From: Leptotrichia wadei
GTDB taxonomy: Bacteria; Fusobacteriota; Fusobacteriia; Fusobacteriales; Leptotrichiaceae
Direction: 5' to 3'
Length of the DNA stretch: 64,000 nt
Assembly: GCF_007990545.2 (NCBI RefSeq)
Contig: NZ_AP019829.2
Location: forward strand, 992,001 to 1,056,000
Numbering within the stretch: position 1 is the first letter of the stretch; each line of letters opens with the position of its first letter. Under the pieces are notes generated by a model, which made no database searches, was not told the origin of the DNA, and worked only from the letters and a program-made list of their open reading frames with translations. A program made the translations under genes and the position numbers. Shown here in pieces: positions 1 through 64,000 of the stretch.

Positions 1-971
1 CGATTCTTGAAGGAAGCAAGGCTTATTCTAAAGATTTTATGAAAAAATATGGGATAAAAACTGCTGTTTATGAAATTTTTGATAATGCTGAAAAAGCAAA
101 AGAATTTTTGAATAATTGGAAAGATTTCCCTGTAGTTGTAAAAGCTAGTGGTCTTGCGGCTGGGAAAGGTGTAATTATTGCTCAAAATCTTGATGAGGCG
201 ATAAAAGCGGTTGATGATATAATGATTGATGAAAAATTTGGAGACGCTGGAAGTCAAGTTGTAATTGAAGAATTTCTGGATGGTGTAGAAGCGTCGATAC
301 TTTCATTTACAGATAGTAAAATTATTGTACCATTATTGTCAGCAAAAGATCACAAAAAAATTGGAGAAAATGAAACAGGATTAAACACAGGTGGAATGGG
401 AGTTATAAGTCCTAATCCTTATGTGACAGATGAAGTTTTTGAAAGTTTTAAAAATGACATTATGAATCCGACTTTAAAGGGAATGCAAGCTGAAGGAATG
501 GATTTTGAAGGTGTGATTTTCTTTGGACTAATGATTACGGCAAAAGGTGTTTACTTGCTTGAATACAATATGAGATTAGGAGACCCTGAAACTCAAGCAG
601 TTCTACCATTATTGGAAAATGATTTGTTAGAATTGGTAGAATATTCATTTGACAAAAAATTATCGGAATTAAATGTTACTTGGAAACCACTTCATGCTTG
701 TTGTGTTGTAGGAGCTGCAGAAGGATACCCAGAAAGTTACAAAAAAGGTGATGTTATAACTGGAATTGAAAATGCTACAGATGATGAATTAGTATTTATC
801 GCAGGAGCAAAATTTGAAGATGGAAAATTCAAAACTAATGGTGGAAGGGTATTAAATGCTGTTGCATTTGGAAAAACATTGAATAAGGCTAAGGAAAATG
901 CTTATAAGTTATTGGATAAAATCAAATTTGATGGAATGTATTTTAGAAAAGATATTGGTAGAATTAAGTAA
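1..971 (+). CDS. purD: Phosphoribosylamine-glycine ligase (GARS), 5' end cut by window edge
   Basis: Catalyses the ATP-dependent joining of 5-phosphoribosylamine and glycine, the second step of cytosolic de novo purine synthesis. The reading frame is open from base 3 and reads through EGSKAYSKDFMKKYGI, the conserved segment leading into the ATP-grasp domain, so the ATG at 39 is internal and the true start lies outside the window. Visible family motifs are KASGLAAGKGV (ATP-binding loop), TGGMG, and EYNMRLGDPETQ (metal and substrate binding); the C-terminal part carries GGRVLNA. About 320 residues are present of the usual 420 or so. It is followed at once by an intrinsic terminator, so it is the last gene of its operon, presumably a pur cluster to the left. 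The identification is firm; only the missing N-terminus is unknown. Confidence 0.96.
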   Translation, partial: ILEGSKAYSKDFMKKYGIKTAVYEIFDNAEKAKEFLNNWKDFPVVVKASGLAAGKGVIIAQNLDEAIKAVDDIMIDEKFGDAGSQVVIEEFLDGVEASILSFTDSKIIVPLLSAKDHKKIGENETGLNTGGMGVISPNPYVTDEVFESFKNDIMNPTLKGMQAEGMDFEGVIFFGLMITAKGVYLLEYNMRLGDPETQAVLPLLENDLLELVEYSFDKKLSELNVTWKPLHACCVVGAAEGYPESYKKGDVITGIENATDDELVFIAGAKFEDGKFKTNGGRVLNAVAFGKTLNKAKENAYKLLDKIKFDGMYFRKDIGRIK

Positions 972-982
972 AATAACTAATG

Positions 983-1017
983 AAAAAAACTGTTTTAATT
1001 TTAAGACAGTTTTTTGT
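983..1017 (+). terminator. Intrinsic terminator of purD
   Basis: Complementary arms AAAAAACTGT (from 984) and ACAGTTTTTT (from 1006), extended inward by further A/T pairs and one G-U pair, with a T-run at 1010-1015. It lies 12 bases after the purD stop codon. Confidence 0.85.
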
Positions 1018-1249
1018 TTATGAATATATATTGGAAAATTTTATTGTTATTAATACTATTTTTCATTGAGTAGTAGAATGATTACTAAAAATGATGCTAG
1101 ATTTTCGATTGATTTAAATAAAAAAACAAATTTTAAATTTTTGGTGGATCATTTCAATCTTTGCTATAAAAAATATTGCTTTAATTAGTAAAAATCAATA
1201 TTTAAAATTAAGTTTAGTAGATTGGAAAATATAATATAAAATATTTAAT
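1018..1249. other. Intergenic stretch without recognisable gene
   Basis: AT-rich sequence between the purD terminator and the next promoter. No reading frame with a ribosome binding site and no RNA-like fold was recognised. Confidence 0.5.
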
Positions 1250-1277
1250 TTGAAATTTGAAAAATGTGTGATATAAT
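1250..1277 (+). promoter_or_regulatory. Predicted sigma-70 type promoter for the lipocalin-domain gene
   Basis: TTGAAA (1250-1255), 16-base spacer, perfect TATAAT (1272-1277). The predicted 5' leader is about 160 bases. It contains GGAGGAAGT near 1311 that is not followed by an ATG, GTG or TTG codon at proper distance, so its role is unclear. Confidence 0.55.
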
Positions 1278-1444
1278 TAGAAAAAATTAGATTAATAAAA
1301 CTAAAGTTTGGAGGAAGTATTATAACTTTAGGATTTAGAATTTATATTTTTTTCTGATTTCCTAATGTAAAAATATTTATTTTAAATAGCGTTTAGTATA
1401 AATAGGTTTTATTATAATAAAAAAATGAAAAAAAGGTGAATACT

Positions 1445-2545
1445 TTGAATAAGCAGGAATTTAATCAATATAGAAAAGTAAAATTTTACATTGCAGTCTG
1501 TTTTTGGATATTTTCATTGTCAATGTTTGCTGTTGGAAGTAAAAAATCAGTTGAAAATAAAAGTAACGAAAAAAAAGTTAGTAGAAATAGAGTTGAGGAT
1601 GAAGCAGTAAAAATTGATATTATTATCAATAAAAATGATAATAATAATTTTGAAGAAGATAAAGATTTGGAAAAAACTGATGAAGAAGATGGAGATTTGA
1701 TTTATTTGGATCAGATTCAAGATGAAGAAGAAGAAAAAAAACAGAAAAAGTTGAAAAAAACTAATAGGATTGAACGTTTTATAAAAAAAATAGATGAAAA
1801 GGTTAATCCTATTATAAAATTTCAGATATCGAAAAGTTATGGAACGTGGTATTTGATAAAGACGGATGATAATTTGGAAAAAAATTTGAAAAATGTGAGA
1901 TATGATTTTCTTCAGGAAGAAAACGGATATCATATTATTAAAAGTTATTTTGATCCACAAACTGATAAATGGAATGAAGAAATGCAGAGGGGGTGGATTG
2001 AAGAAAATAAGGGGAAAATATATTTGGATATTGAAAAAAAATATTTTAAAAACAATAGGAATGAAATTATATTCTTTGATAAAAATTATCGTTATATGAT
2101 TATAAGATATTATAATGGAGTTACAAGAGTTCTTTCCCGTTATCCGAATAATAATAAAATTTCATTAGAAGATGAAGAAATGAATGAATTTGAAAAAATT
2201 GTAGATAATGAAAGTAATCTTAAAAATCTTAATTATGATGTTAATATGAAGAATATTCGGGAAATTGAGAATGAAAGAAAAAAGGCCGAATTAAAGAGCA
2301 AAACAGATGATTTAGAAAGAAGATTAAGTGAAAATCCTGCAAGTGTGTTTCAGATTGACACAATTGGCGCAAAAAGAGAATTTGAGAGAAGACTGAGAAA
2401 AGAAGGAATGGCAAAATTTGAAACGAAAGATGGAACTAAAAATGTAGAAGTGATAGAACTTAATGATAAAGATTTAAAAGGAAAAGATTTAAAAGATAAA
2501 AATTTAAAGGAGAAAAACTTGAAAAATTCAAATAATGAGAAGTAA
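1445..2545 (+). CDS. Membrane-anchored protein with an internal Blc-like lipocalin domain
   Basis: I chose the TTG at 1445 because AAAGGTG (1432-1438) sits 6 bases before it; the in-frame GTG at 1436 overlaps that ribosome binding site. Numbered from this start, residues 12-30 are hydrophobic (signal anchor), residues about 45-105 are an acidic Asp/Glu/Asn linker, and residues about 128-238 align by eye with bacterial lipocalins (Blc, Lipocalin_2 family). Shared features are GTWY (133-136), a Tyr-Asp-Phe strand, NGYHIIKSYFDPQTDKW, FFDKNYRYMIIR and VLSRYP, in family order and spacing. Blc-type proteins bind lysophospholipids or fatty acids at the outer membrane. Unlike Blc there is no lipobox, and the domain is flanked by a charged C-terminal region ending in near-repeats of KDLKG/KNLKE. 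The function is inferred from the fold only; the ligand is unknown. Confidence 0.75.
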   Translation: MNKQEFNQYRKVKFYIAVCFWIFSLSMFAVGSKKSVENKSNEKKVSRNRVEDEAVKIDIIINKNDNNNFEEDKDLEKTDEEDGDLIYLDQIQDEEEEKKQKKLKKTNRIERFIKKIDEKVNPIIKFQISKSYGTWYLIKTDDNLEKNLKNVRYDFLQEENGYHIIKSYFDPQTDKWNEEMQRGWIEENKGKIYLDIEKKYFKNNRNEIIFFDKNYRYMIIRYYNGVTRVLSRYPNNNKISLEDEEMNEFEKIVDNESNLKNLNYDVNMKNIREIENERKKAELKSKTDDLERRLSENPASVFQIDTIGAKREFERRLRKEGMAKFETKDGTKNVEVIELNDKDLKGKDLKDKNLKEKNLKNSNNEK

Positions 2546-2650
2546 CAGTAAGGATACAGGAATAAATAAGAGATGTTGAGTATAATAAATAGGTAGTTAT
2601 TAGGTTGTAATTTTATAAAAAATTAAAGCTTCCTTGTTGAATAAGGATAT

Positions 2651-2680
2651 TTGACAAATTAAAGATAACTTTACTGATAT
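2651..2680 (+). promoter_or_regulatory. Possible promoter upstream of mltG
   Basis: TTGACA (2651-2656), 18-base spacer, TGATAT (2675-2680). The -35 is perfect but the -10 is weak, and the element lies 79 bases before the mltG start. Confidence 0.35.
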
Positions 2681-2758
2681 AAATTTAAAATCAAAATATA
2701 TTATTTTTATTAGTTTTATAAAAATAACTAAAAAATACTGGATATTTAGGAGAAAAAT

Positions 2759-3709
2759 ATGAAAAATACACTAAAAATTATTTATGCCATAATATTTTTA
2801 ATATTATTTATGTGTTTATCGCTTTTTTTTAACTTCTTTTTTGCAAAAAGAGAGTATAAAAATGTTAATATAAATGTAAAAAAGGGAACAAATTTTGTAC
2901 AAATTTATAAGGATTTAAAATTAAATTATGGAATTATGGATAGAATTTATTTAAAATTAAATGGTGAAAATATAAAATTAAAAGTGGGAACTTATAAATT
3001 TAATGGAAAATTTTCAAAATATGAAATTATAAAAAAAATCAAAAATAGTGAAACAAATGGAATAAGACTTACAATTCCTGAAGGATTTACATCAAAACAA
3101 GTGTTTGCACGGATGGAAGCACTTGAGTTGGGAAATACAGAGGAAATAAATAAAGTTTTGAGTGAAGTTAATTTTCCATATCCGCATGAAAATAATAATT
3201 TTGAAGGATATTTTTATCCTGAAACTTATATTTTTTCTGAAAATGTCACAACAAAGCAAGTTATTAGAACGATTCTTGATGAATTTTTGAAGAAATTTCC
3301 ACCTGAAAAATATCCAGACAAGAAGAAATTTTATGATGATTTAAAATTGGCTTCTATTGTGGAAGCGGAAGTGCCTGATGAGGCAGATAAGCCTAAAGTT
3401 GCTGGAATATTTTTGAAAAGATTGGAAATTGGGATGAAGCTGGAATCGGATGCTACATTAAAATATGAATTGGGAAGACAGGCTACGAGAAATGATTTGA
3501 AATCTCAAAATACAGCGTATAATTCATATAAAGTTAAAGGATTGCCTCCAACACCAATTGGAAATCCTCCAATTGAGACTGTTAAGGCTGTGTTAAATGC
3601 TCAGAAAACTGATGATTTGTTTTTTTTCACACATAAAGGAAAAACGTATTATTCAAAGACACATGAAGAACATTTGAAAAAACGTCGTGAAAGCGGTCAA
3701 TTAAAATAA
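2759..3709 (+). CDS. mltG: Endolytic murein transglycosylase MltG (YceG-like)
   Basis: Cleaves nascent glycan strands at the cytoplasmic membrane and is thought to set glycan chain length. Residues 7-28 form one transmembrane helix after a short Lys-rich N-terminus. A LysM-like region follows, and then the YceG domain with EGYFYPETY and SIVEAEVPDEADKPKVAG; Glu202 in SIVEAEV aligns with the catalytic Glu218 of E. coli MltG. LESDATLKYELG, the Tyr-Asn-Ser-Tyr segment, GLPPTPIGNP and the C-terminal FFFTHKGKTYYSKTHEEH are all family hallmarks. At 316 residues it has normal length. AGGAG lies 8 bases before the ATG. It precedes tilS-ftsH on the same strand. The assignment is secure. Confidence 0.94.
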   Translation: MKNTLKIIYAIIFLILFMCLSLFFNFFFAKREYKNVNINVKKGTNFVQIYKDLKLNYGIMDRIYLKLNGENIKLKVGTYKFNGKFSKYEIIKKIKNSETNGIRLTIPEGFTSKQVFARMEALELGNTEEINKVLSEVNFPYPHENNNFEGYFYPETYIFSENVTTKQVIRTILDEFLKKFPPEKYPDKKKFYDDLKLASIVEAEVPDEADKPKVAGIFLKRLEIGMKLESDATLKYELGRQATRNDLKSQNTAYNSYKVKGLPPTPIGNPPIETVKAVLNAQKTDDLFFFTHKGKTYYSKTHEEHLKKRRESGQLK

Positions 3710-3805
3710 GTAAATTTTTTAAATTTTAATTGTTAAAAAAGTTTTTTGTAGTAAATTTATTATTTAAATAATATAAAAAAAATTGGGAATTGGGAATTAG
3801 ATTTA

Positions 3806-5332
3806 ATGGAAAAATTAAAAAAAATAGAAAAAAAAATATTGAAGAGAACAATGGAAATTATTGAAAAAAAATTGATTTCTAATGGGGATAAGATTCTTAT
3901 TGCATTTTCTGGGGGGCCTGATTCAATTTTTCTTTATAATTTTCTAAAGTTTTTAAAAAGTCGAATTTTGATTGAAATTTCGCTTGTTTATGTTAATCAT
4001 AATTTGCGGATTGATGTTGAGAATGATTTAAAATTTGTAAAGAAGTTTGCAGCTGAAAATAATGTTGATTGTTACATTCAAAGTGTAGATGTGAAAGAAT
4101 ATTCAAAAGAAAATAAGAAATCTGTGGAATTGGCGGCTAGAGAATTACGATATGAAGCGATTGAGAAAGTTCGGAAAAAGATTGGGTATAATAAAATTGC
4201 AACAGGTCATAATATGGATGATAATGTGGAAACTTTTGTTTTTCGAATTTTGCGTGGAACGTCGATAACTGGGTTAAAGGGTATTCCAGAAGTACGTGAA
4301 AATATAGTAAGACCGATTTTAGGATTTGAAAAAAGTGAAATTTTGTGTTTTTTGAAAAGTCAGAATTGGGAATATTTAGTTGATTATACAAATAATGAAA
4401 ATGATTATACAAGAAATTTTATTAGAAATAAAATTTTCCCTTTTTTTGAAAGGATCAATCCAAATTTTAAAAGAAAAGTGGAATCTTTGATTGTGGAAAT
4501 TAACGAGAGAAATTTTGCTGGATTAGAAAAATTTGAAAATGAGAAAAATTTAGAAAAAGAAAATTTTAAAATTTTAAAAAAAAACGGAGTTAATCAGAAG
4601 GATGAATTAAGTTTTCTTTTAAAAAAAAATAATGTGCAAATTTCAAGAGAAAAAATTGATCAGATTTTTAAGAGTTTTTTTACTAAGAGTGGAGAATTAA
4701 GAGATGCAGGGACAAAAGAATTTTATTTGGGGGAAAATAAAATTTTACAAAATGTATATGGAGAATTAAGAATTATAGAAATTACAAATAAAAATAAGAT
4801 AAAAAATTTAAGAAGCAATAAAATTGGAATATTATCTGATAAAAACATAATTTTAAAGGAAAATCAAAGTATTAAATGGTATAATTACAAAATAACCCTA
4901 TATGAAAATATTGAAAATTTTAAAAAGGATGAAAATGCAGAATATGCTATTTTTAAAATTGATGATAGAATAGAAAATGGGGAATTTTTTGTCAGAAATA
5001 GAAAAGATGGAGATAGAATTTCTTTGAAAAATTTGGGACATAAAAAAGTGAAGAAAATTTTAATTGATAAAAAAATTCCAAAGGGAGAAAGAGATTTTGT
5101 TCCGATTGTAGGAGTTAAGATTTTTGGATCTGAAAATAATTTGCAGTTTTCAAATGATGCTGTAAAATTAGAAAATAGAGATAATAACGAAATGACAGAA
5201 ATTTTAGCAGTTTCAGATATAAAATTTTCAAAATTTTTGGAAAAGATTCAGGAAAATAAAATAAAAAAATTAGGAAATGAGAGTAAAAGTAAATTATTAA
5301 TAATTGGGAGGAAAAATGGCAGAAAAAGATAA
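3806..5332 (+). CDS. tilS: tRNA(Ile)-lysidine synthase TilS
   Basis: Modifies C34 of the CAU-anticodon tRNA-Ile to lysidine, so that it reads AUA and is charged with Ile; essential in an AUA-rich genome such as this. The N-terminal PP-loop is seen as IAFSGGPDS (residues 32-40), followed by VNHNLR, the conserved [13 protein letters not shown] and the [18 protein letters not shown] segment. The C-terminal TilS domain has [22 protein letters not shown]. At 508 residues it is normal to slightly long. The start ATG has only a weak upstream GGGA; an internal ATG at 3851 is an alternative. The 3' end overlaps ftsH by 17 bases, a pairing common in bacteria, usually with hpt between them, which is absent here. 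Confidence 0.93.
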
Positions 5333-7730
5333 AAATGATATTAGAAAGCGATTGGAAGAGTTGCGAAAAGATAATAATAGAAAAAATAACAGACAGGATG
5401 ATGGGAATAAATCTCCATTTTCAGGTTTTCTATTTTTTATTTTTGTAGTGTTGTTATTCACTTTTACGGCAATATTTCATCAAGATATACAAACTTATTT
5501 TCAAGCTAAAAAGGAAATTTCCTATACAGAATTTGTAAATAGGACACAAGCGGGGGAATTTTCTGAAATAAGTGAAAAAGACGATAAATTAATTGCACAA
5601 GCTCGTGAAAATGGTAAAGATATTCTTTATTTTACAAAGAAAATAACAGATAGAGTTGGAAATGAACCAATTATTATCAATGCGATTGAACGTAAGAAAG
5701 TAAAATTAAATTCATTGCAACCGTCAGGAGGAAGTTTCTTTTTGTTACTTCTAGGACAATTTTTACCTATGATTATAATGATTGCAATTATGGTTTATTT
5801 GGCTAAAAAAATGGTTGGAGGTTCGCAAGGTGGAGGACCTGGAAATATTTTTGGATTTGGAAAATCGAGAGTCAATAAAATTGATAAAAAGCCTGATGTA
5901 AAATTTGATGATGTTGCTGGAGTTGACGGAGCAAAAGAAGAATTACGGGAAGTTGTTGACTTTTTAAAAAATCCTGAAAAATATACAAAGGCTGGAGCAA
6001 GGGTGCCAAAAGGTGTACTTTTATTAGGAAGACCTGGGACAGGAAAAACATTACTTGCAAAAGCGGTAGCTGGCGAATCTGGAGCTTCATTCTTTAGCAT
6101 TTCAGGTTCAGAATTTGTGGAAATGTTTGTTGGAGTTGGAGCTTCACGTGTAAGGGATTTGTTTGAAAAAGCAAAGGAATCTAGTCCGTCAATTATATTT
6201 ATTGATGAAATTGATGCTATAGGTAGAAGAAGAAGTGTTGGAAAAAATAGCGGAAGTAATGATGAAAGAGAACAAACATTGAATCAGTTGCTTGTTGAAA
6301 TGGATGGATTTGAAACTGATACAAAAGTTATTGTACTTGCGGCAACAAATAGAGAGGATGTACTTGATCCTGCATTACTACGTGCTGGGCGATTTGACAG
6401 ACGTGTGACAGTTGATGCACCTGATTTACAAGGACGTATTGCAATATTAAAAGTTCATTCAAGAAATAAAAAACTTGATAAAGATGTAAGACTTGAAGAT
6501 ATTGCTAAAATAACTCCAGGATTTGTTGGAGCTGATTTGGCTAACTTGTTAAATGAAGCGGCTATTTTGGCAGCAAGAAGAGCCAGCGATACAATAAAAA
6601 TGTCTGATTTGGATGAGGCTGTAGATAAAATTGGAATGGGACTTGGACAAAAAGGTAAAATTATTAAACCCGAAGAGAAGAAACTGTTGGCTTATCATGA
6701 AGCTGGACATGCTATTATGACTGAATTGACACCAGAAGCTGATCCTGTTCATAAGGTTACAATAATCCCTAGAGGAGAAGCTGGTGGATTTATGATGCCA
6801 CTTCCCGAAGAAAAATTAGTAACTACAAGTAAACAGATGTTAGCTGAAATAAAAGTATTATTTGGTGGACGTGCTGCTGAAGAAATCGGATTAGAAGATA
6901 TAAGTACAGGAGCTTATTCTGATATAAAACGTGCTACAAAAGTTGCAAGAGTTTATGTTGAAAGTGTTGGAATGAGTAAAAAGTTAGGACCAATTAACTT
7001 TGAAAATGCAGATGATGAATATTCATTCGCTCCAAATAAAAGTGATGAAACAGTTAGAGAAATTGATCTTGAAATAAGAAAGATTTTAACTGAAGAATAT
7101 TTAAATACTTTAAATACTTTACAGGATAACTGGAGTAAATTAGAAGAAGTAGTGGCATTATTACTGAAAAAAGAAACTATTACTGGAGATGAAGTTAGAA
7201 GAATCATTAAGGGTGAAACAGCTGAACAAATTTTGAAAGAGTATGAAAATTTTGATAAAAAAGACGAAAAATCTCAAAGTTTTGAAACAAAAGAAATTAA
7301 AAATAAAGATTCTGAAGTAAAAGACAAAGAGATTCAAAAATCTGAAAGTGAAAGAGCAGTAGAAAATGTTAAGCAGGAATTGGAACTTGAAAATAAAATA
7401 GAAAATCAAGTGGAAGAAGATACTAAAAAATTGGAAGAAAAAAATAAAACTGAAAAATTAGCTGAAGCTGTAAGAGAAATTACTGGAAAATCAGACTGGG
7501 CATTGGAAGAGGATTTTGATTCAGAAGAAATAGAAAATAACAAAGATAACGAAAACAAAGACAACGATAAAAAAGATAATGACAGTAATAATTCTGATGA
7601 TTCTTCCGATAACAATGGTAGTTCTGAAAATGGTAAAAATGAGGATAATAAAAATAATGATTCATCGAATGAAACAGGTAATAAGAAAAAGAAAAAGAAT
7701 AATTTTAAATTACCTAGTTTTATGGAATAA
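5316..7730 (+). CDS. ftsH: ATP-dependent zinc metalloprotease FtsH with a long acidic tail
   Basis: Membrane AAA+ protease that degrades unassembled membrane proteins and regulators. GGGAGG at 5306-5311 selects the ATG at 5316. Two transmembrane segments lie at about residues 36-54 and 140-162. The AAA module has Walker A GRPGTGKT (238-245, with Arg where most FtsH have Pro), Walker [10 protein letters not shown], and an SRH with AGRFDR. The protease site is HEAGH (461-465). The core ends near residue 640. The last 160 or so residues are a Glu/Lys then Asp/Asn/Ser low-complexity extension ending in a basic run and FKLPSFME, making 804 residues against about 610-650 in typical homologues. It overlaps tilS by 17 bases and is followed by a terminator. 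Confidence 0.95.
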
Positions 7731-7751
7731 AATGTAAAAATTTTACATATT

Positions 7752-7793
7752 GGGAAATAACATTGGGAAACTCTGTTATTTCTCTTTTTTTTG
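7752..7793 (+). terminator. Intrinsic terminator of tilS-ftsH
   Basis: Arms GAAATAACA (7754-7762) and TGTTATTTC (7774-7782) pair perfectly and are followed by a T-rich run to 7792. Confidence 0.85.
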
Positions 7794-7841
7794 TTAAAAA
7801 TATGTAGTATAATAAAATTGCATAAGGAGGTAACTTAAAAA

Positions 7842-8258
7842 ATGAAAAAAATAATCTTAATAATAGTAATTTTAACGTTAGGGATAGTGAGTTGTTCAAA
7901 ATCTAGAAAAGAAAATAAAAAAAGTAAAAAGTCAAATATGACAATAATTTCAAAAAAGCCAGATATTTTAAAAATTAGTTATGAAAATTATATGAAGCAG
8001 AGAATGGACGATACTAGAAGAGATGTCTTGCCAGTAGATGTAGTTGGTCAAATGCAAGAGGCTTGGAAATCAGAAATTGCAAAACTTTATAATTTACTTT
8101 TGGGGGAATTATCTGATAAAGAAAGAGAGAAATTACGTTTGGATCAAAAAGAATGGGAAAAAAAAGTAAATACTGAACCTAAAGAAAAAAAATTGGAAAA
8201 AACAGAAAAAAGAGCGATAGAAATGGCAAGAAGATATGATAAAATACATAAAAAATAG
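7842..8258 (+). CDS. DUF1311/LprI-like lipoprotein
   Basis: AAGGAGGT precedes the ATG. The N-terminus is a lipoprotein signal peptide, with lipobox IVSC and the acylated Cys at residue 18, followed by a Lys/Ser-rich linker. The C-terminal half has the spacing of the LprI N-terminal domain (formerly DUF1311): W..E..KLYNLLLGELSD.E..KLR.DQ.EW. Members of that family include lysozyme inhibitors, but many have no tested function and the usual family cysteines are absent here. The next gene encodes a second protein of the same type. An envelope location is well supported; lysozyme inhibition is only a possibility. Confidence 0.7.
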   Translation: MKKIILIIVILTLGIVSCSKSRKENKKSKKSNMTIISKKPDILKISYENYMKQRMDDTRRDVLPVDVVGQMQEAWKSEIAKLYNLLLGELSDKEREKLRLDQKEWEKKVNTEPKEKKLEKTEKRAIEMARRYDKIHKK

Positions 8259-8326
8259 AAATTTTTTGAGAATTTATAAAGATTAAAGAGTTTAGATAAA
8301 AAATATAAAAATAGGAGATGAGAAAG

Positions 8327-8755
8327 ATGAAAAAAATGTTATTAATGGTAGGATTACTACTTATAGGAGTTAGTACATTTGCAGGAAAATATGAGGACGA
8401 ATTAACAGAAAGAATGAAAGTGGAGGAGGAAAAAGCTCAGTCTGCTTGGGATAGCGGAGTAAGAGCGGATATGATTAATGCTTCAGTTAACTTAGATGAT
8501 GAATGGGAAAAGGAATTAGATAAAGTTTATAACTTGATTTTGAAAAAATTATCAGTAAGAGAAAAAGCAAAATTTAAAACTGAACAGCAAAAATGGAAAA
8601 AAGATACAGAAATTAAATTGAAAAAAGCATATAATAAATATGTTGAGGAAGAAGGAGAAAGAATGGCTGGAGAATTAGCTGCCAGTGATAGTTTGGAAGC
8701 AACAAAAGCTAGAGCTTTAAAATTGGCAAAAATGTATGATAAACTTTCTAAGTAG
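8327..8755 (+). CDS. Secreted DUF1311/LprI-like protein
   Basis: The ATG at 8327 is preferred because AGGAG (8313-8317) is 9 bases upstream; an in-frame ATG at 8318 abuts that site. The signal peptide covers residues 1-19 (VSTFA-G cleavage) with no lipobox Cys, so the mature 123-residue protein is probably periplasmic. Residues 56-95 carry the same pattern as the preceding lipoprotein: DDEWEKELDKVYNLILKKLS, E.AKFK.EQQKW. The rest is strongly helical and charged. The two genes look like a diverged tandem pair, one lipid-anchored and one soluble. The family assignment is by motif only. Confidence 0.68.
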   Translation: MKKMLLMVGLLLIGVSTFAGKYEDELTERMKVEEEKAQSAWDSGVRADMINASVNLDDEWEKELDKVYNLILKKLSVREKAKFKTEQQKWKKDTEIKLKKAYNKYVEEEGERMAGELAASDSLEATKARALKLAKMYDKLSK

Positions 8756-8818
8756 TATTTGATGATAAAATGAAACAAGAAAAATATTAAAAAATTATAG
8801 TAAAGTGGGAAAAAAAAT

Positions 8819-8846
8819 TTGCACTTTTAAAATGATGTGGTATAAT
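8819..8846 (+). promoter_or_regulatory. Strong extended -10 promoter for the ankyrin gene
   Basis: TTGCAC (8819-8824), 16-base spacer, TATAAT (8841-8846) preceded by TGG, which makes an extended -10. The predicted 5' leader before the GTG at 8868 is only about 15 bases. Confidence 0.7.
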
Positions 8847-8867
8847 ACTATTAGTGAGGTATAGGAA

Positions 8868-9638
8868 GTGAAAAAGTTTTTTTTATTTAAAGGAAACAAA
8901 ATATTTTTTATTATGATTTCACTGCTTTTCACTCAAGCGATATTTCCAATTACTTTTAAATATGATACTGGAGAGAATCTAGTAACGAAGAAAAAGGAAG
9001 AGGATGCAAAGGAAAAGCGGATAAAGTCAGTACTTAATGCAATCCGAAGACATAATAATAAATATGTGCAATTTTATCTTGCAATTGAAAAAAATATCAA
9101 AAATCGTAAGAAATTGTTAGAAGAATATATAAATAGACCCGCAGGAGTATATGGAGTAGATTTGGACGAATCATCATTAATTGCTGGAGGAGGAAATGAA
9201 TTGGTTGATGTGAATTCTCGAAGTGAGGATGGATATACTCCAATTATTGTTGCTATTGAAGCAAAAAATCAGGAAATTTTACAACTTTTGATTGAAAATG
9301 GGGCAAATTTATATGAGAGACATCCAGTTTTTAATAGAACAACTGTTGGAACGGCTGCATATTATGAAAATGAAGAAGCAGTAGAAATATTATTAAAAAA
9401 AGATTCTAAACTTGCAAACATTGGAAGTACAGTAGATGGATGGACCCCCCTTGAAGATGCAACATTAAAGGCAAATGTGGCAATTGTAAAAATGTTGTTG
9501 CAATATGGAGCTAATCCGACAATTACCGATAAGCATGGTGGTACTCCAATGGATATGGCAACAAAGTTTGGAAAGGGAGAGATTGTCAAAATTTTGAGAG
9601 ATCATATAAAGGCTAATAGAAGTAAGTATTATAAGTAA
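8868..9638 (+). CDS. Secreted ankyrin-repeat protein
   Basis: Starts with GTG; GAGGT at 8856-8860 lies 7 bases upstream. Residues 10-29 form a signal peptide or anchor (NKIFFIMISLLFTQAIFP). The N-terminal third is helical and unrecognised. Residues about 115-250 hold ankyrin repeats, with DVNSRSEDGYTPIIVAIE, ILQLLIENGANLYER, GWTPLEDATLKANVAIVKML and HGGTPMDMATKFGKGEIVKI; the first, third and fourth repeats are canonical (TPL.A, LL..GA). Such periplasmic or exported ankyrin proteins bind partner proteins; no partner is indicated beyond the two LprI-like genes just upstream. It has its own promoter. Confidence 0.82.
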   Translation: MKKFFLFKGNKIFFIMISLLFTQAIFPITFKYDTGENLVTKKKEEDAKEKRIKSVLNAIRRHNNKYVQFYLAIEKNIKNRKKLLEEYINRPAGVYGVDLDESSLIAGGGNELVDVNSRSEDGYTPIIVAIEAKNQEILQLLIENGANLYERHPVFNRTTVGTAAYYENEEAVEILLKKDSKLANIGSTVDGWTPLEDATLKANVAIVKMLLQYGANPTITDKHGGTPMDMATKFGKGEIVKILRDHIKANRSKYYK

Positions 9639-9772
9639 ATTTATTTTTTAATATCTGAAATTTGAATTACAATCAAGTAAATATATTTAACATAAAGATT
9701 AAATTCATCAGAAAATTTATACTTACAAATTAAAATTTATTTATAAAAAAATTATATATAGAGGAGAAAAAC

Positions 9773-11479
9773 ATGAAAAGAATGACAGGAATTGGTGCTT
9801 CTGAAGGAGTATCTATAGGTAAAGTATTACTTTTTATAACAGAGGAAATTGTTGTGCCAGAAACTAAGGATGAAAATTCGACAATTGAAGCTGAACTTGC
9901 AAAATTGGAAAATGGATTAAAAAAATCTAAAACTCAGTTAATCGCAATTAGAGAAAAAGTAAAAGAAAAAATGGGAGAAGATAAAGCAGCAATTTTTGAT
10001 GGTCATATTATGCTTCTTGAAGATGATGATTTGATTACGGAAGTTGAAGATAAAATTAAAGGAGATGGACTTCCGGCTGCAAAAGCATTACACGACGGAA
10101 TTATTGAATATTGTGATATGATTTCACAATTGGATGATCCATATTTAAGAGAAAGAGCTGCTGATTTGAAAGATATAGGTAAAAGATGGCTTAAAAATTT
10201 ACTAGGTATGAAAATTCATGACTTAAGTAACTTGGAACCTGGAACAATTGTTGTAACTGAAGATTTGACTCCATCTGATACAGCTCAATTAGATTTGGAA
10301 AATTGTATAGGATTTATTACAGAAGTTGGAGGTAAGACAGCTCACTCTGCAATTATGGCAAGATCACTTGAATTACCAGCGATAGTTGGAGTAAAGGGGA
10401 TTCTTACAGAAGTAAAAGATGGAGAAATTGTTGTTATGGATGGGGAAACAGGGGAATTATATCTTGAGCCATCTGATGAATTGATTAAAGAATATGTTAA
10501 AAAACAAGAAGTATTAAAAAAAGAAAAAGAAGAATTGAGAAAATTAATTCATGAAGATGCAGTTACTATTGATGGAAGAAAAGTTGACATTTGGGGAAAT
10601 ATTGGAAGTCCTAATGATGTTGATGCTGTAATCGAATCTGGAGCAACTGGAATTGGATTATACAGAACAGAATTCCTATTTATGAACTCTGATCACTTCC
10701 CAACAGAAGAAGAACAATATCAAGCATATAGAGTAGTTGCTGAAAAAATGCAAGGAAAACCTGTAACAATAAGAACAATGGACATTGGTGGAGATAAGGA
10801 ATTACCATACTTAGACTTGCCAAAAGAATTAAATCCATTCTTGGGATATAGAGCAATCAGAATTTCATTGGAAAATAAAGATATGTTCAAAACTCAATTA
10901 AGAGCGATTTTAAGAGCATCTCAATATGGACAAATTAAAATTATGTATCCAATGATAAGTTCAATTAATGAAATTAGAAAAGCAAACGCTATTTTGGAAG
11001 AATGTAAAAAAGAACTTGATGAAATTGGAAAAATTTATGATAGAAATATAAAAGTAGGAATAATGGTTGAAACTCCTTCAACAGCTATTGTTGCTTATAA
11101 ATTTGCAAAAGAAGTTGACTTTTTCTCAATCGGAACAAATGACTTGACGCAATACTTCTTAGCAGTAGATAGAGGAAATGAAATGGTTTCAACTTTATAT
11201 AATTCATTTAACCCTGCTGTACTAGAAGCTATTCAAAAGGTAATTGATGCTGCACATGGAGCTCACATTAGTGTAAGTATGTGTGGAGAGTTTGCAGGAG
11301 ATAAGAGAGCTACTAAGTTGCTTTTAGGAATGGGACTTGATTCATTTAGTATGAGCGCTTCATCTGGTTTAACTGTTAAGAAAATAATTAGAAATAGCAG
11401 TTATGCTGATGCGCAAAAATTTAGAGATTTAATTTTGCAACAAGATACACCTGAAGATGTTATAGCAAAATTAGTTTAG
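9773..11479 (+). CDS. ptsI: PTS enzyme I (phosphoenolpyruvate-protein phosphotransferase)
   Basis: Transfers phosphate from PEP to HPr at the head of the sugar phosphotransferase system in the cytosol. The phospho-accepting His191 lies in GGKTAHSAIMAR (family GGRTSHSAIMAR). The C-terminal PEP-binding barrel shows RTEFLFM, MDIGGDKELPYL, IKIMYPMISS, GIMVETPS, IGTNDLTQY and the catalytic Cys in SMCGEFAGD. At 568 residues it is full length. GAGGAG precedes the ATG. No ptsH or crr is adjacent: a terminator follows directly, so HPr must be encoded elsewhere. Confidence 0.97.
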   Translation: MKRMTGIGASEGVSIGKVLLFITEEIVVPETKDENSTIEAELAKLENGLKKSKTQLIAIREKVKEKMGEDKAAIFDGHIMLLEDDDLITEVEDKIKGDGLPAAKALHDGIIEYCDMISQLDDPYLRERAADLKDIGKRWLKNLLGMKIHDLSNLEPGTIVVTEDLTPSDTAQLDLENCIGFITEVGGKTAHSAIMARSLELPAIVGVKGILTEVKDGEIVVMDGETGELYLEPSDELIKEYVKKQEVLKKEKEELRKLIHEDAVTIDGRKVDIWGNIGSPNDVDAVIESGATGIGLYRTEFLFMNSDHFPTEEEQYQAYRVVAEKMQGKPVTIRTMDIGGDKELPYLDLPKELNPFLGYRAIRISLENKDMFKTQLRAILRASQYGQIKIMYPMISSINEIRKANAILEECKKELDEIGKIYDRNIKVGIMVETPSTAIVAYKFAKEVDFFSIGTNDLTQYFLAVDRGNEMVSTLYNSFNPAVLEAIQKVIDAAHGAHISVSMCGEFAGDKRATKLLLGMGLDSFSMSASSGLTVKKIIRNSSYADAQKFRDLILQQDTPEDVIAKLV

Positions 11480-11488
11480 TTTATATAT

Positions 11489-11523
11489 AAAAAAAGGCTA
11501 GTGATATACTTATTAGCCTTTTT
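11489..11523 (+). terminator. Intrinsic terminator of ptsI
   Basis: AAAAAGGCTA (11491-11500) pairs with TAGCCTTTTT (11514-11523); the run of T follows the stem. Confidence 0.9.
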
Positions 11524-11593
11524 GTCTTTATAATTTTGCTTAGTATTAAAATAAAAGATATCAAAATTAAATAATAGAGGAGTGAAGAATATT

Positions 11594-12154
11594 ATGAAAG
11601 AAAAAAAAGTTGCAGTATTTTTAACAAATGGATTTGAAGAAATTGAGGCAATAACACCGATTGATTTGCTTCAAAGGGCTGGAATTAACGTGGACACAGT
11701 TTCAATTACAAGTGATAATCTTGTAGAAAGTGCAAGAAAAGTGAAAATAATGACGGATAAAGTTATTGGAAAAATTGATTTTTTAGAATACGATATGCTT
11801 GTAATGCCTGGTGGACCAGGAACAGAAAATTATTTTAAATCACAGCTTCTTTTGGATAATGTTTTAAAATTTTCAAAAAATATTGAAAATAAAAAGGTTG
11901 CTGCTATTTGTGCTGCTCCAACAGTATTAGCAAGTCTTGGAATTTTGAAGGGAAAAAATGCAGTATGCTTTCCAGCTTGCGAAGATGATTTATTAAAGGG
12001 AAAGGCAATTTTGAAAAAAGATAGAGCTGTTGTAGATGGAAATATTATAACTAGCAGAAGTGCTGGGACTGCAATGGACTTTTCACTTGCGATTATTAGT
12101 GAGCTTTTAGGAAAAGAAGTGGCTGGAAAAATTGCAAAGGAAATTGTGCTTTAA
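11594..12154 (+). CDS. DJ-1/PfpI (ThiJ-type) family protein
   Basis: AGAGGAG (11576-11582) favours the ATG at 11594 over a GTG at 11582 that overlaps it. The 186-residue protein has the DJ-1 fold signatures: VAVFLTNGFEEIEAI, the DMLVMPGGPGTENY loop, and the nucleophile elbow AAICAAPT with the reactive Cys at residue 106, exactly as in human DJ-1. GKNAVCFPACEDDL and ITSRSAGTAMDFSLAI complete the pattern. Family members act as glyoxalase III or deglycase-like stress proteins, and automatic annotation as thiazole biosynthesis (ThiJ) is usually wrong. The physiological substrate cannot be told from sequence. It stands alone between a terminator and rsmH. Confidence 0.88.
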   Translation: MKEKKVAVFLTNGFEEIEAITPIDLLQRAGINVDTVSITSDNLVESARKVKIMTDKVIGKIDFLEYDMLVMPGGPGTENYFKSQLLLDNVLKFSKNIENKKVAAICAAPTVLASLGILKGKNAVCFPACEDDLLKGKAILKKDRAVVDGNIITSRSAGTAMDFSLAIISELLGKEVAGKIAKEIVL

Positions 12155-12204
12155 AATAAAAAATAAAAAATTTAAAAAGTTATATGGAAAAAATAAGAAA
12201 AGTA

Positions 12205-12213
12205 TGGTAAAAT
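12205..12213 (+). promoter_or_regulatory. Extended -10 element upstream of rsmH
   Basis: TGGTAAAAT with no clear -35. It matches the extended -10 pattern seen before several other genes of this window. Confidence 0.35.
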
Positions 12214-12345
12214 ATTTCAGTAATTGTAGAAGTAAAATGATTTGATAATTAATTAGATTACAAATTGCTAATTCAATTGCAATATATGAAAAAATTTGAA
12301 ATTTTAAAAATATTTAGAAATAAAAATATTAGGAGGGAGGAGTTT

Positions 12346-13272
12346 ATGGAATATCATAAACCTGTGCTGTTTAATGAAGTGATGGAGAATATAATAACAG
12401 TTAGGGATGCAGTTTATGTTGACTGTACGCTTGGTGGCGGTGGACATACGCAAGGTATTCTGGAAAAATCTTCTAAAAATTCAAGTGTTATTGCAATTGA
12501 TCAGGATATGCAGGCTATTGAATTTGCCAAGAAAAGATTGAAAAAATTTGGAAATAAACTTCAGATATTTCAAGATAATTTTAGAAATATTGATATGGCT
12601 GTTTATCTTGCAGGATTTGAAAAGGTAGATCGGATATTAATGGATATAGGAGTTTCCTCAAATCAGTTAGATAATGCGAAAAGAGGTTTTTCATACAGGT
12701 TTGAGGCAAGACTGGATATGCGGATGGATAGTAATTTAAAAACAAGTGCTTATGAAGTTATCAATGAATTTTCTGAAAAAGAAATTGCAGATATTATTTA
12801 CAAATATGGTGAAGAGCCAAAATCTCGAAGAATTGCAAAGAAAATTGTAGAATATAGGAAAAACAAGCCTATTGAAACTACAACAGAACTTGCAGATGTT
12901 GTTATAAGGTCAATAGGGAAAAGCATGAAGAAACATCCTGCTAAAAGAACATTTCAGGCTATTAGAATTTTTGTGAATAAAGAGCTCGAGGTATTAAGTG
13001 AAACATTGGATAAAGCGGTAAAATTGCTTAATAAAAATGGCAGACTTTTGGTAATTACTTTTCATTCTTTGGAAGATAGGATTGTAAAGGAAAAATTTCG
13101 TGAATTTGAAGATCCTTGTACTTGTCCAAAGGATATACCGATTTGTGTGTGTAATAAAAAAAGTTTGGGAAAGATAATTACAAGAAAGCCGATTATTGCT
13201 AAAACATTAGAATTAGAAGAAAATAATAGGGCACATTCGGCAAAATTGAGAATTTTTGAAAGGAGTGAATAA
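12346..13272 (+). CDS. rsmH: 16S rRNA (cytosine(1402)-N(4))-methyltransferase RsmH
   Basis: Methylates N4 of C1402 in the decoding centre of 16S rRNA. The purine-rich AGGAGGGAGGAG at 12331-12342 fixes the ATG at 12346 and gives 308 residues, the usual length. Family motifs are MEYHKPVLFNEV at the N-terminus, the SAM-binding DCTLGGGGHTQGI (26-38), DRILMDIGVSSNQLD, GFSYRFEARLDMRMD, the KRTFQAIRIFVN segment and ITFHSLEDRIVK near the C-terminus, with the Cys-rich EDPCTCPKDIPICVC stretch. It is followed with 7 bases between stop and start by an ftsL-like gene, the classic head of a division and cell-wall cluster. Confidence 0.97.
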   Translation: MEYHKPVLFNEVMENIITVRDAVYVDCTLGGGGHTQGILEKSSKNSSVIAIDQDMQAIEFAKKRLKKFGNKLQIFQDNFRNIDMAVYLAGFEKVDRILMDIGVSSNQLDNAKRGFSYRFEARLDMRMDSNLKTSAYEVINEFSEKEIADIIYKYGEEPKSRRIAKKIVEYRKNKPIETTTELADVVIRSIGKSMKKHPAKRTFQAIRIFVNKELEVLSETLDKAVKLLNKNGRLLVITFHSLEDRIVKEKFREFEDPCTCPKDIPICVCNKKSLGKIITRKPIIAKTLELEENNRAHSAKLRIFERSE

Positions 13273-13279
13273 AGGAAGT

Positions 13280-13699
13280 ATGAATGGTGTATCTAAAAAT
13301 AAAAAAATGCAAATAGAAATATTAAATGTTCCAAAAATTACAAATACAGCAAGATCACATGAAGAAGCAAAAAGAAAAAAAGTAATAGCTCCTACAGAAG
13401 TTAAAAGAAAACTTTCCAGAACTGCAGGACTAGATAAAAAGATTATAAAAACTGTGATGTTTTACATTATAATTGTAACAGCAGTGGCATTATTAAGATC
13501 CTTTGTAGGATATGATGTGACAAGTTTAGGAAAAAAGATACAACAAGAAGAAGCCAAATTAAAAGAACTAAAAAAGGAAGTTGCAAGGTTGGATAACGAA
13601 TTTATTAATAGTGATGATTTAAAAACTCAGGAACAAAAAGCAAGAGAAAAGGGTTTTTCTGTTCCAAGTGATCCTACATATATAGATTTGGGAAAATAG
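13280..13699 (+). CDS. ftsL: FtsL-like bitopic cell-division protein
   Basis: AAGGA at 13273-13277 precedes the ATG at 13280; earlier in-frame GTG and TTG codons overlap rsmH. The 139-residue product has a basic cytoplasmic N-terminus (1-55), one transmembrane helix (57-75), a short periplasmic leucine-zipper-like coiled coil (about 83-112, GKKIQQEEAKLKELKKEVA) and a Gly/Pro-containing end. Size, topology and position right after rsmH are those of FtsL, the divisome subunit that pairs with FtsB/DivIC; sequence identity is always poor in this family. The GTG start of the next, broken frame overlaps its stop codon. Confidence 0.72.
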   Translation: MNGVSKNKKMQIEILNVPKITNTARSHEEAKRKKVIAPTEVKRKLSRTAGLDKKIIKTVMFYIIIVTAVALLRSFVGYDVTSLGKKIQQEEAKLKELKKEVARLDNEFINSDDLKTQEQKAREKGFSVPSDPTYIDLGK

Positions 13700-14204
13700 T
13701 GCTAAAAAAATATAGCATAGTTAATTGTGTTATATTTTTTTTATTTATACAAATAGTAATAGATATAGGACACGACAAACGTATGAGAAAATATGAAAAA
13801 AAGTATAATATTATTGATAACTCTCTTTTTGCTATGTTTGCGAATGTTGGATATCGGAAAGAAATTGAAAAATTTGAAAAGCTGTATTTTAAAGCATTGA
13901 AAAGATATTTGGAATTGTCAAATGGAGTTCCTTCGTAAAAGGTGGACTGGAAGAATTTGTAAGGACAGTAAGAGGTCATTGGGCAATAGAGAGTTATCAT
14001 TGGATATTGGATGTAATATTTATGGAAGATGCAAATAAAAGACATTGAATAAAAACGTAGCAATAAATTTTGAATATTTTTAGAAAATTAGCAATATCTA
14101 TACTTGAAGAATTGCCATTTAGGAAAAAATTTTGTAGAAGGATAAAAAGATATATTATATTGTTAGATGTGAGAAGATATTTAAAATTATTTTTTGAAAT
14201 ATGA
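13699..14204 (+). pseudogene. Decayed ISAs1-family transposase, internally deleted and frameshifted
   Basis: Two pieces of one transposase can be read. Frame one (up to 13938) ends with KKYNIIDNSLFAMFANV, RKEIEKFEKLYFKALKRYLE and LSNGVPS, matching the N-terminal domain of ISAs1/H-repeat transposases (IEDFGETHLDFLK, NGIPSHDT). Frame two (from about 13930) gives VRTVRGHWAIES, YHWILDVIFMEDANKRH and then, after another shift, RKLAISILEELPFRKKF and ending at the TGA at 14202-14204; this is the C-terminal HW.IE..HW.LDV.F.ED region. The catalytic middle is missing. The GTG at 13699 overlaps the ftsL stop (TAGTG) and starts with a hydrophobic segment that may derive from a truncated gene after ftsL rather than from the IS. 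Confidence 0.78.
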
Positions 14205-14285
14205 GAGTGGCATTATAAAAAAATGAGAAAATAAAAAGGATGATTTAAAATATCCATGTGTTTGTCGTGAATATAGGAATAAAAA

Positions 14286-14314
14286 CTTGACAATAACCAA
14301 AAAAATTGGTAACA
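14286..14314 (+). promoter_or_regulatory. Promoter of the V-ATPase operon
   Basis: TTGACA (14286-14291), 17-base spacer, TAACAT (14309-14314). A second -10-like TATAAT lies at 14321-14326 without a good -35. The element lies in DNA just downstream of the IS remnant. Confidence 0.6.
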
Positions 14315-14324
14315 TAATAGATAT

Positions 14325-14340
14325 AATGACTAATCAGTCA
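14325..14340. promoter_or_regulatory. 16-base palindrome at the V-ATPase operon start site, possible operator
   Basis: ATGACT-AATC-AGTCAT, a perfect 6+6 inverted repeat whose position coincides with the predicted transcription start. There is no T-run, so a terminator is unlikely. Confidence 0.45.
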
Positions 14341-14410
14341 TCTTGAAAAATCTTATTTAATAATGGGCATTATGATTAGTTAAAAAATAATTTGTGAAGG
14401 AGGTTGTATC

Positions 14411-14722
14411 TTGGCAAAAGAAGTTTTGGAAAAGATTAAAAGTGCTGAAGTGGAATCAGATCAAATTATTGCTGATGCAAATGAAAAAGCAAAGAATATT
14501 TTGAAGGATGTTGATCAAAAGATAAAAAATGATGGCGATAAAATAATTTCTGAAGCTAAAATTGAAGCACAAAATCTGGAAAAGCATTCAATAGAGGAAG
14601 CTGAAAAAAAAGTAAATTCTCTTTTAAGCAGTGAAGAGGAGAATATTAACAGTATTCTGAATATTGATGAACAAAAAATAGATGAAGTTGTCAATTTGTT
14701 GGCAGAGAGGATTGTGAAATAA
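14411..14722 (+). CDS. ntpF: V-type ATPase peripheral-stalk subunit G/H
   Basis: TTG start, 6 bases after GAAGGAGGT. The 103-residue product is almost entirely one amphipathic Ala/Glu/Lys helix with heptad spacing, as in NtpF/AhaH, which pairs with subunit E to form the peripheral stalk tethering the A3B3 head to subunit I. The C-terminal VVNLLAERIVK segment resembles the family end. It is the first gene of the operon; its stop codon overlaps the next start (TAATG). The family is poorly conserved, so placement in the operon is the strongest argument. Confidence 0.85.
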   Translation: MAKEVLEKIKSAEVESDQIIADANEKAKNILKDVDQKIKNDGDKIISEAKIEAQNLEKHSIEEAEKKVNSLLSSEEENINSILNIDEQKIDEVVNLLAERIVK

Positions 14723-16695
14723 TGGCAATAGTTAAAATGAGCAAATTTGAATTGGTTGTTTTCGCAGAACAGAGAGCTAAAGTATTAAAGGCACTTCAAA
14801 AATTTAAGGAAGTAAACTTTGTAGACATTAAGTTGCGTGATGAAAATGGAGAAATAGATAAGGATACAGTTGAAGGTGTTACAAAATATGTGAATAATGA
14901 AGAATTGACACACATTGATGAAAGACTTTATCAATTAAGCAGTGCAATTTCCCTTATTAAGAAGTATGATGAAAGAAAGACACGTTTAAGGGATATTATT
15001 CATGGAAATGAAAATTATACTTTTGATACATTGTCTAAAAAAGCGTTGACTTATGACTGGAAAAAGATTTCATCAGAGTTAAATTCAATTGGAGTGCAGT
15101 ATTCGCAAATAAAATCTGAAATTTCTAAAAAATATACACGATATGATGAAATTGATTTGTGGGAACGACTAGATGTAAATCCTATGGAATTAAAAAAATT
15201 AAAAAAGGTAAACACATTTCTTGGAACGATACCGTTAAAGTTAAAGGGTGACTTTATTGAAGGCATTTCTAAACTTGATAAAACTTATTATGAAGAACTT
15301 AAAATAGTAAAAGATGAAGTTTATTATCTTGTAATTTCAAGTATAGATGAAAGTGAAAAGGAAAAATTGTCTGAAGTTTTTAGAAATAGCAGTTTTAGTG
15401 TGGAAAATCTTGATATTGATGCAGTTCCGCAAGACTATAAAAATGAATTGCAAAAGGAAATAGGTGAGCTGAAAAAGCAAAAACGTAAACTGAAGGCTCA
15501 AATTAAGACTTATAGTGAAGATTTGACTGATTTACAGGCGGTTTATGAATATATGCAAAATAAAAAGCTGCGTATTGTGGAATCAGAAAAATTGGCACAG
15601 ACTGAAAATACTGTTTTAATAAAGGGATGGATTCCTACGGAAAAAATTCAGGAATTTGAAAAAGTTGTAAAAAACGAAGCTGGAAGTAGTTATTATTTGA
15701 TGTTTGAAAAAGCGGAAAAAGATGACGCGACAGTGCCGATAAAATTGAAAAATGGAAAAGTTGCGAGTGTATTTGAAAATTTAACAGGGATGTATGCTTA
15801 TCCTAGATATAATGAAATTGATCCGACACCGTTGTTTACACCATTTTATATCTTGTTTTTTGGAATGATGGGAGCAGATGTAGGATATGGACTCGTCTTA
15901 CTGCTTGCAACAATGTTTGTCTTGAAAGTGGTAAACTTGAGTTCACAAATGAGAAAATCGGTTAAATTTTTCTTTTATTTAAGTTTTTCAGTTATTTTCT
16001 GGGGAATTTTATATGGTTCATATTTTGGAGCAGAAATACCTGGAATGTGGCGGCTTATAAATCCATCAAAACAATACAATACTTTATTAATTGGTTCGAT
16101 TGTATTTGGAGTAGTTCATATATTTATTGGATTGGCAATAAAGGCGTATATGCTTATTAGAGATGGTAAGGCATTGGATGCTGTTTATGACGTGTTATTC
16201 TGGTATATGGCACTTATGGGCGGGATGGCTTATTTAGTATTTAAAATGAAAAATTTATCGCCTGCTGTAACAAGTGTGTCAATGTGGATTATGATTGTTG
16301 GAATGGTTGGAATCGTACTTACTGGTGGACGTGATGCTAAGGGAGTTGGAGCAAAGCTTGGAGGAGGGCTTTATAGCCTTTACGGAATCTCAAGCTATGT
16401 TGGAGATTTTGTGTCTTATTCAAGACTTATGGCTTTGGGACTTTCTGGTGGATTTATTGCGTCAGCTATAAATATGATTGCTGGAATGATTATCGGAAGC
16501 TGGGTTGGAATGATATTTATTCCAGTAATATTGCTAGGCGGACATTTATTTAATATGTTCTTGTCTTTCCTTGGAGCTTATGTTCATACTTCAAGACTTA
16601 TGTATGTTGAGTATTTTGGTAAGTTTTATGAAGGTGGAGGAAAGCCGTTTAAAGATTTTAGAACAGAAAATAAATATATAAATCTTGATGATTAG
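14722..16695 (+). CDS. ntpI: V-type ATPase subunit I (a subunit)
   Basis: The 657-residue membrane stator subunit that forms the ion half-channels beside the K ring. The N-terminal half (1-330) is soluble with long coiled-coil arms (EIGELKKQKRKLKAQIKTYS). The C-terminal half holds about seven to eight transmembrane helices with family signatures: DPTPLFTPFYILFFGMMGAD, GYG, ILYGSYFGAE, and SYSRLMALGLSGGFIASAIN, whose Arg is the essential one facing the rotor carboxylate. The last helix ends HTSRLMYVEYFGKFYEGGGKPF. The start overlaps ntpF by one base. Confidence 0.95.
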   Translation: MAIVKMSKFELVVFAEQRAKVLKALQKFKEVNFVDIKLRDENGEIDKDTVEGVTKYVNNEELTHIDERLYQLSSAISLIKKYDERKTRLRDIIHGNENYTFDTLSKKALTYDWKKISSELNSIGVQYSQIKSEISKKYTRYDEIDLWERLDVNPMELKKLKKVNTFLGTIPLKLKGDFIEGISKLDKTYYEELKIVKDEVYYLVISSIDESEKEKLSEVFRNSSFSVENLDIDAVPQDYKNELQKEIGELKKQKRKLKAQIKTYSEDLTDLQAVYEYMQNKKLRIVESEKLAQTENTVLIKGWIPTEKIQEFEKVVKNEAGSSYYLMFEKAEKDDATVPIKLKNGKVASVFENLTGMYAYPRYNEIDPTPLFTPFYILFFGMMGADVGYGLVLLLATMFVLKVVNLSSQMRKSVKFFFYLSFSVIFWGILYGSYFGAEIPGMWRLINPSKQYNTLLIGSIVFGVVHIFIGLAIKAYMLIRDGKALDAVYDVLFWYMALMGGMAYLVFKMKNLSPAVTSVSMWIMIVGMVGIVLTGGRDAKGVGAKLGGGLYSLYGISSYVGDFVSYSRLMALGLSGGFIASAINMIAGMIIGSWVGMIFIPVILLGGHLFNMFLSFLGAYVHTSRLMYVEYFGKFYEGGGKPFKDFRTENKYINLDD

Positions 16696-16741
16696 TTTTT
16701 TGATTTTCAAGAAAAATTAAGTTTAATAAAATTATTAATAA

Positions 16742-17239
<498 letters not shown>

Positions 17240-17302
17240 TTTTATTTTATAAAAGAAATAAAAAGAATTAAATATGACATAAAAAGCAAAGAAGGAGAAA
17301 AT

Positions 17303-17854
17303 ATGTCTAATTTAGATAATTTAACATCAAAAATATTAGCTGATGCTAAAGCACAGGCAGACAAAATTGTAAAAGATGCACAGGAAAAGGCACAACATAA
17401 ATATGATCTTGAAATAAAGAAAATTAATGCAAAAAAAGAAACTGTTCTTGAAAATGCGAGAAGAGATCGTGAACTTCTTTCTGAAAGAATTAAGTCAAGC
17501 GCTAATTTAAAGGCTAGAAACAAAAAGCTGGAAGCAAAGCAGGCTGTAATTGATAAAGTTATAGATAAATTAAAAACAAAACTTGTTAATATGGATGAAA
17601 AAAAATATATTAATTATTTGAATCAAAATATTGATAAAAAAACTATAACTGGGAAAGAGTTAATTGTAAAAAAAGAATTTGTAGAAAAAGTTAAAAAAGA
17701 ATTTCCAGGTGCAAAAGTAAAGGAAAATGAGTTTGTAACTTCAGGATTTATCGTTGAAGAAAATGGGATTCAGGAAAATTACACTTTTGAAGTGAAATTG
17801 GACTTTATGAGGGATGAACTGGAAGTTGAAATTTCAAAACTTTTATTTTCATAA
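17303..17854 (+). CDS. ntpE: V-type ATPase subunit E (peripheral stalk)
   Basis: The 183-residue stalk subunit. The N-terminal half is a long charged helix (SKILADAKAQADKIVKDAQ, then a Lys/Glu-rich stretch) that pairs with ntpF; the C-terminal globular part has GFIVEENGIQENYTFEV and LEVEISKLLF, as in the vATP-synt_E family. GAAGGAG precedes the ATG. It sits between K and C in the same order as in the E. hirae ntp operon. A 235-base gap follows. Confidence 0.9.
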   Translation: MSNLDNLTSKILADAKAQADKIVKDAQEKAQHKYDLEIKKINAKKETVLENARRDRELLSERIKSSANLKARNKKLEAKQAVIDKVIDKLKTKLVNMDEKKYINYLNQNIDKKTITGKELIVKKEFVEKVKKEFPGAKVKENEFVTSGFIVEENGIQENYTFEVKLDFMRDELEVEISKLLFS

Positions 17855-18089
17855 CAGGTTTATTTTATAACTAGAAAGCTGGATAATAAAAAATTAATAT
17901 TTTTAGTATAAATTAAAAAATAGGTCTAACATAAAAATAAATTGAGAGTTAATTGTAAAAGTAAAAATTAAAAAGCTGAAAAATAATAACATTTAAATGA
18001 TAAAAAAAATAAAAAATTAAATGCTGTATCAGTAAAAATTATAACTTTGTACATGCGACTAAAAAATGAATCAGTAAAGGGAGAAAAAG
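17855..18089. other. Gap inside the V-ATPase operon
   Basis: 235 AT-rich bases between ntpE and ntpC. No gene, terminator or convincing promoter was recognised. It is unusually long for this otherwise tight operon. Confidence 0.4.
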
Positions 18090-19088
18090 ATGGATAGAAT
18101 GGATTACGGACAGAGTGTCGTAACTATTAGGGTACTGGAAAAGAGGCTTTTGACTAGAAATAGACTGGAAAGAATGATAGAAGCCGAAACTCCCGAAGAA
18201 GTGCTAAAATTATTGGGAGAAACAGAATATTCTCAAGATATGGCTGATATTCATGGTAGTCAAGATTATGAAACAATACTTAAAAGAGAAACAGAGCGAG
18301 TATTTTCGATTGTAAGAAAAATGGTTAAGAATACGGCAATTGTTGATATTTTATCGCTTAAATATGATTATCATAATTTAAAGGTATTATTAAAAAGTAA
18401 AATAACAGGAAAAGATTTTTCGCATTTGCTTATGCAAGCTGGAACAATTGATGCTGGAAAATTTAAAACAAAATTTGAGCTGCAAAGTAATGATTTGCCA
18501 AAGGAAATAATAGAGGCAATTATTGAAGTTCAAAAAGATTTTGAAGAAAATCATAATCCGCAAAGAATTGATATACTTGTAGATAAGCATTATTTTAGAA
18601 ATTTATCACGTTTAGCAAAAGAGATTGATGTAAAAGTTATTACTGATTATGTTGAAGGATTGATTGACTTTCAAAATATGATAACTCTACTTAGAGTTCA
18701 AAAACAGAATCGTGATGCGAGATTTTTGGAAACTGTTATTTTTGATGGTGGAACAATTTCAAAAAATAAAATTGTTTCCTCAATGAATGATAATATAGAT
18801 ACTATTTTGAATAAGTTCAAGAAGGAAAAATTGGGAATGTATCTGGCAAAAGGGTTAGAAACATTTAGTGAAACAAAAAGATTATCGGAACTTGAGAAAA
18901 TTTCTGATAATTATTTAATGGAATTAAATAAAGAATCAAAATATGTTGTATTTGGACCAGAGCCGTTATTTACATATCTAGTTGCAAAAGAGCGTGAAAT
19001 TAATGCAGTCAGAATGATAATGGTAAGCAAGATAAACAACATAAGTTCGGATAAAATAAGGGAAAGGTTGCGTGAAACTTATGCATAA
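18090..19088 (+). CDS. ntpC: V-type ATPase subunit C (d-type rotor adaptor)
   Basis: The 332-residue socket protein that joins the central DF shaft to the membrane K ring. Family features include the N-terminal YGQSVVTIRVLEKRLLTRNR, LSLKYDYHNLKVLLKSK, KHYFRNLSRLA, and the C-terminal GPEPLFTYLVAKEREINAVR and MIMVSKINNIS (vATP-synt_AC39). AAAGGGAG lies upstream of the ATG. Its end overlaps the following subunit F gene, consistent with translational coupling. Confidence 0.93.
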   Translation: MDRMDYGQSVVTIRVLEKRLLTRNRLERMIEAETPEEVLKLLGETEYSQDMADIHGSQDYETILKRETERVFSIVRKMVKNTAIVDILSLKYDYHNLKVLLKSKITGKDFSHLLMQAGTIDAGKFKTKFELQSNDLPKEIIEAIIEVQKDFEENHNPQRIDILVDKHYFRNLSRLAKEIDVKVITDYVEGLIDFQNMITLLRVQKQNRDARFLETVIFDGGTISKNKIVSSMNDNIDTILNKFKKEKLGMYLAKGLETFSETKRLSELEKISDNYLMELNKESKYVVFGPEPLFTYLVAKEREINAVRMIMVSKINNISSDKIRERLRETYA

Positions 19089-19389
19089 AATAGGTGTAGT
19101 TGGAGATAAAGATTCTATTTTATCATTTAAGGCATTGGGAATTGATGTGTATCCAGTTGTTACAAAGGAAGAAGCCAGAAGCACAATTGATGCAATGGCA
19201 AGTAATAATTATGGTATTATCTTTGTGACAGAGCAAATTGCAACTATGGTTGAAAGTACCATTGAAAGATACAACCGTGAAGTGCTTCCAGCTGTTATTT
19301 TGATTCCGAATAATCAAGGAAGTCTAGGAATTGGGCTTAAAAAGATAGATGAGTACGTTGAAAAAGCGATAGGATCTAATATATTTTAG
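19072..19389 (+). CDS. ntpG: V-type ATPase subunit F (central stalk)
   Basis: A small central-shaft subunit, recognised by [30 protein letters not shown] and [15 protein letters not shown], all typical of vATP-synt_F. Two starts are possible: GTG at 19072, 4 bases after GGGAAAGG, or ATG at 19081, which gives the usual family N-terminus [10 protein letters not shown] list the GTG because of its better ribosome binding site distance; the ATG would trim three residues. It overlaps ntpC. The name follows E. hirae, where ntpG encodes the F-type subunit. Confidence 0.92.
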
Positions 19390-19406
19390 CTGAAAGGAGA
19401 AATTCA

Positions 19407-21179
19407 TTGAAAACAGGAAAAATAATAAAAGTATCTGGACCTCTTGTTGTTGCAGAAGGTATGGAAAATGCCAATGTGTATGACGTGGTAAGAGTTTCAG
19501 AGAAAAAATTGATAGGTGAAATTATTGAAATGAGAGGCGATCAGGCTTCTATTCAAGTATATGAAGAAACATCAGGAATTGGACCAGGAGAAGAGGTTTT
19601 CACAACTGGAGAGCCTTTAAGTGTTGAATTGGGACCTGGGCTTATTGAAGCGATGTTTGATGGGATTCAACGTCCGTTAAAGGAATATCAGGAAATAGCA
19701 GGGGACTTTTTGGATAAAGGAGTAGAAGTTAAACCTTTAGACAGAAAGAAAAAATGGGAATTTGAACCTGTTTTATCTGCTGGAGCAACTGTTGAAACTG
19801 GTGATGTCTTGGGAACAGTTCAGGAAACTTCTGTTGTAAATCATAAAATTATGGTGCCGGCTGGAATTAAAGGGACTTTGAAAACTATTAAAAGTGGAAG
19901 TTACACAGTAGTTGACACAATTGCAGTTATTAAAACTGAAAAAGGTGATGTAGAAGTTCAAATGATGCAAAAATGGCCAGTAAGACGTGGAAGAAAATAT
20001 AAACAGAAATTAAATCCAGAAGCTCCATTAATTACAGGACAAAGGGTAATTGATACATTTTTTCCTGTAACTAAAGGTGGAACTGCTTGTGTGCCAGGGC
20101 CTTTCGGATCTGGAAAAACAGTTGTGCAGCACCAAATGGCTAAATGGGCAGATGCTGAAATTATAGTTTATGTAGGATGTGGAGAACGTGGAAATGAGAT
20201 GACAGACGTTCTTATGGAATTTCCAGAAATAATTGACCCAAAAACTGGACAATCATTAATGAAAAGAACTGTACTTATAGCAAATACTTCAAATATGCCG
20301 GTTGCAGCCAGAGAGGCAAGTATTTATACAGGGATTACAATTGCAGAATATTTTAGAGATATGGGATATTCTGTGGCAATAATGGCTGATTCTACTTCAA
20401 GATGGGCGGAAGCACTTAGGGAAATGTCTGGACGGCTTGAAGAAATGCCAGGAGATGAAGGATATCCAGCTTATTTAGGTTCAAGAGCTGCAGAATTTTA
20501 TGAAAGAGCAGGAAAAGTAATTTGTCTTGGACAAGATGGAAGAGAAGGGGCATTGACAGTTATTGGAGCAGTTTCGCCTCCAGGTGGGGATATTTCAGAG
20601 CCGGTATCACAGGCTACACTTCGTATTGTTAAAGTGTTCTGGGGATTAGATGCGAATTTAGCATATAGACGTCATTTCCCTGCGATTAACTGGTTAAATT
20701 CTTATTCATTGTATCAAGCAAAGGTTGATAATTGGATGAATCAAAATGTAGGACCTGAGTTTTCTAGAAATAGAGCCCGTGCAATGTCATTGCTGCAAGA
20801 GGAAAACAGTTTGCAAGAAATTGTTAGATTAGTTGGTAAAGATACTTTATCAGAAAAGGATCAGCTTAAACTGGAAGTTGCAAAATCAATAAGAGAAGAT
20901 TATTTGCAGCAAAATGCATTTATGGAGTCAGATACTTATACTTCGCTTGAAAAACAGGATAAAATGCTTGATTTAGTATTGAAATTTTATGATGAAGGGT
21001 TAAGAGGGCTTGAAAATGGTGCTTATTTAAATGAAATTATCGCAATGCCAGTAAGAGAAAGAATTGCAAGAGCAAAATATTTGCCTGAAGCTGAATTAAA
21101 TAAAATTGATGAAGTGGCAAAGGAATTGGGAAAAGGAATAGATGAACTTGTAAATAAAGGAGGTGTAGCAAATGCTTAA
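19407..21179 (+). CDS. ntpA: V-type ATPase catalytic subunit A
   Basis: The nucleotide-hydrolysing subunit of the A3B3 head. TTG start 7 bases after AAGGAG. Domains in order: beta-barrel (1-75), the A-specific non-homologous bulge (about 110-190), then the ATPase core with Walker [19 protein letters not shown] (catalytic Glu region), Walker [19 protein letters not shown], and [19 protein letters not shown]. At 590 residues it has standard length. The 3' end overlaps ntpB by 8 bases. Confidence 0.97.
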
Positions 21180-22551
21180 GGAATATAAAACTATTAAGGA
21201 AGTTGTAGGACCATTGATGATGGTTGAAGGTGTTGAAGGAATCAAATATGAAGAACTTGTTGAAATTGAAACTCAAAAGGGAGAACTTCGTCGTGGGCGT
21301 GTGCTTGAAGTAAATGGAGATAAAGCTGTCATTCAATTATTTGAAAATTCAGCTGGAATTAATCTAAAGGATTCAAAAGTTAGATTTCTTGGTAGACCAC
21401 TTTCACTTGGAGTGTCTGAAGATATGATTGGACGTGTATTTGATGGACTAGGACGTCCAAAAGACAATGGACCAAAAATTATTCCTGAAAAGACATTGGA
21501 TATTAATGGAACAGCTATAAATCCAGTTGCCCGTGATTATCCGTCAGAATTTATTCAAACTGGAGTTTCTGCAATTGATGGGCTAAATACTCTTGTTAGA
21601 GGACAGAAATTACCAATATTCTCTGGTTCAGGACTTCCACATGCAGAATTAGCACTGCAAATTGCAAGACAGGCAAAAGTTTTGGGAACAGATTCTAAAT
21701 TTGCGGTAGTATTTGGAGCGATTGGAATTACATTTGAAGAAGCTCAAACATTTACGGAAGATTTTATAAAAACTGGAGCAATAGATAGAGCAGTGTTGTT
21801 TATGAATTTGGCTAATGATCCAGCAATTGAGCGTTTGTCTACACCAAAAATGGCACTTACTTGTGCAGAATACCTGGCATTTGAAAAAGGGATGCACGTA
21901 CTTGTAATTTTGACTGACTTGACTAATTATTGTGAAGCATTACGTGAAGTATCGGCGGCAAGAAAAGAAGTTCCAGGAAGAAGAGGATATCCAGGATACT
22001 TGTATACCGATTTATCAACAATTTATGAAAGAGCGGGAAGAATTAAAGGGCGTGAAGGTTCAATTACACAAATACCGATTTTAACAATGCCTGAAGATGA
22101 TAAGACTCACCCAATTCCAGATTTGACTGGATATATTACAGAAGGGCAAATAATCTTGTCAAGAGATCTGTATAAACAGAATTTGATGCCTCCAATTGAC
22201 GTTTTACCGTCACTTTCAAGATTGAAAGATAAAGGGATTGGAAAAGGAAAGACAAGAGAGGATCATGCGGATACGATGAACCAATTGTTTGCGGCTTATG
22301 CGACTGGTAAGGAAGCTAAAGAATTGGCTGTAATCTTGGGAGAATCAGCATTGTCTGAAACTGATAAGGCATTTGTTAAATTTACAACTGCATTTGAAGA
22401 ACAATATGTGGCTCAAGGGTTTGACAATAACAGAACTATTGAAGATACATTAAATTTAGGATGGGATTTACTAAAAATATTACCAAGAACAGAGTTGAAA
22501 AGAATTAGAGATGAATATTTGGAAAAATATTTACCTGCAGGAGATGAATAG
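21172..22551 (+). CDS. ntpB: V-type ATPase regulatory subunit B
   Basis: The non-catalytic partner of A in the A3B3 hexamer. The 459-residue protein starts [19 protein letters not shown] and keeps [20 protein letters not shown] in place of a true Walker A, as expected for [32 protein letters not shown] and [20 protein letters not shown] are diagnostic. AAAGGAGGTG lies inside the end of ntpA, and the genes overlap by 8 bases. Confidence 0.97.
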
Positions 22552-22554
22552 ACT

Positions 22555-23193
22555 ATGGCAAGATTAAATGTAAATCCTACAAGAATGGAGTTAAGTCGTT
22601 TAAAGGCACGTCTAAAAACTGCTAAAAGTGGACATAAACTGTTAAAGGACAAGCAAGATGAACTTATGCGGCAATTTATTATTTTGGTAAAACAAAATAG
22701 AAAATTACGTGTGGAAGTTGAAGGAAAGTTACAAGATTCATTTAAGGATTTTCTTCTTGCAAGGGGAGTAATGTCTGATGAAATGCTGGAAAATGCCATT
22801 GCTTATTCAGAAGATAAACTTTCTGTAAATATAGAAACTAAAAATGTGATGAGTGTAATTGTGCCTAAAATGACTTTTAACAAGAATATGGAAAGTACAG
22901 AAGTTACTTATCCTTATGGATATGCACAAACATCTGCAGACTTGGATGATGCTGTTGATGGATTAAATCGTGTAATGAAAGATTTGTTGGAATTGGCAGA
23001 AATTGAAAAAGCATGTCAGCTTATGGCAGATGAAGTGGAAAAAACAAGACGACGTGTAAATGCATTGGAATATATGACAATTCCACAGCTTGAAGAAACA
23101 ATCCGTTATATTCAGATGAAACTTGATGAAAATGAAAGATCAAGTATCACAAGGCTTATGAAAGTTAAGGATATGATGGCTGAAAAAGCATAA
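22555..23193 (+). CDS. ntpD: V-type ATPase subunit D (central shaft)
   Basis: The 212-residue antiparallel coiled-coil rotor shaft inside A3B3. The N-terminus [20 protein letters not shown] and [17 protein letters not shown] are textbook for vATP-synt_D, and the C-terminal helix has [20 protein letters not shown]. The start is 3 bases after the ntpB stop. It is the last gene of the operon; no ntpH or ntpJ (K+ uptake) homologue follows. Confidence 0.95.
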
Positions 23194-23221
23194 ATTTAAT
23201 AATACTTATTTAAATATTAGG

Positions 23222-23250
23222 TTTTAGCAAGGGGTTAAGCCCCTTGTTAT
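23222..23250 (+). terminator. CAAGGGG hairpin after ntpD (member of a dispersed hairpin repeat)
   Basis: CAAGGGG (23228-23234), TTAAG loop, CCCCTTG (23240-23246). It lacks a good T-run, so it may act as a transcript end-stabiliser or a weak terminator. Near-copies with the same flanks lie at 51568-51597 and 53826-53850. Confidence 0.6.
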
Positions 23251-23261
23251 ACAATATTTCA

Positions 23262-23300
23262 AAAAAATAGAGCCGTTTAGATTACGACTCTTTTTATATT
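23262..23300 (-). terminator. thrC: Intrinsic terminator of thrC, probably bidirectional
   Basis: AGAGCCGT (23269-23276) and ACGACTCT (23284-23291). Read on the minus strand the mismatch becomes a G-U pair and the stem is followed by a run of T (the A-run at 23261-23267). Confidence 0.75.
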
Positions 23301-23360
23301 TAATATTATTTTTTCAATAATTTTCAATCTAAACATTGGATTTATTGAATAATTAATATT

Positions 23361-24863
23361 TTATTTCAAGTCTTTTATATATTTTTTCACAAATTTCTGA
23401 ATATCAGCCTTATCAATCACATCTGAAAATCTAATTTCAGAATTTCTAACTTCAGTCAATTTTTCAGGAAATTTCACTCCAGTAATTTCTGAAACTTCAT
23501 CCAAAATTGCATAAGGTTCTTTTGTATCATCAATTCCTAACGCTTTTGCAATCGGAGCTGGGAATTTGAATGGATGAGCAGTTGACATTATTACTGTGTG
23601 AATGTCTTTGTCCAGATGTTTTTCATCCAGTTTTTCGTAAACTGAATAGGCAACGGCTGTGTGCGGATCCATTAAATAATGGTAATTTTCATAAATTTCT
23701 TTAATCGCACTTACAGTTTCTTCATCGTTTGCAAATTCTCCGTAAAATTCAGTTTGAATATTTTTTAGTTCTTTGTCGCTTACCGACAATTCTCCGCCTG
23801 AAAGCAAATTTTTAATTAATTCGCTTACTCTCTTGCTATCTTCATTTAACGCATAATATAAATATCTTTCAAAATTTGATGAAAGAAGAATGTCCATTGA
23901 TGGAGAATTTGTCGCATAAAAGTCTCTATTTTTGTTGTATGTTCCAGTTTGGAAAAAGTCAGCTAAAACTTTGTTTTTGTTTGAAGCTGAAATAAATTTT
24001 TTGATTGGTATTCCAAGTTTTTTTGCAATAAACCCTGCTAAAATATTTCCAAAATTTCCAGTTGGAACTACTACATTAAATTCTTCCCCAGCTTTAATTG
24101 TTCCAGCATTTACCAAATTTACATAAGTTGTCACATAATATATAATTTGCGGGAATAATCTTCCGATATTAATTGAATTTGCACTTGAAAACATAACATC
24201 GTGTTCATTTGCATATTTTTTAAATTCATCGCTTGAAAAAATCACTTTTATAGCGCTTTGAGCATCATCAAAATTTCCATTAATCGCAACGATTTCCACA
24301 TTGTTTCCAAGCTGTTTTCTCATTTGTTCTTCCTGCATTGGACTAACTCCATTTTTTGGATAAAAAACAACAATATTAATTCCATCAACATCCTTAAATC
24401 CTTCAAGTGCCGCTTTTCCAGTATCTCCAGAAGTTGCCGCTAAAATCAGGATTTTTTTGTCTTCTTTTTGTTTTTCCTTACTCAAAAGCAGTAAATATGG
24501 GAAAAGTGATAAAGCTAAATCTTTAAACGCCAATGTTCTTCCGTGAAATAATTCTCCAAAGCTCACTTTATCATTTAATTTGTGAACTGGAACGATGTTT
24601 TTGTCGTTAAAAGTTGTGCTGTTGTAGGCATTATTTATAGCAGTTTTTATTTCTTCGTCTGAAAATTCTGTAAAAAATAATTTTATAATTTTTTCTGAAA
24701 TTTCTTGATAAGATAAGTCTTTTAATTCATCATAAGTTAATTTTACTTCTGGCAATTTTTCTGGAATATATAATCCTCCATCTTCACAAAGTCCATGAAG
24801 GGCTGCAAAAGTGGAACTTTTCACATTGCTTGGATTAATTTCTCTCGTACTTTTATAGTTCAT
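23361..24863 (-). CDS. thrC: Threonine synthase
   Basis: PLP enzyme converting O-phosphohomoserine to threonine. The 500-residue protein begins YKSTREINPSNVKSSTFAAL, with the GLCEDGGLYIPE segment of class I threonine synthases. The PLP lysine is Lys114 in HGRTLAFKDLAL, followed by LILAATSGDTGKAALEG (phosphate-binding region) and VVPTGNFGNILAGF. The C-terminal VIMSTAHPFKFP is also typical. It stands alone with its own promoter and terminator; hom and lysC, the upstream pathway steps, lie at 45361-48069 on the same strand. Confidence 0.95.
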   Translation of the reverse strand: MNYKSTREINPSNVKSSTFAALHGLCEDGGLYIPEKLPEVKLTYDELKDLSYQEISEKIIKLFFTEFSDEEIKTAINNAYNSTTFNDKNIVPVHKLNDKVSFGELFHGRTLAFKDLALSLFPYLLLLSKEKQKEDKKILILAATSGDTGKAALEGFKDVDGINIVVFYPKNGVSPMQEEQMRKQLGNNVEIVAINGNFDDAQSAIKVIFSSDEFKKYANEHDVMFSSANSINIGRLFPQIIYYVTTYVNLVNAGTIKAGEEFNVVVPTGNFGNILAGFIAKKLGIPIKKFISASNKNKVLADFFQTGTYNKNRDFYATNSPSMDILLSSNFERYLYYALNEDSKRVSELIKNLLSGGELSVSDKELKNIQTEFYGEFANDEETVSAIKEIYENYHYLMDPHTAVAYSVYEKLDEKHLDKDIHTVIMSTAHPFKFPAPIAKALGIDDTKEPYAILDEVSEITGVKFPEKLTEVRNSEIRFSDVIDKADIQKFVKKYIKDLK

Positions 24864-24902
24864 AATATACCTCTTTTCATTTTTGTTTTTTTATATAAAG
24901 TA

Positions 24903-24931
24903 ATTATACTATTATTTTTTATAATATGCAA
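24903..24931 (-). promoter_or_regulatory. thrC: Promoter of thrC
   Basis: On the minus strand: TTGCAT (24931-24926), 17-base spacer, perfect TATAAT (24908-24903). It faces away from the lipoprotein genes in a 171-base divergent region. Confidence 0.7.
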
Positions 24932-25034
24932 GATTAGTGAAGAAAAAACATAAGATTCTCATTTTCTTTTAATAAATTTATTGTATAATTTAAATGAAAG
25001 TTAGAATAAATATTTATCGAAAGGGTGCATTTTC

Positions 25035-26438
25035 ATGAAAAAAATACTTTTAATTTTATTATTGTTATTTACAGTTGTATCGTGTGAATTAGAAGATGCT
25101 AGGGATGCTTACAATAAAAAGGAATATTTAAAAAGCATAGAATTAGTTTTTAATTATTTTGAAACAAATCCAAAAAAAATTAATAAAATCAAACCTGAGA
25201 TAAAAAATGAAATTATGGAGAAATTTTTGAATATTACAAATCATTATAAAGAGATGACAGGGAGCCGTGATTTGAGCGAAAGACAGAAAGGTTATGAAGA
25301 ATTAGTTAAAATTTATGCATTATTTGACACTTATAAAAACTCTTCAACTTTTTCGGATTTTCAGCAAAAATACCCTTTGGATGAATCTTTGAATAATATT
25401 GAAAAAACAATTACGCAAAGATTAAAAAATAATAATTATAATTATGAATATTATGGTTATGACCATTTTAAAGATGTGACGAATGATATAAATAATTACT
25501 ATGAAGATATCTTAAAATTTATTGATTCTATAGAAAAAAATCCAAAAATATCCAATGAAATGGCTTTAAAATATAAAGAAATAAGTAAGCAGATAAATAA
25601 AAATAAAGCTAATAAATTTATCGAATTTGCTAATGCAAGTGAAAATAAAAAAAATTATAGAGAAGCACAGAGATTTTACGAAGAAGCTGATAAACTTTTT
25701 GTAATAACTCGCCAAGATGCAAAAAAAGTCTCAATTAAAACAAAGGAATTAAAAGAAAAGGCTGATTTGCAAGCAGCAGAAAATGCATATAATTTTGCTT
25801 TATCAAGACTTAAAAATGCTAAAACTAGAAATGACTATAGAAACGCAGTTTGGAATTTGGAAAGAGTAAATGAACTTGTTTCAAATTATAAAGATTCTGT
25901 AAGTTTGATTTCAAAATATAAAGATAAAATTTATGTAAAATATAATATTTTTGGGTGCAGCAATAGCTGGGTTGAAAAATATCTAGATAAAAAATTGGAA
26001 AATGTCATTGGTAAGAAAACTTCTTCTAGTTCTGCTGAAGTTCAAATAAATTGCAGAGTTACTGATAACTATAATATTTCTACATTTCCTAGCAATATTG
26101 AGAATCTGAGAGAAATAAGGGAACTTGTAAATAATGCTGGTGAAAAGGTTACAAAAGAGTTTATATTTCAAAAAATTAAAAGTCTAGCAATCGAAAAAAT
26201 AACTTTTAACTATGAAATAGAAGTATCAGGTCTTGTAAAACAAAGATATTCAAATAATCTTTCAGAAAAAAATGAAGTGCATTCACTCCAATATACAGGA
26301 GATATTCCAAAAGAATATAAAGATAAGGATAAAATAGAAAAACCTTTAGGGGAAACCAAAATGAAAAATAAAATTTTAGAAAAATCTAATTTAGAAAGAG
26401 AATTAAATCAAATAATTGATGCGATAGATAGGTTATAG
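25035..26438 (+). CDS. Tandem-duplicated lipoprotein, copy A (unknown family)
   Basis: Signal peptide with lipobox VVSC (Cys17). The 467-residue product is highly helical in residues 20-290; the motifs NKKEYLKSIELVFNYFE and NYREAQRFYEEADK look like TPR-type helix pairs. A C-terminal beta-type region (about 300-440) starts KYNIFGCSNSWVEKYL and contains VQINCRVTDNYNISTFP. Cys308 and Cys340 are conserved, with identical spacing, in the next gene, suggesting a disulfide. I do not recognise the family. The next gene is a clear paralogue over its whole length. Confidence 0.85.
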   Translation: MKKILLILLLLFTVVSCELEDARDAYNKKEYLKSIELVFNYFETNPKKINKIKPEIKNEIMEKFLNITNHYKEMTGSRDLSERQKGYEELVKIYALFDTYKNSSTFSDFQQKYPLDESLNNIEKTITQRLKNNNYNYEYYGYDHFKDVTNDINNYYEDILKFIDSIEKNPKISNEMALKYKEISKQINKNKANKFIEFANASENKKNYREAQRFYEEADKLFVITRQDAKKVSIKTKELKEKADLQAAENAYNFALSRLKNAKTRNDYRNAVWNLERVNELVSNYKDSVSLISKYKDKIYVKYNIFGCSNSWVEKYLDKKLENVIGKKTSSSSAEVQINCRVTDNYNISTFPSNIENLREIRELVNNAGEKVTKEFIFQKIKSLAIEKITFNYEIEVSGLVKQRYSNNLSEKNEVHSLQYTGDIPKEYKDKDKIEKPLGETKMKNKILEKSNLERELNQIIDAIDRL

Positions 26439-26491
26439 TTATGAAAAATAAAATAAAAAAAATAAAATTTTAATTGAAAGGATCTGTTCTT

Positions 26492-27877
26492 ATGAAAAAA
26501 ATATTTTTAATTTTATTGCTGTTATTTACCATTGTATCTTGTGAATTAAAAAAGGCACAAGAGGCGTATGATAATAAAGAGTATATAAGAAGCATATATC
26601 TTACTTTGAGTTATTTTGAGAAACATCCAAACAAAGTTGAAAAAATTAAACCAGATATTAAAAATGAAATTATGGAAAAGTTTTCTAATATTGTAAATTA
26701 TTATAAAACAGAAGCTGGAAGCAGTAATTTAAAAGAAAGACAAGATGGTTATGAAGGGCTTTATAAAATTTATGCATTATTTGATGTTTACTCTCAGTCT
26801 TCAAATTTTACTGATTTTTTGTCAAAATATGATGGCGATGAACTTTTAGGCGAAATTTATAAAATTATAGATGAACGTATAAAAACAGGAGAATTGGAAG
26901 TTAAATATTCTAGAGATATTATTTCAATACTTGATGAATATTACAGAAATATGATTGGTTATACTAAAGAATTAAGTGGAATTAAAAAAATAGATGAAAA
27001 TAAAATTTTAAAATATGAATCAATATCAAGAAAAATGTCTCAAGCTGAAGCTGATAAACTCATAGAATATGCCAATATAAAAGAAAAAGCTGAAGAATAC
27101 CGTGAAGCACAAAAATTAAATGAAGCAGCACAAGAAACTTATGGACAATATCAGAAAAATTATAAAAATATGTATATAAAAATTAGAGAACTCAAAAAAA
27201 AAGCTGATTATCAAGAAGCAGACAAGCTTTACCAAAGTGCTATACGAACTTCGGGTGCTGTAACTAAACATGGATACAGAGAATCAATAGAAAAATTAAA
27301 AAAGGCACAAGAAATTATCCCTAATTTTAAAGATTCAAAAGAGAAAATTGCAGAGTATTCTAAAAAAGCCTACGTAAAATATAATATTTCTGGTTGTGAT
27401 AATAGCCATGTCCCTGCATATATAAACGGTCATTTATCCAAAGTTGGAGTTTATACAAAATATTCAAGTGAGGCTGAAGTCCAAATAAATTGTAAAGTTA
27501 CAGATAATTATCAAGTTTCTACGTATCCTAGCCAAATAAAAAATTTATCTCAAGTAAAAGAGGTTAAAAATAACGATGGACAAATGGTAAAAAAAGAATT
27601 TATATTTCAGGAAAGCAAAACTAAATCAGTTGAAAAACTAGATTTCAGTTATGAAATAGAACTTTCTGGATATGTGAGAAAAAAATATTCAGGTAATGCG
27701 TATAAACAACATGAAATAAACTCGTTACAGTATTTAGGAAATGTTCCGTCTGAGTATTCTGGCAAAGATAAAATTGAAAAACTTTGGGGAGAAAGTGAAA
27801 TGAGAAGAAAAGTTTATGATAGTGCATCTTTTTTTAAAGATCTTAAAGATATAGTTAAGGAGTTAGAAAAATTATAA
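26492..27877 (+). CDS. Tandem-duplicated lipoprotein, copy B (unknown family)
   Basis: The ATG at 26492, preceded by AAAGGA, gives a signal peptide with lipobox IVSC (Cys17), the same position as in copy A; a TTG at 26474 is in frame but overlaps the ribosome binding site. The protein has 461 residues. Blocks shared with copy A include KIKP.IKNEIMEKF, KIYALFD.Y, KYNI.GC.NS, VQINC.VTDNY..ST.P, KEFIFQ and NSLQY.G..P.EY. Cys302 and Cys334 keep the 32-residue spacing. TPR-like helices precede a C-terminal beta-rich domain. The two copies have diverged widely in surface residues, so the duplication is not recent. It is probably surface or periplasmic; no function is assigned. Confidence 0.85.
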   Translation: MKKIFLILLLLFTIVSCELKKAQEAYDNKEYIRSIYLTLSYFEKHPNKVEKIKPDIKNEIMEKFSNIVNYYKTEAGSSNLKERQDGYEGLYKIYALFDVYSQSSNFTDFLSKYDGDELLGEIYKIIDERIKTGELEVKYSRDIISILDEYYRNMIGYTKELSGIKKIDENKILKYESISRKMSQAEADKLIEYANIKEKAEEYREAQKLNEAAQETYGQYQKNYKNMYIKIRELKKKADYQEADKLYQSAIRTSGAVTKHGYRESIEKLKKAQEIIPNFKDSKEKIAEYSKKAYVKYNISGCDNSHVPAYINGHLSKVGVYTKYSSEAEVQINCKVTDNYQVSTYPSQIKNLSQVKEVKNNDGQMVKKEFIFQESKTKSVEKLDFSYEIELSGYVRKKYSGNAYKQHEINSLQYLGNVPSEYSGKDKIEKLWGESEMRRKVYDSASFFKDLKDIVKELEKL

Positions 27878-28201
27878 TTATTTTTTATGAAAACAGCCAA
27901 TTAAAAAAATTCTATTATTTTTAATTTTATCAATTATCACAAAATTAGTGAAAATAATAATTTAATTTATGAAAAAAAATAATAATATACTTAAATTTAT
28001 ATTTTACTAAAGAAGCTTTTAGTGAATTTATAGAAAAAAAAATTTAAATGTATTTTTGGTGTAATGCTTGTATTTTTTTCCTGAAAATGGTATTATAATA
28101 ATAAAACTGAGTTAAGATTGAGTTCAAATGAAATAGTGTTAAATATTAATATCATTTAATTTATTGAATGATTTAAGATTCGATGAGGAGGGAAGTCAAA
28201 A
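27878..28201. other. AT-rich gap with a promoter
   Basis: 324 bases without a supported gene. It holds TTGTAT (28068-28073), a 17-base spacer and TATTAT (28091-28096), a plausible promoter for the DUF1003-cupin pair. Nothing else was recognised. Confidence 0.4.
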
Positions 28202-28876
28202 TTGAAAAGCAGGATTGAAGAACAGAACGGAAAAGTGATAAATAGAAATGTAACTTCTAACAGGATTAAAAAAAATATGGAATTAAATGAAAATAATTTA
28301 GAAAATGAATCAAAGGTTAAAAAGGAAGAAATATTAAAAAATATGCTAAAAAATGTGGATAATGAAATAAAAAGAGAAGAAATTATACACATGTTACTGG
28401 AACAAAAAGTTTCAAAAGTCATAAAAGAAGAGGAAAGTGAAAAAAAACAGTTTTCGAATAAAGTTTTAAATTTCGTAGGAAGTGGAAAATTTATTGCTTT
28501 TATGGTGGTATTTATTTTGGTGTGGACTTTAGTAGATGTTTTTTTTCTTTTAACAGATAAATTTAATCCATATTCATTTGTCATAATGAATGTAGTTTTA
28601 TCGCTTGTAGTATTAATTTTTTGTTCACTTATTGTTTTTAACCAAAATAAAAAAAAGAAAATGGATAGGAGAAAATCTGAAAATGATTATAAAGTTAATT
28701 TAAAAAATGAAATCATAATTGAAGATTTACATTACAAATTAGATGATTTAATTGAAAAACAAGATAAAATTGCAAAACGTGTTTTGGAATTGGAAAAGAA
28801 AAAAAAGGCAGCTGCTACAAAAGGAAATAAAGAGTATAAATTTATTGACATTTCAGAAGGTGAAAAGAAAAAATGA
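28202..28876 (+). CDS. DUF1003 family membrane protein
   Basis: TTG start about 10 bases after GAGGAGGGA. Residues 1-95 are a charged helical N-terminus. Two transmembrane helices (about 96-116 and 121-145) enclose FNPYSFVIMNVVLSLV, the DUF1003 signature (F.PYPFI.LNLVLS in homologues). The following NQNKKKKMDRRKSENDYKVN and NEIIIEDLHYKLDDLIEKQ also match the family (AEHDYEVNLKAELEI..LH.KLD). The biochemical role of DUF1003 is unknown. It overlaps the downstream cupin gene by 4 bases (ATGA), so the two are probably translated together. Confidence 0.85.
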   Translation: MKSRIEEQNGKVINRNVTSNRIKKNMELNENNLENESKVKKEEILKNMLKNVDNEIKREEIIHMLLEQKVSKVIKEEESEKKQFSNKVLNFVGSGKFIAFMVVFILVWTLVDVFFLLTDKFNPYSFVIMNVVLSLVVLIFCSLIVFNQNKKKKMDRRKSENDYKVNLKNEIIIEDLHYKLDDLIEKQDKIAKRVLELEKKKKAAATKGNKEYKFIDISEGEKKK

Positions 28877-29229
28877 ATATTTTTGATTTAAAAGATTTAT
28901 CTGAAAATGAAGAAATTGTAAAAATTTTAGTTAAAAATGAGAATGTAAAAATTGAGGAAATTATTTCGACTGGGCAAGTTACAGGTTGGCAGGAATCTGA
29001 TAAAAATGAATTTGTAATCTTAGTTCAGGGAAATGCTGAAATTGAGTATTATGAAAATAAAAATCTTAAAACAAATGAAAATATAATCAAAAACCAAAAA
29101 AATACTAATGATATGAAACTACAATTAGGAAAAGGAGATACAGTATTAATTAGAAAAGGAGAAAGACATAGAGTTAGTTATACAAGCAAAAATCCTTGCT
29201 GTATATGGATTTGTATCTTTTTTGAGTAG
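28873..29229 (+). CDS. Small single-domain cupin protein
   Basis: 118 residues. Conserved cupin motif 1 is reduced (NEFVILVQGNAEIEYYE) and motif 2 is LQLGKGDTVLIRKGERHRVSYTS, with one clear metal-type His in ERHRV. This matches the small cupin group typified by D.EWV.LL.G.A.LE..., GD...IPA...HRVEWT. The product is cytosolic, with no signal sequence. The overlap with the DUF1003 gene suggests a shared function, but the ligand is unknown. Homologues are often annotated as phosphoribosylaminoimidazole carboxylase-like or mannose-6-phosphate isomerase-like cupins without evidence. Confidence 0.8.
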   Translation: MNIFDLKDLSENEEIVKILVKNENVKIEEIISTGQVTGWQESDKNEFVILVQGNAEIEYYENKNLKTNENIIKNQKNTNDMKLQLGKGDTVLIRKGERHRVSYTSKNPCCIWICIFFE

Positions 29230-29382
29230 AAATTTTAGATTTAATAGTATTTTTCGTTTAAAATAGAGTTATCATAAATTATTTTTAGCATAAGAATAAT
29301 TCTCTTAGCAAATGAAAAAATATTTTTTAAATGAAGTTTTAGTATAAGAAATTTAAGTAAAAAAGTGAAAGAAGGAGTAGTT

Positions 29383-30234
29383 ATGATGTTATTTATAATA
29401 TTTGCACTAGTTGTCGTTATTGCGACAGGAATTCCCTATGTGAAAAAAGGGATTGAAAATAGGAAATTAATGAAAGAATATATGGAAGAACAAGGACTTG
29501 GGAAAAATGAGGCTATTGGAAAAGTAAGAGATGCTAAAACGACGAATGATAAAGTTATTGAAGGTTTGTTTTATTTATCACTTATAGCTCTTCTAGGAGG
29601 AGGATTTTATAATATTTATTTATATAATAATGAAAATTCAGATAATATGAGTGCTCAACAGCAATCTGAAGGGACAATGGCAAATATAACAACTGATCAG
29701 AATCAAAACCAAAATCAGGATCAAAACCAACAGGATCAGAATCGACAAAATCAGGGAACACCAGTTGTTCAAAATAACATAATTTCAAACCCAAATGATG
29801 CACAAGTTCAGGAAAATGTAAAAAGGGAGCAAGCTAGGATTGATAAAATGTTTGCAGATAGTGAAAGAAATACATCAAGTTTAATGGATATGTTAAAGAA
29901 GAGTTTTGAAAAAAAAGATACGGGTGAAGGAATTAAAAATGGTGAAAAAGCTTTGGAAAATGTGAAAAAATCTAGTAATTTATTTAAAAATACAAAATGT
30001 AATCCAACTGGAGATGCTACGTTTGACAAGGAATGTCCAAAATTGCTTCAAAAGGGTAAGGAATTATATTCTTCAAAACAAATTGATGTTGAAAAAATGC
30101 TTAGTGCATTGAAGGGTATTGAAAAGAGCATAAATGATGTTAAAAATAGCGAATTAGGACAACAGGCAGTTCAAGAAGGAAATAAATTATGGGACAGTCT
30201 TATGAAAAAAGTCGATGAGTTTCAAAAAAAGTAA
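29383..30234 (+). CDS. Membrane protein with Gln/Asn-rich linker (unknown family)
   Basis: GAAGGAG at 29370-29376 selects the ATG at 29383; a GTG at 29365 lies too early. The 283-residue product has transmembrane helices at 2-19 and about 60-79, with a short charged loop between them. A low-complexity Gln/Asn/Asp stretch (about 105-125) then leads to a soluble helical C-terminal domain (about 140-283). That domain has two cysteines in KCNPTGDATFDKECPKL that could form a disulfide. I do not recognise a family. A strong terminator follows. Confidence 0.75.
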   Translation: MMLFIIFALVVVIATGIPYVKKGIENRKLMKEYMEEQGLGKNEAIGKVRDAKTTNDKVIEGLFYLSLIALLGGGFYNIYLYNNENSDNMSAQQQSEGTMANITTDQNQNQNQDQNQQDQNRQNQGTPVVQNNIISNPNDAQVQENVKREQARIDKMFADSERNTSSLMDMLKKSFEKKDTGEGIKNGEKALENVKKSSNLFKNTKCNPTGDATFDKECPKLLQKGKELYSSKQIDVEKMLSALKGIEKSINDVKNSELGQQAVQEGNKLWDSLMKKVDEFQKK

Positions 30235-30330
30235 AATAGACTTGTTTAGTTTATGATTTGTAAAATTATTTCATATAATAAATTTTGATGGTTATAGTTT
30301 AAATATTAAAGTCTTAATAACTAAAATGAT

Positions 30331-30377
30331 AAAAGGAATTTATTTTAACTGGTTTAAGGTAATTCCTTTTATTTTAT
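30331..30377 (+). terminator. Intrinsic terminator
   Basis: AAAAGGAATT (30331-30340) and AATTCCTTTT (30361-30370) are perfectly complementary, with a T-rich end. Confidence 0.8.
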
Positions 30378-30530
30378 AATAAAATTTTTGATTCTCTGTA
30401 AAATACTGGGAAATTAAAAGGTTTTTTTAGGAAAAAAAACAAAATTTTGACAAAAATGTGATGTATAATAGAAAAATAAATTAATAAGGTAATTAAATTA
30501 TAAAATATTTTAAGAATAGGAGGAAATGTT

Positions 30531-31085
30531 ATGAAAATGAAAAGTTTAGGAAATGCAGTGCTTGGAGCTTTAATTATTCTAGTTGGGCTTGTGATATTGA
30601 CAGAAAGTAAGGATAATCATATTGATATAAAAATTGCAGACAAGGGAAATTTGAGTGTAAATAATGTAAAAAATGTAACAACAGTAACTGAGAAAAAAGG
30701 TTCTGGGAAAAAAGTAAAAGCTGTAGTTATTGAATTTGATAAGTCTATAAAAAATGAAAAATTATCAAAAAATGCAGTTACAGTAACTCAAAAAAATATT
30801 TCTAAAAAGAATATAGAAAATAAAAATGATGAACCGATTGTTAATACAACTGAAACAAAAGTAAATAGAGAAGTTTCTAAAATATATACAAGTGATAAGA
30901 TAGATGATGAAAATGTGGAAGCAAAAGATGGAAAATATTTGTATTTGGAATTAGCTGAAGATAAAGATACTGATGATAAAGCAGCTCAAAATGATATGGA
31001 AGATTTGAAAATTTCAGTTTCACAAAGTAAAAAAAATTATTTTACGAATAATAGCAAAAGTTTTAATGTAAATAATAAATCTTAA
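30531..31085 (+). CDS. Anchored protein with a lone EstA-type Ig-like domain (tentative)
   Basis: GGAGGAAATGTT precedes the ATG. Residues 6-24 form a signal anchor (LGNAVLGALIILVGLVI). The mature part contains KKVKAVVIEFDKSI, KNAVTVTQ, REVSKIYTSDKID and GKYLYLELAED. That order resembles the N-terminal Ig-like domain found before some secreted esterases (VEAVVLEYDK.I, ..VYVND.., GKYV.IEL). Here no hydrolase follows: the protein stops after 184 residues with a charged, Asn/Ser-rich tail. Family membership is a by-eye judgement. It lies between other envelope genes in an accessory stretch. Confidence 0.6.
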   Translation: MKMKSLGNAVLGALIILVGLVILTESKDNHIDIKIADKGNLSVNNVKNVTTVTEKKGSGKKVKAVVIEFDKSIKNEKLSKNAVTVTQKNISKKNIENKNDEPIVNTTETKVNREVSKIYTSDKIDDENVEAKDGKYLYLELAEDKDTDDKAAQNDMEDLKISVSQSKKNYFTNNSKSFNVNNKS

Positions 31086-31136
31086 TTTCAAATATTAAAT
31101 TGTAAAATAAAAAATATTTATTAAAATGGTGATTAA

Positions 31137-32090
31137 ATGAAAAATAAAAAAATGTTATTGATTTTAGCAGCAATTGTATTTGTATTAAGCTGTTCCAATG
31201 AAAATAGTGTCGAAAAGAGCAATATAAAAAAACAGAGTGTTGTCGAAAATGCAAAAAATTCAAAAACAGAAAAGGAATATTTAAAAAGTATAAATTATTC
31301 AAATATAGCAGATAAAATGGCTCAGGATGAGATTAAGGAAAGTTTGGAAAATGCAGGGGTTGATTCTAACAATATAGATATTTTTTTCAAAAGTGTAAAT
31401 TACTATAATGAAGCGACTGAAAATAAAGGTTTGATAAAGTCAGGATTTATTAATTCTAAAAATATAAATCCAATTTATGATGAAGTGGCAATACAGAAAA
31501 TTTGGGACAAAAAGAATAAAAATTTTCCTGGATTTAATTGTCGGATAACAGCATTTACATTGATGAAAGATTATATAAAAATGGAAAAGCCAGCTATAAA
31601 AGCTGGGGAAATGCTTTTTATGGATATAGAATCATTTAAGAATATGCCGTTTAAGCTGTTTTCTCAAAATGAAGAGAATAAGTTTATTAATTTATTTTCA
31701 GAAATTCCAACAAAAATGACTAAAGATGTGAGAGTTCATATTGAAAATGTGAAAAATGCCTGGAAAGATCGGGGAATTAAGTTTGATAAAAATAGTAAAA
31801 TATCAATGATTTCTGTATTTTTCCATTTCAATGATGACCCTGAAGAAAATATTCTGTTTATAGGACATGTTGGGATTTTAGTTCCTGAAAAAAATGGAAA
31901 GTTATTATTTATTGAAAAATTGGCATTTCAACAGCCTTATCAGGTTTTAAAATTTAATAATCGGACAGAACTTAATGACTATTTGATGAATAAATATGAT
32001 ACTGCATGGGGACAGCCTGTGGCTAAGCCGTTTATTATGGAAAATGATGAATTGCTGAAGGAATACAGGACTAATCCAAATAACAAATAA
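31137..32090 (+). CDS. DUF4300 family lipoprotein
   Basis: Signal peptide with lipobox VLSC (Cys19). The body matches my memory of DUF4300 closely: YSNIADKMAQDEIKESLENA, FFKSVNYYNEA, FPGFNCRITAFTLMKD, RVHIENVKNAWKDRGIKF, ISVFFHF, LFIGHVGILVP and LLFIEKLAFQQPYQVLKF. The family has no established function. Cys135 in FNCRITAF and His244 in IGHVGIL are placed as in papain/NlpC-like cysteine enzymes (Cys at a helix start, His on a strand about 110 residues later), so a thiol hydrolase acting on the envelope is a reasonable guess. Length 317. A shared bidirectional terminator follows. Confidence 0.8.
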   Translation: MKNKKMLLILAAIVFVLSCSNENSVEKSNIKKQSVVENAKNSKTEKEYLKSINYSNIADKMAQDEIKESLENAGVDSNNIDIFFKSVNYYNEATENKGLIKSGFINSKNINPIYDEVAIQKIWDKKNKNFPGFNCRITAFTLMKDYIKMEKPAIKAGEMLFMDIESFKNMPFKLFSQNEENKFINLFSEIPTKMTKDVRVHIENVKNAWKDRGIKFDKNSKISMISVFFHFNDDPEENILFIGHVGILVPEKNGKLLFIEKLAFQQPYQVLKFNNRTELNDYLMNKYDTAWGQPVAKPFIMENDELLKEYRTNPNNK

Positions 32091-32128
32091 TGGAAATTAG
32101 TAAAAGCAATTTAAATATTTAGAAAAAA

Positions 32129-32168
32129 TAAAAAACTCGGAAAATAAGTTTATCTTCTGAGTTTTTTT
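32129..32168. terminator. Bidirectional intrinsic terminator
   Basis: AAAAACTCGGAA and TTCTGAGTTTTTTT (one G-U pair) flank a 12-base loop. It serves both the DUF4300 gene and the converging helicase gene. Confidence 0.8.
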
Positions 32169-32178
32169 GTTTTTTATA

Positions 32179-33891
32179 TTATTTTTTTACTTTTCTTGTT
32201 TTTTTATCTTTTTTACCTTTAGAAGATTTATCTGATTTTTTACCAGAAGTTTTACCAGAAGATTTTTTTCTTCCCTTTCTGTCTCTTCTTCTGTCTGATT
32301 TTTTACCAGATTTTTCTCCACCGCCATTTCTGCTTCCTGTAGCTTCTTCAACAAGTGGTTTTGCATCTTTTTTAGAATTTAAGGCTCGCATTATGTATTC
32401 AGCTTCTTGTAATGGCACTGTTATGAAAGAGTATTTGTCCATAATTTTTACATCTTTTACTTTTCTTCCTGGAGTTTTTGCTTTTTTGTTTAACAAATCA
32501 AGTAATCTTCCAACATTGTAGCCGTCTTTACTTCCAAGAGCGATAAATAATCTTGTCTTATCATCAATTTTAACTTTTACATCTGTTATTTCATTATAGT
32601 TTTCAGGCAAGAATTCATCTTCATAAACGTGTCTTAATACAGAGGCTAGAACCTGCTTGGCATCTCTTCCATCCATAAGTCTTTGGGCAAGTTCTGAATA
32701 TGCGTCAAAGTCGTTTTCCATTATAATTTCATCCACATAAGCAAGCAGTGCTTCTTTTTTAGCTTCTAAAATTTCTTCAACATTTGGAATATGTTCTCTT
32801 TTGATTTCTGTCTTTGTAATACGTTTAATTTGAGCAAGTTTGCTTGCTTCTCTTGGAGTTACGAAAGTAATTGCTACACCTTTTTGTCCGGCACGTCCTG
32901 TTCTTCCGATTCTATGAACGTAAGATTCAGCTTCTTGTGGGATAGAGTAGTTTATAACATGTGTCAGGTTGCTTACATCAATTCCACGTGCAGCAACATC
33001 TGTCGCAACTAATATTGTTAATATTTTTTTCTTGAATAAATCAAGAGCCTTTTGTCTAAGAGCTTGAGTAATATCTCCGTGAATACATTCAGCATCGTAA
33101 TTTCTAGCTTTTAATTTATTTGTAACATCGTCAACTTCTGATTTTGTACGGCAAAATACGATTCCATAAAAATCTTGTTCATAGTCAAGAACTCTGCATA
33201 GTGCTTCAAACTTATCTTCTTGTTTAACTTCATAGTAAATTTGTTCAGTTAAATTAGTTGTAAGTTCTTTTTTTGCAACTTTTAGTAATTTATGTTCTGG
33301 CATAAATTTTTTAGCAATAGCCATAATTGCTTTAGGAATTGTAGCTGAGAAGAATAACATTTTTTTCTCATCGTTAGTTTTTTCTAAAATTGCTTCAATA
33401 TCTTCTAAAAATCCCATATTAAGCATTTCATCAGCTTCATCCAATACGAAATAGTCTAATTGGTCAACTTTTAGGATTTTCTTTCTCATTAAATCCATAA
33501 CACGCCCAGGTGTTCCAACGACAATGTCAACTCCAGACTTTAATTTTTTAATTTGGTTTTCAATAGAAGCTCCACCATAAACTGCAAGAACCTTTAAATT
33601 CTTTTCCCCTTTCAATGAATAAATTTCATCAGCGACTTGATTGGCAAGTTCTCTTGTTGGTGCTAAAATTAAAGCTCTAACTGTTTTATCCGCTTCAATT
33701 GTTTCCAAAATTGGAATACCAAATGCAGCAGTTTTTCCTGTTCCTGTTTGTGCTTGTCCTATTAAATGTGTTCTTTCCTTTAGTAATTCAGGGATTACCA
33801 GCTTTTGTATTTCACTTGGTTCCTCAAATCCTTTTTTACTCAAAGCATTAAGCATCTCTATACTTAATCCAAAATCTTCAAATTTTTGCAT
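32179..33891 (-). CDS. deaD: DEAD-box RNA helicase with DbpA-type RNA-binding domain
   Basis: ATP-dependent RNA unwinding, probably in ribosome assembly or mRNA turnover, often cold-induced. Motifs in order: Q-motif and AQTGTGKT (47-54), PTRELANQ, GTPGR, DEAD (151-154), SAT, the FCRTK segment, ARGIDV and HRIGRTGR. Residues about 440-515 match the DbpA RNA-binding fold (TRLFIALGSKDGYNVGRLLD, KIMDKYSFITVPLQEAE), as in DeaD/CsdA/CshA. The C-terminal 55 residues are a Lys/Ser/Arg tail rich in SGKKSD-type repeats, likely for nonspecific RNA binding. 570 residues. The symbol is a family-level call. Confidence 0.93.
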   Translation of the reverse strand: MQKFEDFGLSIEMLNALSKKGFEEPSEIQKLVIPELLKERTHLIGQAQTGTGKTAAFGIPILETIEADKTVRALILAPTRELANQVADEIYSLKGEKNLKVLAVYGGASIENQIKKLKSGVDIVVGTPGRVMDLMRKKILKVDQLDYFVLDEADEMLNMGFLEDIEAILEKTNDEKKMLFFSATIPKAIMAIAKKFMPEHKLLKVAKKELTTNLTEQIYYEVKQEDKFEALCRVLDYEQDFYGIVFCRTKSEVDDVTNKLKARNYDAECIHGDITQALRQKALDLFKKKILTILVATDVAARGIDVSNLTHVINYSIPQEAESYVHRIGRTGRAGQKGVAITFVTPREASKLAQIKRITKTEIKREHIPNVEEILEAKKEALLAYVDEIIMENDFDAYSELAQRLMDGRDAKQVLASVLRHVYEDEFLPENYNEITDVKVKIDDKTRLFIALGSKDGYNVGRLLDLLNKKAKTPGRKVKDVKIMDKYSFITVPLQEAEYIMRALNSKKDAKPLVEEATGSRNGGGEKSGKKSDRRRDRKGRKKSSGKTSGKKSDKSSKGKKDKKTRKVKK

Positions 33892-33968
33892 TATTTTTTG
33901 TTTTACCTTCCTTTTCTTTTATATTTTGATTTATACTTATTATTTTTAAAAAACTTTTTGTATATATC

Positions 33969-33977
33969 ATTATACCA
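33969..33977 (-). promoter_or_regulatory. Extended -10 promoter of the helicase gene
   Basis: Minus strand TGGTATAAT (33977-33969) with a poor -35. The rest of the gap 33892-34149 is AT-rich without a convincing gene; the predicted leader is about 70 bases. Confidence 0.5.
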
Positions 33978-34149
33978 TATTTTTACAGTTTTTGTACTTA
34001 TTTTTAAAAATTATTTTTTATATAAAGTAACAGGAGAATTCTTTATGGATATTTTAAGAAAAAAATTAAAAATTTTTTCACTAGATTTAGAGATTATAGA
34101 TGTTTTATTATAAAATATAAAATAAAAGTAAAAATTTTTAAAAAAAGAC

Positions 34150-34178
34150 TTGCAAAATTTTCAAAAATGTATTATTAT
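34150..34178 (+). promoter_or_regulatory. groES: Promoter of groES-groEL
   Basis: TTGCAA (34150-34155), 17-base spacer, TATTAT (34173-34178), directly followed by the CIRCE operator. Confidence 0.75.
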
Positions 34179-34182
34179 ATTG

Positions 34183-34209
34183 TTAGCACTTAAAGATATA
34201 GAGTGCTAA
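34183..34209. promoter_or_regulatory. CIRCE operator (HrcA binding site)
   Basis: TTAGCACTT (34183-34191), a 9-base spacer, then GAGTGCTAA (34201-34209). The consensus is TTAGCACTC-N9-GAGTGCTAA, so there is one mismatch, in the left arm. The position at the predicted start site fits heat-shock repression by HrcA, whose gene is not in this window. Confidence 0.93.
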
Positions 34210-34258
34210 GAAGATTTTAAAATAAAAAGATAAAAATGAATGACTTTAGGAGGGAAAA

Positions 34259-34522
34259 ATGATAATTAAACCATTGGGAGAAAGAGTTTTAATAAAACAG
34301 ACAGAACAGGAAGAAGTTACAAAAAGTGGAATTGTATTGCCAGGGACAGCTTCAAAGGAAAAACCGATAATTGGAGAAGTTTTGGCGATTGGTTCAAAAA
34401 TTGAGGAAGTTAAAGTAGGAGATAAAGTAATTTTTGAAAAATATTCTGGAACAGAAGTTAAGGATGGGGAAGAAAGTTACTTAATTTTAGAAAAAGACAA
34501 TGTTTTGGCAATTGTTGAATAA
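34259..34522 (+). CDS. groES: Co-chaperonin GroES
   Basis: Heptameric lid of the GroEL chamber. The 87-residue protein has IKPLGERVLIKQTEQEEVTK at the N-terminus, the mobile-loop region SGIVLPGTASKEKP and GDKVIFEKYSGTEVK. AGGAGGG precedes the ATG. Slightly shorter than the usual 94-97 residues. It is followed by groEL after an unusually long 169-base gap that holds a short AACAAG/CTTGTT hairpin (34589-34612) without a T-run. Confidence 0.96.
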   Translation: MIIKPLGERVLIKQTEQEEVTKSGIVLPGTASKEKPIIGEVLAIGSKIEEVKVGDKVIFEKYSGTEVKDGEESYLILEKDNVLAIVE

Positions 34523-34688
34523 TAAAAATTTTAAAAAATAAATTTTTATAGAAATTAAATGTATAAAAAAATGAGATAGACATTGTAAAACAAGTAATTT
34601 TTATTTCTTGTTAAAATAAAAATTATATTATTAAATTACGAAAGAATTTTGCAATAAAAAATTTACAAAATTTAGAAGGAGATGATAA

Positions 34689-36314
<1,626 letters not shown>

Positions 36315-36336
36315 TCTATGAAATCTAATAAAATAA

Positions 36337-36367
36337 GGGGTAGTCATTATAAACTACCTCTTTTTTT
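36337..36367 (+). terminator. Intrinsic terminator of groEL
   Basis: GGGGTAGT (from 36337) pairs with ACTACCTC (36353-36360, one G-U pair), followed by seven T. Confidence 0.85.
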
Positions 36368-36375
36368 CTGCTATA

Positions 36376-37668
36376 TTATTTTTTGATTTTTATTTCTTCT
36401 AAAATTGTCTTCACATTTTCTAAATTAATACTTTTTCCGCTTTCCAAGAGCTTTTCTACGATAATATCAATTTCTTTACCTTTTGCACCAGCAAAAAGTG
36501 CTAACGAACGAGCCTGTAACTTCATGTGTCCGTGCTGTATTCCAGTTGTAACAAGTGCTTTTACTGCGGCAAAGTTTTGAGCAAGCCCTACTGATGTAAT
36601 AATGCTTGCCAGTGTCCTTGCGTCAGGATTTCCTAAAATATTAAATGCAGCTTTTACGCTTGGATTTAGTCCTATTGATCCACCTACACTTGCAATTGGC
36701 ATTGGAAGGGTAAGTTCTCCCTTTAATTTATTTGTGCTTTCATCAAAAGTCCAAGTTGTAAGTCCTTCATATTTGCCATTTTTCACAGCGAAGGCATTTC
36801 CTCCAGCTTCAATTGCACGCCAGTCGTTCCCCGTAGCAATTACCACAGCGTCGATTCCGTTGAAAATTCCTTTATTATGCGTTGTGGCACGATAAATATC
36901 AAGTTTTGCAAATTTGCTCGCAAGTTCTATTTTTTTTGCAGTTTCAATAGACGTCTCCATTGAGCTGCTAAGAAGTTTTACATTTACTTCACATTCTGCA
37001 TTTACAAGAGATTCGGTTGCATAATTTGATAAAATTGCCATTAGGCTTTTTCCGTTTGTAATATTTTCAAGCGGCATTTTTATTGCCTCAAGCATTGTAT
37101 TCAAAATATTTGCTCCCATAGCCTCCTTTACATCGGCAATCAGATAAACAATTAAAAATTCATCAATATTCTTCACTTCAATATTAATTGCTCCACCGCC
37201 ACGTGCTACAATCGAAGGATGGGCATCATTTGCAATTTTCAAAATTTCATTTTTATTTTCCAAAATCATTGAAATAGCATTATCAAAGTCCAAAATATCA
37301 TATAATGCAACTTGCCCAATCATTTTCCTATCTAAAATTTTTGTTGTGAAACCACCAGATTTTCCTATAATTTTAGCTGCGTAACTGCACCCTGCAACAA
37401 CAGAGGGTTCTTCCGTAACCATTGGCACAGCATAATCTTTTTCATCAATAACAAAGTTTGGAGCAACGCTGAATGGCAAGGCAAATGTTCCGATTCCATT
37501 TTCAGCCATTTGATTTGCAGTTTCTAGTGGCAAGTTCTCGTTTTTTTTCAGAAGTTGTTCAAATTCTTCAGTTAAAAAGCCATTATCTTTTAACATCTGT
37601 ATTCGCTCAGTTCGTTCTTTTTTTTGAAAGCCAAGCCAATTTAATTTTTTTTGATTTTCCTTTTTCAT
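36376..37668 (-). CDS. mvaA: Hydroxymethylglutaryl-CoA reductase, class II (degradative-type)
   Basis: Interconverts HMG-CoA and mevalonate. AAAGGAA favours the ATG at 37668 (MKKENQKKLNWLGF); an in-frame TTG at 37713 lies inside an inverted repeat and is unlikely. Class II signatures: PMVTEEPSVVAG with the catalytic Glu (86 or 87), ATTHNKGIFNGIDAVVIATG (catalytic Lys, then Asp) and GIQHGHMKLQARSLA with the general-acid His. 430 residues. It is last in the mvaS-acetyltransferase-mvaA operon. Despite the degradative label, class II enzymes next to mvaS normally work in the biosynthetic direction. Confidence 0.95.
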   Translation of the reverse strand: MKKENQKKLNWLGFQKKERTERIQMLKDNGFLTEEFEQLLKKNENLPLETANQMAENGIGTFALPFSVAPNFVIDEKDYAVPMVTEEPSVVAGCSYAAKIIGKSGGFTTKILDRKMIGQVALYDILDFDNAISMILENKNEILKIANDAHPSIVARGGGAINIEVKNIDEFLIVYLIADVKEAMGANILNTMLEAIKMPLENITNGKSLMAILSNYATESLVNAECEVNVKLLSSSMETSIETAKKIELASKFAKLDIYRATTHNKGIFNGIDAVVIATGNDWRAIEAGGNAFAVKNGKYEGLTTWTFDESTNKLKGELTLPMPIASVGGSIGLNPSVKAAFNILGNPDARTLASIITSVGLAQNFAAVKALVTTGIQHGHMKLQARSLALFAGAKGKEIDIIVEKLLESGKSINLENVKTILEEIKIKK

Positions 37669-37707
37669 ATTTGAAATCAGTTCCTTTCGTTTCGGATTTA
37701 TAATAAA

Positions 37708-37748
37708 ACTCAAGCACTTAAAAAATTGTCAAATTCTAATGCTTGAGT
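37708..37748 (-). terminator. Inverted repeat between acetyltransferase and mvaA, possible attenuator
   Basis: ACTCAAGCA (37708-37716) and TGCTTGAGT (37740-37748) are perfect complements around a 23-base loop. On the minus strand the second arm is followed by TTTATTAT. It lies between two operon genes, so partial termination or RNA processing is possible. Confidence 0.5.
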
Positions 37749-37766
37749 GAAAATATAGTTTAAATT

Positions 37767-38357
37767 TTAAGGTTTATAGCCAGTTTTATCTTTTTCTGTT
37801 ATTTTTCTGATAACTTTGCACGGTACTCCTGCGGCAATTACATTATCTGGAATATCTTTTGTAACAACACTTCCAGAGCCAATAATAGTGTTATTTCCAA
37901 TTGTAACTCCTTGATTAATATGGACTCCCGCACCAATCCAGACATTATTACCTATCTTCACAGGCTTGGCATAACATCCCCCGTTTATTCTTTCTTCTGC
38001 ATCAATGCTGTGATTGGAAGTATAAATTCCTACTCTTGGTCCAAAAAGAACATTATTTCCAATTTCAATTCCGCCACCGTCTAGCATCACACAGTCAAAA
38101 TTTGCATAAAAGTTATTTCCTATTGAAATATTAAATCCAAATTCACATCGGAATGTTGGCTCGAAATGCACATTTTTACCAATTGATTTTAAAAGATTTT
38201 TTAGGATTGCTTCTCTTTCTGATGACGGTTTTCCAAAACTTTCATTATATTTATTTGTCAAAAAAACAGTATTTTCTCTAGCTTTTATAAGCTCTGGAGT
38301 TAAATCATTGTAAACTTTTCCAGATAAAATAAACTGTCGTTGTTCTTCTAAATTCAT
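37767..38357 (-). CDS. Sugar O-acetyltransferase (Maa/LacA/NodL type)
   Basis: A trimeric left-handed beta-helix acetyltransferase using acetyl-CoA. The 196-residue protein begins with the Mac-domain helix (GKVYNDLTPELIKAREN) and continues with hexapeptide repeats, including FGFNISIGNNFYANFDCVML and IGNNVLFGPRVGIYTSNHSI. The catalytic His lies in SNHSID. KIGNNVWIGAGVHINQGVTI and SVVTKDIPDNVIAAGVPCKV end the domain. Members acetylate maltose, galactosides or related sugars; the substrate is not predictable. AAAGGAG precedes the ATG. Its place between mvaS and mvaA is odd and suggests only co-transcription. Confidence 0.92.
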   Translation of the reverse strand: MNLEEQRQFILSGKVYNDLTPELIKARENTVFLTNKYNESFGKPSSEREAILKNLLKSIGKNVHFEPTFRCEFGFNISIGNNFYANFDCVMLDGGGIEIGNNVLFGPRVGIYTSNHSIDAEERINGGCYAKPVKIGNNVWIGAGVHINQGVTIGNNTIIGSGSVVTKDIPDNVIAAGVPCKVIRKITEKDKTGYKP

Positions 38358-38382
38358 ATTAATTAGCTCCTTTAGGATAAAT

Positions 38383-39594
38383 TTAGTTTATTTTTTTGTA
38401 AATTCTTTTGTGATTTTCCACTTTTTCTAACACAAACGCATTATCGCTTTCCTGAATAAGTTTGCTATTTGAAAAATCACAATTTCCTTCATTATCTAAA
38501 ATTATTTTTTCAAAAAATAAATTTTCATATTCATTTATTGACAATTGCTTTCTATTGTCAAAATCGTTTAATCTATCATGCCTTAGATGATTTTTAAAGC
38601 CTTCTGCAAGGGTTAGATTAAAAAATTCACAAACAGCACCGCTTCCATAACTATACATTCCAATCTTGTCGCCAGCTTTCAAGCTATCACAGTTTTCAAG
38701 TAATGAAAGCAAACTTAGATAAAGAGAGCCGGTGTAGATATTTCCAACTCGTTTTCCATAAATTATTGAAGTATGAAATTTTTCCAAAAATTTATTTTTT
38801 GTTTCTTTTTCCACGTTTTTTTCTAAAAGCGAATTAATTGCTTTTAATCCAAGTTTTGGAAATGGTAAATGAAAACAGAAAGCATCAAAGTCAGATAAAT
38901 CTTGATTATATCTTTTTTTGTATTCATCAAATGTCGTTGTAAGGCAGTCGAGATACTGCTTTGTTGAAAAATGTCCGTCTACTATTGGGAAATCTGAGTA
39001 GTTGGGACGCCAGAAGTCCATAATATCACGTGTTTGACATACATTTTCATCATTTATTACAGCGATTTTTGGCTCCTTTTTTATTAACATTGCGATACTT
39101 CCTGCCCCCTGTGTAGATTCTCCAGGAGTGTTAATCCCATATTTTGCAGTATCTGAAGCAATTACGAGAACAGAAGCGTTTTCGTTCTTTTCAATATAGT
39201 TTTTAGCAAAACTTAGTGCGGCAGTGGCTCCATAGCAGGCTTCCTTTATTTCAACGGAACGTGCAAAAGGCTGAATATCCAGCAGATGATGAATAAAGAC
39301 AGCAGACGCCTTACTTTGATCAACACTTGATTCTGTCCCGACAATTATCATTTCAATATTTTTTTTATCTTCTTCATCTAGAATCTGTTCAGCGGCACTG
39401 GCTCCAAGTGATACAATATCCTCTGTAACAGGTGCTACACTCATTTCACTTTGCATAAGCCCTTTCACAAATTTATTTTCATTTTCATTTCTTCCAATCG
39501 CCAAATCTCGTATATCTAAAAAATATTTTGGCATTGCAAATCCAATTTTATCTATTCCAATTTTGATCTTCTCTTTTATTTCCTTAATTCTCAT
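38383..39594 (-). CDS. mvaS: Hydroxymethylglutaryl-CoA synthase
   Basis: Condenses acetyl-CoA and acetoacetyl-CoA into HMG-CoA. AAAGGG supports the ATG at 39594 (403 residues); an earlier in-frame ATG at 39636 lacks a ribosome binding site. Motifs are IGIDKIGFAMPKYFLD, the nucleophile Cys120 in KEACYGATAAL, DTAKYGINTPGESTQGAGS, and FHLPFPKLGLKA with the catalytic His, followed by KRVGNIYTGSLYLSLLSLL and YSYGSGAVCEFF. It heads the operon and has a clear promoter. Confidence 0.95.
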   Translation of the reverse strand: MRIKEIKEKIKIGIDKIGFAMPKYFLDIRDLAIGRNENENKFVKGLMQSEMSVAPVTEDIVSLGASAAEQILDEEDKKNIEMIIVGTESSVDQSKASAVFIHHLLDIQPFARSVEIKEACYGATAALSFAKNYIEKNENASVLVIASDTAKYGINTPGESTQGAGSIAMLIKKEPKIAVINDENVCQTRDIMDFWRPNYSDFPIVDGHFSTKQYLDCLTTTFDEYKKRYNQDLSDFDAFCFHLPFPKLGLKAINSLLEKNVEKETKNKFLEKFHTSIIYGKRVGNIYTGSLYLSLLSLLENCDSLKAGDKIGMYSYGSGAVCEFFNLTLAEGFKNHLRHDRLNDFDNRKQLSINEYENLFFEKIILDNEGNCDFSNSKLIQESDNAFVLEKVENHKRIYKKIN

Positions 39595-39667
39595 AAAATT
39601 TAGCCCTTTCTTTTTAATATTTTTTGAAAGAATCATTAAGTTTAATTATTAAATGTAACTCTTATAT

Positions 39668-39696
39668 ATTGTACTATAAAAAAATTGAAATATCAA
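39668..39696 (-). promoter_or_regulatory. mvaS: Promoter of the mvaS operon
   Basis: Minus strand: TTGATA (39696-39691), 17-base spacer, TACAAT (39673-39668). It is 74 bases from the mvaS start. Confidence 0.65.
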
Positions 39697-39703
39697 CGGC
39701 TTA

Positions 39704-39760
39704 TAAAAAAATATAACCTTAAAACTTTTAATTTTTACTAATTGTTTTTTGGTTATATTT
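39704..39760 (-). terminator. Terminator-like hairpin between TnpB element and mvaS promoter
   Basis: AAATATAACC (39709-39718) and GGTTATATTT (39751-39760). Read on the minus strand it ends in seven T. It would stop transcripts entering from the IS side before the mvaS promoter. Confidence 0.5.
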
Positions 39761-39842
39761 ATTTTACATAATTTAACAAAAAGATAGCAAGAAGTCTCCG
39801 ACTTCTATAAGTGGGAGATGAATTGTTTTTTTTGTAAAAAAA

Positions 39843-39871
39843 TTGAAAAAAGGATACACCTATGATACAAT
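39843..39871 (+). promoter_or_regulatory. Promoter of tnpB
   Basis: TTGAAA (39843-39848), 17-base spacer, TACAAT (39866-39871), inside the element, 67 bases before the tnpB start. Confidence 0.55.
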
Positions 39872-39938
39872 TTTTGTGTAAAATATTGAAGAGAGGTCAT
39901 TAAAAATAATATTCAAAATTAAAAGGAGGTGTAATTTT

Positions 39939-41036
39939 ATGAAATATAATTTAGCATTCAAATACAGAATTTATCCAAATAAAGAGCAGGAATTGTTAAT
40001 AAACAAGACTTTTGGATGTGTTCGTTTTGTCTACAATACGATCTTGTATACTGCTAATAAAATTTATGAAGAAACCGGAAAAAATAAAATAATTACACCT
40101 GCCAGTTTGAAAAGTGAAAATCAATTTTTAAAAGAAGTGGACAGCTTGGCACTTGCAAATGCTCAATTAAATGTAAAACGATCGTTTATGAATTTCTTTC
40201 AGAAGAGAGCGAAGTTTCCAAAGTTCAAATCTAAAAAGAATAATATTAAAACTTACACAACAAATTGTGTAAATAATTCGATACGAATAGAGGAAAACAA
40301 ATATTTGATTTTGCCAAAATTGAAAAGAGTAAAATTAAAATATCATAGAGAAATACCGAAGGATTACAAGATAAAGTCAGTAACATTGACAAACAGTAAT
40401 GGAAATTACTATGTTTCTGTTTTGACGGAATTTGAAAAAGAAATTCAAAAAATCCCAAGTAATGATAAAGTGATTGGACTTGATTTTTCAATGTCTGAAT
40501 TATTTGTCAGTTCTGAAAATCAAAGGGCTGATTATCCAAGATATTTTAGGATGTTGGAGAAAAAATTGAAAAAATTACAAAAATCATTGTCAAGAAAAGT
40601 AAAATTTTCTAAAAATTGGTATAGACAAAAAGTAAAAATATCGAAATTACATGAGTATATCAAGAATTGTCGAAAAGATTTTTTGCATAAATTATCGAAA
40701 AAATTATCTGAAGATTATAATGCTGTGGCTGTTGAGGATTTGAATATGAAGGGGATGAGCCGGGCATTAAATTTTGGGAAAAGTGTAGGAGATAATGGAT
40801 GGGGAATGTTTTTGAGAATGCTTGAGTATAAACTGATGTTTTTAGGGAAACAATTTTTGAAGATAGATAAGTGGTTTCCATCGTCGAAAACTTGTAGTAA
40901 ATGTGGAAATGTTAAAGAGGAACTGAAATTATCAGAAAGAAGTTATAAATGTGAGTGCTGTGGGATTGAAATTGATAGAGATTACAATGCGTCATTGAAT
41001 ATAAAAGACATTGGAAAATTGATGTTGGAATATTAG
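39939..41036 (+). CDS. tnpB: TnpB, RNA-guided nuclease of an IS605-type element
   Basis: AAAAGGAGGTG precedes the ATG. The 365-residue protein has the N-terminal helix-turn-helix-like OrfB region (YRIYPNKEQELLINKTFGCV), then a split RuvC nuclease: Asp182 in VIGLDFSMSELFV, Glu266 in AVAVEDLNMKG, and the last Asp in IDRDYNASLNI (346 or 348). The zinc finger has CSKCG (319, 322) and CECCG (338, 341). All catalytic positions of the DED triad are intact and there is no frameshift, so the protein is likely active. TnpB proteins cut DNA next to a short target motif using an RNA made from the right end of the element; that activity is family knowledge, not shown here. Confidence 0.95.
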   Translation: MKYNLAFKYRIYPNKEQELLINKTFGCVRFVYNTILYTANKIYEETGKNKIITPASLKSENQFLKEVDSLALANAQLNVKRSFMNFFQKRAKFPKFKSKKNNIKTYTTNCVNNSIRIEENKYLILPKLKRVKLKYHREIPKDYKIKSVTLTNSNGNYYVSVLTEFEKEIQKIPSNDKVIGLDFSMSELFVSSENQRADYPRYFRMLEKKLKKLQKSLSRKVKFSKNWYRQKVKISKLHEYIKNCRKDFLHKLSKKLSEDYNAVAVEDLNMKGMSRALNFGKSVGDNGWGMFLRMLEYKLMFLGKQFLKIDKWFPSSKTCSKCGNVKEELKLSERSYKCECCGIEIDRDYNASLNIKDIGKLMLEY

Positions 41037-41150
41037 GAAAATAAAAGAAGACAGGGTAGGGACTACCCGAAGAGCTTGGTAAATATATTTGGCTAGCAAA
41101 AGCAGATACTTCCCAAGAAGCTCCCGCTTCTAAAAGCGGGAGTAGTTCAC
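40940..41150 (+). ncRNA. Putative omega RNA (reRNA) of the TnpB element
   Basis: In studied IS605-type elements the guide RNA overlaps the 3' end of tnpB and runs to the right end. Here the 3' region can fold into GGGTAG/CTACCC (41054-41068), GAGCTTGG (41073-41080) with CCAAGAAGCTC (41113-41123), and the terminal CTCCCGCTT/AAGCGGGAG hairpin. The 5' boundary is a guess. The guide would be the host sequence after about 41150. Confidence 0.55.
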
Positions 41151-41180
41151 TAAATAATTTCTATAAGAAGAGTAATATTG

Positions 41181-42011
41181 CTATTCTGAATAGTTCAAAG
41201 CGTATTTTCTAATCGCTTTTGCTACACCGTTATTTTCATTACTATCAGTTTGATATTTTGCAGCCTTTCTAGCAGATTTTGTTCCATTTTCCATTGCAAC
41301 ACTATAATTAGCATACTCAAACATTTCAATATCGTTATTTCCATCTCCAATTGCCATTATTTCTTCCTGCTTAATTCCCAATTTTTTGGCAAGTTTTTTT
41401 AATCCAGTTCCTTTATTATTACCTTTTGGCAGTATTTCATAAATATAAGGCTGACTTAATACACTACTATATTTATCTTTTAAAATACTTTCATTTTCTT
41501 TTTGAAAATTTGCCATTATGTTAGGATTTCCAAGGAACATTATTTTTATTATTTTATGTTTTCCATTTTTTGCTTCTTTGAGACTTATATTTGTAATATC
41601 TGAAAAAACAAATCCAGCATCTGTAATAAGCTCATCTGTAGGCTTTCTGTCGTCTATGTTGAAATAATAATAGTCATTTACCAAAGTAAAGTTTATATCA
41701 TAACCTTCAGAGAATTTGTATAAATAATCAATATCGTCGGAAGTGAAATTTACTTGGTCAATCAGCTCCCAGTTTTTTGTTTTATGAATAGAGCAGCCGT
41801 TATTCAAAATAACATATCCTTCTGAATCAAGTTCTGATAGCCCAAGTTCCTCATAAAATGGTAAAATTCCATATAAAGGTCTACCTGTACAAAGTACAAT
41901 TTTTATTCCTGCGTCTATTGCTTCGTGAATAGCTTCCTTTTGTGCCTTGTCAATATGTTTTTTTCCATTGAGCAAAGTTCCATCCATATCAATTGCAATC
42001 AATTTTATCAT
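41181..42011 (-). CDS. Cof-type HAD family phosphatase
   Basis: A HAD hydrolase with a C2B cap. The four motifs are seen as LIAIDMDGTLLNGKKHI (nucleophile Asp and acid Asp), VLCTGRP (motif II Thr), the Lys of GLKKLAKKLGI, and AIGDGNNDIEMFEYANYSVAMENG (motif IV). The C-terminal ASSV-type end is replaced by TDSNENNGVAKAIRKY, common in YidA/Cof proteins. These act on sugar phosphates, flavin phosphates or PLP, with broad specificity. 276 residues. The TnpB element lies immediately downstream. Confidence 0.93.
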   Translation of the reverse strand: MIKLIAIDMDGTLLNGKKHIDKAQKEAIHEAIDAGIKIVLCTGRPLYGILPFYEELGLSELDSEGYVILNNGCSIHKTKNWELIDQVNFTSDDIDYLYKFSEGYDINFTLVNDYYYFNIDDRKPTDELITDAGFVFSDITNISLKEAKNGKHKIIKIMFLGNPNIMANFQKENESILKDKYSSVLSQPYIYEILPKGNNKGTGLKKLAKKLGIKQEEIMAIGDGNNDIEMFEYANYSVAMENGTKSARKAAKYQTDSNENNGVAKAIRKYALNYSE

Positions 42012-42161
42012 TATTTATCCCTTCTTTCAAAAAAATATGCTTATCTAACTTCTTAAAGTTATTAATAAAACAGTTATGATTTATAAATTTAGTTTTTATT
42101 TTATTATAGTATATCTTAATTTAAAAAAATATTCAATAGCTTTAACAAAATTTTGTAAAAT

Positions 42162-42192
42162 AAAAACCCCTGAAAACCAGTGTTTCCAGGGA
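42162..42192 (-). terminator. Intrinsic terminator of rplM-rpsI
   Basis: Minus strand CCCTGGAAAC and GTTTTCAGGG, with a one-base bulge, are followed by GTTTTTATTTT. Confidence 0.8.
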
Positions 42193-42221
42193 ATATAAAA
42201 TATCTCTTATTATATTTTTTC

Positions 42222-42620
42222 CTATCTTTTTGAGAATTGTGGGCTTCTTCTTGCTTTCTTTTTCCCGTATTTCTTTCTTTCAACCATTCTTGAATCTCTT
42301 GTTAAGAATCCTGCTTCTTTTAAAGCTCCTCTTAATTCAGCGTCAGCTACTAATAAAGCTCTTGAAACACCATGTCTAATAGCTCCTGCTTGTCCTGTGT
42401 TTCCTCCACCGGTTACATTAACTTTTACTCCGTATTTGTTTAAAGTATCTGTTAATTCTAATGGTTGTTCTACGATTTTAGCTAAGATTTCTCTTCCACC
42501 AAAATATTCTCTCATATCTTTTCCATTTATTATTACTCCAGTTTCACCTGGTACTAATCTTACTCTTGCTACTGAAGTTTTTCTTCTTCCAGTTCCTAAA
42601 TATTGAATTTTTTCTGCCAC
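42222..42620 (-). CDS. rpsI: 30S ribosomal protein S9
   Basis: 132 residues with the S9 signatures: [53 protein letters not shown] and the basic C-terminus [12 protein letters not shown] that reaches the P-site tRNA. It is 13 bases downstream of rplM on the minus strand, the universal L13-S9 pair. AGGAGG precedes the ATG. Confidence 0.99.
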
Positions 42621-42633
42621 GAAAATTTACCTC

Positions 42634-43068
42634 CTATAACTCTATTCTTTCTGGTTTTTGTGCTGTATGTGTATGTTCTGTTCCTGTGAATAATCTCAAT
42701 CTGTTAATCATTTGGCTTCCTAATTTGTTTTTAGGTAACATTCTTTCTACAGCTTTTCTGATTACTTCAGTAGGTTGTTTTTGTAACATTTCTTCTAAAC
42801 TTCTTACTTTCAATCCACCTGGATATCCACTATGTCTGTAATATTTTTTGTCTAATAATTTGTTTCCTGTTACAGCAATTTTATCAGCATTCAATACGAT
42901 AACAAAATCTCCTCCATCAACGTGCGGTGTGTAGCTTGGTTTATGTTTACCCATTAATCTTACAGCGATTTCAGTAGCTAATTTTCCAAGTACTTTTCCT
43001 TCTGCGTCTATCTCATACCAGTTTCTTACAACTTCTTCTTTTTTTTGCATTACAGTGTATTTACTCAC
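42634..43068 (-). CDS. rplM: 50S ribosomal protein L13
   Basis: 144 residues. RNWYEIDAEGKVLGKLATEI, LMGKHKPSYTPHVDGGDFVI, KYYRHSGYPGGLK and the VERMLPKNKLG segment are standard for L13. CAGGAGG precedes the ATG. It heads the rplM-rpsI operon behind a consensus promoter and a structured leader that may be an autoregulatory site. Confidence 0.99.
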   Translation of the reverse strand: MSKYTVMQKKEEVVRNWYEIDAEGKVLGKLATEIAVRLMGKHKPSYTPHVDGGDFVIVLNADKIAVTGNKLLDKKYYRHSGYPGGLKVRSLEEMLQKQPTEVIRKAVERMLPKNKLGSQMINRLRLFTGTEHTHTAQKPERIEL

Positions 43069-43136
43069 TTTGTTTCCTCCTGTTTTTATTCTCTAATATT
43101 TATAGAATAACGGTCCTTTGTGGGAAAGGCTCATAT
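43069..43136 (-). promoter_or_regulatory. rplM: rplM 5' leader, candidate L13 autoregulatory structure
   Basis: The predicted leader of about 68 bases folds into CCTTT/AAAGG with loop CCCAC (minus strand, about 43115-43129) and ATTCT/AGAGAAT nearer the ribosome binding site. L13 leaders that bind L13 are known in other bacteria. The match here is to the arrangement, not to a checked covariance model. Confidence 0.4.
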
Positions 43137-43142
43137 TAGTTA

Positions 43143-43171
43143 ATTATATATTATTTTTACCTACTTGTCAA
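43143..43171 (-). promoter_or_regulatory. rplM: Consensus promoter of rplM-rpsI
   Basis: Minus strand TTGACA (43171-43166), 17-base spacer, TATAAT (43148-43143): perfect in both hexamers and spacing. No other gene is seen between here and 43347. Confidence 0.85.
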
Positions 43172-43346
43172 GCATATTTCCTTGATATTTCCATTATTTT
43201 GATAATTTTTTCTGTTTTTAACAACATTTCATACCAGTAATTTTAATTTTCTCCTTATAGAAAGTAATTCTAATTTTTTGAATATTTTTTATTTCTTTAG
43301 AACATTTTATAACTAAAGGGCATAGTGAGCTATGAGAAAAAAGTAT

Positions 43347-43375
43347 TTGAAATTATAAAAAATATTTGTTACAAT
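43347..43375 (+). promoter_or_regulatory. Promoter of the Dxs-like gene
   Basis: TTGAAA (43347-43352), 17-base spacer, TACAAT (43370-43375), 45 bases before the ATG. Confidence 0.65.
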
Positions 43376-43420
43376 TCAACCAGAAAATCTTTGAAAAAAT
43401 AATAAATATAGGAGGGAAAA

Positions 43421-45196
43421 ATGGCATTAGAGAAAGTAAATTCACCTAAAGATTTAAAAAACTTAAAAAGAGAAGAAATGGTTGAATTAGCGGCTGACAT
43501 AAGAAAAGCGTTATTAAATAGATTGACAAATTATCCTAAAGGAGGGCATGTGGGACCTAATTTTGGTGTGGTTGAAATGACGATTGCTTTACATTATGTG
43601 TTTAATTCACCGATTGATAAAATTGTGTTTGATGTGTCGCATCAGGCTTATCCGCATAAAATTTTAACAGGGAGAAAAGATGGATTTCTTTATGAGGATA
43701 AATTTAAAACTGTTAATGGGTATACTGACCAAGATGAAAGTGAACATGATTTCTTTAGGGTTGGACATACTTCAACATCGGTTAGTTTGGCGACGGGACT
43801 TGCAAAAGCTAGAGATTTGAAAGGTGCTAAAGAAAATATAATTGCATTAATTGGAGATGGTTCTCTAAGTGGAGGACTTGCTTATGAAGGATTGAGTAAT
43901 GCTGCTGAACAAGGTGGCAACTTGATAATTATTGCAAATGATAATGATCAGTCAATTGCGGAAAATCATGGTGGATTGTATAAAAATTTAAGGGAATTGA
44001 GAGAAAGTAATGGTGAGGCACCAAACAATTTCTTTAAATCGCTTGGTTTGGATTATAAATATGTGGCTGATGGACATGACATTAATAAATTAATTGAAGT
44101 GTTTAAAGAAGTGAAAGACATTGATCATCCAATAGTTTTACATATTCATACAATAAAAGGAAAAGGATTGCCATATGCTGAAAAAGATAGAGAACCTTGG
44201 CATTATAATGCAAACTTTGATCCAAAAACAGGTGAACCAAAAACTAAACCTGAACCAAAAGAGGAATTTGGAACAATAACATTTGATTTCTTGACAGATA
44301 AAATGGAAAAAGATCCGACAGTTACATTTATTAACGCTGGTGTTCCTATGGGATTTGGATTTACAAAAGACAGAAGAGAAAAATTGGATAAATTGAGAAA
44401 ACAATATGTTGATGTTGGAATTGCTGAAGAACATGCGACAACTTTTTCATCGGGAATGGCAACAAATGGTGCAAAACCAGTATTTGGGGTAATTAGTACT
44501 TTTGTTCAAAGAACTTATGACCAAATTTCGCATGATATTGCGATAAATAAAGCACCAACGGTTACTTTAGTATTCGGCGGAACATTAAAAGGTATGAATG
44601 ATGTAACACATTTAGGATATTTTGACATACCGATGATTTCAAATATACCGAATATCGTGTATTTGGCACCAACTACAAAAGAAGAATATTTAGCAATGCT
44701 TGACTGGGCGATTGATCAAAATGAAAATCCAGTATTTATAAAAGTGCCTGGTGGAGCAGTTCAACATTCTGAAACTGATGTGGATAAAGATTATTCTAAC
44801 TTGAATAGCTACAAAGTTGTGGAAAAAGGAAATGATGTGGCGATTATTGGATTGGGAGAATTTTTTGCATTAGGTAAAGAAGTGAAGAAATTGCTAAAAG
44901 AAAAAGCTGGAATTGATGCAACATTAATAAATCCAAGATTTATAAGTGGTGTTGATGGAAGTTTGTTGAATGAATTAAAAGAAAATCACAAATTGGTGGT
45001 TACATTGGAAAGCGGACAAAAAGAAGGTGGATTTGGAACGAAAATTTCTAGCTTCTACGGGACTTCTGACATGAAAGTGCTTAATGTGGGTGCTAAAAAA
45101 GAATTTACTGATGAAGTTCCTTATGATGTATTTTTTGAGGAAAATAGACTTACGAAAGAACAAATTGTTAAGGATATTTTAATGGCTATTAAATAA
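43421..45196 (+). CDS. dxs: 1-deoxy-D-xylulose-5-phosphate synthase-like thiamine-PP enzyme
   Basis: AGGAGGG precedes the ATG. The 591-residue protein has the Dxs domain order: a TPP pyrophosphate motif IALIGDGSLSGGLAYEGLSN (GDG at 145-147) with NDNDQSIAENHGGLY, then the pyrimidine-binding domain with DVGIAEEHATTFSSGMA (catalytic Glu 336/337), and a transketolase C domain. Compared with classical Dxs (about 620 residues) loops are shorter and HQAYPHKILTGR replaces HQ.Y.HKILTGR-type variants only slightly. The presence of mvaS and mvaA nearby means isoprenoids may not need DXP, so the product may feed thiamine or pyridoxal synthesis, or the enzyme may have another acceptor. The symbol is a family-level call. 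Confidence 0.85.
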   Translation: MALEKVNSPKDLKNLKREEMVELAADIRKALLNRLTNYPKGGHVGPNFGVVEMTIALHYVFNSPIDKIVFDVSHQAYPHKILTGRKDGFLYEDKFKTVNGYTDQDESEHDFFRVGHTSTSVSLATGLAKARDLKGAKENIIALIGDGSLSGGLAYEGLSNAAEQGGNLIIIANDNDQSIAENHGGLYKNLRELRESNGEAPNNFFKSLGLDYKYVADGHDINKLIEVFKEVKDIDHPIVLHIHTIKGKGLPYAEKDREPWHYNANFDPKTGEPKTKPEPKEEFGTITFDFLTDKMEKDPTVTFINAGVPMGFGFTKDRREKLDKLRKQYVDVGIAEEHATTFSSGMATNGAKPVFGVISTFVQRTYDQISHDIAINKAPTVTLVFGGTLKGMNDVTHLGYFDIPMISNIPNIVYLAPTTKEEYLAMLDWAIDQNENPVFIKVPGGAVQHSETDVDKDYSNLNSYKVVEKGNDVAIIGLGEFFALGKEVKKLLKEKAGIDATLINPRFISGVDGSLLNELKENHKLVVTLESGQKEGGFGTKISSFYGTSDMKVLNVGAKKEFTDEVPYDVFFEENRLTKEQIVKDILMAIK

Positions 45197-45217
45197 TTTG
45201 AAATTTAAATAAGATAA

Positions 45218-45260
45218 AATAAAATCAGGAGTACATTTGATAATATTCCTGATTTTTTTG
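45218..45260. terminator. Intrinsic terminator after the Dxs-like gene, possibly bidirectional
   Basis: AAAATCAGGA (45221-45230) pairs with TCCTGATTTT (45247-45256) followed by more T; an A-run precedes the left arm. Confidence 0.8.
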
Positions 45261-45267
45261 ACTTTAT

Positions 45268-45336
45268 TTAATAAGTATAACTTTCTTCGCTAACTGGATA
45301 AAGATATGTTTCCCATTCTTCAAGTTTAGGATTCAT
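45268..45336 (-). CDS. Possible 22-residue small ORF downstream of hom
   Basis: AAAAGGA lies 8 bases before an ATG on the minus strand, 24 bases after the hom stop; the peptide is MNPKLEEWETYLYPVSEESY plus TY. The LEEWETYLYP part faintly recalls the start of Fic proteins (YLYP), so it may be a gene remnant. The evidence is only the ribosome binding site and the position. Confidence 0.3.
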   Translation of the reverse strand: MNPKLEEWETYLYPVSEESYTY

Positions 45337-45360
45337 AAGATTTTTCCTTTTCAATTATTT

Positions 45361-46560
45361 TTATTTCATAATTCTCAATACAAGTTTTTCTTTAGCATCT
45401 TTCAAAATTTCGTTAATTTCATTTTTTGAAAGATTATCTGCCAAGATAATGTAGTAATTTTCAATTTGATTTATTAGTTCAAATGGTGAATTTTCTATGT
45501 CAAAATCATCTGAAACTCTTACATAGTAAGAATCTTTTACTGTGTTTGAATCTACAATTTCAAATACTTTTGTGGAATTGAAGAAGTAATCTGATTCAAT
45601 ATGGTTTCTAGTTACAATTTTTACAATATCAGCCACTACTGCTGAAGCAGTTGGATCCATTCCAGCACCTTTTCCATAAAATAAAGTCTTATCTGTGTAT
45701 GAACCAGTTGTTTCAATTGCATTATAAACATCGTCAACTTTTGCTAAAATTTCACTATTTGGAATTAATGTTGGTTCAACTGAAATTTGTGCTGATTTTT
45801 CAGATAATAATTTTGAACTTGCGATTAACTTTATAGTTAAATTTAGTTTGTTTGCAGAGAAAATGTCAACTGTGCTAATATCTCTAATTCCTGATAACTG
45901 CATATCTTTAAATTTAATTGAACCTCCATAGGCAAGTGAAGCCAAAATGTTAATTTTATGTCCTGCATCAATTCCATCTACGTCAAATGTAGGATCAGCT
46001 TCTGCATATCCTTTTTCAGAGGCAATTTTTAATGCTTCGTCAAACGATAAGTTATCTTCTTTCATTTTTGTCAAAATGTAATTTGAAGTTCCGTTCATAA
46101 TTCCACGGATTTCAGTAATTGTATTTGCAACTAAACTTTCCATTAAAGGCGTAACAATAGGGATTCCTCCACCTACAGCCGCTTCAAATAAGAATGATAC
46201 GCCATTTTCTTTTGCAATTTGAAATAATTCAACTCCAAATTTTGCAATTAGTGCCTTGTTTGCTGTAACGACACTTTTTTTAGCTTGAAATGCTTCAATA
46301 ATTATTTTTTTTGCGATAGTTTCTCCACCGATGAGTTCTACAACGATTTTGATTTCAGGATCGTTTAACACCTTTTTATAGTCATTTGTAAGAATAGATT
46401 TGTCAAAATCAAATGAAAATTCACGATCTATATTTAAATCACACGCATATTTTACTTCAATGTCAGCTCTTGATTTTTCAAAAATGCTTTCTTTTTCTTT
46501 TGTTAGTACTTTAAGAACTCCTTCACCAACAGTTCCCAATCCAATAATTCCTATTTTCAT
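45361..46560 (-). CDS. hom: Homoserine dehydrogenase
   Basis: Reduces aspartate semialdehyde to homoserine. AAAGGAC supports the ATG at 46560 (MKIGIIGLGTVGEGVL). The NAD(P)-binding motif is GLGTVGEG (8-15). VVTANKALIAKFG, FEAAVGGGIPIVTPL, IRGIMNGTSNYIL and EKGYAEADPTFDVDGIDAGH are the catalytic-domain hallmarks. The 399-residue product has only a short C-terminal stretch after the catalytic domain (DSYYVRVSDDF onward), shorter than a full ACT domain, so feedback by threonine may be altered. Its operon lies downstream of lysC, with 246 bases between. Confidence 0.95.
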   Translation of the reverse strand: MKIGIIGLGTVGEGVLKVLTKEKESIFEKSRADIEVKYACDLNIDREFSFDFDKSILTNDYKKVLNDPEIKIVVELIGGETIAKKIIIEAFQAKKSVVTANKALIAKFGVELFQIAKENGVSFLFEAAVGGGIPIVTPLMESLVANTITEIRGIMNGTSNYILTKMKEDNLSFDEALKIASEKGYAEADPTFDVDGIDAGHKINILASLAYGGSIKFKDMQLSGIRDISTVDIFSANKLNLTIKLIASSKLLSEKSAQISVEPTLIPNSEILAKVDDVYNAIETTGSYTDKTLFYGKGAGMDPTASAVVADIVKIVTRNHIESDYFFNSTKVFEIVDSNTVKDSYYVRVSDDFDIENSPFELINQIENYYIILADNLSKNEINEILKDAKEKLVLRIMK

Positions 46561-46649
46561 ATTTTTTAAAGTCCTTTCTTTCAATAAATATTATTAATTT
46601 GTTTTTAGTTTAGTTATTTAAATAATATGTTTGACAATCTTCTAAATAG

Positions 46650-46695
46650 TCTGAACCTCCCACGACTAAAGTTGTGAGTGTTCTTGCACTATTTC
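46650..46695. mobile_element. Solitary IS605-type end hairpin (IS remnant)
   Basis: CTCCCACGACT (46657-46667) and AGTTGTGAG (46670-46678) form an imperfect hairpin, then TGTTCTTGCAC. It resembles the right-end hairpin plus TAGTTCAC of the TnpB element at 39785-41150. No transposase remains between hom and lysC. Confidence 0.45.
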
Positions 46696-46806
46696 ATAAA
46701 TTTATATATTTTGATTATCTTTAAATAAAACTGATAAAAACAACACTTTCTAATTTTTAAAAATATAAAATATTTATTTATCAAATTCTAAATTATAATT
46801 TTTTAA

Positions 46807-48069
46807 CTAATCTTCATTTTCAATAAATCTTTTATGTAGCGCATTTACTGCTTTATTTACATCATCTTCGTAAATAATGCAAGAAACATTAATTTCTGAG
46901 CAAGAAATCATATCAATATTTATACCATTTTCAGCAAGTGTATCGAAAATTTCAGCAGTAGTTTCATAGTGACTCTTAAGACCAATTCCAACAACAGAAA
47001 CTTTTGCAATTTTTTCCTTATATAGAACTCCTTCGGCTCCAATTTTTTCTTTAATTTGTTCTGAAATTGCCACAGCTTCCTTTAAATCATCAATTTTTAC
47101 AGTAAATGAAATATTATTTAATTCTTTGTTGATACTTGAACTTTGTAAGATTATATCAGTACTTATTTTTTCTTTTGCAAGTCTAGAAAATACTTTTGCG
47201 GCAATTCCTGGTTTGTCAGGCACTCCAAAAAGTGTGATTTTTCCTTCATTTTTAGAAGATGTAATACCTGCAATTTTTACTTTTTCCATAGCTTCTCCTT
47301 CTGTGTAAATATTTTGATTTTCAAATTTTTCAAATTCTTCATCCTTTTGAACAATTGTTCCAGTAGAGTCATCAAATGATGAACGTAAATGTATTTTTAT
47401 ACCATATTTTGCAGCAATTTCAACTGATCTTGGATGCAGAACTTTTGCTCCAGAGGCAGCTAGTTCTAGCATTTCTTGATATGAAATTGTTTTTAATTTT
47501 GTTGCATTTTTTACAATTCTGGGATCTGCAGTATAAACTCCATCAACATCTGTATAAATTTCCACCTCATCAGCATCAAGTGCCGCTCCCAAAGCAACGG
47601 CAGTCGTATCAGAACCACCACGTCCAAGTGTAGTAATTTCATTATTTTCAGTAATTCCTTGAAACCCTGCAAATACTACCACATTTCCTTTATCTAATTT
47701 TTCCTGTATAATCTGCGTATCTATATCAATTATTTTTGCCTTTGTATGTACAGACGTAGTTTTAAAATTAACTTGAAAGGCATTTAGTGAAACAGCCTTT
47801 TCTCCTAGTTCTTCAATAGCAATTGCAAGTGACGCAATAGAAATTTGTTCCCCAGAAGTTAAAAGCATATCAAATTCACGTTTGTTTGGTGTATCTGAAA
47901 GTTCATAAGCTCTTTTTACTAATGCATCAGTTCTTCCAGCTGGTGCAGATACAACAACGATTACATCGTGTCCAGCCTTTTTATATTTTACAACCCGTTT
48001 AGCTACTTCCTTCACACGTTCTGCATTAGCAACGGAAGTTCCACCGTATTTTTGTATAATTAAAGCCAT
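46807..48069 (-). CDS. lysC: Aspartate kinase
   Basis: Phosphorylates aspartate, the first step toward threonine, lysine and methionine. The 420-residue monofunctional enzyme starts ALIIQKYGGTSVANAERVK (KYGGTS is the ATP/aspartate signature) with LLTSGEQISIASLAIAI and TLGRGGSDTTAVALGAAL. Two ACT domains follow residue 265 (KVAGITSSKNEGKITLFGVP and KVSVVGIGLKSHYETTAEIF) for allosteric control. AGGAGGT precedes the ATG. It has its own promoter and an upstream palindrome. Confidence 0.97.
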   Translation of the reverse strand: MALIIQKYGGTSVANAERVKEVAKRVVKYKKAGHDVIVVVSAPAGRTDALVKRAYELSDTPNKREFDMLLTSGEQISIASLAIAIEELGEKAVSLNAFQVNFKTTSVHTKAKIIDIDTQIIQEKLDKGNVVVFAGFQGITENNEITTLGRGGSDTTAVALGAALDADEVEIYTDVDGVYTADPRIVKNATKLKTISYQEMLELAASGAKVLHPRSVEIAAKYGIKIHLRSSFDDSTGTIVQKDEEFEKFENQNIYTEGEAMEKVKIAGITSSKNEGKITLFGVPDKPGIAAKVFSRLAKEKISTDIILQSSSINKELNNISFTVKIDDLKEAVAISEQIKEKIGAEGVLYKEKIAKVSVVGIGLKSHYETTAEIFDTLAENGINIDMISCSEINVSCIIYEDDVNKAVNALHKRFIENED

Positions 48070-48107
48070 ATTACCTCCTATTTTTCTTTAAAATTTAGCT
48101 ACTTATT

Positions 48108-48136
48108 AATATACTATTTTTTTTAATAAATTTCAA
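48108..48136 (-). promoter_or_regulatory. lysC: Promoter of lysC
   Basis: Minus strand TTGAAA (48136-48131), 17-base spacer, TATATT (48113-48108), 39 bases before the start codon. Confidence 0.65.
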
Positions 48137-48150
48137 TATTTTACTAGCAA

Positions 48151-48165
48151 AGAATATCATATTCT
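48151..48165. promoter_or_regulatory. Perfect 15-base palindrome upstream of the lysC promoter
   Basis: AGAATAT-C-ATATTCT, 7-base arms, ending 15 bases upstream of the lysC -35. The position suits an activator or repressor site. The regulator is unknown. The rest of the 48137-48302 gap shows nothing further. Confidence 0.4.
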
Positions 48166-48302
48166 AGCTAAAAAAGCAAGGTAATTTACATATTTAATAT
48201 AATAAAAAATTTTTGGTTTTAATCTTATCAATTAAATTTTTAGAGAGCTGAATATAATAAGCATATTAAAAATAATAAAAAAGAATACTAAGAAAAAATA
48301 AA

Positions 48303-48331
48303 TTGAAAAGATAAAAGAATTGTGATACACT
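48303..48331 (+). promoter_or_regulatory. Promoter of the coiled-coil membrane protein gene
   Basis: TTGAAA (48303-48308), 17-base spacer, TACACT (48326-48331); leader about 95 bases. Confidence 0.45.
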
Positions 48332-48434
48332 AACTGCAGAATAGTATTTAAAATTTTTTGTGATTTATATAACAAATAATTATTTAAATATATTCAAATT
48401 TACTTTATTTAAAAATTAAATAAGGAGGAAATTT

Positions 48435-49079
48435 ATGGAAGATAAAAAAAAATTAATAATTATAACATCAATTATAGCAGTAGGAATCCCATTATTTGCG
48501 ATTAGCACACAAACGATATTAAAAAAGGCTAGGGATGATTACTATAAAATACAAAAACAGCAAATTGAAGATGAAAAAGCTAAAGAGAGAGCTGAAAAAG
48601 AACAAAGGCTAGCTCAAGAAAAGGCAGAAAGAGAAAAACAAATTCAACAGGAAAAGGAAGAAAAGGAAAAACGTATAACTGAAGAAAGAAATGAAAGAAG
48701 ACAAAAAGCTGCGGAACAAAAATTGCAAAGGGAACAAACTGCACAAGATAGACAAAATAAAAGGGAAAAAGTTAAAATCACTAATGCGGCTCCAGTTTTT
48801 ACTCCTGAACCAGAAGTTACAACTACTGAAAAACATGAATTAACACCAGAAGAAGTAAGAAAAGCAAAAAATGCTTTAAAGGAAGCAAGAGCAAGTTATT
48901 TTAGCGGAAATAAAGCAGCAAAACCATCCAAAACTTCAAAGAATACAGATAAAATAATAATAAAATCTGATAGTAAAGGAAATGTAGAGGCAATAAGACA
49001 TACTAAGGAAGAAAATGCAAAGGCACAACGAATTTTAAAAGAGATAAGAGATAGTTATTATAAAAATAGTACAAGATAA
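48435..49079 (+). CDS. Single-pass membrane protein with Glu/Lys coiled coil and a thrice-repeated LK..R..Y motif
   Basis: AAGGAGGAAATTT precedes the ATG. The 214-residue product has one transmembrane helix (6-24), a long Lys/Glu/Gln coiled coil (about 35-110), and a Pro/Thr linker with TPEPEVTTTEKHELTPEEV. The motif ILKKARDDYYK (residues 29-39) recurs as ALKEARASYF after the linker and as ILKEIRDSYYKN at the C-terminus. Topology suggests a TolA-like spacer across the periplasm or a scaffold, but I do not recognise a family. A terminator follows. Confidence 0.78.
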   Translation: MEDKKKLIIITSIIAVGIPLFAISTQTILKKARDDYYKIQKQQIEDEKAKERAEKEQRLAQEKAEREKQIQQEKEEKEKRITEERNERRQKAAEQKLQREQTAQDRQNKREKVKITNAAPVFTPEPEVTTTEKHELTPEEVRKAKNALKEARASYFSGNKAAKPSKTSKNTDKIIIKSDSKGNVEAIRHTKEENAKAQRILKEIRDSYYKNSTR

Positions 49080-49086
49080 AATAATT

Positions 49087-49113
49087 AAATGACTCAGAAA
49101 TGGGTCATTTTTA
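49087..49113 (+). terminator. Intrinsic terminator
   Basis: ATGACTC (49089-49095) and GGGTCAT (49102-49108, one G-U pair) followed by TTTTT. Confidence 0.75.
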
Positions 49114-49164
49114 ATAAAAAAAATAACTTAGTTAAATAAAAAATAATAAATATTGCAAAACTAT

Positions 49165-49194
49165 TTGACTTAATCTAATTTTTTTTGGTATAAT
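49165..49194 (+). promoter_or_regulatory. ldhA: Extended -10 promoter of ldhA
   Basis: TTGACT (49165-49170), 18-base spacer, TATAAT (49189-49194) preceded by TGG. Confidence 0.75.
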
Positions 49195-49234
49195 GAACAT
49201 AGAAGGTAATAATAAATTTTAGGAGGAATATGAA

Positions 49235-50269
49235 ATGAAAATTGTAGTTTTTGATGCGAAACCTTATGATATCGAATTTTTTGACAAATGGAATGAAACT
49301 TTTGGAGCTGATATTACTTATTTTGAGGAAAAATTAAGTTTAAAAAATGTAATGCTTACAAAATATCAAGATGTTGTATGTACATTTGTAAATGATGACT
49401 TAAATGCAAAAGTATTGAATATACTTTCAAAAAATGGAGTTAGAGTAATTGCGGCAAGATGTGCTGGTTACAATAACATTGACTTGAAAGCTGCCCGTGA
49501 AAACAGAATTACCGTTTTAAGAGTTCCTGCATACTCTCCGTATGCCGTTGCTGAACATGCATTGGCATTACTTATGTCAGTAAACAGAAAAACTCACAAG
49601 GCTTATAACAGAACAAGAGAAGGAAATTTCAGCCTAGCAGGGTTAACTGGAATGGACTTAAATGGTAAGACAGCTGGAATTATAGGAACTGGTAGAATAG
49701 CAAGAATTTTCATAAGAATTTTAAATGGATTAGGAATGAAAGTTATTGGTTACGATAAATACCCTAATGAACAAGCTGCAAAAGAAGAAAATTTCACTTA
49801 TGTAACACAAGATGAAGTATTTGCAAAATCTGATGTAATTTCATTGCATTGCCCATTATTCCCTGAAACAAGACACACAATTAATAAAGAAACTATTGCT
49901 AAGATGAAAGACGGTGTTATCATAATTAATGCTGCCAGAGGTGGATTAATTGATACAGAAGCATTGGTTGAAGGATTAAAAGATAAAAAAATTGGTGGAG
50001 CTGGACTTGATGTTTATGAAAATGAAAGCAGCTACTTCTTTGAAGATGAATCAGCAAGCGTGTTAGAAGATGATTTATTAGCTAGATTATTGTCATTTAA
50101 CAATGTTGTGCTAACTTCTCACCAAGCATTTTTGACAACTGAAGCATTGGATAACATCGCTGAAGCAACATTTAACAATATTTTATCTTATGTTAAAGAT
50201 GAACCATTGAAAAATGAAGTTTGGTACAACGAAGAAACTGGTAAAGTTGTTGAAGGTTTAAGAAAATAA
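49235..50269 (+). CDS. ldhA: D-lactate dehydrogenase (D-2-hydroxyacid dehydrogenase family)
   Basis: NADH-dependent reduction of pyruvate to D-lactate, the main redox sink of a lactate-forming fermenter. 344 residues. N-terminal FDAKPYDIEFF, the substrate-binding Arg and Gly in AARCAGYNNIDL, VPAYSPYAVAEHALAL, the NAD motif GIIGTGRIARIF, NAARGGLIDTEAL with the active-site Arg region, GLDVYENES with Glu, and TSHQAFLTTEAL with the catalytic His are all in place. AGGAGG precedes the ATG. Single-gene unit with a strong promoter and terminator. Confidence 0.95.
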   Translation: MKIVVFDAKPYDIEFFDKWNETFGADITYFEEKLSLKNVMLTKYQDVVCTFVNDDLNAKVLNILSKNGVRVIAARCAGYNNIDLKAARENRITVLRVPAYSPYAVAEHALALLMSVNRKTHKAYNRTREGNFSLAGLTGMDLNGKTAGIIGTGRIARIFIRILNGLGMKVIGYDKYPNEQAAKEENFTYVTQDEVFAKSDVISLHCPLFPETRHTINKETIAKMKDGVIIINAARGGLIDTEALVEGLKDKKIGGAGLDVYENESSYFFEDESASVLEDDLLARLLSFNNVVLTSHQAFLTTEALDNIAEATFNNILSYVKDEPLKNEVWYNEETGKVVEGLRK

Positions 50270-50318
50270 TTATTATCTGAAATATAAAAAAAGTTTTTGT
50301 TTTCTAAAAACTTAAAGA

Positions 50319-50350
50319 GAGGCTGTTTTTTAAGAGCAGCTTCTTTTAAT
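50319..50350 (+). terminator. Intrinsic terminator of ldhA
   Basis: GAGGCTG and CAGCTTC (one G-U pair) followed by TTTT. A second A/T hairpin (AAGTTTTT with AAAAACTT) lies just before it. Confidence 0.75.
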
Positions 50351-50425
50351 ATTTATATTTTCCTAAAATTTTGAAAAAAAGAGAATTTTGAAAAAGAAAA
50401 AAATAAAAAGAAAGAGGAAAAAAAT

Positions 50426-51521
50426 ATGGATTTATTTGAAATAAAAAAACAAAATGGAATAAATGAAGTTAATATTGAAGAAATCAGGAGGCATCTTTGA
50501 CATTGGAAATTTAAAAAATGAAATTAGTGAATTGGAAAAAAAAACATTTGAGGCGGACTTCTGGAATACGGATAACTGTCAGGAAATATTGAAAAATATT
50601 AGTGCAAAGAAAAAATTGCTTGAAGAGTATGATAAGTTAAATGGGATTTTTGAAGATGTTTCTACAATTATTGAATTTATTGAAATGGGAGATAATTCGT
50701 TTGAAAATGAACTTGAGCAGAAGTCACAGGATTTGAAAAATGAAATTGACAATTTTAAGACAAAATTGCTTCTGGATGAAGAATACGATATGAACAATGC
50801 TATTCTTACGATAAATTCAGGAGCTGGTGGAACGGAGGCATGTGACTGGGCTGAAATGCTTTATAGAATGTATGATAGATGGGCAAATCGGCATAATTTT
50901 AAGGTTGAGGTGCTTGACAGCCTGGCTGGTGAAGAAGCTGGAATTAAAAGTATTACGCTAAATATAAAGGGGAACTATGCTTATGGCTATTTAAAAGGGG
51001 AAAAAGGAGTTCACAGACTTGTCAGAATTTCACCATTTGATTCAAATGCCAGACGGCATACTTCATTTGCTGCAGTGAATGTAACGCCTGAAATAGAAGA
51101 TGACGTTGAAATTGATATTCGTCCAGAAGACTTGAAAATTGATACTTATAGGGCAAGTGGCGCTGGAGGGCAGCATGTAAATACAACAGATTCAGCCGTT
51201 AGAATTACTCACATCCCAACAAATACCGTAGTTACCTGCCAAAATGAGCGTTCACAGCTGAAAAATCGTGAAACTGCAATGAAAATATTAAAATCTAAAT
51301 TGTTTGAATTGGAATTGGAAAAACAGGAAAAGGAAATGGCAGAATTAAAGGGAACAGAATCTAAAATCGAATGGGGAAGTCAAATCCGTTCTTATGTTTT
51401 TCAGCCTTATAAAATGGTTAAGGATCATAGGACAAAGGCTGAAGAGGGAAATGTTGAAAAGGTTATGGATGGAGATATTGACTTATTTATAAATGAATAT
51501 TTGAAATATGTTAAATCTTAA
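50426..51521 (+). CDS. prfB: Peptide chain release factor 2, with programmed +1 frameshift
   Basis: Translation starts at ATG 50426 (AGAGGAAAA upstream) and gives MDLFEIKKQNGINEVNIEEI plus RRHL before an in-frame TGA at 50498-50500. The site reads AGGAGG-CAT-CTT-TGA-C, the classic RF2 frameshift signal: an internal Shine-Dalgarno 3 bases before the slippery CTT. Shifting +1 at CTT continues at GAC (50499) with DIGNLKNEISELEKK. The full protein has 364 residues, with SPF at 202-204 (stop codon recognition) and GGQ at 247-249 (peptide release). Low RF2 promotes the shift, so RF2 controls its own synthesis. Join 50426..50497 and 50499..51521. Confidence 0.96.
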
Positions 51522-51567
51522 CTTATATTATTTTTTTCATTTAAATAGTGAATTTATTGTAAAATCT

Positions 51568-51597
51568 TTTAGCAAGGGGTTGAAACCCCTTGTTTTA
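51568..51597. repeat. CAAGGGG hairpin repeat, copy 2
   Basis: TTTTAG then CAAGGGG (51573-51579), loop TTGAAA, CCCCTTG (51586-51592), TTTTA. It has a T-run and could terminate prfB, but the conserved flanks shared with 23222-23250 and 53826-53850 mark it as a dispersed repeat. Confidence 0.7.
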
Positions 51598-51667
51598 TCA
51601 TAATTTTAAATTTTATTATAATTCTAAATATAATAGATTTGAAGAAATTTGATAAACTATTTTAAAT

Positions 51668-52252
51668 TTATATATTACTCTCGTTTATTTTTTTTACTGC
51701 TTCTTCAAACTGTTCCCGTGAAATATTAAATGAATTAAGGGCCTTTAAAAGTTGCTTCGCATTATAATAGCCGATTTTTAACAGGTCTCCTAGCATTATT
51801 CTATGTTCCTTTGAATTATTTCCAGAAACAAATCCATTATCAATCAAATCACTGATATTGAATCTATCTTCAACATTTTGATGAGCCGTAATAACATTTT
51901 TTAATGCATCTAAAATTGCTTCATCATTGGCATTTTCCACTCCGATATTATCATCTCTAGTTGCATCCTTTTGACTGACAAAGGCATGCTTTATATTTGG
52001 AATATATCTCTTTAACGTATCTCGAATTTTTTTTCCCGCAAAATCAGGATCTGTAAACAAAATTAAATCGTTATTTCGGGATAATTCAACTATTTTATTT
52101 ATTGTTTTTTTAGATAATGCAGAAAAGCCGTTTAAGGCGATAATATGTGCATCTACAACTCTTTTTATGGCTGTTATGTCATCTCGCCCTTCGACTACTA
52201 TAATTTCCTTTATTTTTATTTTTTTATTTTGTGTATTTGATTCTTTTTTCAT
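51668..52252 (-). CDS. rnmV: Ribonuclease M5
   Basis: Matures 5S rRNA by cutting both strands of its precursor stem. The 194-residue protein is a Toprim-domain enzyme: IKEIIVVEGRDDITAIKRVV (catalytic Glu), then LILFTDPDFAGKKIRDTL (the DxD motif) and AFVSQKDATRDDNIGVENA. The C-terminal part (SDLIDNGFVSG onward) is the M5 domain, with NSKEHRIMLGDLLKIGYYNA. AAAGGAAAT precedes the ATG. No ksgA is adjacent, unlike in Bacillus. Confidence 0.93.
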   Translation of the reverse strand: MKKESNTQNKKIKIKEIIVVEGRDDITAIKRVVDAHIIALNGFSALSKKTINKIVELSRNNDLILFTDPDFAGKKIRDTLKRYIPNIKHAFVSQKDATRDDNIGVENANDEAILDALKNVITAHQNVEDRFNISDLIDNGFVSGNNSKEHRIMLGDLLKIGYYNAKQLLKALNSFNISREQFEEAVKKINESNI

Positions 52253-52286
52253 TTAACATTTCCTTTTTTATTCTTTTTCAAATTTT

Positions 52287-53774
52287 TTATTTTTTTATAT
52301 TATAATCTTCCATAGCTTTTAAAAGTAATTCCCAAGTTTTTCCAACAGAATCTATTTCCATTCTTTCTTCAGGCGTATGAGCACCATAAATATTAGGTCC
52401 AATTGAAACAATATCGACATTTTCCATATTATTGTCAAAAACTCCGCATTCTAGTCCAGCATGAATTGCCTTAATTTCTGGCTTCTTTCCTGTTATTTTC
52501 TTAAATGAATTTACCACAATGTCACGGATTTTTGAATCTTTTCGATATTCCCAAGATGGATATGGCGAATTTATTTTTACAGCCACTTCATATTTTTCAG
52601 AAAGTTCCTTCACATCGTTCAATAATTTTTCAAGCGATTTATTTATCGAACTTCTAGGTAATGACTGAACTTTTATATTAATTTTCCCATCTTTATTTTC
52701 AGTTTTTATAACTCCTAAATTTATTGAAGTTTCCACAAGTCCTTTAATATCCTCACTCATTGCAATAACTCCATTTGGAAATTCATGGAAAAACGAAATA
52801 ACGGCATTTGTATTGGAAATTGACATTTTTCCTTGATTTTTCAATTCTTCTTTTTTTATTTCTTTAACTTCAATAACAGGGTTTTTATCAATTATTTTAA
52901 AATCTTTTGTCACGTTTTCAAAAGCCAATTTCGCCAATTTTTCAAAATCGCTGACTTTTTCATCTTCAAGTTTCACAGCAAGTAATGCCACAGCCTCTCT
53001 AGGTATCGCATTAGTCTTTTCTCCGCCATCAATATCCATTATTGAAAGTGTATATTTTTTATTCAAATGATTTAAAACATCTGCCAAAATTTTGTTAGAA
53101 TTCCCAAGTCCCAAATGAATTTCAGCTCCAGAATGTCCTCCAAGAAGCCCTTTCACATCAACACTTATCACAGTATCGTCATCTTCAAGTTTTTCAGCAT
53201 CAAAGTTAAATTCATTAAAAATTCTTGCTCCACCTGCACTGCTTACATAAACTTGACCATATTCTTCAGTATCCAAGTTTATAAGCGTCTTTCCAGAAAA
53301 AATCCCAAAGTCAAGATTATTAACTCCGCTCATTCCATCTTCTTCATCAGTTGTAAGAATTATTTCAAGTTCCGGATGTTTCAAGTCATCACTGTCAAGT
53401 ATCGCAAGCGCATAAGCCACTGCAATTCCGTTATCTGCCCCAAGCGTAGTTCCTTTTGCCTTCAAAAATCCATCTTCTACAACAAGTTCAATTCCTTGTG
53501 TTTCAAAATCAAAATGCGTATTTTTATTTTTTTCCCAGACCATATCCATATGCCCTTGCAGAATAAGTGGCGAATATTCTTCATACCCAGCTGTTGCAGG
53601 CTTTCTTATGAACACATTGAACGCCTTATCCTGAACAACTTCTAAATTTCTTTCTTTTGCAAATTCCACAATCCAGTCACTAATTTTTTTTTCTTTATTT
53701 GAACCTCTCGGTATTTTAGAAATTTCACTAAAATAGTGAAAAACCTTTTCAGGATATAAATTCTCTATTTTCAT
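52287..53774 (-). CDS. pepD: Aminoacyl-histidine dipeptidase (M20 family, PepD)
   Basis: Cytosolic zinc dipeptidase (carnosine/X-His type). 495 residues. The metal ligands appear in order: His in LILQGHMDMVWEKN, bridging Asp in GTTLGADNGIAVAYA, Glu-Glu in ILTTDEEDGMSGV, the later Asp in INLDTEEYGQVY, and the final His in IYGAHTPEERME. KIPRGSNKEKKISDWI near the N-terminus and HAGLECGVF are PepD-specific. GAAAGGAAAG precedes the ATG. Confidence 0.95.
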   Translation of the reverse strand: MKIENLYPEKVFHYFSEISKIPRGSNKEKKISDWIVEFAKERNLEVVQDKAFNVFIRKPATAGYEEYSPLILQGHMDMVWEKNKNTHFDFETQGIELVVEDGFLKAKGTTLGADNGIAVAYALAILDSDDLKHPELEIILTTDEEDGMSGVNNLDFGIFSGKTLINLDTEEYGQVYVSSAGGARIFNEFNFDAEKLEDDDTVISVDVKGLLGGHSGAEIHLGLGNSNKILADVLNHLNKKYTLSIMDIDGGEKTNAIPREAVALLAVKLEDEKVSDFEKLAKLAFENVTKDFKIIDKNPVIEVKEIKKEELKNQGKMSISNTNAVISFFHEFPNGVIAMSEDIKGLVETSINLGVIKTENKDGKINIKVQSLPRSSINKSLEKLLNDVKELSEKYEVAVKINSPYPSWEYRKDSKIRDIVVNSFKKITGKKPEIKAIHAGLECGVFDNNMENVDIVSIGPNIYGAHTPEERMEIDSVGKTWELLLKAMEDYNIKK

Positions 53775-53825
53775 TTTATCTTTCCTTTCATTAAACCTGT
53801 TTGATAATCAAGTTTTTTTATTTTT

Positions 53826-53850
53826 ACAAGGAGTCAAAACCCCTTGCTTT
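53826..53850. repeat. CAAGGGG hairpin repeat, copy 3 (inverted)
   Basis: Minus strand GCAAGGGG, TTTTGA, CTCCTTG (one mismatch). It is followed on the plus strand by TTATCAAATTCTAAATATA, a flank also recognisable beside copy 2 and at 46781-46797. Confidence 0.6.
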
Positions 53851-53928
53851 AGAACAATTCTATTTATCAAATTCTAAATATATAAAATTTCCGAACAAGT
53901 ATATTTCAAATTATTAAAAATAAACCTA

Positions 53929-54078
53929 TTATAAAATATGTTCTAATAATTCTTCCAGTTCAGCCATCTCTCTTTGAGTCAAGTCATAACCGCTTTTTAA
54001 CTTTTTCAGAATTCTGTTATCAGAACCAACTGAACTGCGTTCCAAAATTTTTATAATCAGTCTTTTATAAAACTCCAT
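53929..54078 (-). CDS. Conserved-looking 49-residue small protein downstream of deoD
   Basis: AAGGAGG lies 5 bases before the ATG at 54078, and the gene begins 9 bases after the deoD stop, so the pair is probably one operon. The peptide is basic at first (MEFYKRLIIKILERSSVGS) and then has a Leu/Glu helix (LTQREMAELEELLEHIL). It is soluble, helical and has no signal peptide. I do not recognise it. The strong ribosome binding site and position argue for real translation. Confidence 0.65.
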   Translation of the reverse strand: MEFYKRLIIKILERSSVGSDNRILKKLKSGYDLTQREMAELEELLEHIL

Positions 54079-54087
54079 TTTTCCTCC

Positions 54088-54798
54088 TTAAAGCGATATA
54101 GCAGTTTCAAGCGCAACTTCAATCATTTCGTTAAAAGTAGTCTGTCTTTCTTCGGCACTTGTAACTTCGTGAGTTATAAACGAATCACTTATTGTAAGCA
54201 AAGTCAATGCATTTGCCCCCAATTTAGCTGCAGTTGTATAAAGCTGAGCTGTTTCCATTTCTACGCACAAAACTCCAAATTTTGCCCATTTTTTCCAAGC
54301 ATTTGGGTCATCTCCGTAAAAAGTGTCACTTGTAAATACGTTTCCAGCTTTTATATTAAGCCCCTTTTGTTTTGCAATTTCGTATGCTTTAAAAAGCATT
54401 TCAGCATTTGCAGTTGGTGCATAATCTGCTCCGTTAAATCTAAGTTTGTTAATAGCTGAATCAGTTGAAGCTGACATCGCAAGTACGACATCTCTCACTT
54501 TTATATCCTCTTGATAAGAACCAGCAGTTCCAATTCTAATCAAATTTTTTACTCCAAATTCTGCAATCAATTCATGTGCATAAATTCCAATTGAAGGAAC
54601 TCCCATTCCAGTCCCTTGAACAGACACTTTTTTTCCTTTATAAGTCCCAGTAAATCCCAACATTCCACGAACATTGTTATATTGAACAGCATCTTCCAAA
54701 AAAGTTTCTGCAATATATTTTGCTCTTAATGGATCTCCAGGTAGCAGTATAGTTTCTGCAATATCTCCTTTATTTGCTCCAATATGTGGTGTTCCCAT
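54088..54798 (-). CDS. deoD: Purine-nucleoside phosphorylase, DeoD type
   Basis: Phosphorolysis of purine (deoxy)nucleosides for salvage. The 236-residue hexameric-type enzyme has [88 protein letters not shown] (ribose-binding Glu) and [10 protein letters not shown] with the catalytic Asp. AGGAGGT precedes the ATG. Confidence 0.97.
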
Positions 54799-54864
54799 TT
54801 TTTATTACCTCCTGAATTTTATAATTATTTTTCATTTTTTCTAAAAAAGTTTTTCACTTATTAT

Positions 54865-54893
54865 ATTTTACTTCAATTTGTTAAATTGTTCAA
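54865..54893 (-). promoter_or_regulatory. deoD: Promoter of deoD
   Basis: Minus strand TTGAAC (54893-54888), 17-base spacer, TAAAAT (54870-54865). Confidence 0.55.
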
Positions 54894-54931
54894 GGGATTT
54901 ATTTTCTTTTTTGATATTTAGTTTAAAAAAT

Positions 54932-54960
54932 TTGTAAAAATCTTGAAAAAATGGTATAAT
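54932..54960 (+). promoter_or_regulatory. pnp: Extended -10 promoter of pnp
   Basis: TTGTAA (54932-54937), 17-base spacer, TATAAT (54955-54960) preceded by TGG. Confidence 0.75.
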
Positions 54961-54968
54961 TATAAAAG

Positions 54969-55075
54969 TTTTAAGAAGGTATTTTGAGTAAGTAATTGTA
55001 AAGTTTTTTATTAATTAAATGATGAATATCTAAGTTAAGTAAAGAATTTTACTATTATTTGCTCCCTTCTTAAAA
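54969..55075 (+). promoter_or_regulatory. pnp: pnp leader with long-range stem, candidate RNase-processed autoregulatory site
   Basis: TTTTAAGAAGG (54969-54979) and CCTTCTTAAAA (55065-55075) are perfectly complementary, closing almost the whole leader from just after the start site to just before the AGGAGG. A small AGTAAA/TTTACT hairpin (about 55039-55054) lies inside. In E. coli, pnp is controlled by RNase III cutting of a leader stem; the same logic is possible here. Confidence 0.5.
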
Positions 55076-55098
55076 AATAAAAATTTTTAGGAGGAAAA

Positions 55099-57198
55099 AT
55101 GTTTGATGAAAAGATATATAGTTTTAATTTAGGAAATCAAGAAATTAAAATAAGTACTGGAAAAATTGCACGTCAAGCTGGAGGATCGGTTATTGTGCAA
55201 TGTGGCGGAACTGTACTTTTAGTTACAGCGACTAGAAGTAAGGATGTAAAGGAAGGTCAGGATTTTTTTCCGCTTACAGTTGACTACATTGAGAAATTTT
55301 ATGCATCTGGAAAATTTCCAGGTGGATTTATAAAAAGGGAAAGTAAGCCAGGAACTGATGAAATATTGATTTCAAGATTGATTGATAGACCGATTAGGCC
55401 GCTATTTCCAGAAGGATTTTTAAATGCGGTTCATATTGTAATTACGGTGTTTTCTTATGATGAAGTCAATTATCCTGAAAATCTGGCTACAATCGGAGTT
55501 TCTGCTGCATTGGGGTTGTCAGATATTCCGTTTGCTGGAACTGTGGCCGGAGTTACAGTTGGATACATTAACGGAGAATATATCTTAAATCCGACTGGTG
55601 AACAGCTTTTGGAAAGTGAGATTCAGCTGTCGGTTGCAGGTACAAAGGATGCCGTGACAATGGTAGAAGCTGGAGCTAAGGAAGTTTCTGAGGAAGTAAT
55701 GCTGGAAGCTATTATGTTTGGGCATGAAAAGATTAAGGAAATTTGTGCAGAGCAGGATAAATTTTTGGCACAATTTGACGTACAAAAATATGAATTTGAA
55801 AAAAAGGAAGTAGAGCCTGAAATTAAAGAATTTATTGACGGCTTTGAAAATGAAGTTGAAAATGCGATTATGACACCTGGTAAATTGGAAAAATATGAAG
55901 CGATTGATAATTTAGAAATAGAACTTTTTGAGAGATATGTTGAAAAACTTGAAAGTGAAGAAAGAGAAATTGACGAAAATCTTGAAAAGGAATTAAAAAA
56001 ATATTACAGAGATGTGGAAAAAAGACTTGTGAGAGATGCTATTTTGTACAAGCAATATCGGGCTGATGGAAGAAAAACTACTGAAATCCGTCCAATTGAT
56101 GTAGAAATAGATACACTTCCAGTACCACACGGTTCAGCATTGTTTACACGTGGAGAAACTCAGGCATTGGTTGTTGCAACACTTGGAAGTAAAGAAGATG
56201 AACAAATTATTGATGGAATGGAGGATGAAACACGTAAAAAATTCTTCCTGCACTATAATTTTCCGCCATATTCAGTTGGAGAAGCTGGATTTATGAGAGC
56301 ACCTGGAAGACGTGAACTAGGACATGGAAATTTAGCTGAAAGAGCATTAAAACATGTTATGCCAGATCAAGATAAATTCCCATATACAGTAAGGCTTGTT
56401 TCTGAAATTACAGAATCTAACGGATCTTCATCACAAGCGACAATTTGTGGAGGATCGCTTGCTTTAATGGCAGCTGGAGTGCCTATAAAATCAACAGTTG
56501 CAGGAATTGCAATGGGACTTATAAAAGAAGGGGATACATTTACTGTACTTACTGATATTCAAGGACTCGAAGATCATCTTGGAGATATGGACTTTAAAGT
56601 TGCAGGTACAAAAGATGGAATTACTGCGATTCAAATGGATATAAAAATTGAAGGAATTACAAGAGAAATAATGGAAATTGCTTTAAAACAAGCATTGGAA
56701 GGAAGAATGTTCATTATTGATAAAATGGAAGCTGTAATAAGCGAACCTAGAGCTGAAGTCTCTGAAAATGCACCAAAAATTGAAGTTATCAAAATTAATC
56801 CAGATAAGATTGCAGGACTTATTGGGCCTGGAGGAAAAGTTATTAGAGCGATTATTGATGAAACTGGAGTTTCAATAGATATTGATGATGATGGAACTGT
56901 TTCAATTTTTGGAAAAGAGTCTGAAAATATGAAAAAAGCATTGGAACTTGTAAAAAATCAAACACAATCTGTTGAGTTAAATGGAATTTATGAAGGAAAA
57001 GTTACAAAATTGATGAAATTTGGTGCATTTGTGGAAGTACTGCCAGGAAAAGAAGGGCTTTTACATATTTCTGAAATAAGCAATAAGAGAATTGAAAAGA
57101 CTGAAGATGCATTAAAAGAAGGACAAATTGTAAGAGTTAAAGTAATTTCAATGGAAAATGAAGATAAATTTAATTTAAGTATGAAGGCATTGTTGTAA
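55099..57198 (+). CDS. pnp: Polyribonucleotide nucleotidyltransferase (PNPase)
   Basis: Phosphorolytic 3'-5' exoribonuclease of the degradosome. 699 residues: two RNase PH domains (1-210, with [16 protein letters not shown]; 310-540, with [40 protein letters not shown] and [20 protein letters not shown]), then a KH domain ([20 protein letters not shown]) and an S1 domain ([31 protein letters not shown]). AGGAGG precedes the ATG. Confidence 0.98.
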
Positions 57199-57331
57199 TA
57201 AATTTTAAATAAAATAAATATTCTAGGGTAAGGAACTTTAATTTTGTTAAAATAACTAGATAAAAGTTATTAAACATATTTGAATATTTAAAAAAAGTAA
57301 AAATAATAAGTTACAAAGGAGAGTGGAAGTG

Positions 57332-57886
57332 ATGAAAATGAATTTACCTAATAAACTAGCAATATTGAGAATCATTTTGGTTATTCCATTTGTGATTTTC
57401 TTGAGTCTAGCTTTGGAATTTTCAGAAATTATAGGGATTTCTATAATGTTGAGAATATTTGCAGCGATTATTTTTGTAGGAGCGGCAATTACAGATTATT
57501 ATGATGGGAAAATTGCGAGAAAATATAATATGATTACAAATTTGGGAAAACTGCTAGATCCGTTAGCTGATAAAATTCTTGTTATTTCAGCTTTGATTAC
57601 ATTTGCCAAATTTAATCAAATTAGCTTGTGGTTTGTAATAATAATAATATTTAGGGAATTGCTGATAACAGGACTTCGTTCAATTGTAGCAGCTGAAGGA
57701 GTTGTAATTGCAGCAGATAAACTTGGAAAATGGAAAACTGCAACTCAAATGGTGGCACTTACGTTAATAATTTTGATACCTTTCAGTTTTATAGTAAATA
57801 ATATCTTGTTGATTATTCCGTTGATATTAACAGTAGTTTCAGGAGTTGAATATGTTGTAAAATGTAAAAACATCTTGAATAAATAA
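57332..57886 (+). CDS. pgsA: CDP-diacylglycerol-glycerol-3-phosphate 3-phosphatidyltransferase
   Basis: Makes phosphatidylglycerophosphate, the precursor of phosphatidylglycerol, in the membrane. AAAGGAG (57316-57322) fits ATG 57332 (MKMNLPNKLAILRI); ATG 57338 gives the commonest family N-terminus but lies farther away, and upstream GTG codons overlap the site. The CDP-alcohol motif is intact: DYYDGKIARKYN followed by NLGKLLDPLADKIL (DGx2ARx8Gx3Dx3D). About five transmembrane helices in 184 residues. Confidence 0.94.
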   Translation: MKMNLPNKLAILRIILVIPFVIFLSLALEFSEIIGISIMLRIFAAIIFVGAAITDYYDGKIARKYNMITNLGKLLDPLADKILVISALITFAKFNQISLWFVIIIIFRELLITGLRSIVAAEGVVIAADKLGKWKTATQMVALTLIILIPFSFIVNNILLIIPLILTVVSGVEYVVKCKNILNK

Positions 57887-57923
57887 AAAATAAAAAAACC
57901 TTTTAAATTTTGGAGGTGAAATT

Positions 57924-58193
57924 TTGGATATTATTATAACATTGATTTTAAAAATATTTGACACATATGCTATCCTTATTCTAGTGAATATTTTAGGCTC
58001 GTGGATTGATCCGTATAATCAAATAATATTTTTTCAATGGGTTAGAAAAGTTACAGAGCCTTATTTGCGGATGTTTAGAATCATAATTCCAATTGGAACT
58101 ATGAATTTTGATATTTCTGCAATTTTAGGACTTATGGTTATAGAGATGATGAAGAAAATGTTTGTAAGAGCTGTTTTATTAGGTATGTTTTAA
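57924..58193 (+). CDS. YggT family membrane protein
   Basis: TTG start after GGAGGTG at a 6-base spacing. 89 residues with two hydrophobic regions (about 4-24 and 64-88) around IDPYNQIIFFQWVRKVTEPY, LRMFRIIIP and NFDISAILGLMVIE, the pattern of YggT/CcdA-linked small membrane proteins (W..P..P....RITEP.L.P.R...P). The function is poorly defined; homologues are linked to osmotic tolerance or cell shape. It probably forms an operon with pgsA, 37 bases upstream. Confidence 0.85.
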   Translation: MDIIITLILKIFDTYAILILVNILGSWIDPYNQIIFFQWVRKVTEPYLRMFRIIIPIGTMNFDISAILGLMVIEMMKKMFVRAVLLGMF

Positions 58194-58377
58194 ATTATAA
58201 TCCTGATTAAAAAAATATTTTTTGGAAAGATAGATTTGTTCTTTATTAAATAAAAATTTATAAAATCTAAGAATAAAAAAAATGAGAATATTATTTTTTC
58301 TAAGAAAAGGGGAGTAAAATAATTAACATTGGATAATTTTAAAAAATATAAATTTTACAAAAGAGGAGATTTTAAAT

Positions 58378-59514
58378 ATGAAATTAAAAAAAATTATAAC
58401 TACATCATTTATGGCGGCAGCTCTTACGGCAACTGCAGCAGTAAATAAGACAGATTTTTTACAAAATAAGCAAATTGTTCAAAATACAAATGTTACAGGA
58501 GATATGTATAGTGCTCAAGATGCTTTTGCTTCTGTTTATGATAAAGCTAAAGACTCTGTTGTAAATATAAGAACAAAAAAGACAATTGTTGTTGAAACTT
58601 ATAATCCGCTTGAGGCATTCTTGTTCGGAACTTCTGGAGTAAGACAGCAAAGACGTGAATCTGGAAGTTTAGGATCAGGATTTATAATTTCAAGTGACGG
58701 ATATATGATGACAAATAATCACGTTATTGAAGGTGCTGATGAAATTTACGTAAAATTAGCTGATGGACATGAATATTTGGCAAAATTAGTTGGGACATCG
58801 CCTGAAGTTGATATTGCTATTTTAAAGGTAAATGCCAACAGAACATTTAAGCCGTTAAAGTTTGCAAATTCAGATAATATAAAAATAGGACATTGGGCAA
58901 TTGCATTTGGAAATCCATTAGGACTTAATAGTTCGATGACTGTTGGTGTAATTGGAGCTTCTGGAAGAAGTTCACTTGGAATTGAGCAAGTTGAAAACTT
59001 TATCCAAACAGATGCTTCTATTAATCAAGGGAATAGTGGTGGACCGCTTCTTAACATCAATGGAGATGTAATTGGTGTAAATACTGCAATTTATTCTCCA
59101 AATGGTGGAAGTGTAGGATTAAGTTTTGCAATTCCTTCAAATTTGGCTGAAAATGTAAGAGATTCAATTATAAAAAATGGAAAATATGAACGTCCATATA
59201 TTGGAATTTCAGTACTTGATTTAAGCTCAGAATTGAAGAAAGAAAGAAGAATTTCTTATTCAACTGGTATTTTAGTTCAACAAGTTTATCCAAATTCGCC
59301 AGCAGCAAAATATGGGCTTAAAGCTAATGACATAATTCTTGAAATCAATGGAAAACCTGTGACATCAGCTGGATCATTTATTGGGGAACTTGCAGCTAAG
59401 AAAATTGGGGAAACAGTTAATTTGAAAGTTGCATCAAATGGAAAAGAAAAAAATATTTCAATGAAGCTGGAATCATTTAGTTATCAACAGCAAACAAGAC
59501 AACAAAGAAGATAA
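58378..59514 (+). CDS. htrA: Periplasmic serine protease, HtrA/DegP family
   Basis: Degrades or refolds damaged envelope proteins. Signal peptide at residues 1-21 (KKIITTSFMAAALTATAAV). The trypsin-like triad is His115 in MTNNHVIEGAD, Asp145 in SPEVDIAILKV and Ser220 in INQGNSGGPLLNI. The LA-loop region has an Arg/Gln stretch. One PDZ domain follows (about 262-360, YIGISVLDLS, YPNSPAAKYGLKANDIILEI, NGKPV). 378 residues, like DegS/HtrA with one PDZ. AGAGGAG precedes the ATG. Confidence 0.96.
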   Translation: MKLKKIITTSFMAAALTATAAVNKTDFLQNKQIVQNTNVTGDMYSAQDAFASVYDKAKDSVVNIRTKKTIVVETYNPLEAFLFGTSGVRQQRRESGSLGSGFIISSDGYMMTNNHVIEGADEIYVKLADGHEYLAKLVGTSPEVDIAILKVNANRTFKPLKFANSDNIKIGHWAIAFGNPLGLNSSMTVGVIGASGRSSLGIEQVENFIQTDASINQGNSGGPLLNINGDVIGVNTAIYSPNGGSVGLSFAIPSNLAENVRDSIIKNGKYERPYIGISVLDLSSELKKERRISYSTGILVQQVYPNSPAAKYGLKANDIILEINGKPVTSAGSFIGELAAKKIGETVNLKVASNGKEKNISMKLESFSYQQQTRQQRR

Positions 59515-59540
59515 AAAAATAATTTAAATCAAAAGTTATA

Positions 59541-59582
59541 AAAAAATGGCTTTCTCGAAAATCTTGAGATAGCCTTTTTTCT
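59541..59582. terminator. Terminator between converging htrA and bioB
   Basis: GGCTTTCTC (59548-59556) and GAGATAGCC (59566-59574), one T-T mismatch, with A-run before and T-run after; likely bidirectional. Confidence 0.8.
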
Positions 59583-59606
59583 TTTTATTCATTTTCTAAA
59601 AAGTCT

Positions 59607-60623
59607 TTAAATTTTATAGCCTAATTCTGTTACCATATTCTTATCTTTTTCTATTGTTGTTCCTGTAGTTGTTAAGAAATTTCCTGTAAGTGCAGAATTA
59701 ATTCCACATTTTAAACCAGTTTTTACATAATTTCCTAATTTAATTCTTCCTCCAGCATATCTTAAATGAGTTTTAGGCATAATAAAACGGTAAATAGATA
59801 TAGTCTTTAAAATTTCTAATGGCTCTACTGCTTTATTATTCTCAAATGGAGTTCCAGGGATTGGAGTTAAAATATTTATCGGAACAGAATTGACTTTTAA
59901 TTCTTTTAAATCAAATGCCATATCAATTCTATCTTCAATAGTTTCCCCTAATCCAAATATTCCTCCACTGCAAACGTTTAATCCAATTGCTTTTGCATTT
60001 TTTATCGTATTAACTCTATCATCATAAGTGTGAGATGTACAGACATTAGGATAAAATCTTCTCGATGTTTCTAAATTGTGATGATACATCGAAATACCTG
60101 CATTAGCCAATTTTTGTAATGCTTCTTTTGTACAGATGCCATGAGAAGCACAAAGACTTAATTTTTTAGTGTGTTCTCGTATAGATTCATAAATTTCAGC
60201 CAAGTCATTTAATTCTTTTTCATTTCCATTAAATCCTCTACCGCTTGTTACAAGTGAAAATCTATGAGCGCCTTCGTTTTCATTTCTTTTGGCTTCACAA
60301 AGTGCTGTTTCTTTTGAAATAAGACCGTATACATCTACTGCTGTTTTAAAATGAATTGATTGTGCACAGTATTTGCAATTTTCAGAGCATTTCCCAGATT
60401 TTGCGTTAATAATAGTGCATAAATCAAAATTTTCACCACAAAATTTTTCTCTAATTTGATTTGCTGCTTCAAAAAGCAAGTTTAAAGTTTCGATATCATC
60501 ATTAGGAATTTTTGATAAAAAGATTGCTTCTTCATGAGTTATATCGTATTTTTCATTTATAATTTTATTTTTTAAATGTGATATAAACTTAACTAGTTCA
60601 ATTTGATTATTATTTTTTAACAT
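59607..60623 (-). CDS. bioB: Biotin synthase
   Basis: Radical-SAM insertion of sulfur into dethiobiotin. 338 residues. The cluster motif CSENCKYC lies in AKSGKCSENCKYCAQS, followed by YHHNLETSRRFYPNVCTSHT (substrate and 2Fe-2S region), CSGGIFGLGETIEDRIDMAF, NILTPIPGTPFEN and the RYAGGRIKL segment with the Arg ligand of the 2Fe-2S cluster. AAGAAAGGA precedes the ATG. No other bio genes are in the window; a biotin transporter gene (bioY) precedes it, with a hairpin between. Confidence 0.95.
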   Translation of the reverse strand: MLKNNNQIELVKFISHLKNKIINEKYDITHEEAIFLSKIPNDDIETLNLLFEAANQIREKFCGENFDLCTIINAKSGKCSENCKYCAQSIHFKTAVDVYGLISKETALCEAKRNENEGAHRFSLVTSGRGFNGNEKELNDLAEIYESIREHTKKLSLCASHGICTKEALQKLANAGISMYHHNLETSRRFYPNVCTSHTYDDRVNTIKNAKAIGLNVCSGGIFGLGETIEDRIDMAFDLKELKVNSVPINILTPIPGTPFENNKAVEPLEILKTISIYRFIMPKTHLRYAGGRIKLGNYVKTGLKCGINSALTGNFLTTTGTTIEKDKNMVTELGYKI

Positions 60624-60680
60624 CTTTTTTTTCCTTTCTTTGCGTTCAAAAAATTGTATTAAGTAAAAATATGATAATTA

Positions 60681-60718
60681 AATAAAAGATCTCCTAAAAA
60701 TTGCTTTAAAGGAGATTC
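60681..60718 (-). terminator. Terminator-like hairpin between bioY and bioB
   Basis: Minus strand ATCTCCT (60716-60710) and AGGAGAT (60695-60689), then CTTTTATT. It may uncouple bioB from bioY; a weak TACAAT -10 for bioB lies downstream. Confidence 0.65.
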
Positions 60719-60735
60719 TTTGTTTAACAAATAAT

Positions 60736-61311
60736 TTAATTTTTATTTTTTTTAATAAATTTCCATAATCTTGGAAATAAAAGAGTTGCTGCAACTGCTT
60801 TTAACATATCTCCAGGAATAAAAGGAAGTACACCGGCCATAAATACATTTTTAATAGGCACAAATAACATCAATACTAATGCACCTAATATCAAAATAAC
60901 GGCACTAGCAAGTAATAGTGAAAGAAATGTCTTCACATAAGATTTTGCAACACCTTTATCAGATAAAAATCCTAAAATTACTGTAGCTGCAATATATCCT
61001 AAAATATATCCTCCTGTTGGTGAAAACAACGAACCTGCTTTAAATCCAGCAAAAATCGGAGCTCCTAAACTACCTGCTGCAACATAGGAAAGTACAGTTG
61101 CTATTCCCAACTTTCTACCATATACTAATGCTATTAATATTACTCCAAATGATCCTAGTGAAATAGGTACAGGAGTAAAATAAAGCGGTATTATAAGTTG
61201 CGACATTATTGATAAAAATATAACTCCGCTTAATACCAAAAAGATACTTTTTAAAAATTCTTTTTCTTTTGTTTTAATTTTTATACTGTTACTTAAAATA
61301 TTTTGTTTCAT
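60736..61311 (-). CDS. bioY: Biotin transporter BioY (ECF S-component)
   Basis: Substrate-binding membrane subunit for biotin uptake. 191 residues, about six helices. Family motifs are LYFTPVPISLGSFGVILIAL (TPVP.T.QT in homologues), YGRKLGIATVLSYVAAGSLG, PIFAGFKAGSLFSPTGGYIL (the biotin pocket GP..GY region) and FIPGDMLKAVAATLLFPRLW with the conserved Pro-Gly-Asp and Lys. The ECF energising module is not nearby. GGAGG precedes the ATG. Confidence 0.95.
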   Translation of the reverse strand: MKQNILSNSIKIKTKEKEFLKSIFLVLSGVIFLSIMSQLIIPLYFTPVPISLGSFGVILIALVYGRKLGIATVLSYVAAGSLGAPIFAGFKAGSLFSPTGGYILGYIAATVILGFLSDKGVAKSYVKTFLSLLLASAVILILGALVLMLFVPIKNVFMAGVLPFIPGDMLKAVAATLLFPRLWKFIKKNKN

Positions 61312-61343
61312 AAAAATACCTCCATTATTTTTAATTTTATAGT

Positions 61344-61372
61344 ATTATAACACCTGTTATATAAAAAGTCAA
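61344..61372 (-). promoter_or_regulatory. bioY: Promoter of bioY
   Basis: Minus strand TTGACT (61372-61367), 17-base spacer, TATAAT (61349-61344). Confidence 0.8.
61346..61361. promoter_or_regulatory. Perfect palindrome over the bioY -10, candidate biotin-repressor operator
   Basis: TATAACA-CC-TGTTATA, 7-base arms, covering the end of the spacer and most of the -10 hexamer. A repressor here would block RNA polymerase. BirA or a TetR/GntR-type biotin regulator is the natural candidate; the regulator gene is not in the window. Confidence 0.6.
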
Positions 61373-61412
61373 TAAAATTTTATGATATACATTTAAACTA
61401 AGTTTTTATTTT

Positions 61413-62726
61413 TTATTCTTCAATTTCAACTTTTTTAAATTCCATTCTTACATCAACTCCATCTTTTCTATTTTCTAAATAAATTTCGCCGTCATTTAAC
61501 AAAATTATATCTTTTATAATTGAAAGTCCAAGTCCTGCTCCTTTTTTAGCGTTTTTTCCTTGAAAATTACGATTAAACAGCTTTTTCTTTTCTTCTTCAG
61601 GAATTCCTTCTCCATAATTTCTTACGATAACTTCAGCCATTATATTTTCTTTAGCAATTAATTCAATATTTCCGACAGAATATTTTATACTATTGTCAAT
61701 CAATCCACGTAAAACTTCTGAAATTAAGTTTTTATCAACAAAAATATTCACATTGCCATCGGATTTTACTAAAATTTTCCTTTTGATATTCAAAAGTTCA
61801 TAATCTTTTTTTATTTTTTCAAAAAGTTGTTTTACATCAATAACTTCTTTTTTAATAGTAATTTTTTCGAGATTAGAACTTAAAAATAATGTATTTATTA
61901 TTCTTTCAATATTTTTTACCTCAAGATTCAAATTTTCAATGGCTTCATTTAATAAATCTTTGTCATTTTTTCCCCATTCTAATATATCTAAATAACCTTT
62001 CATTATAGCAAGAGGCGTTTTTAATTCGTGCGACACGTCAGAAGAAAAAGTCTTTTGACTCTTTATAATCTCCTCTTTTTTCTTAAAAGTTTCATTCAAC
62101 ACATCAATTAATTCTCCAATTTCGTCATCTCTTGTTTTGGTCAATTGTGCATCAATATTATGATTATTTATTTCCTTACTTTGAAAAATTATATTTGACA
62201 ACGGATTTAACACATATTCTGCTACAATTTTTGAAATTACGATAATCGAAATTGTGATTAAAACAAACATTAAAAGCATAACATACAAAATTTCATGTGC
62301 TTCCATAAATTCAAAATTTCTTATCGCATAATATTTTATATTATTTACAGTGTAAATTCTTTTGTAGACAAATCTGTCCCATTTTATTTCAAGTTTATTC
62401 TCTTCAATTTTCTTAAAATCCGAATGATTTTCGTCATCTGTCAAATAAATGAAATTCCCATTTTTTTCAACTGCAAGGGAAATATATTGTTTATCAGCAT
62501 AATCGTAGTTTTTGTAAGTTTCTTTCAATTTATCAGTCGGAACATTATTTAATTTTTCAATGGCAGATAAGACAAGCTTATCCATTTCTTTAGTTTCCGC
62601 TTCAACAGCTTTATGAATTAAAAATATGGTCATTCCCAAGATAATTATAAACGAGATAAAAACTAGACTTACTGTATTTGCAAAAATTATTTTGTCTTTT
62701 ATCTTTTTTAATTTTATTTTTTTCAT
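61413..62726 (-). CDS. Sensor histidine kinase
   Basis: 437 residues: transmembrane helix 14-37, an extracytoplasmic sensor loop (about 40-145), a second helix (146-166), HAMP (about 167-220), HisKA with phosphorylated His233 in FSSDVSHELKTPLAIMKGYL, and HATPase with LIDNSIKYSVG (N box), VRNYGEGIPEEEKKKLF (G1) and GAGLGLSIIKDII (G2). It overlaps the response regulator by 4 bases (ATGA). The stimulus is unknown. Confidence 0.95.
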   Translation of the reverse strand: MKKIKLKKIKDKIIFANTVSLVFISFIIILGMTIFLIHKAVEAETKEMDKLVLSAIEKLNNVPTDKLKETYKNYDYADKQYISLAVEKNGNFIYLTDDENHSDFKKIEENKLEIKWDRFVYKRIYTVNNIKYYAIRNFEFMEAHEILYVMLLMFVLITISIIVISKIVAEYVLNPLSNIIFQSKEINNHNIDAQLTKTRDDEIGELIDVLNETFKKKEEIIKSQKTFSSDVSHELKTPLAIMKGYLDILEWGKNDKDLLNEAIENLNLEVKNIERIINTLFLSSNLEKITIKKEVIDVKQLFEKIKKDYELLNIKRKILVKSDGNVNIFVDKNLISEVLRGLIDNSIKYSVGNIELIAKENIMAEVIVRNYGEGIPEEEKKKLFNRNFQGKNAKKGAGLGLSIIKDIILLNDGEIYLENRKDGVDVRMEFKKVEIEE

Positions 62727-63370
62727 ATTTTTAAAATATACCCAATTCCTCTCACAGTCTTAATTTTTTCTTTTCCCAATTTTTGCCTAATTTTTTTTAT
62801 TGTGCTGTCAAGAAGATTGTCACTTGCATCCCAACCCCATATTTTTTCAACGATTTTATCTCGTGAAACAATTTCCTCTTTATTCTCAGTCAAAAGTTTA
62901 ACCAGTTCAAATTCTGTTTTTGTCAATAAAACAGGAGTTTCTTCCAAATAAACAGAATAATTTTCTGTATTTAACTTTAAAGTTTTATAAACGATTTCAG
63001 AATTTTTTTCTTTTCTAATATTTATGTCAATTCTTGCATCAAGCTCCAAAAAATCAAAAGGTTTTGTAACATAATCGCTCGCTCCTGATTTTAATAATTC
63101 AACTTTTTCTTCCGTATTATTTTTCGCAGAAACAACAATTATAGGAACTTCTGATATTTTTCTAACATTTTTACAAACTTCATTTCCTTCCATCGAAGGA
63201 AGTCCCAAATCCAAAAGCATCAAATCATAAAAATCCCTCTTTTTGTCAATTTCATTTAATGCGTCAATTCCATTTTCGATTATCGTTATTTCATGATTTT
63301 TGTGTTCAAGCTGTAATTTTAAAATACGTGATATTTTTTTATCATCTTCAACAATCAGCATTTTTCCCAT
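62723..63370 (-). CDS. OmpR/PhoB-family response regulator
   Basis: AGAGG precedes the ATG at 63370 by 4-5 bases; a TTG at 63385 overlaps that site. The 215-residue product has a receiver domain with the acidic pair in LIVEDDKK, the phosphorylated Asp54 in LMLLDLGLPS, VSAKN and the Lys of DYVTKPF. A winged-helix output domain follows, with PVLLTKTEFELVKLLTENKE, IWGWDASDNLLDSTIKKIR and VRGIGYIL. Its cognate kinase is the next gene. Confidence 0.95.
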   Translation of the reverse strand: MGKMLIVEDDKKISRILKLQLEHKNHEITIIENGIDALNEIDKKRDFYDLMLLDLGLPSMEGNEVCKNVRKISEVPIIVVSAKNNTEEKVELLKSGASDYVTKPFDFLELDARIDINIRKEKNSEIVYKTLKLNTENYSVYLEETPVLLTKTEFELVKLLTENKEEIVSRDKIVEKIWGWDASDNLLDSTIKKIRQKLGKEKIKTVRGIGYILKI

Positions 63371-63424
63371 TTTTCCTCTTTTCAAAGTTTACTTAGTTTA
63401 AATTAATTAGGTAATCTTAAGAGT

Positions 63425-63453
63425 ATTATATCCTATTTATCGTTTCTTTGCAA
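63425..63453 (-). promoter_or_regulatory. Promoter of the two-component operon
   Basis: Minus strand TTGCAA (63453-63448), 17-base spacer, TATAAT (63430-63425). A CTTTGCAAAG palindrome (63446-63455) covers the -35 and might be a regulator site. The remainder to 63644 is AT-rich with nothing recognised. Confidence 0.65.
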
Positions 63454-63644
63454 AGCAAAAGAGTATAAAAATAGAGATAATTAATATTATAACTTTTTTA
63501 TATATTATCGGACGTAATAAAATCTTAATCTTTATGTATATCAATTTTTATTTATTCACATAAATTATAAACAATATAATATAACTAATCTGACTAAATT
63601 TATTTATCTTTATATTTTTTACTCTGTCCAAAATAGTAAATTAT

Positions 63645-63673
63645 TTGATTTATTGGGGGAAATAAGGTAAAAT
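63645..63673 (+). promoter_or_regulatory. Promoter of the HAD-IB gene
   Basis: TTGATT (63645-63650), 17-base spacer, TAAAAT (63668-63673), 46 bases before the start codon. Confidence 0.5.
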
Positions 63674-63719
63674 ATAGCATGATAATATTACATAAACAAA
63701 TTTAATAAGGGGGAAGTAA

Positions 63720-64000
63720 ATGAAAGAAAGTAAAAATAAAAATGTAGCAGCATTTTTTGATATTGATGGGACGATTTATAGGGATTCGCTGTTAATTGAA
63801 CATTTTAAGATGCTTGTTCAGTATGAGTATATTGATATGATGACTTGGGAAGGGAAAGTTAAGGAGAAATTTTCCAAGTGGGAGAATAGAACTGGGGATT
63901 ATGATGATTATTTAGATGAGCTTGTACAAACTTATATGGAGGCATTGAAAAATTTTAGTAAGGAGGATATGGATTTTATTGCTAAAAGAGTAATGAAGTT
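63720..64000 (+). CDS. HAD-IB (SerB-like) family hydrolase, 3' end cut by window edge
   Basis: AAGGGGG lies 5 bases before the ATG. The open frame of 93 residues contains VAAFFDIDGTIYRDSLLIEH, HAD motif I with the nucleophile Asp and acid Asp in DIDGT, followed by the helical cap seen in subfamily IB phosphatases (Trp/Tyr-rich LDELVQTYMEALKNFSKED). Typical members are phosphoserine phosphatase-like or CicA-type proteins; the substrate cannot be assigned from this part. Confidence 0.85.
   Translation, partial: MKESKNKNVAAFFDIDGTIYRDSLLIEHFKMLVQYEYIDMMTWEGKVKEKFSKWENRTGDYDDYLDELVQTYMEALKNFSKEDMDFIAKRVMK

What the first reader, a model, noticed from the sequence alone, without database searches (positions are those of the whole stretch)
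54955..55098. pnp leader closed by a perfect 11-base stem
TTTTAAGAAGG near the 5' end of the transcript pairs with CCTTCTTAAAA just before the ribosome binding site. E. coli pnp autoregulation uses an RNase III-cut leader stem; finding the same logic in a distant phylum would be notable.
Basis: partly seen in the sequence, partly recalled or inferred. Interest (0 to 1): 0.52.

Follow-up and report, generated by a model that had tools for sequence, protein, structure and literature searches.

The report
Conserved self-switching leader of pnp mRNA
The start of the mRNA for an RNA-degrading enzyme folds into a long hairpin kept across most of one order of bacteria, and it looks built so that the enzyme, by chewing away one strand, can switch off its own production.

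Summary
The 11-bp stem is real (54969-54979/55065-55075) and closes a nearly continuous hairpin running from the predicted 5' end to just before the pnp ribosome-binding site. The same leader precedes pnp in 84 of 93 Fusobacteriota regions examined (23 genera). Outer arms co-vary (own -14.6, swapped between genera -6.9 kcal/mol); the inner helix has two-sided changes at 14 of 25 and 11 of 24 pairs (0/500 shuffles), yet its paired core AAGUARU/RUUAUUU hardly varies. Models find one convincing copy per genome, at pnp. Rfam 15 has no match. RNase III/PNPase autoregulation is the best reading, but cleavage is untested and the logic is already reported outside E. coli. What looks new: the 3' arm also pairs with the Shine-Dalgarno region (55066-55076/55084-55094), so removing the 5' strand closes the SD in silico. 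Of 74 leaders, 58 have a free SD when intact and 39 of these close (10.8 expected); the feature is not universal. Proposed: RNase III cuts, PNPase removes the 5' strand, and the freed 3' arm shuts pnp translation, a part that CsrA plays in E. coli; this genome lacks CsrA.

The parts
54932..54960 (+). sigma-70-like promoter of pnp (TTGTAA, 17 nt, TG-extended TATAAT); predicted start of transcription about 54966-54968
   Evidence: 10 of 12 consensus positions; TSS inferred
54969..54979 (+). outer helix, 5' arm TTTTAAGAAGG (resembles the SD region TTTTTAGGAGG)
   Evidence: co-varies with the 3' arm between genera
54980..54985 (+). 5'-side bulge between outer and inner helix (TATTTT); the first discontinuity is longer on the 5' side in 64 of 74 leaders
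54986..54996 (+). inner helix, 5' strand, with the invariant core AAGUAAU at 54990-54996
54998..55052 (+). distal helix and loop beyond the 1x1 U.U mismatch (54997/55053); pairs co-vary, loop length varies
55054..55064 (+). inner helix, 3' strand, with the invariant core AUUAUUU at 55054-55060
55065..55075 (+). outer helix, 3' arm CCTTCTTAAAA; overlaps the anti-SD strand 55066-55076
55066..55094 (+). alternative hairpin: 55066-55076 pairs with 55084-55094 (11 bp) and covers the Shine-Dalgarno sequence
55089..55094 (+). Shine-Dalgarno sequence AGGAGG
55099..57198 (+). pnp, polynucleotide phosphorylase, 699 aa (two RNase PH domains, KH, S1)

Best explanation
The leader is a conserved cis-regulatory RNA by which PNPase limits its own synthesis. 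Intact, the transcript folds with its 5' end in a long hairpin; the outer helix holds the 3' arm, so the ribosome-binding site is largely free and pnp is translated. RNase III cuts the hairpin (inferred), leaving the 5' strand paired to the new mRNA 5' end. When PNPase is plentiful it degrades that 5' strand from its new 3' end (inferred, as in E. coli). The freed 3' arm then pairs with the Shine-Dalgarno region (shown in silico) and stops initiation, after which the mRNA decays. When PNPase is scarce the 5' strand stays and translation goes on. Shown: structure, conservation, pnp-only location, mutually exclusive pairing in the window's genus. Inferred: cleavage, strand removal, repression. 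In lineages without the anti-SD arm the same leader would act by exposing the mRNA to decay.
For: Leader in 84 of 93 pnp upstream regions (83 of 91; plus L224 present and L223 absent). Inner helix: 14 of 25 pairs (29 of 45 distinct Fusobacteriaceae-type leaders) and 11 of 24 pairs (27 of 29 Leptotrichiaceae-type) change on both sides, 0/500 shuffles. Outer arms: own -14.6 against swapped -6.9 kcal/mol; related genera show U-A to C-G changes inside the very stem reported (L032, L033). One convincing copy per genome, at pnp. RNase III encoded; CsrA absent here and from 92 of 98 genomes. Window: stem fold -38.4, SD-hairpin fold -35.7; without the 5' strand only the SD hairpin covers the SD, at seven 5' ends tried. 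Mean SD unpaired probability, median of the window's genus: 0.80 full, 0.02 without the 5' strand, 0.55 without it and with shuffled 3' arms. Of 58 leaders with a free SD (of 74), 39 close it; 10.8 expected. The window's pnp has the strongest anti-SD hairpin of 38 SD-bearing ORFs.
Against: No cleavage, RNA-end or expression data. The anti-SD feature is not universal: 16 of 74 leaders do not have the SD half free even in the full fold, 19 of the other 58 do not close, and in g2, g4, g7, g19, g20, g23 and g24 no leader meets both limits. The window's own leader scores 0.50 in the full fold, just under the limit, and was not counted among the 39. With dinucleotide shuffles the anti-SD excess shrinks (genus mean z -0.76 against -1.48), and in g1 it vanishes (z 0.30), though such short arms leave few distinct shuffles. 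Swapping SD flanks between genera costs only 1.3 kcal/mol on average, and that test favours the native pairs. Within g15 some species have no anti-SD arm. The near-invariant core is not explained by RNase III, whose E. coli sites share no strong consensus (PMC8708148).
Confidence: 0.55

Rival explanations
1. E. coli-type leader without an SD switch: RNase III cuts, PNPase strips the 5' strand, and the exposed mRNA decays; the 3' arm's match to the SD is a by-product of a pyrimidine-rich arm next to a purine-rich SD.
For: Covers leaders with no anti-SD arm; dinucleotide-shuffle support for the anti-SD pairing is weak.
Against: 39 of 58 leaders close the SD against 10.8 expected with composition-matched arms; in g25 leaders the anti-SD match holds although the SD lies about 100 nt downstream; in g1 the two 11-bp pairings share 10 nt of the 3' arm.
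Confidence: 0.27
2. A trans-acting protein (PNPase itself through KH/S1, or another RNA-binding protein) recognises the invariant core and represses or protects the mRNA; RNase III is not essential.
For: Of the seven core pairs six never vary in either alignment and the seventh varies on one side only in one of them; ten never vary in the Fusobacteriaceae type; a G.U pair is kept throughout. RNase III in E. coli needs no strong consensus.
Against: No candidate protein tested; the long duplex goes beyond what a binding site needs. The core was also the search key, so its invariance is partly circular.
Confidence: 0.12
3. A plain protective 5' stem that shields the mRNA from 5'-end-dependent decay.
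For: The outer helix starts within a few nt of the predicted 5' end.
Against: Needs neither the invariant core nor the whole hairpin, and would not be confined to pnp.
Confidence: 0.05
4. Transcription attenuator, metabolite riboswitch or leader-peptide control.
For: Long structured leader.
Against: No terminator-like site; a single hairpin with a variable loop; no Rfam match; longest closed ORFs in the leaders are short, median 8 codons (30 of 74 reach 10), with no shared peptide looked for.
Confidence: 0.01

Closest known systems
Escherichia coli pnp leader (RNase III/PNPase autoregulation; Jarrige et al. 2001, seen only as cited)
   Same: Long stem-loop in the pnp 5' UTR; RNase III encoded; the 5' strand could be removed by PNPase after a cut.
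   Different: Own promoter, not behind rpsO; different sequence (model R1 does not match the E. coli region); conserved AAGUARU core; 3' arm complementary to the SD, which by eye the purine-rich E. coli 3' arm is not.
CsrA repression of processed E. coli pnp mRNA (Park et al. 2015; title seen in reference lists)
   Different: CsrA is absent from this genome and from 92 of 98 genomes of the phylum; here the repressing element would be the mRNA's own 3' arm.
Actino-pnp RNA (Rfam RF01688)
   Same: Structured cis element upstream of pnp, in Actinomycetales (table row in PMC2864571).
   Different: No Rfam match to the leaders scanned.
pnp leaders cut in Streptococcus pyogenes and Propionibacterium acnes
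   Same: Cuts in a pnp 5' UTR hairpin (passages in PMC6431027; PMC3848588).
   Different: Sequences not compared here; no anti-SD switch mentioned in the passages read.

Membership tests
RNase III/PNPase autoregulated pnp leader (E. coli type) | long double-stranded stem in the pnp 5' UTR | tested here: met
RNase III/PNPase autoregulated pnp leader (E. coli type) | RNase III and PNPase present | tested here: met
   (this genome)
RNase III/PNPase autoregulated pnp leader (E. coli type) | staggered RNase III cleavage in the stem | not testable with these tools
   no RNA end data
RNase III/PNPase autoregulated pnp leader (E. coli type) | PNPase degrades the upstream strand and lowers pnp expression | not testable with these tools
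   no expression data
CsrA arm of E. coli pnp control | CsrA present | tested here: not met
   none in G000; 6 of 98 genomes have it
Actino-pnp (RF01688) | match to the Rfam covariance model | tested here: not met
mutually exclusive SD-sequestering switch | one segment pairs either with a far strand or with the SD | tested here: met
   in silico only, for the window's genus; not in all lineages
transcription attenuator | intrinsic terminator in the leader | tested here: not met
   0 found

The most novel reading that the evidence does not exclude
A protein-free autoregulatory switch driven by strand removal: an exonuclease erases one strand of its own mRNA's leader, and the surviving strand, a built-in anti-Shine-Dalgarno whose erased partner mimics the SD, turns the message off; added to this, a near-invariant AAGUARU/RUUAUUU duplex that something reads by sequence. 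The whole forms an undescribed, pnp-only RNA family of the Fusobacteriales.
Probability: 0.4. Interest if true: 0.75.

Novelty: new variant of a known kind. Interest (0 to 1): 0.6.

Why it matters
PNPase autoregulation is a textbook circuit whose repressing step in E. coli rests on decay and CsrA. A lineage without CsrA that kept the logic but moved the repressor into the mRNA would show how such circuits are rewired, and it can be tested directly in a genetically tractable Fusobacterium or with reporters. The near-invariant paired core also raises a clear question: what reads a duplex by sequence when RNase III is not expected to?

Tried and rejected
Rfam: no match above chance at permissive thresholds in the window stretch or in 12 other loci, none at gathering score in 3 more. 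Attenuation: no terminator-like site. Leader peptide: lengths only, no conserved ORF sought by alignment. 5' arm as a decoy for 16S rRNA: weak, genus mean z -0.49, 15 of 23 below zero. Second copies of the motif: of the weak matches away from pnp, I fetched seven; six fold as other hairpins and the seventh, L225 (G074, E 0.007), has no pnp in the stretch. The rest of the weak matches (E 0.02 and above) were not fetched. The genome contigs pattern gave 82 stretches, of which I checked the 80 listed as L140-L219: 16 lie just upstream of pnp, all in records titled as Fusobacteriota members; 64 have no pnp and look like chance or repeats. That pattern fits the Fusobacteriaceae type only. My first motif search used crude patterns and missed or misplaced leaders; replaced. 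In one search the native pairing was optimised over cut points and the swapped one was not, so it leans towards the native. The helix lists come from minimum-energy folds and are canonical by construction; the swap test is the independent one. Leaders were found by the core motif, so core invariance is partly circular; models R1 and R2, which allow core changes, found nothing in the 8 leaderless loci.

Papers: search listings only; passages read in PMC2864571, PMC3997798, PMC6431027, PMC3848588, PMC5872136, PMC7492729, PMC5574718, PMC7247131, PMC8708148, PMC11005410 and PMC7866481. Not in print, as far as the searches go: this leader. The F. nucleatum end-mapping paper PMC11005410 has no 'pnp' in its main text; its supplements were not readable here.

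Full report
Observation. [quoted passage not shown] From 54967 the RNA folds as one near-continuous hairpin: outer helix of 11 bp, a 6-nt bulge on the 5' side, 11 bp, a U.U mismatch, a long distal helix. The downstream gene is pnp by its domains: two RNase PH repeats, KH, S1.

Relatives. A PNPase search found pnp in 93 of 98 genomes of the phylum. I read 91 upstream regions and two more (G013, G071). The leader is in 83 of the 91 and in G071, so in 84 of 93. The 83 reduce to 74 distinct leaders from 23 genera; G071 belongs to one of these genera. The leader is missing in L055, L056 (g17), L057, L058 (g14), L059 (g26), L079 (g27), L105 (g25, an incomplete genome), L108 (g29) and L223 (G013). 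In L059, L079 and L223 pnp sits behind rpsO; none of the 83 leader-bearing regions has S15 within 500 bases upstream (for L223 read from the sequence). G025 (partial pnp) was not examined.

Conservation. Fusobacteriaceae type, 29 of 45 distinct leaders aligned: 93.9% of cells paired, 14 of 25 pairs with two-sided change, 103 such cells against 30.8 in shuffles, 0/500. Leptotrichiaceae type, 27 of 29: 96.9%, 11 of 24 pairs, 57 cells against 18.6, 0/500. The shuffle control does not keep relatedness; sliding the partner by 1-3 columns, which does, drops pairing to 42-59%. Outer arms have variable bulges and do not align by column, so I swapped arms between genera: own -14.56, swapped -6.90 kcal/mol (74 leaders); g3, g4 and g11 do poorly in this test (median fraction of swaps as good: 0.24, 0.38, 0.11). 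In close relatives the reported stem itself shows two-sided changes (L032, L033). The core AAGUARU/RUUAUUU hardly changes although paired, and keeps a G.U pair; ten pairs never vary in the Fusobacteriaceae type.

Specificity. Model R2 finds one forward-strand match in 32 of 33 Leptotrichiaceae-type genomes, at pnp; the miss, G089, also gave no pnp match. Model R1 finds matches at E of 1e-4 or better in 52 of 61 Fusobacteriaceae-type genomes (counted), at the pnp places or, for G071, at pnp in L224. Antisense matches at the same places are expected of a hairpin. In a pattern scan of named genomes, 16 of the 80 loci checked lie upstream of pnp, among them Cetobacterium, Propionigenium maris, Fusobacterium mortiferum and Psychrilyobacter records.

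The switch. In the window 55066-55076 can pair with 55084-55094, covering AGGAGG; this shares 10 nt with the 3' arm of the outer stem. With the 5' strand the stem fold wins by 2.7 kcal/mol; without it, at each of seven 5' ends tried between 55045 and 55065, the minimum-energy fold has the SD hairpin. It is the strongest such hairpin of 38 SD-bearing ORFs in the window (median -3.1, pnp -10.4, next -10.2 at 39090). Over 74 leaders, 58 have the SD at least half free in the full fold; 39 of these fall to 0.25 or less without the 5' strand, with 10.8 expected from shuffled arms; 16 of 23 genera have at least one. Mononucleotide shuffles support anti-SD pairing in 21 of 23 genera (mean z -1.48, 35 of 74 leaders at 0.05), dinucleotide shuffles in 17 of 23 (mean z -0.76, 12 of 74). 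In g25 the SD is some 100 nt away and the match persists, which speaks for selection. In several lineages there is no such arm. I therefore hold the autoregulatory leader as likely and the switch as about even.

Known and new. RNase III control of pnp is known in E. coli and reported for other phyla (PMC8708148; PMC3848588; PMC6431027); in Rhodobacter sphaeroides no effect of RNase III on pnp mRNA was seen (PMC7866481). CsrA acts on processed pnp mRNA in E. coli (a title in reference lists); CsrA is missing here and in 92 of 98 genomes. New, as far as searched, are the RNA family and the anti-SD wiring. E. coli RNase III sites share no strong consensus, so the fixed core is unexplained.

Taxonomy.

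Noticed in passing
L013 and L014 (genome G006): In one genome of the window's genus pnp is found as two overlapping pieces in different frames, with stops inside one of them: a frameshift or an assembly error in a gene whose leader is intact.
   Followed up: no
L059, L079, L223: Fusobacteriota with pnp directly behind rpsO lack the leader; two of the three genomes (G075, G076) are among the 6 of 98 that have CsrA.
   Followed up: partly
window 39090 (- strand): A 235-codon ORF with a start at 39090 has the second strongest SD-covering hairpin in the window (-10.2 kcal/mol).
   Followed up: no
window 54088-54798 (- strand): A purine nucleoside phosphorylase-like gene (Pfam PNP_UDP_1) is divergently transcribed from pnp; the abbreviations look alike but the enzymes are different families.
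   Followed up: no
window 36310-36387: A hairpin with a weak match to model R1 (E 0.23), probably a terminator or chance.
   Followed up: no
window 54990-54996 and 55054-55060: Why a fully paired segment keeps its sequence, G.U pair included, across two families is not explained by RNase III alone.
   Followed up: partly
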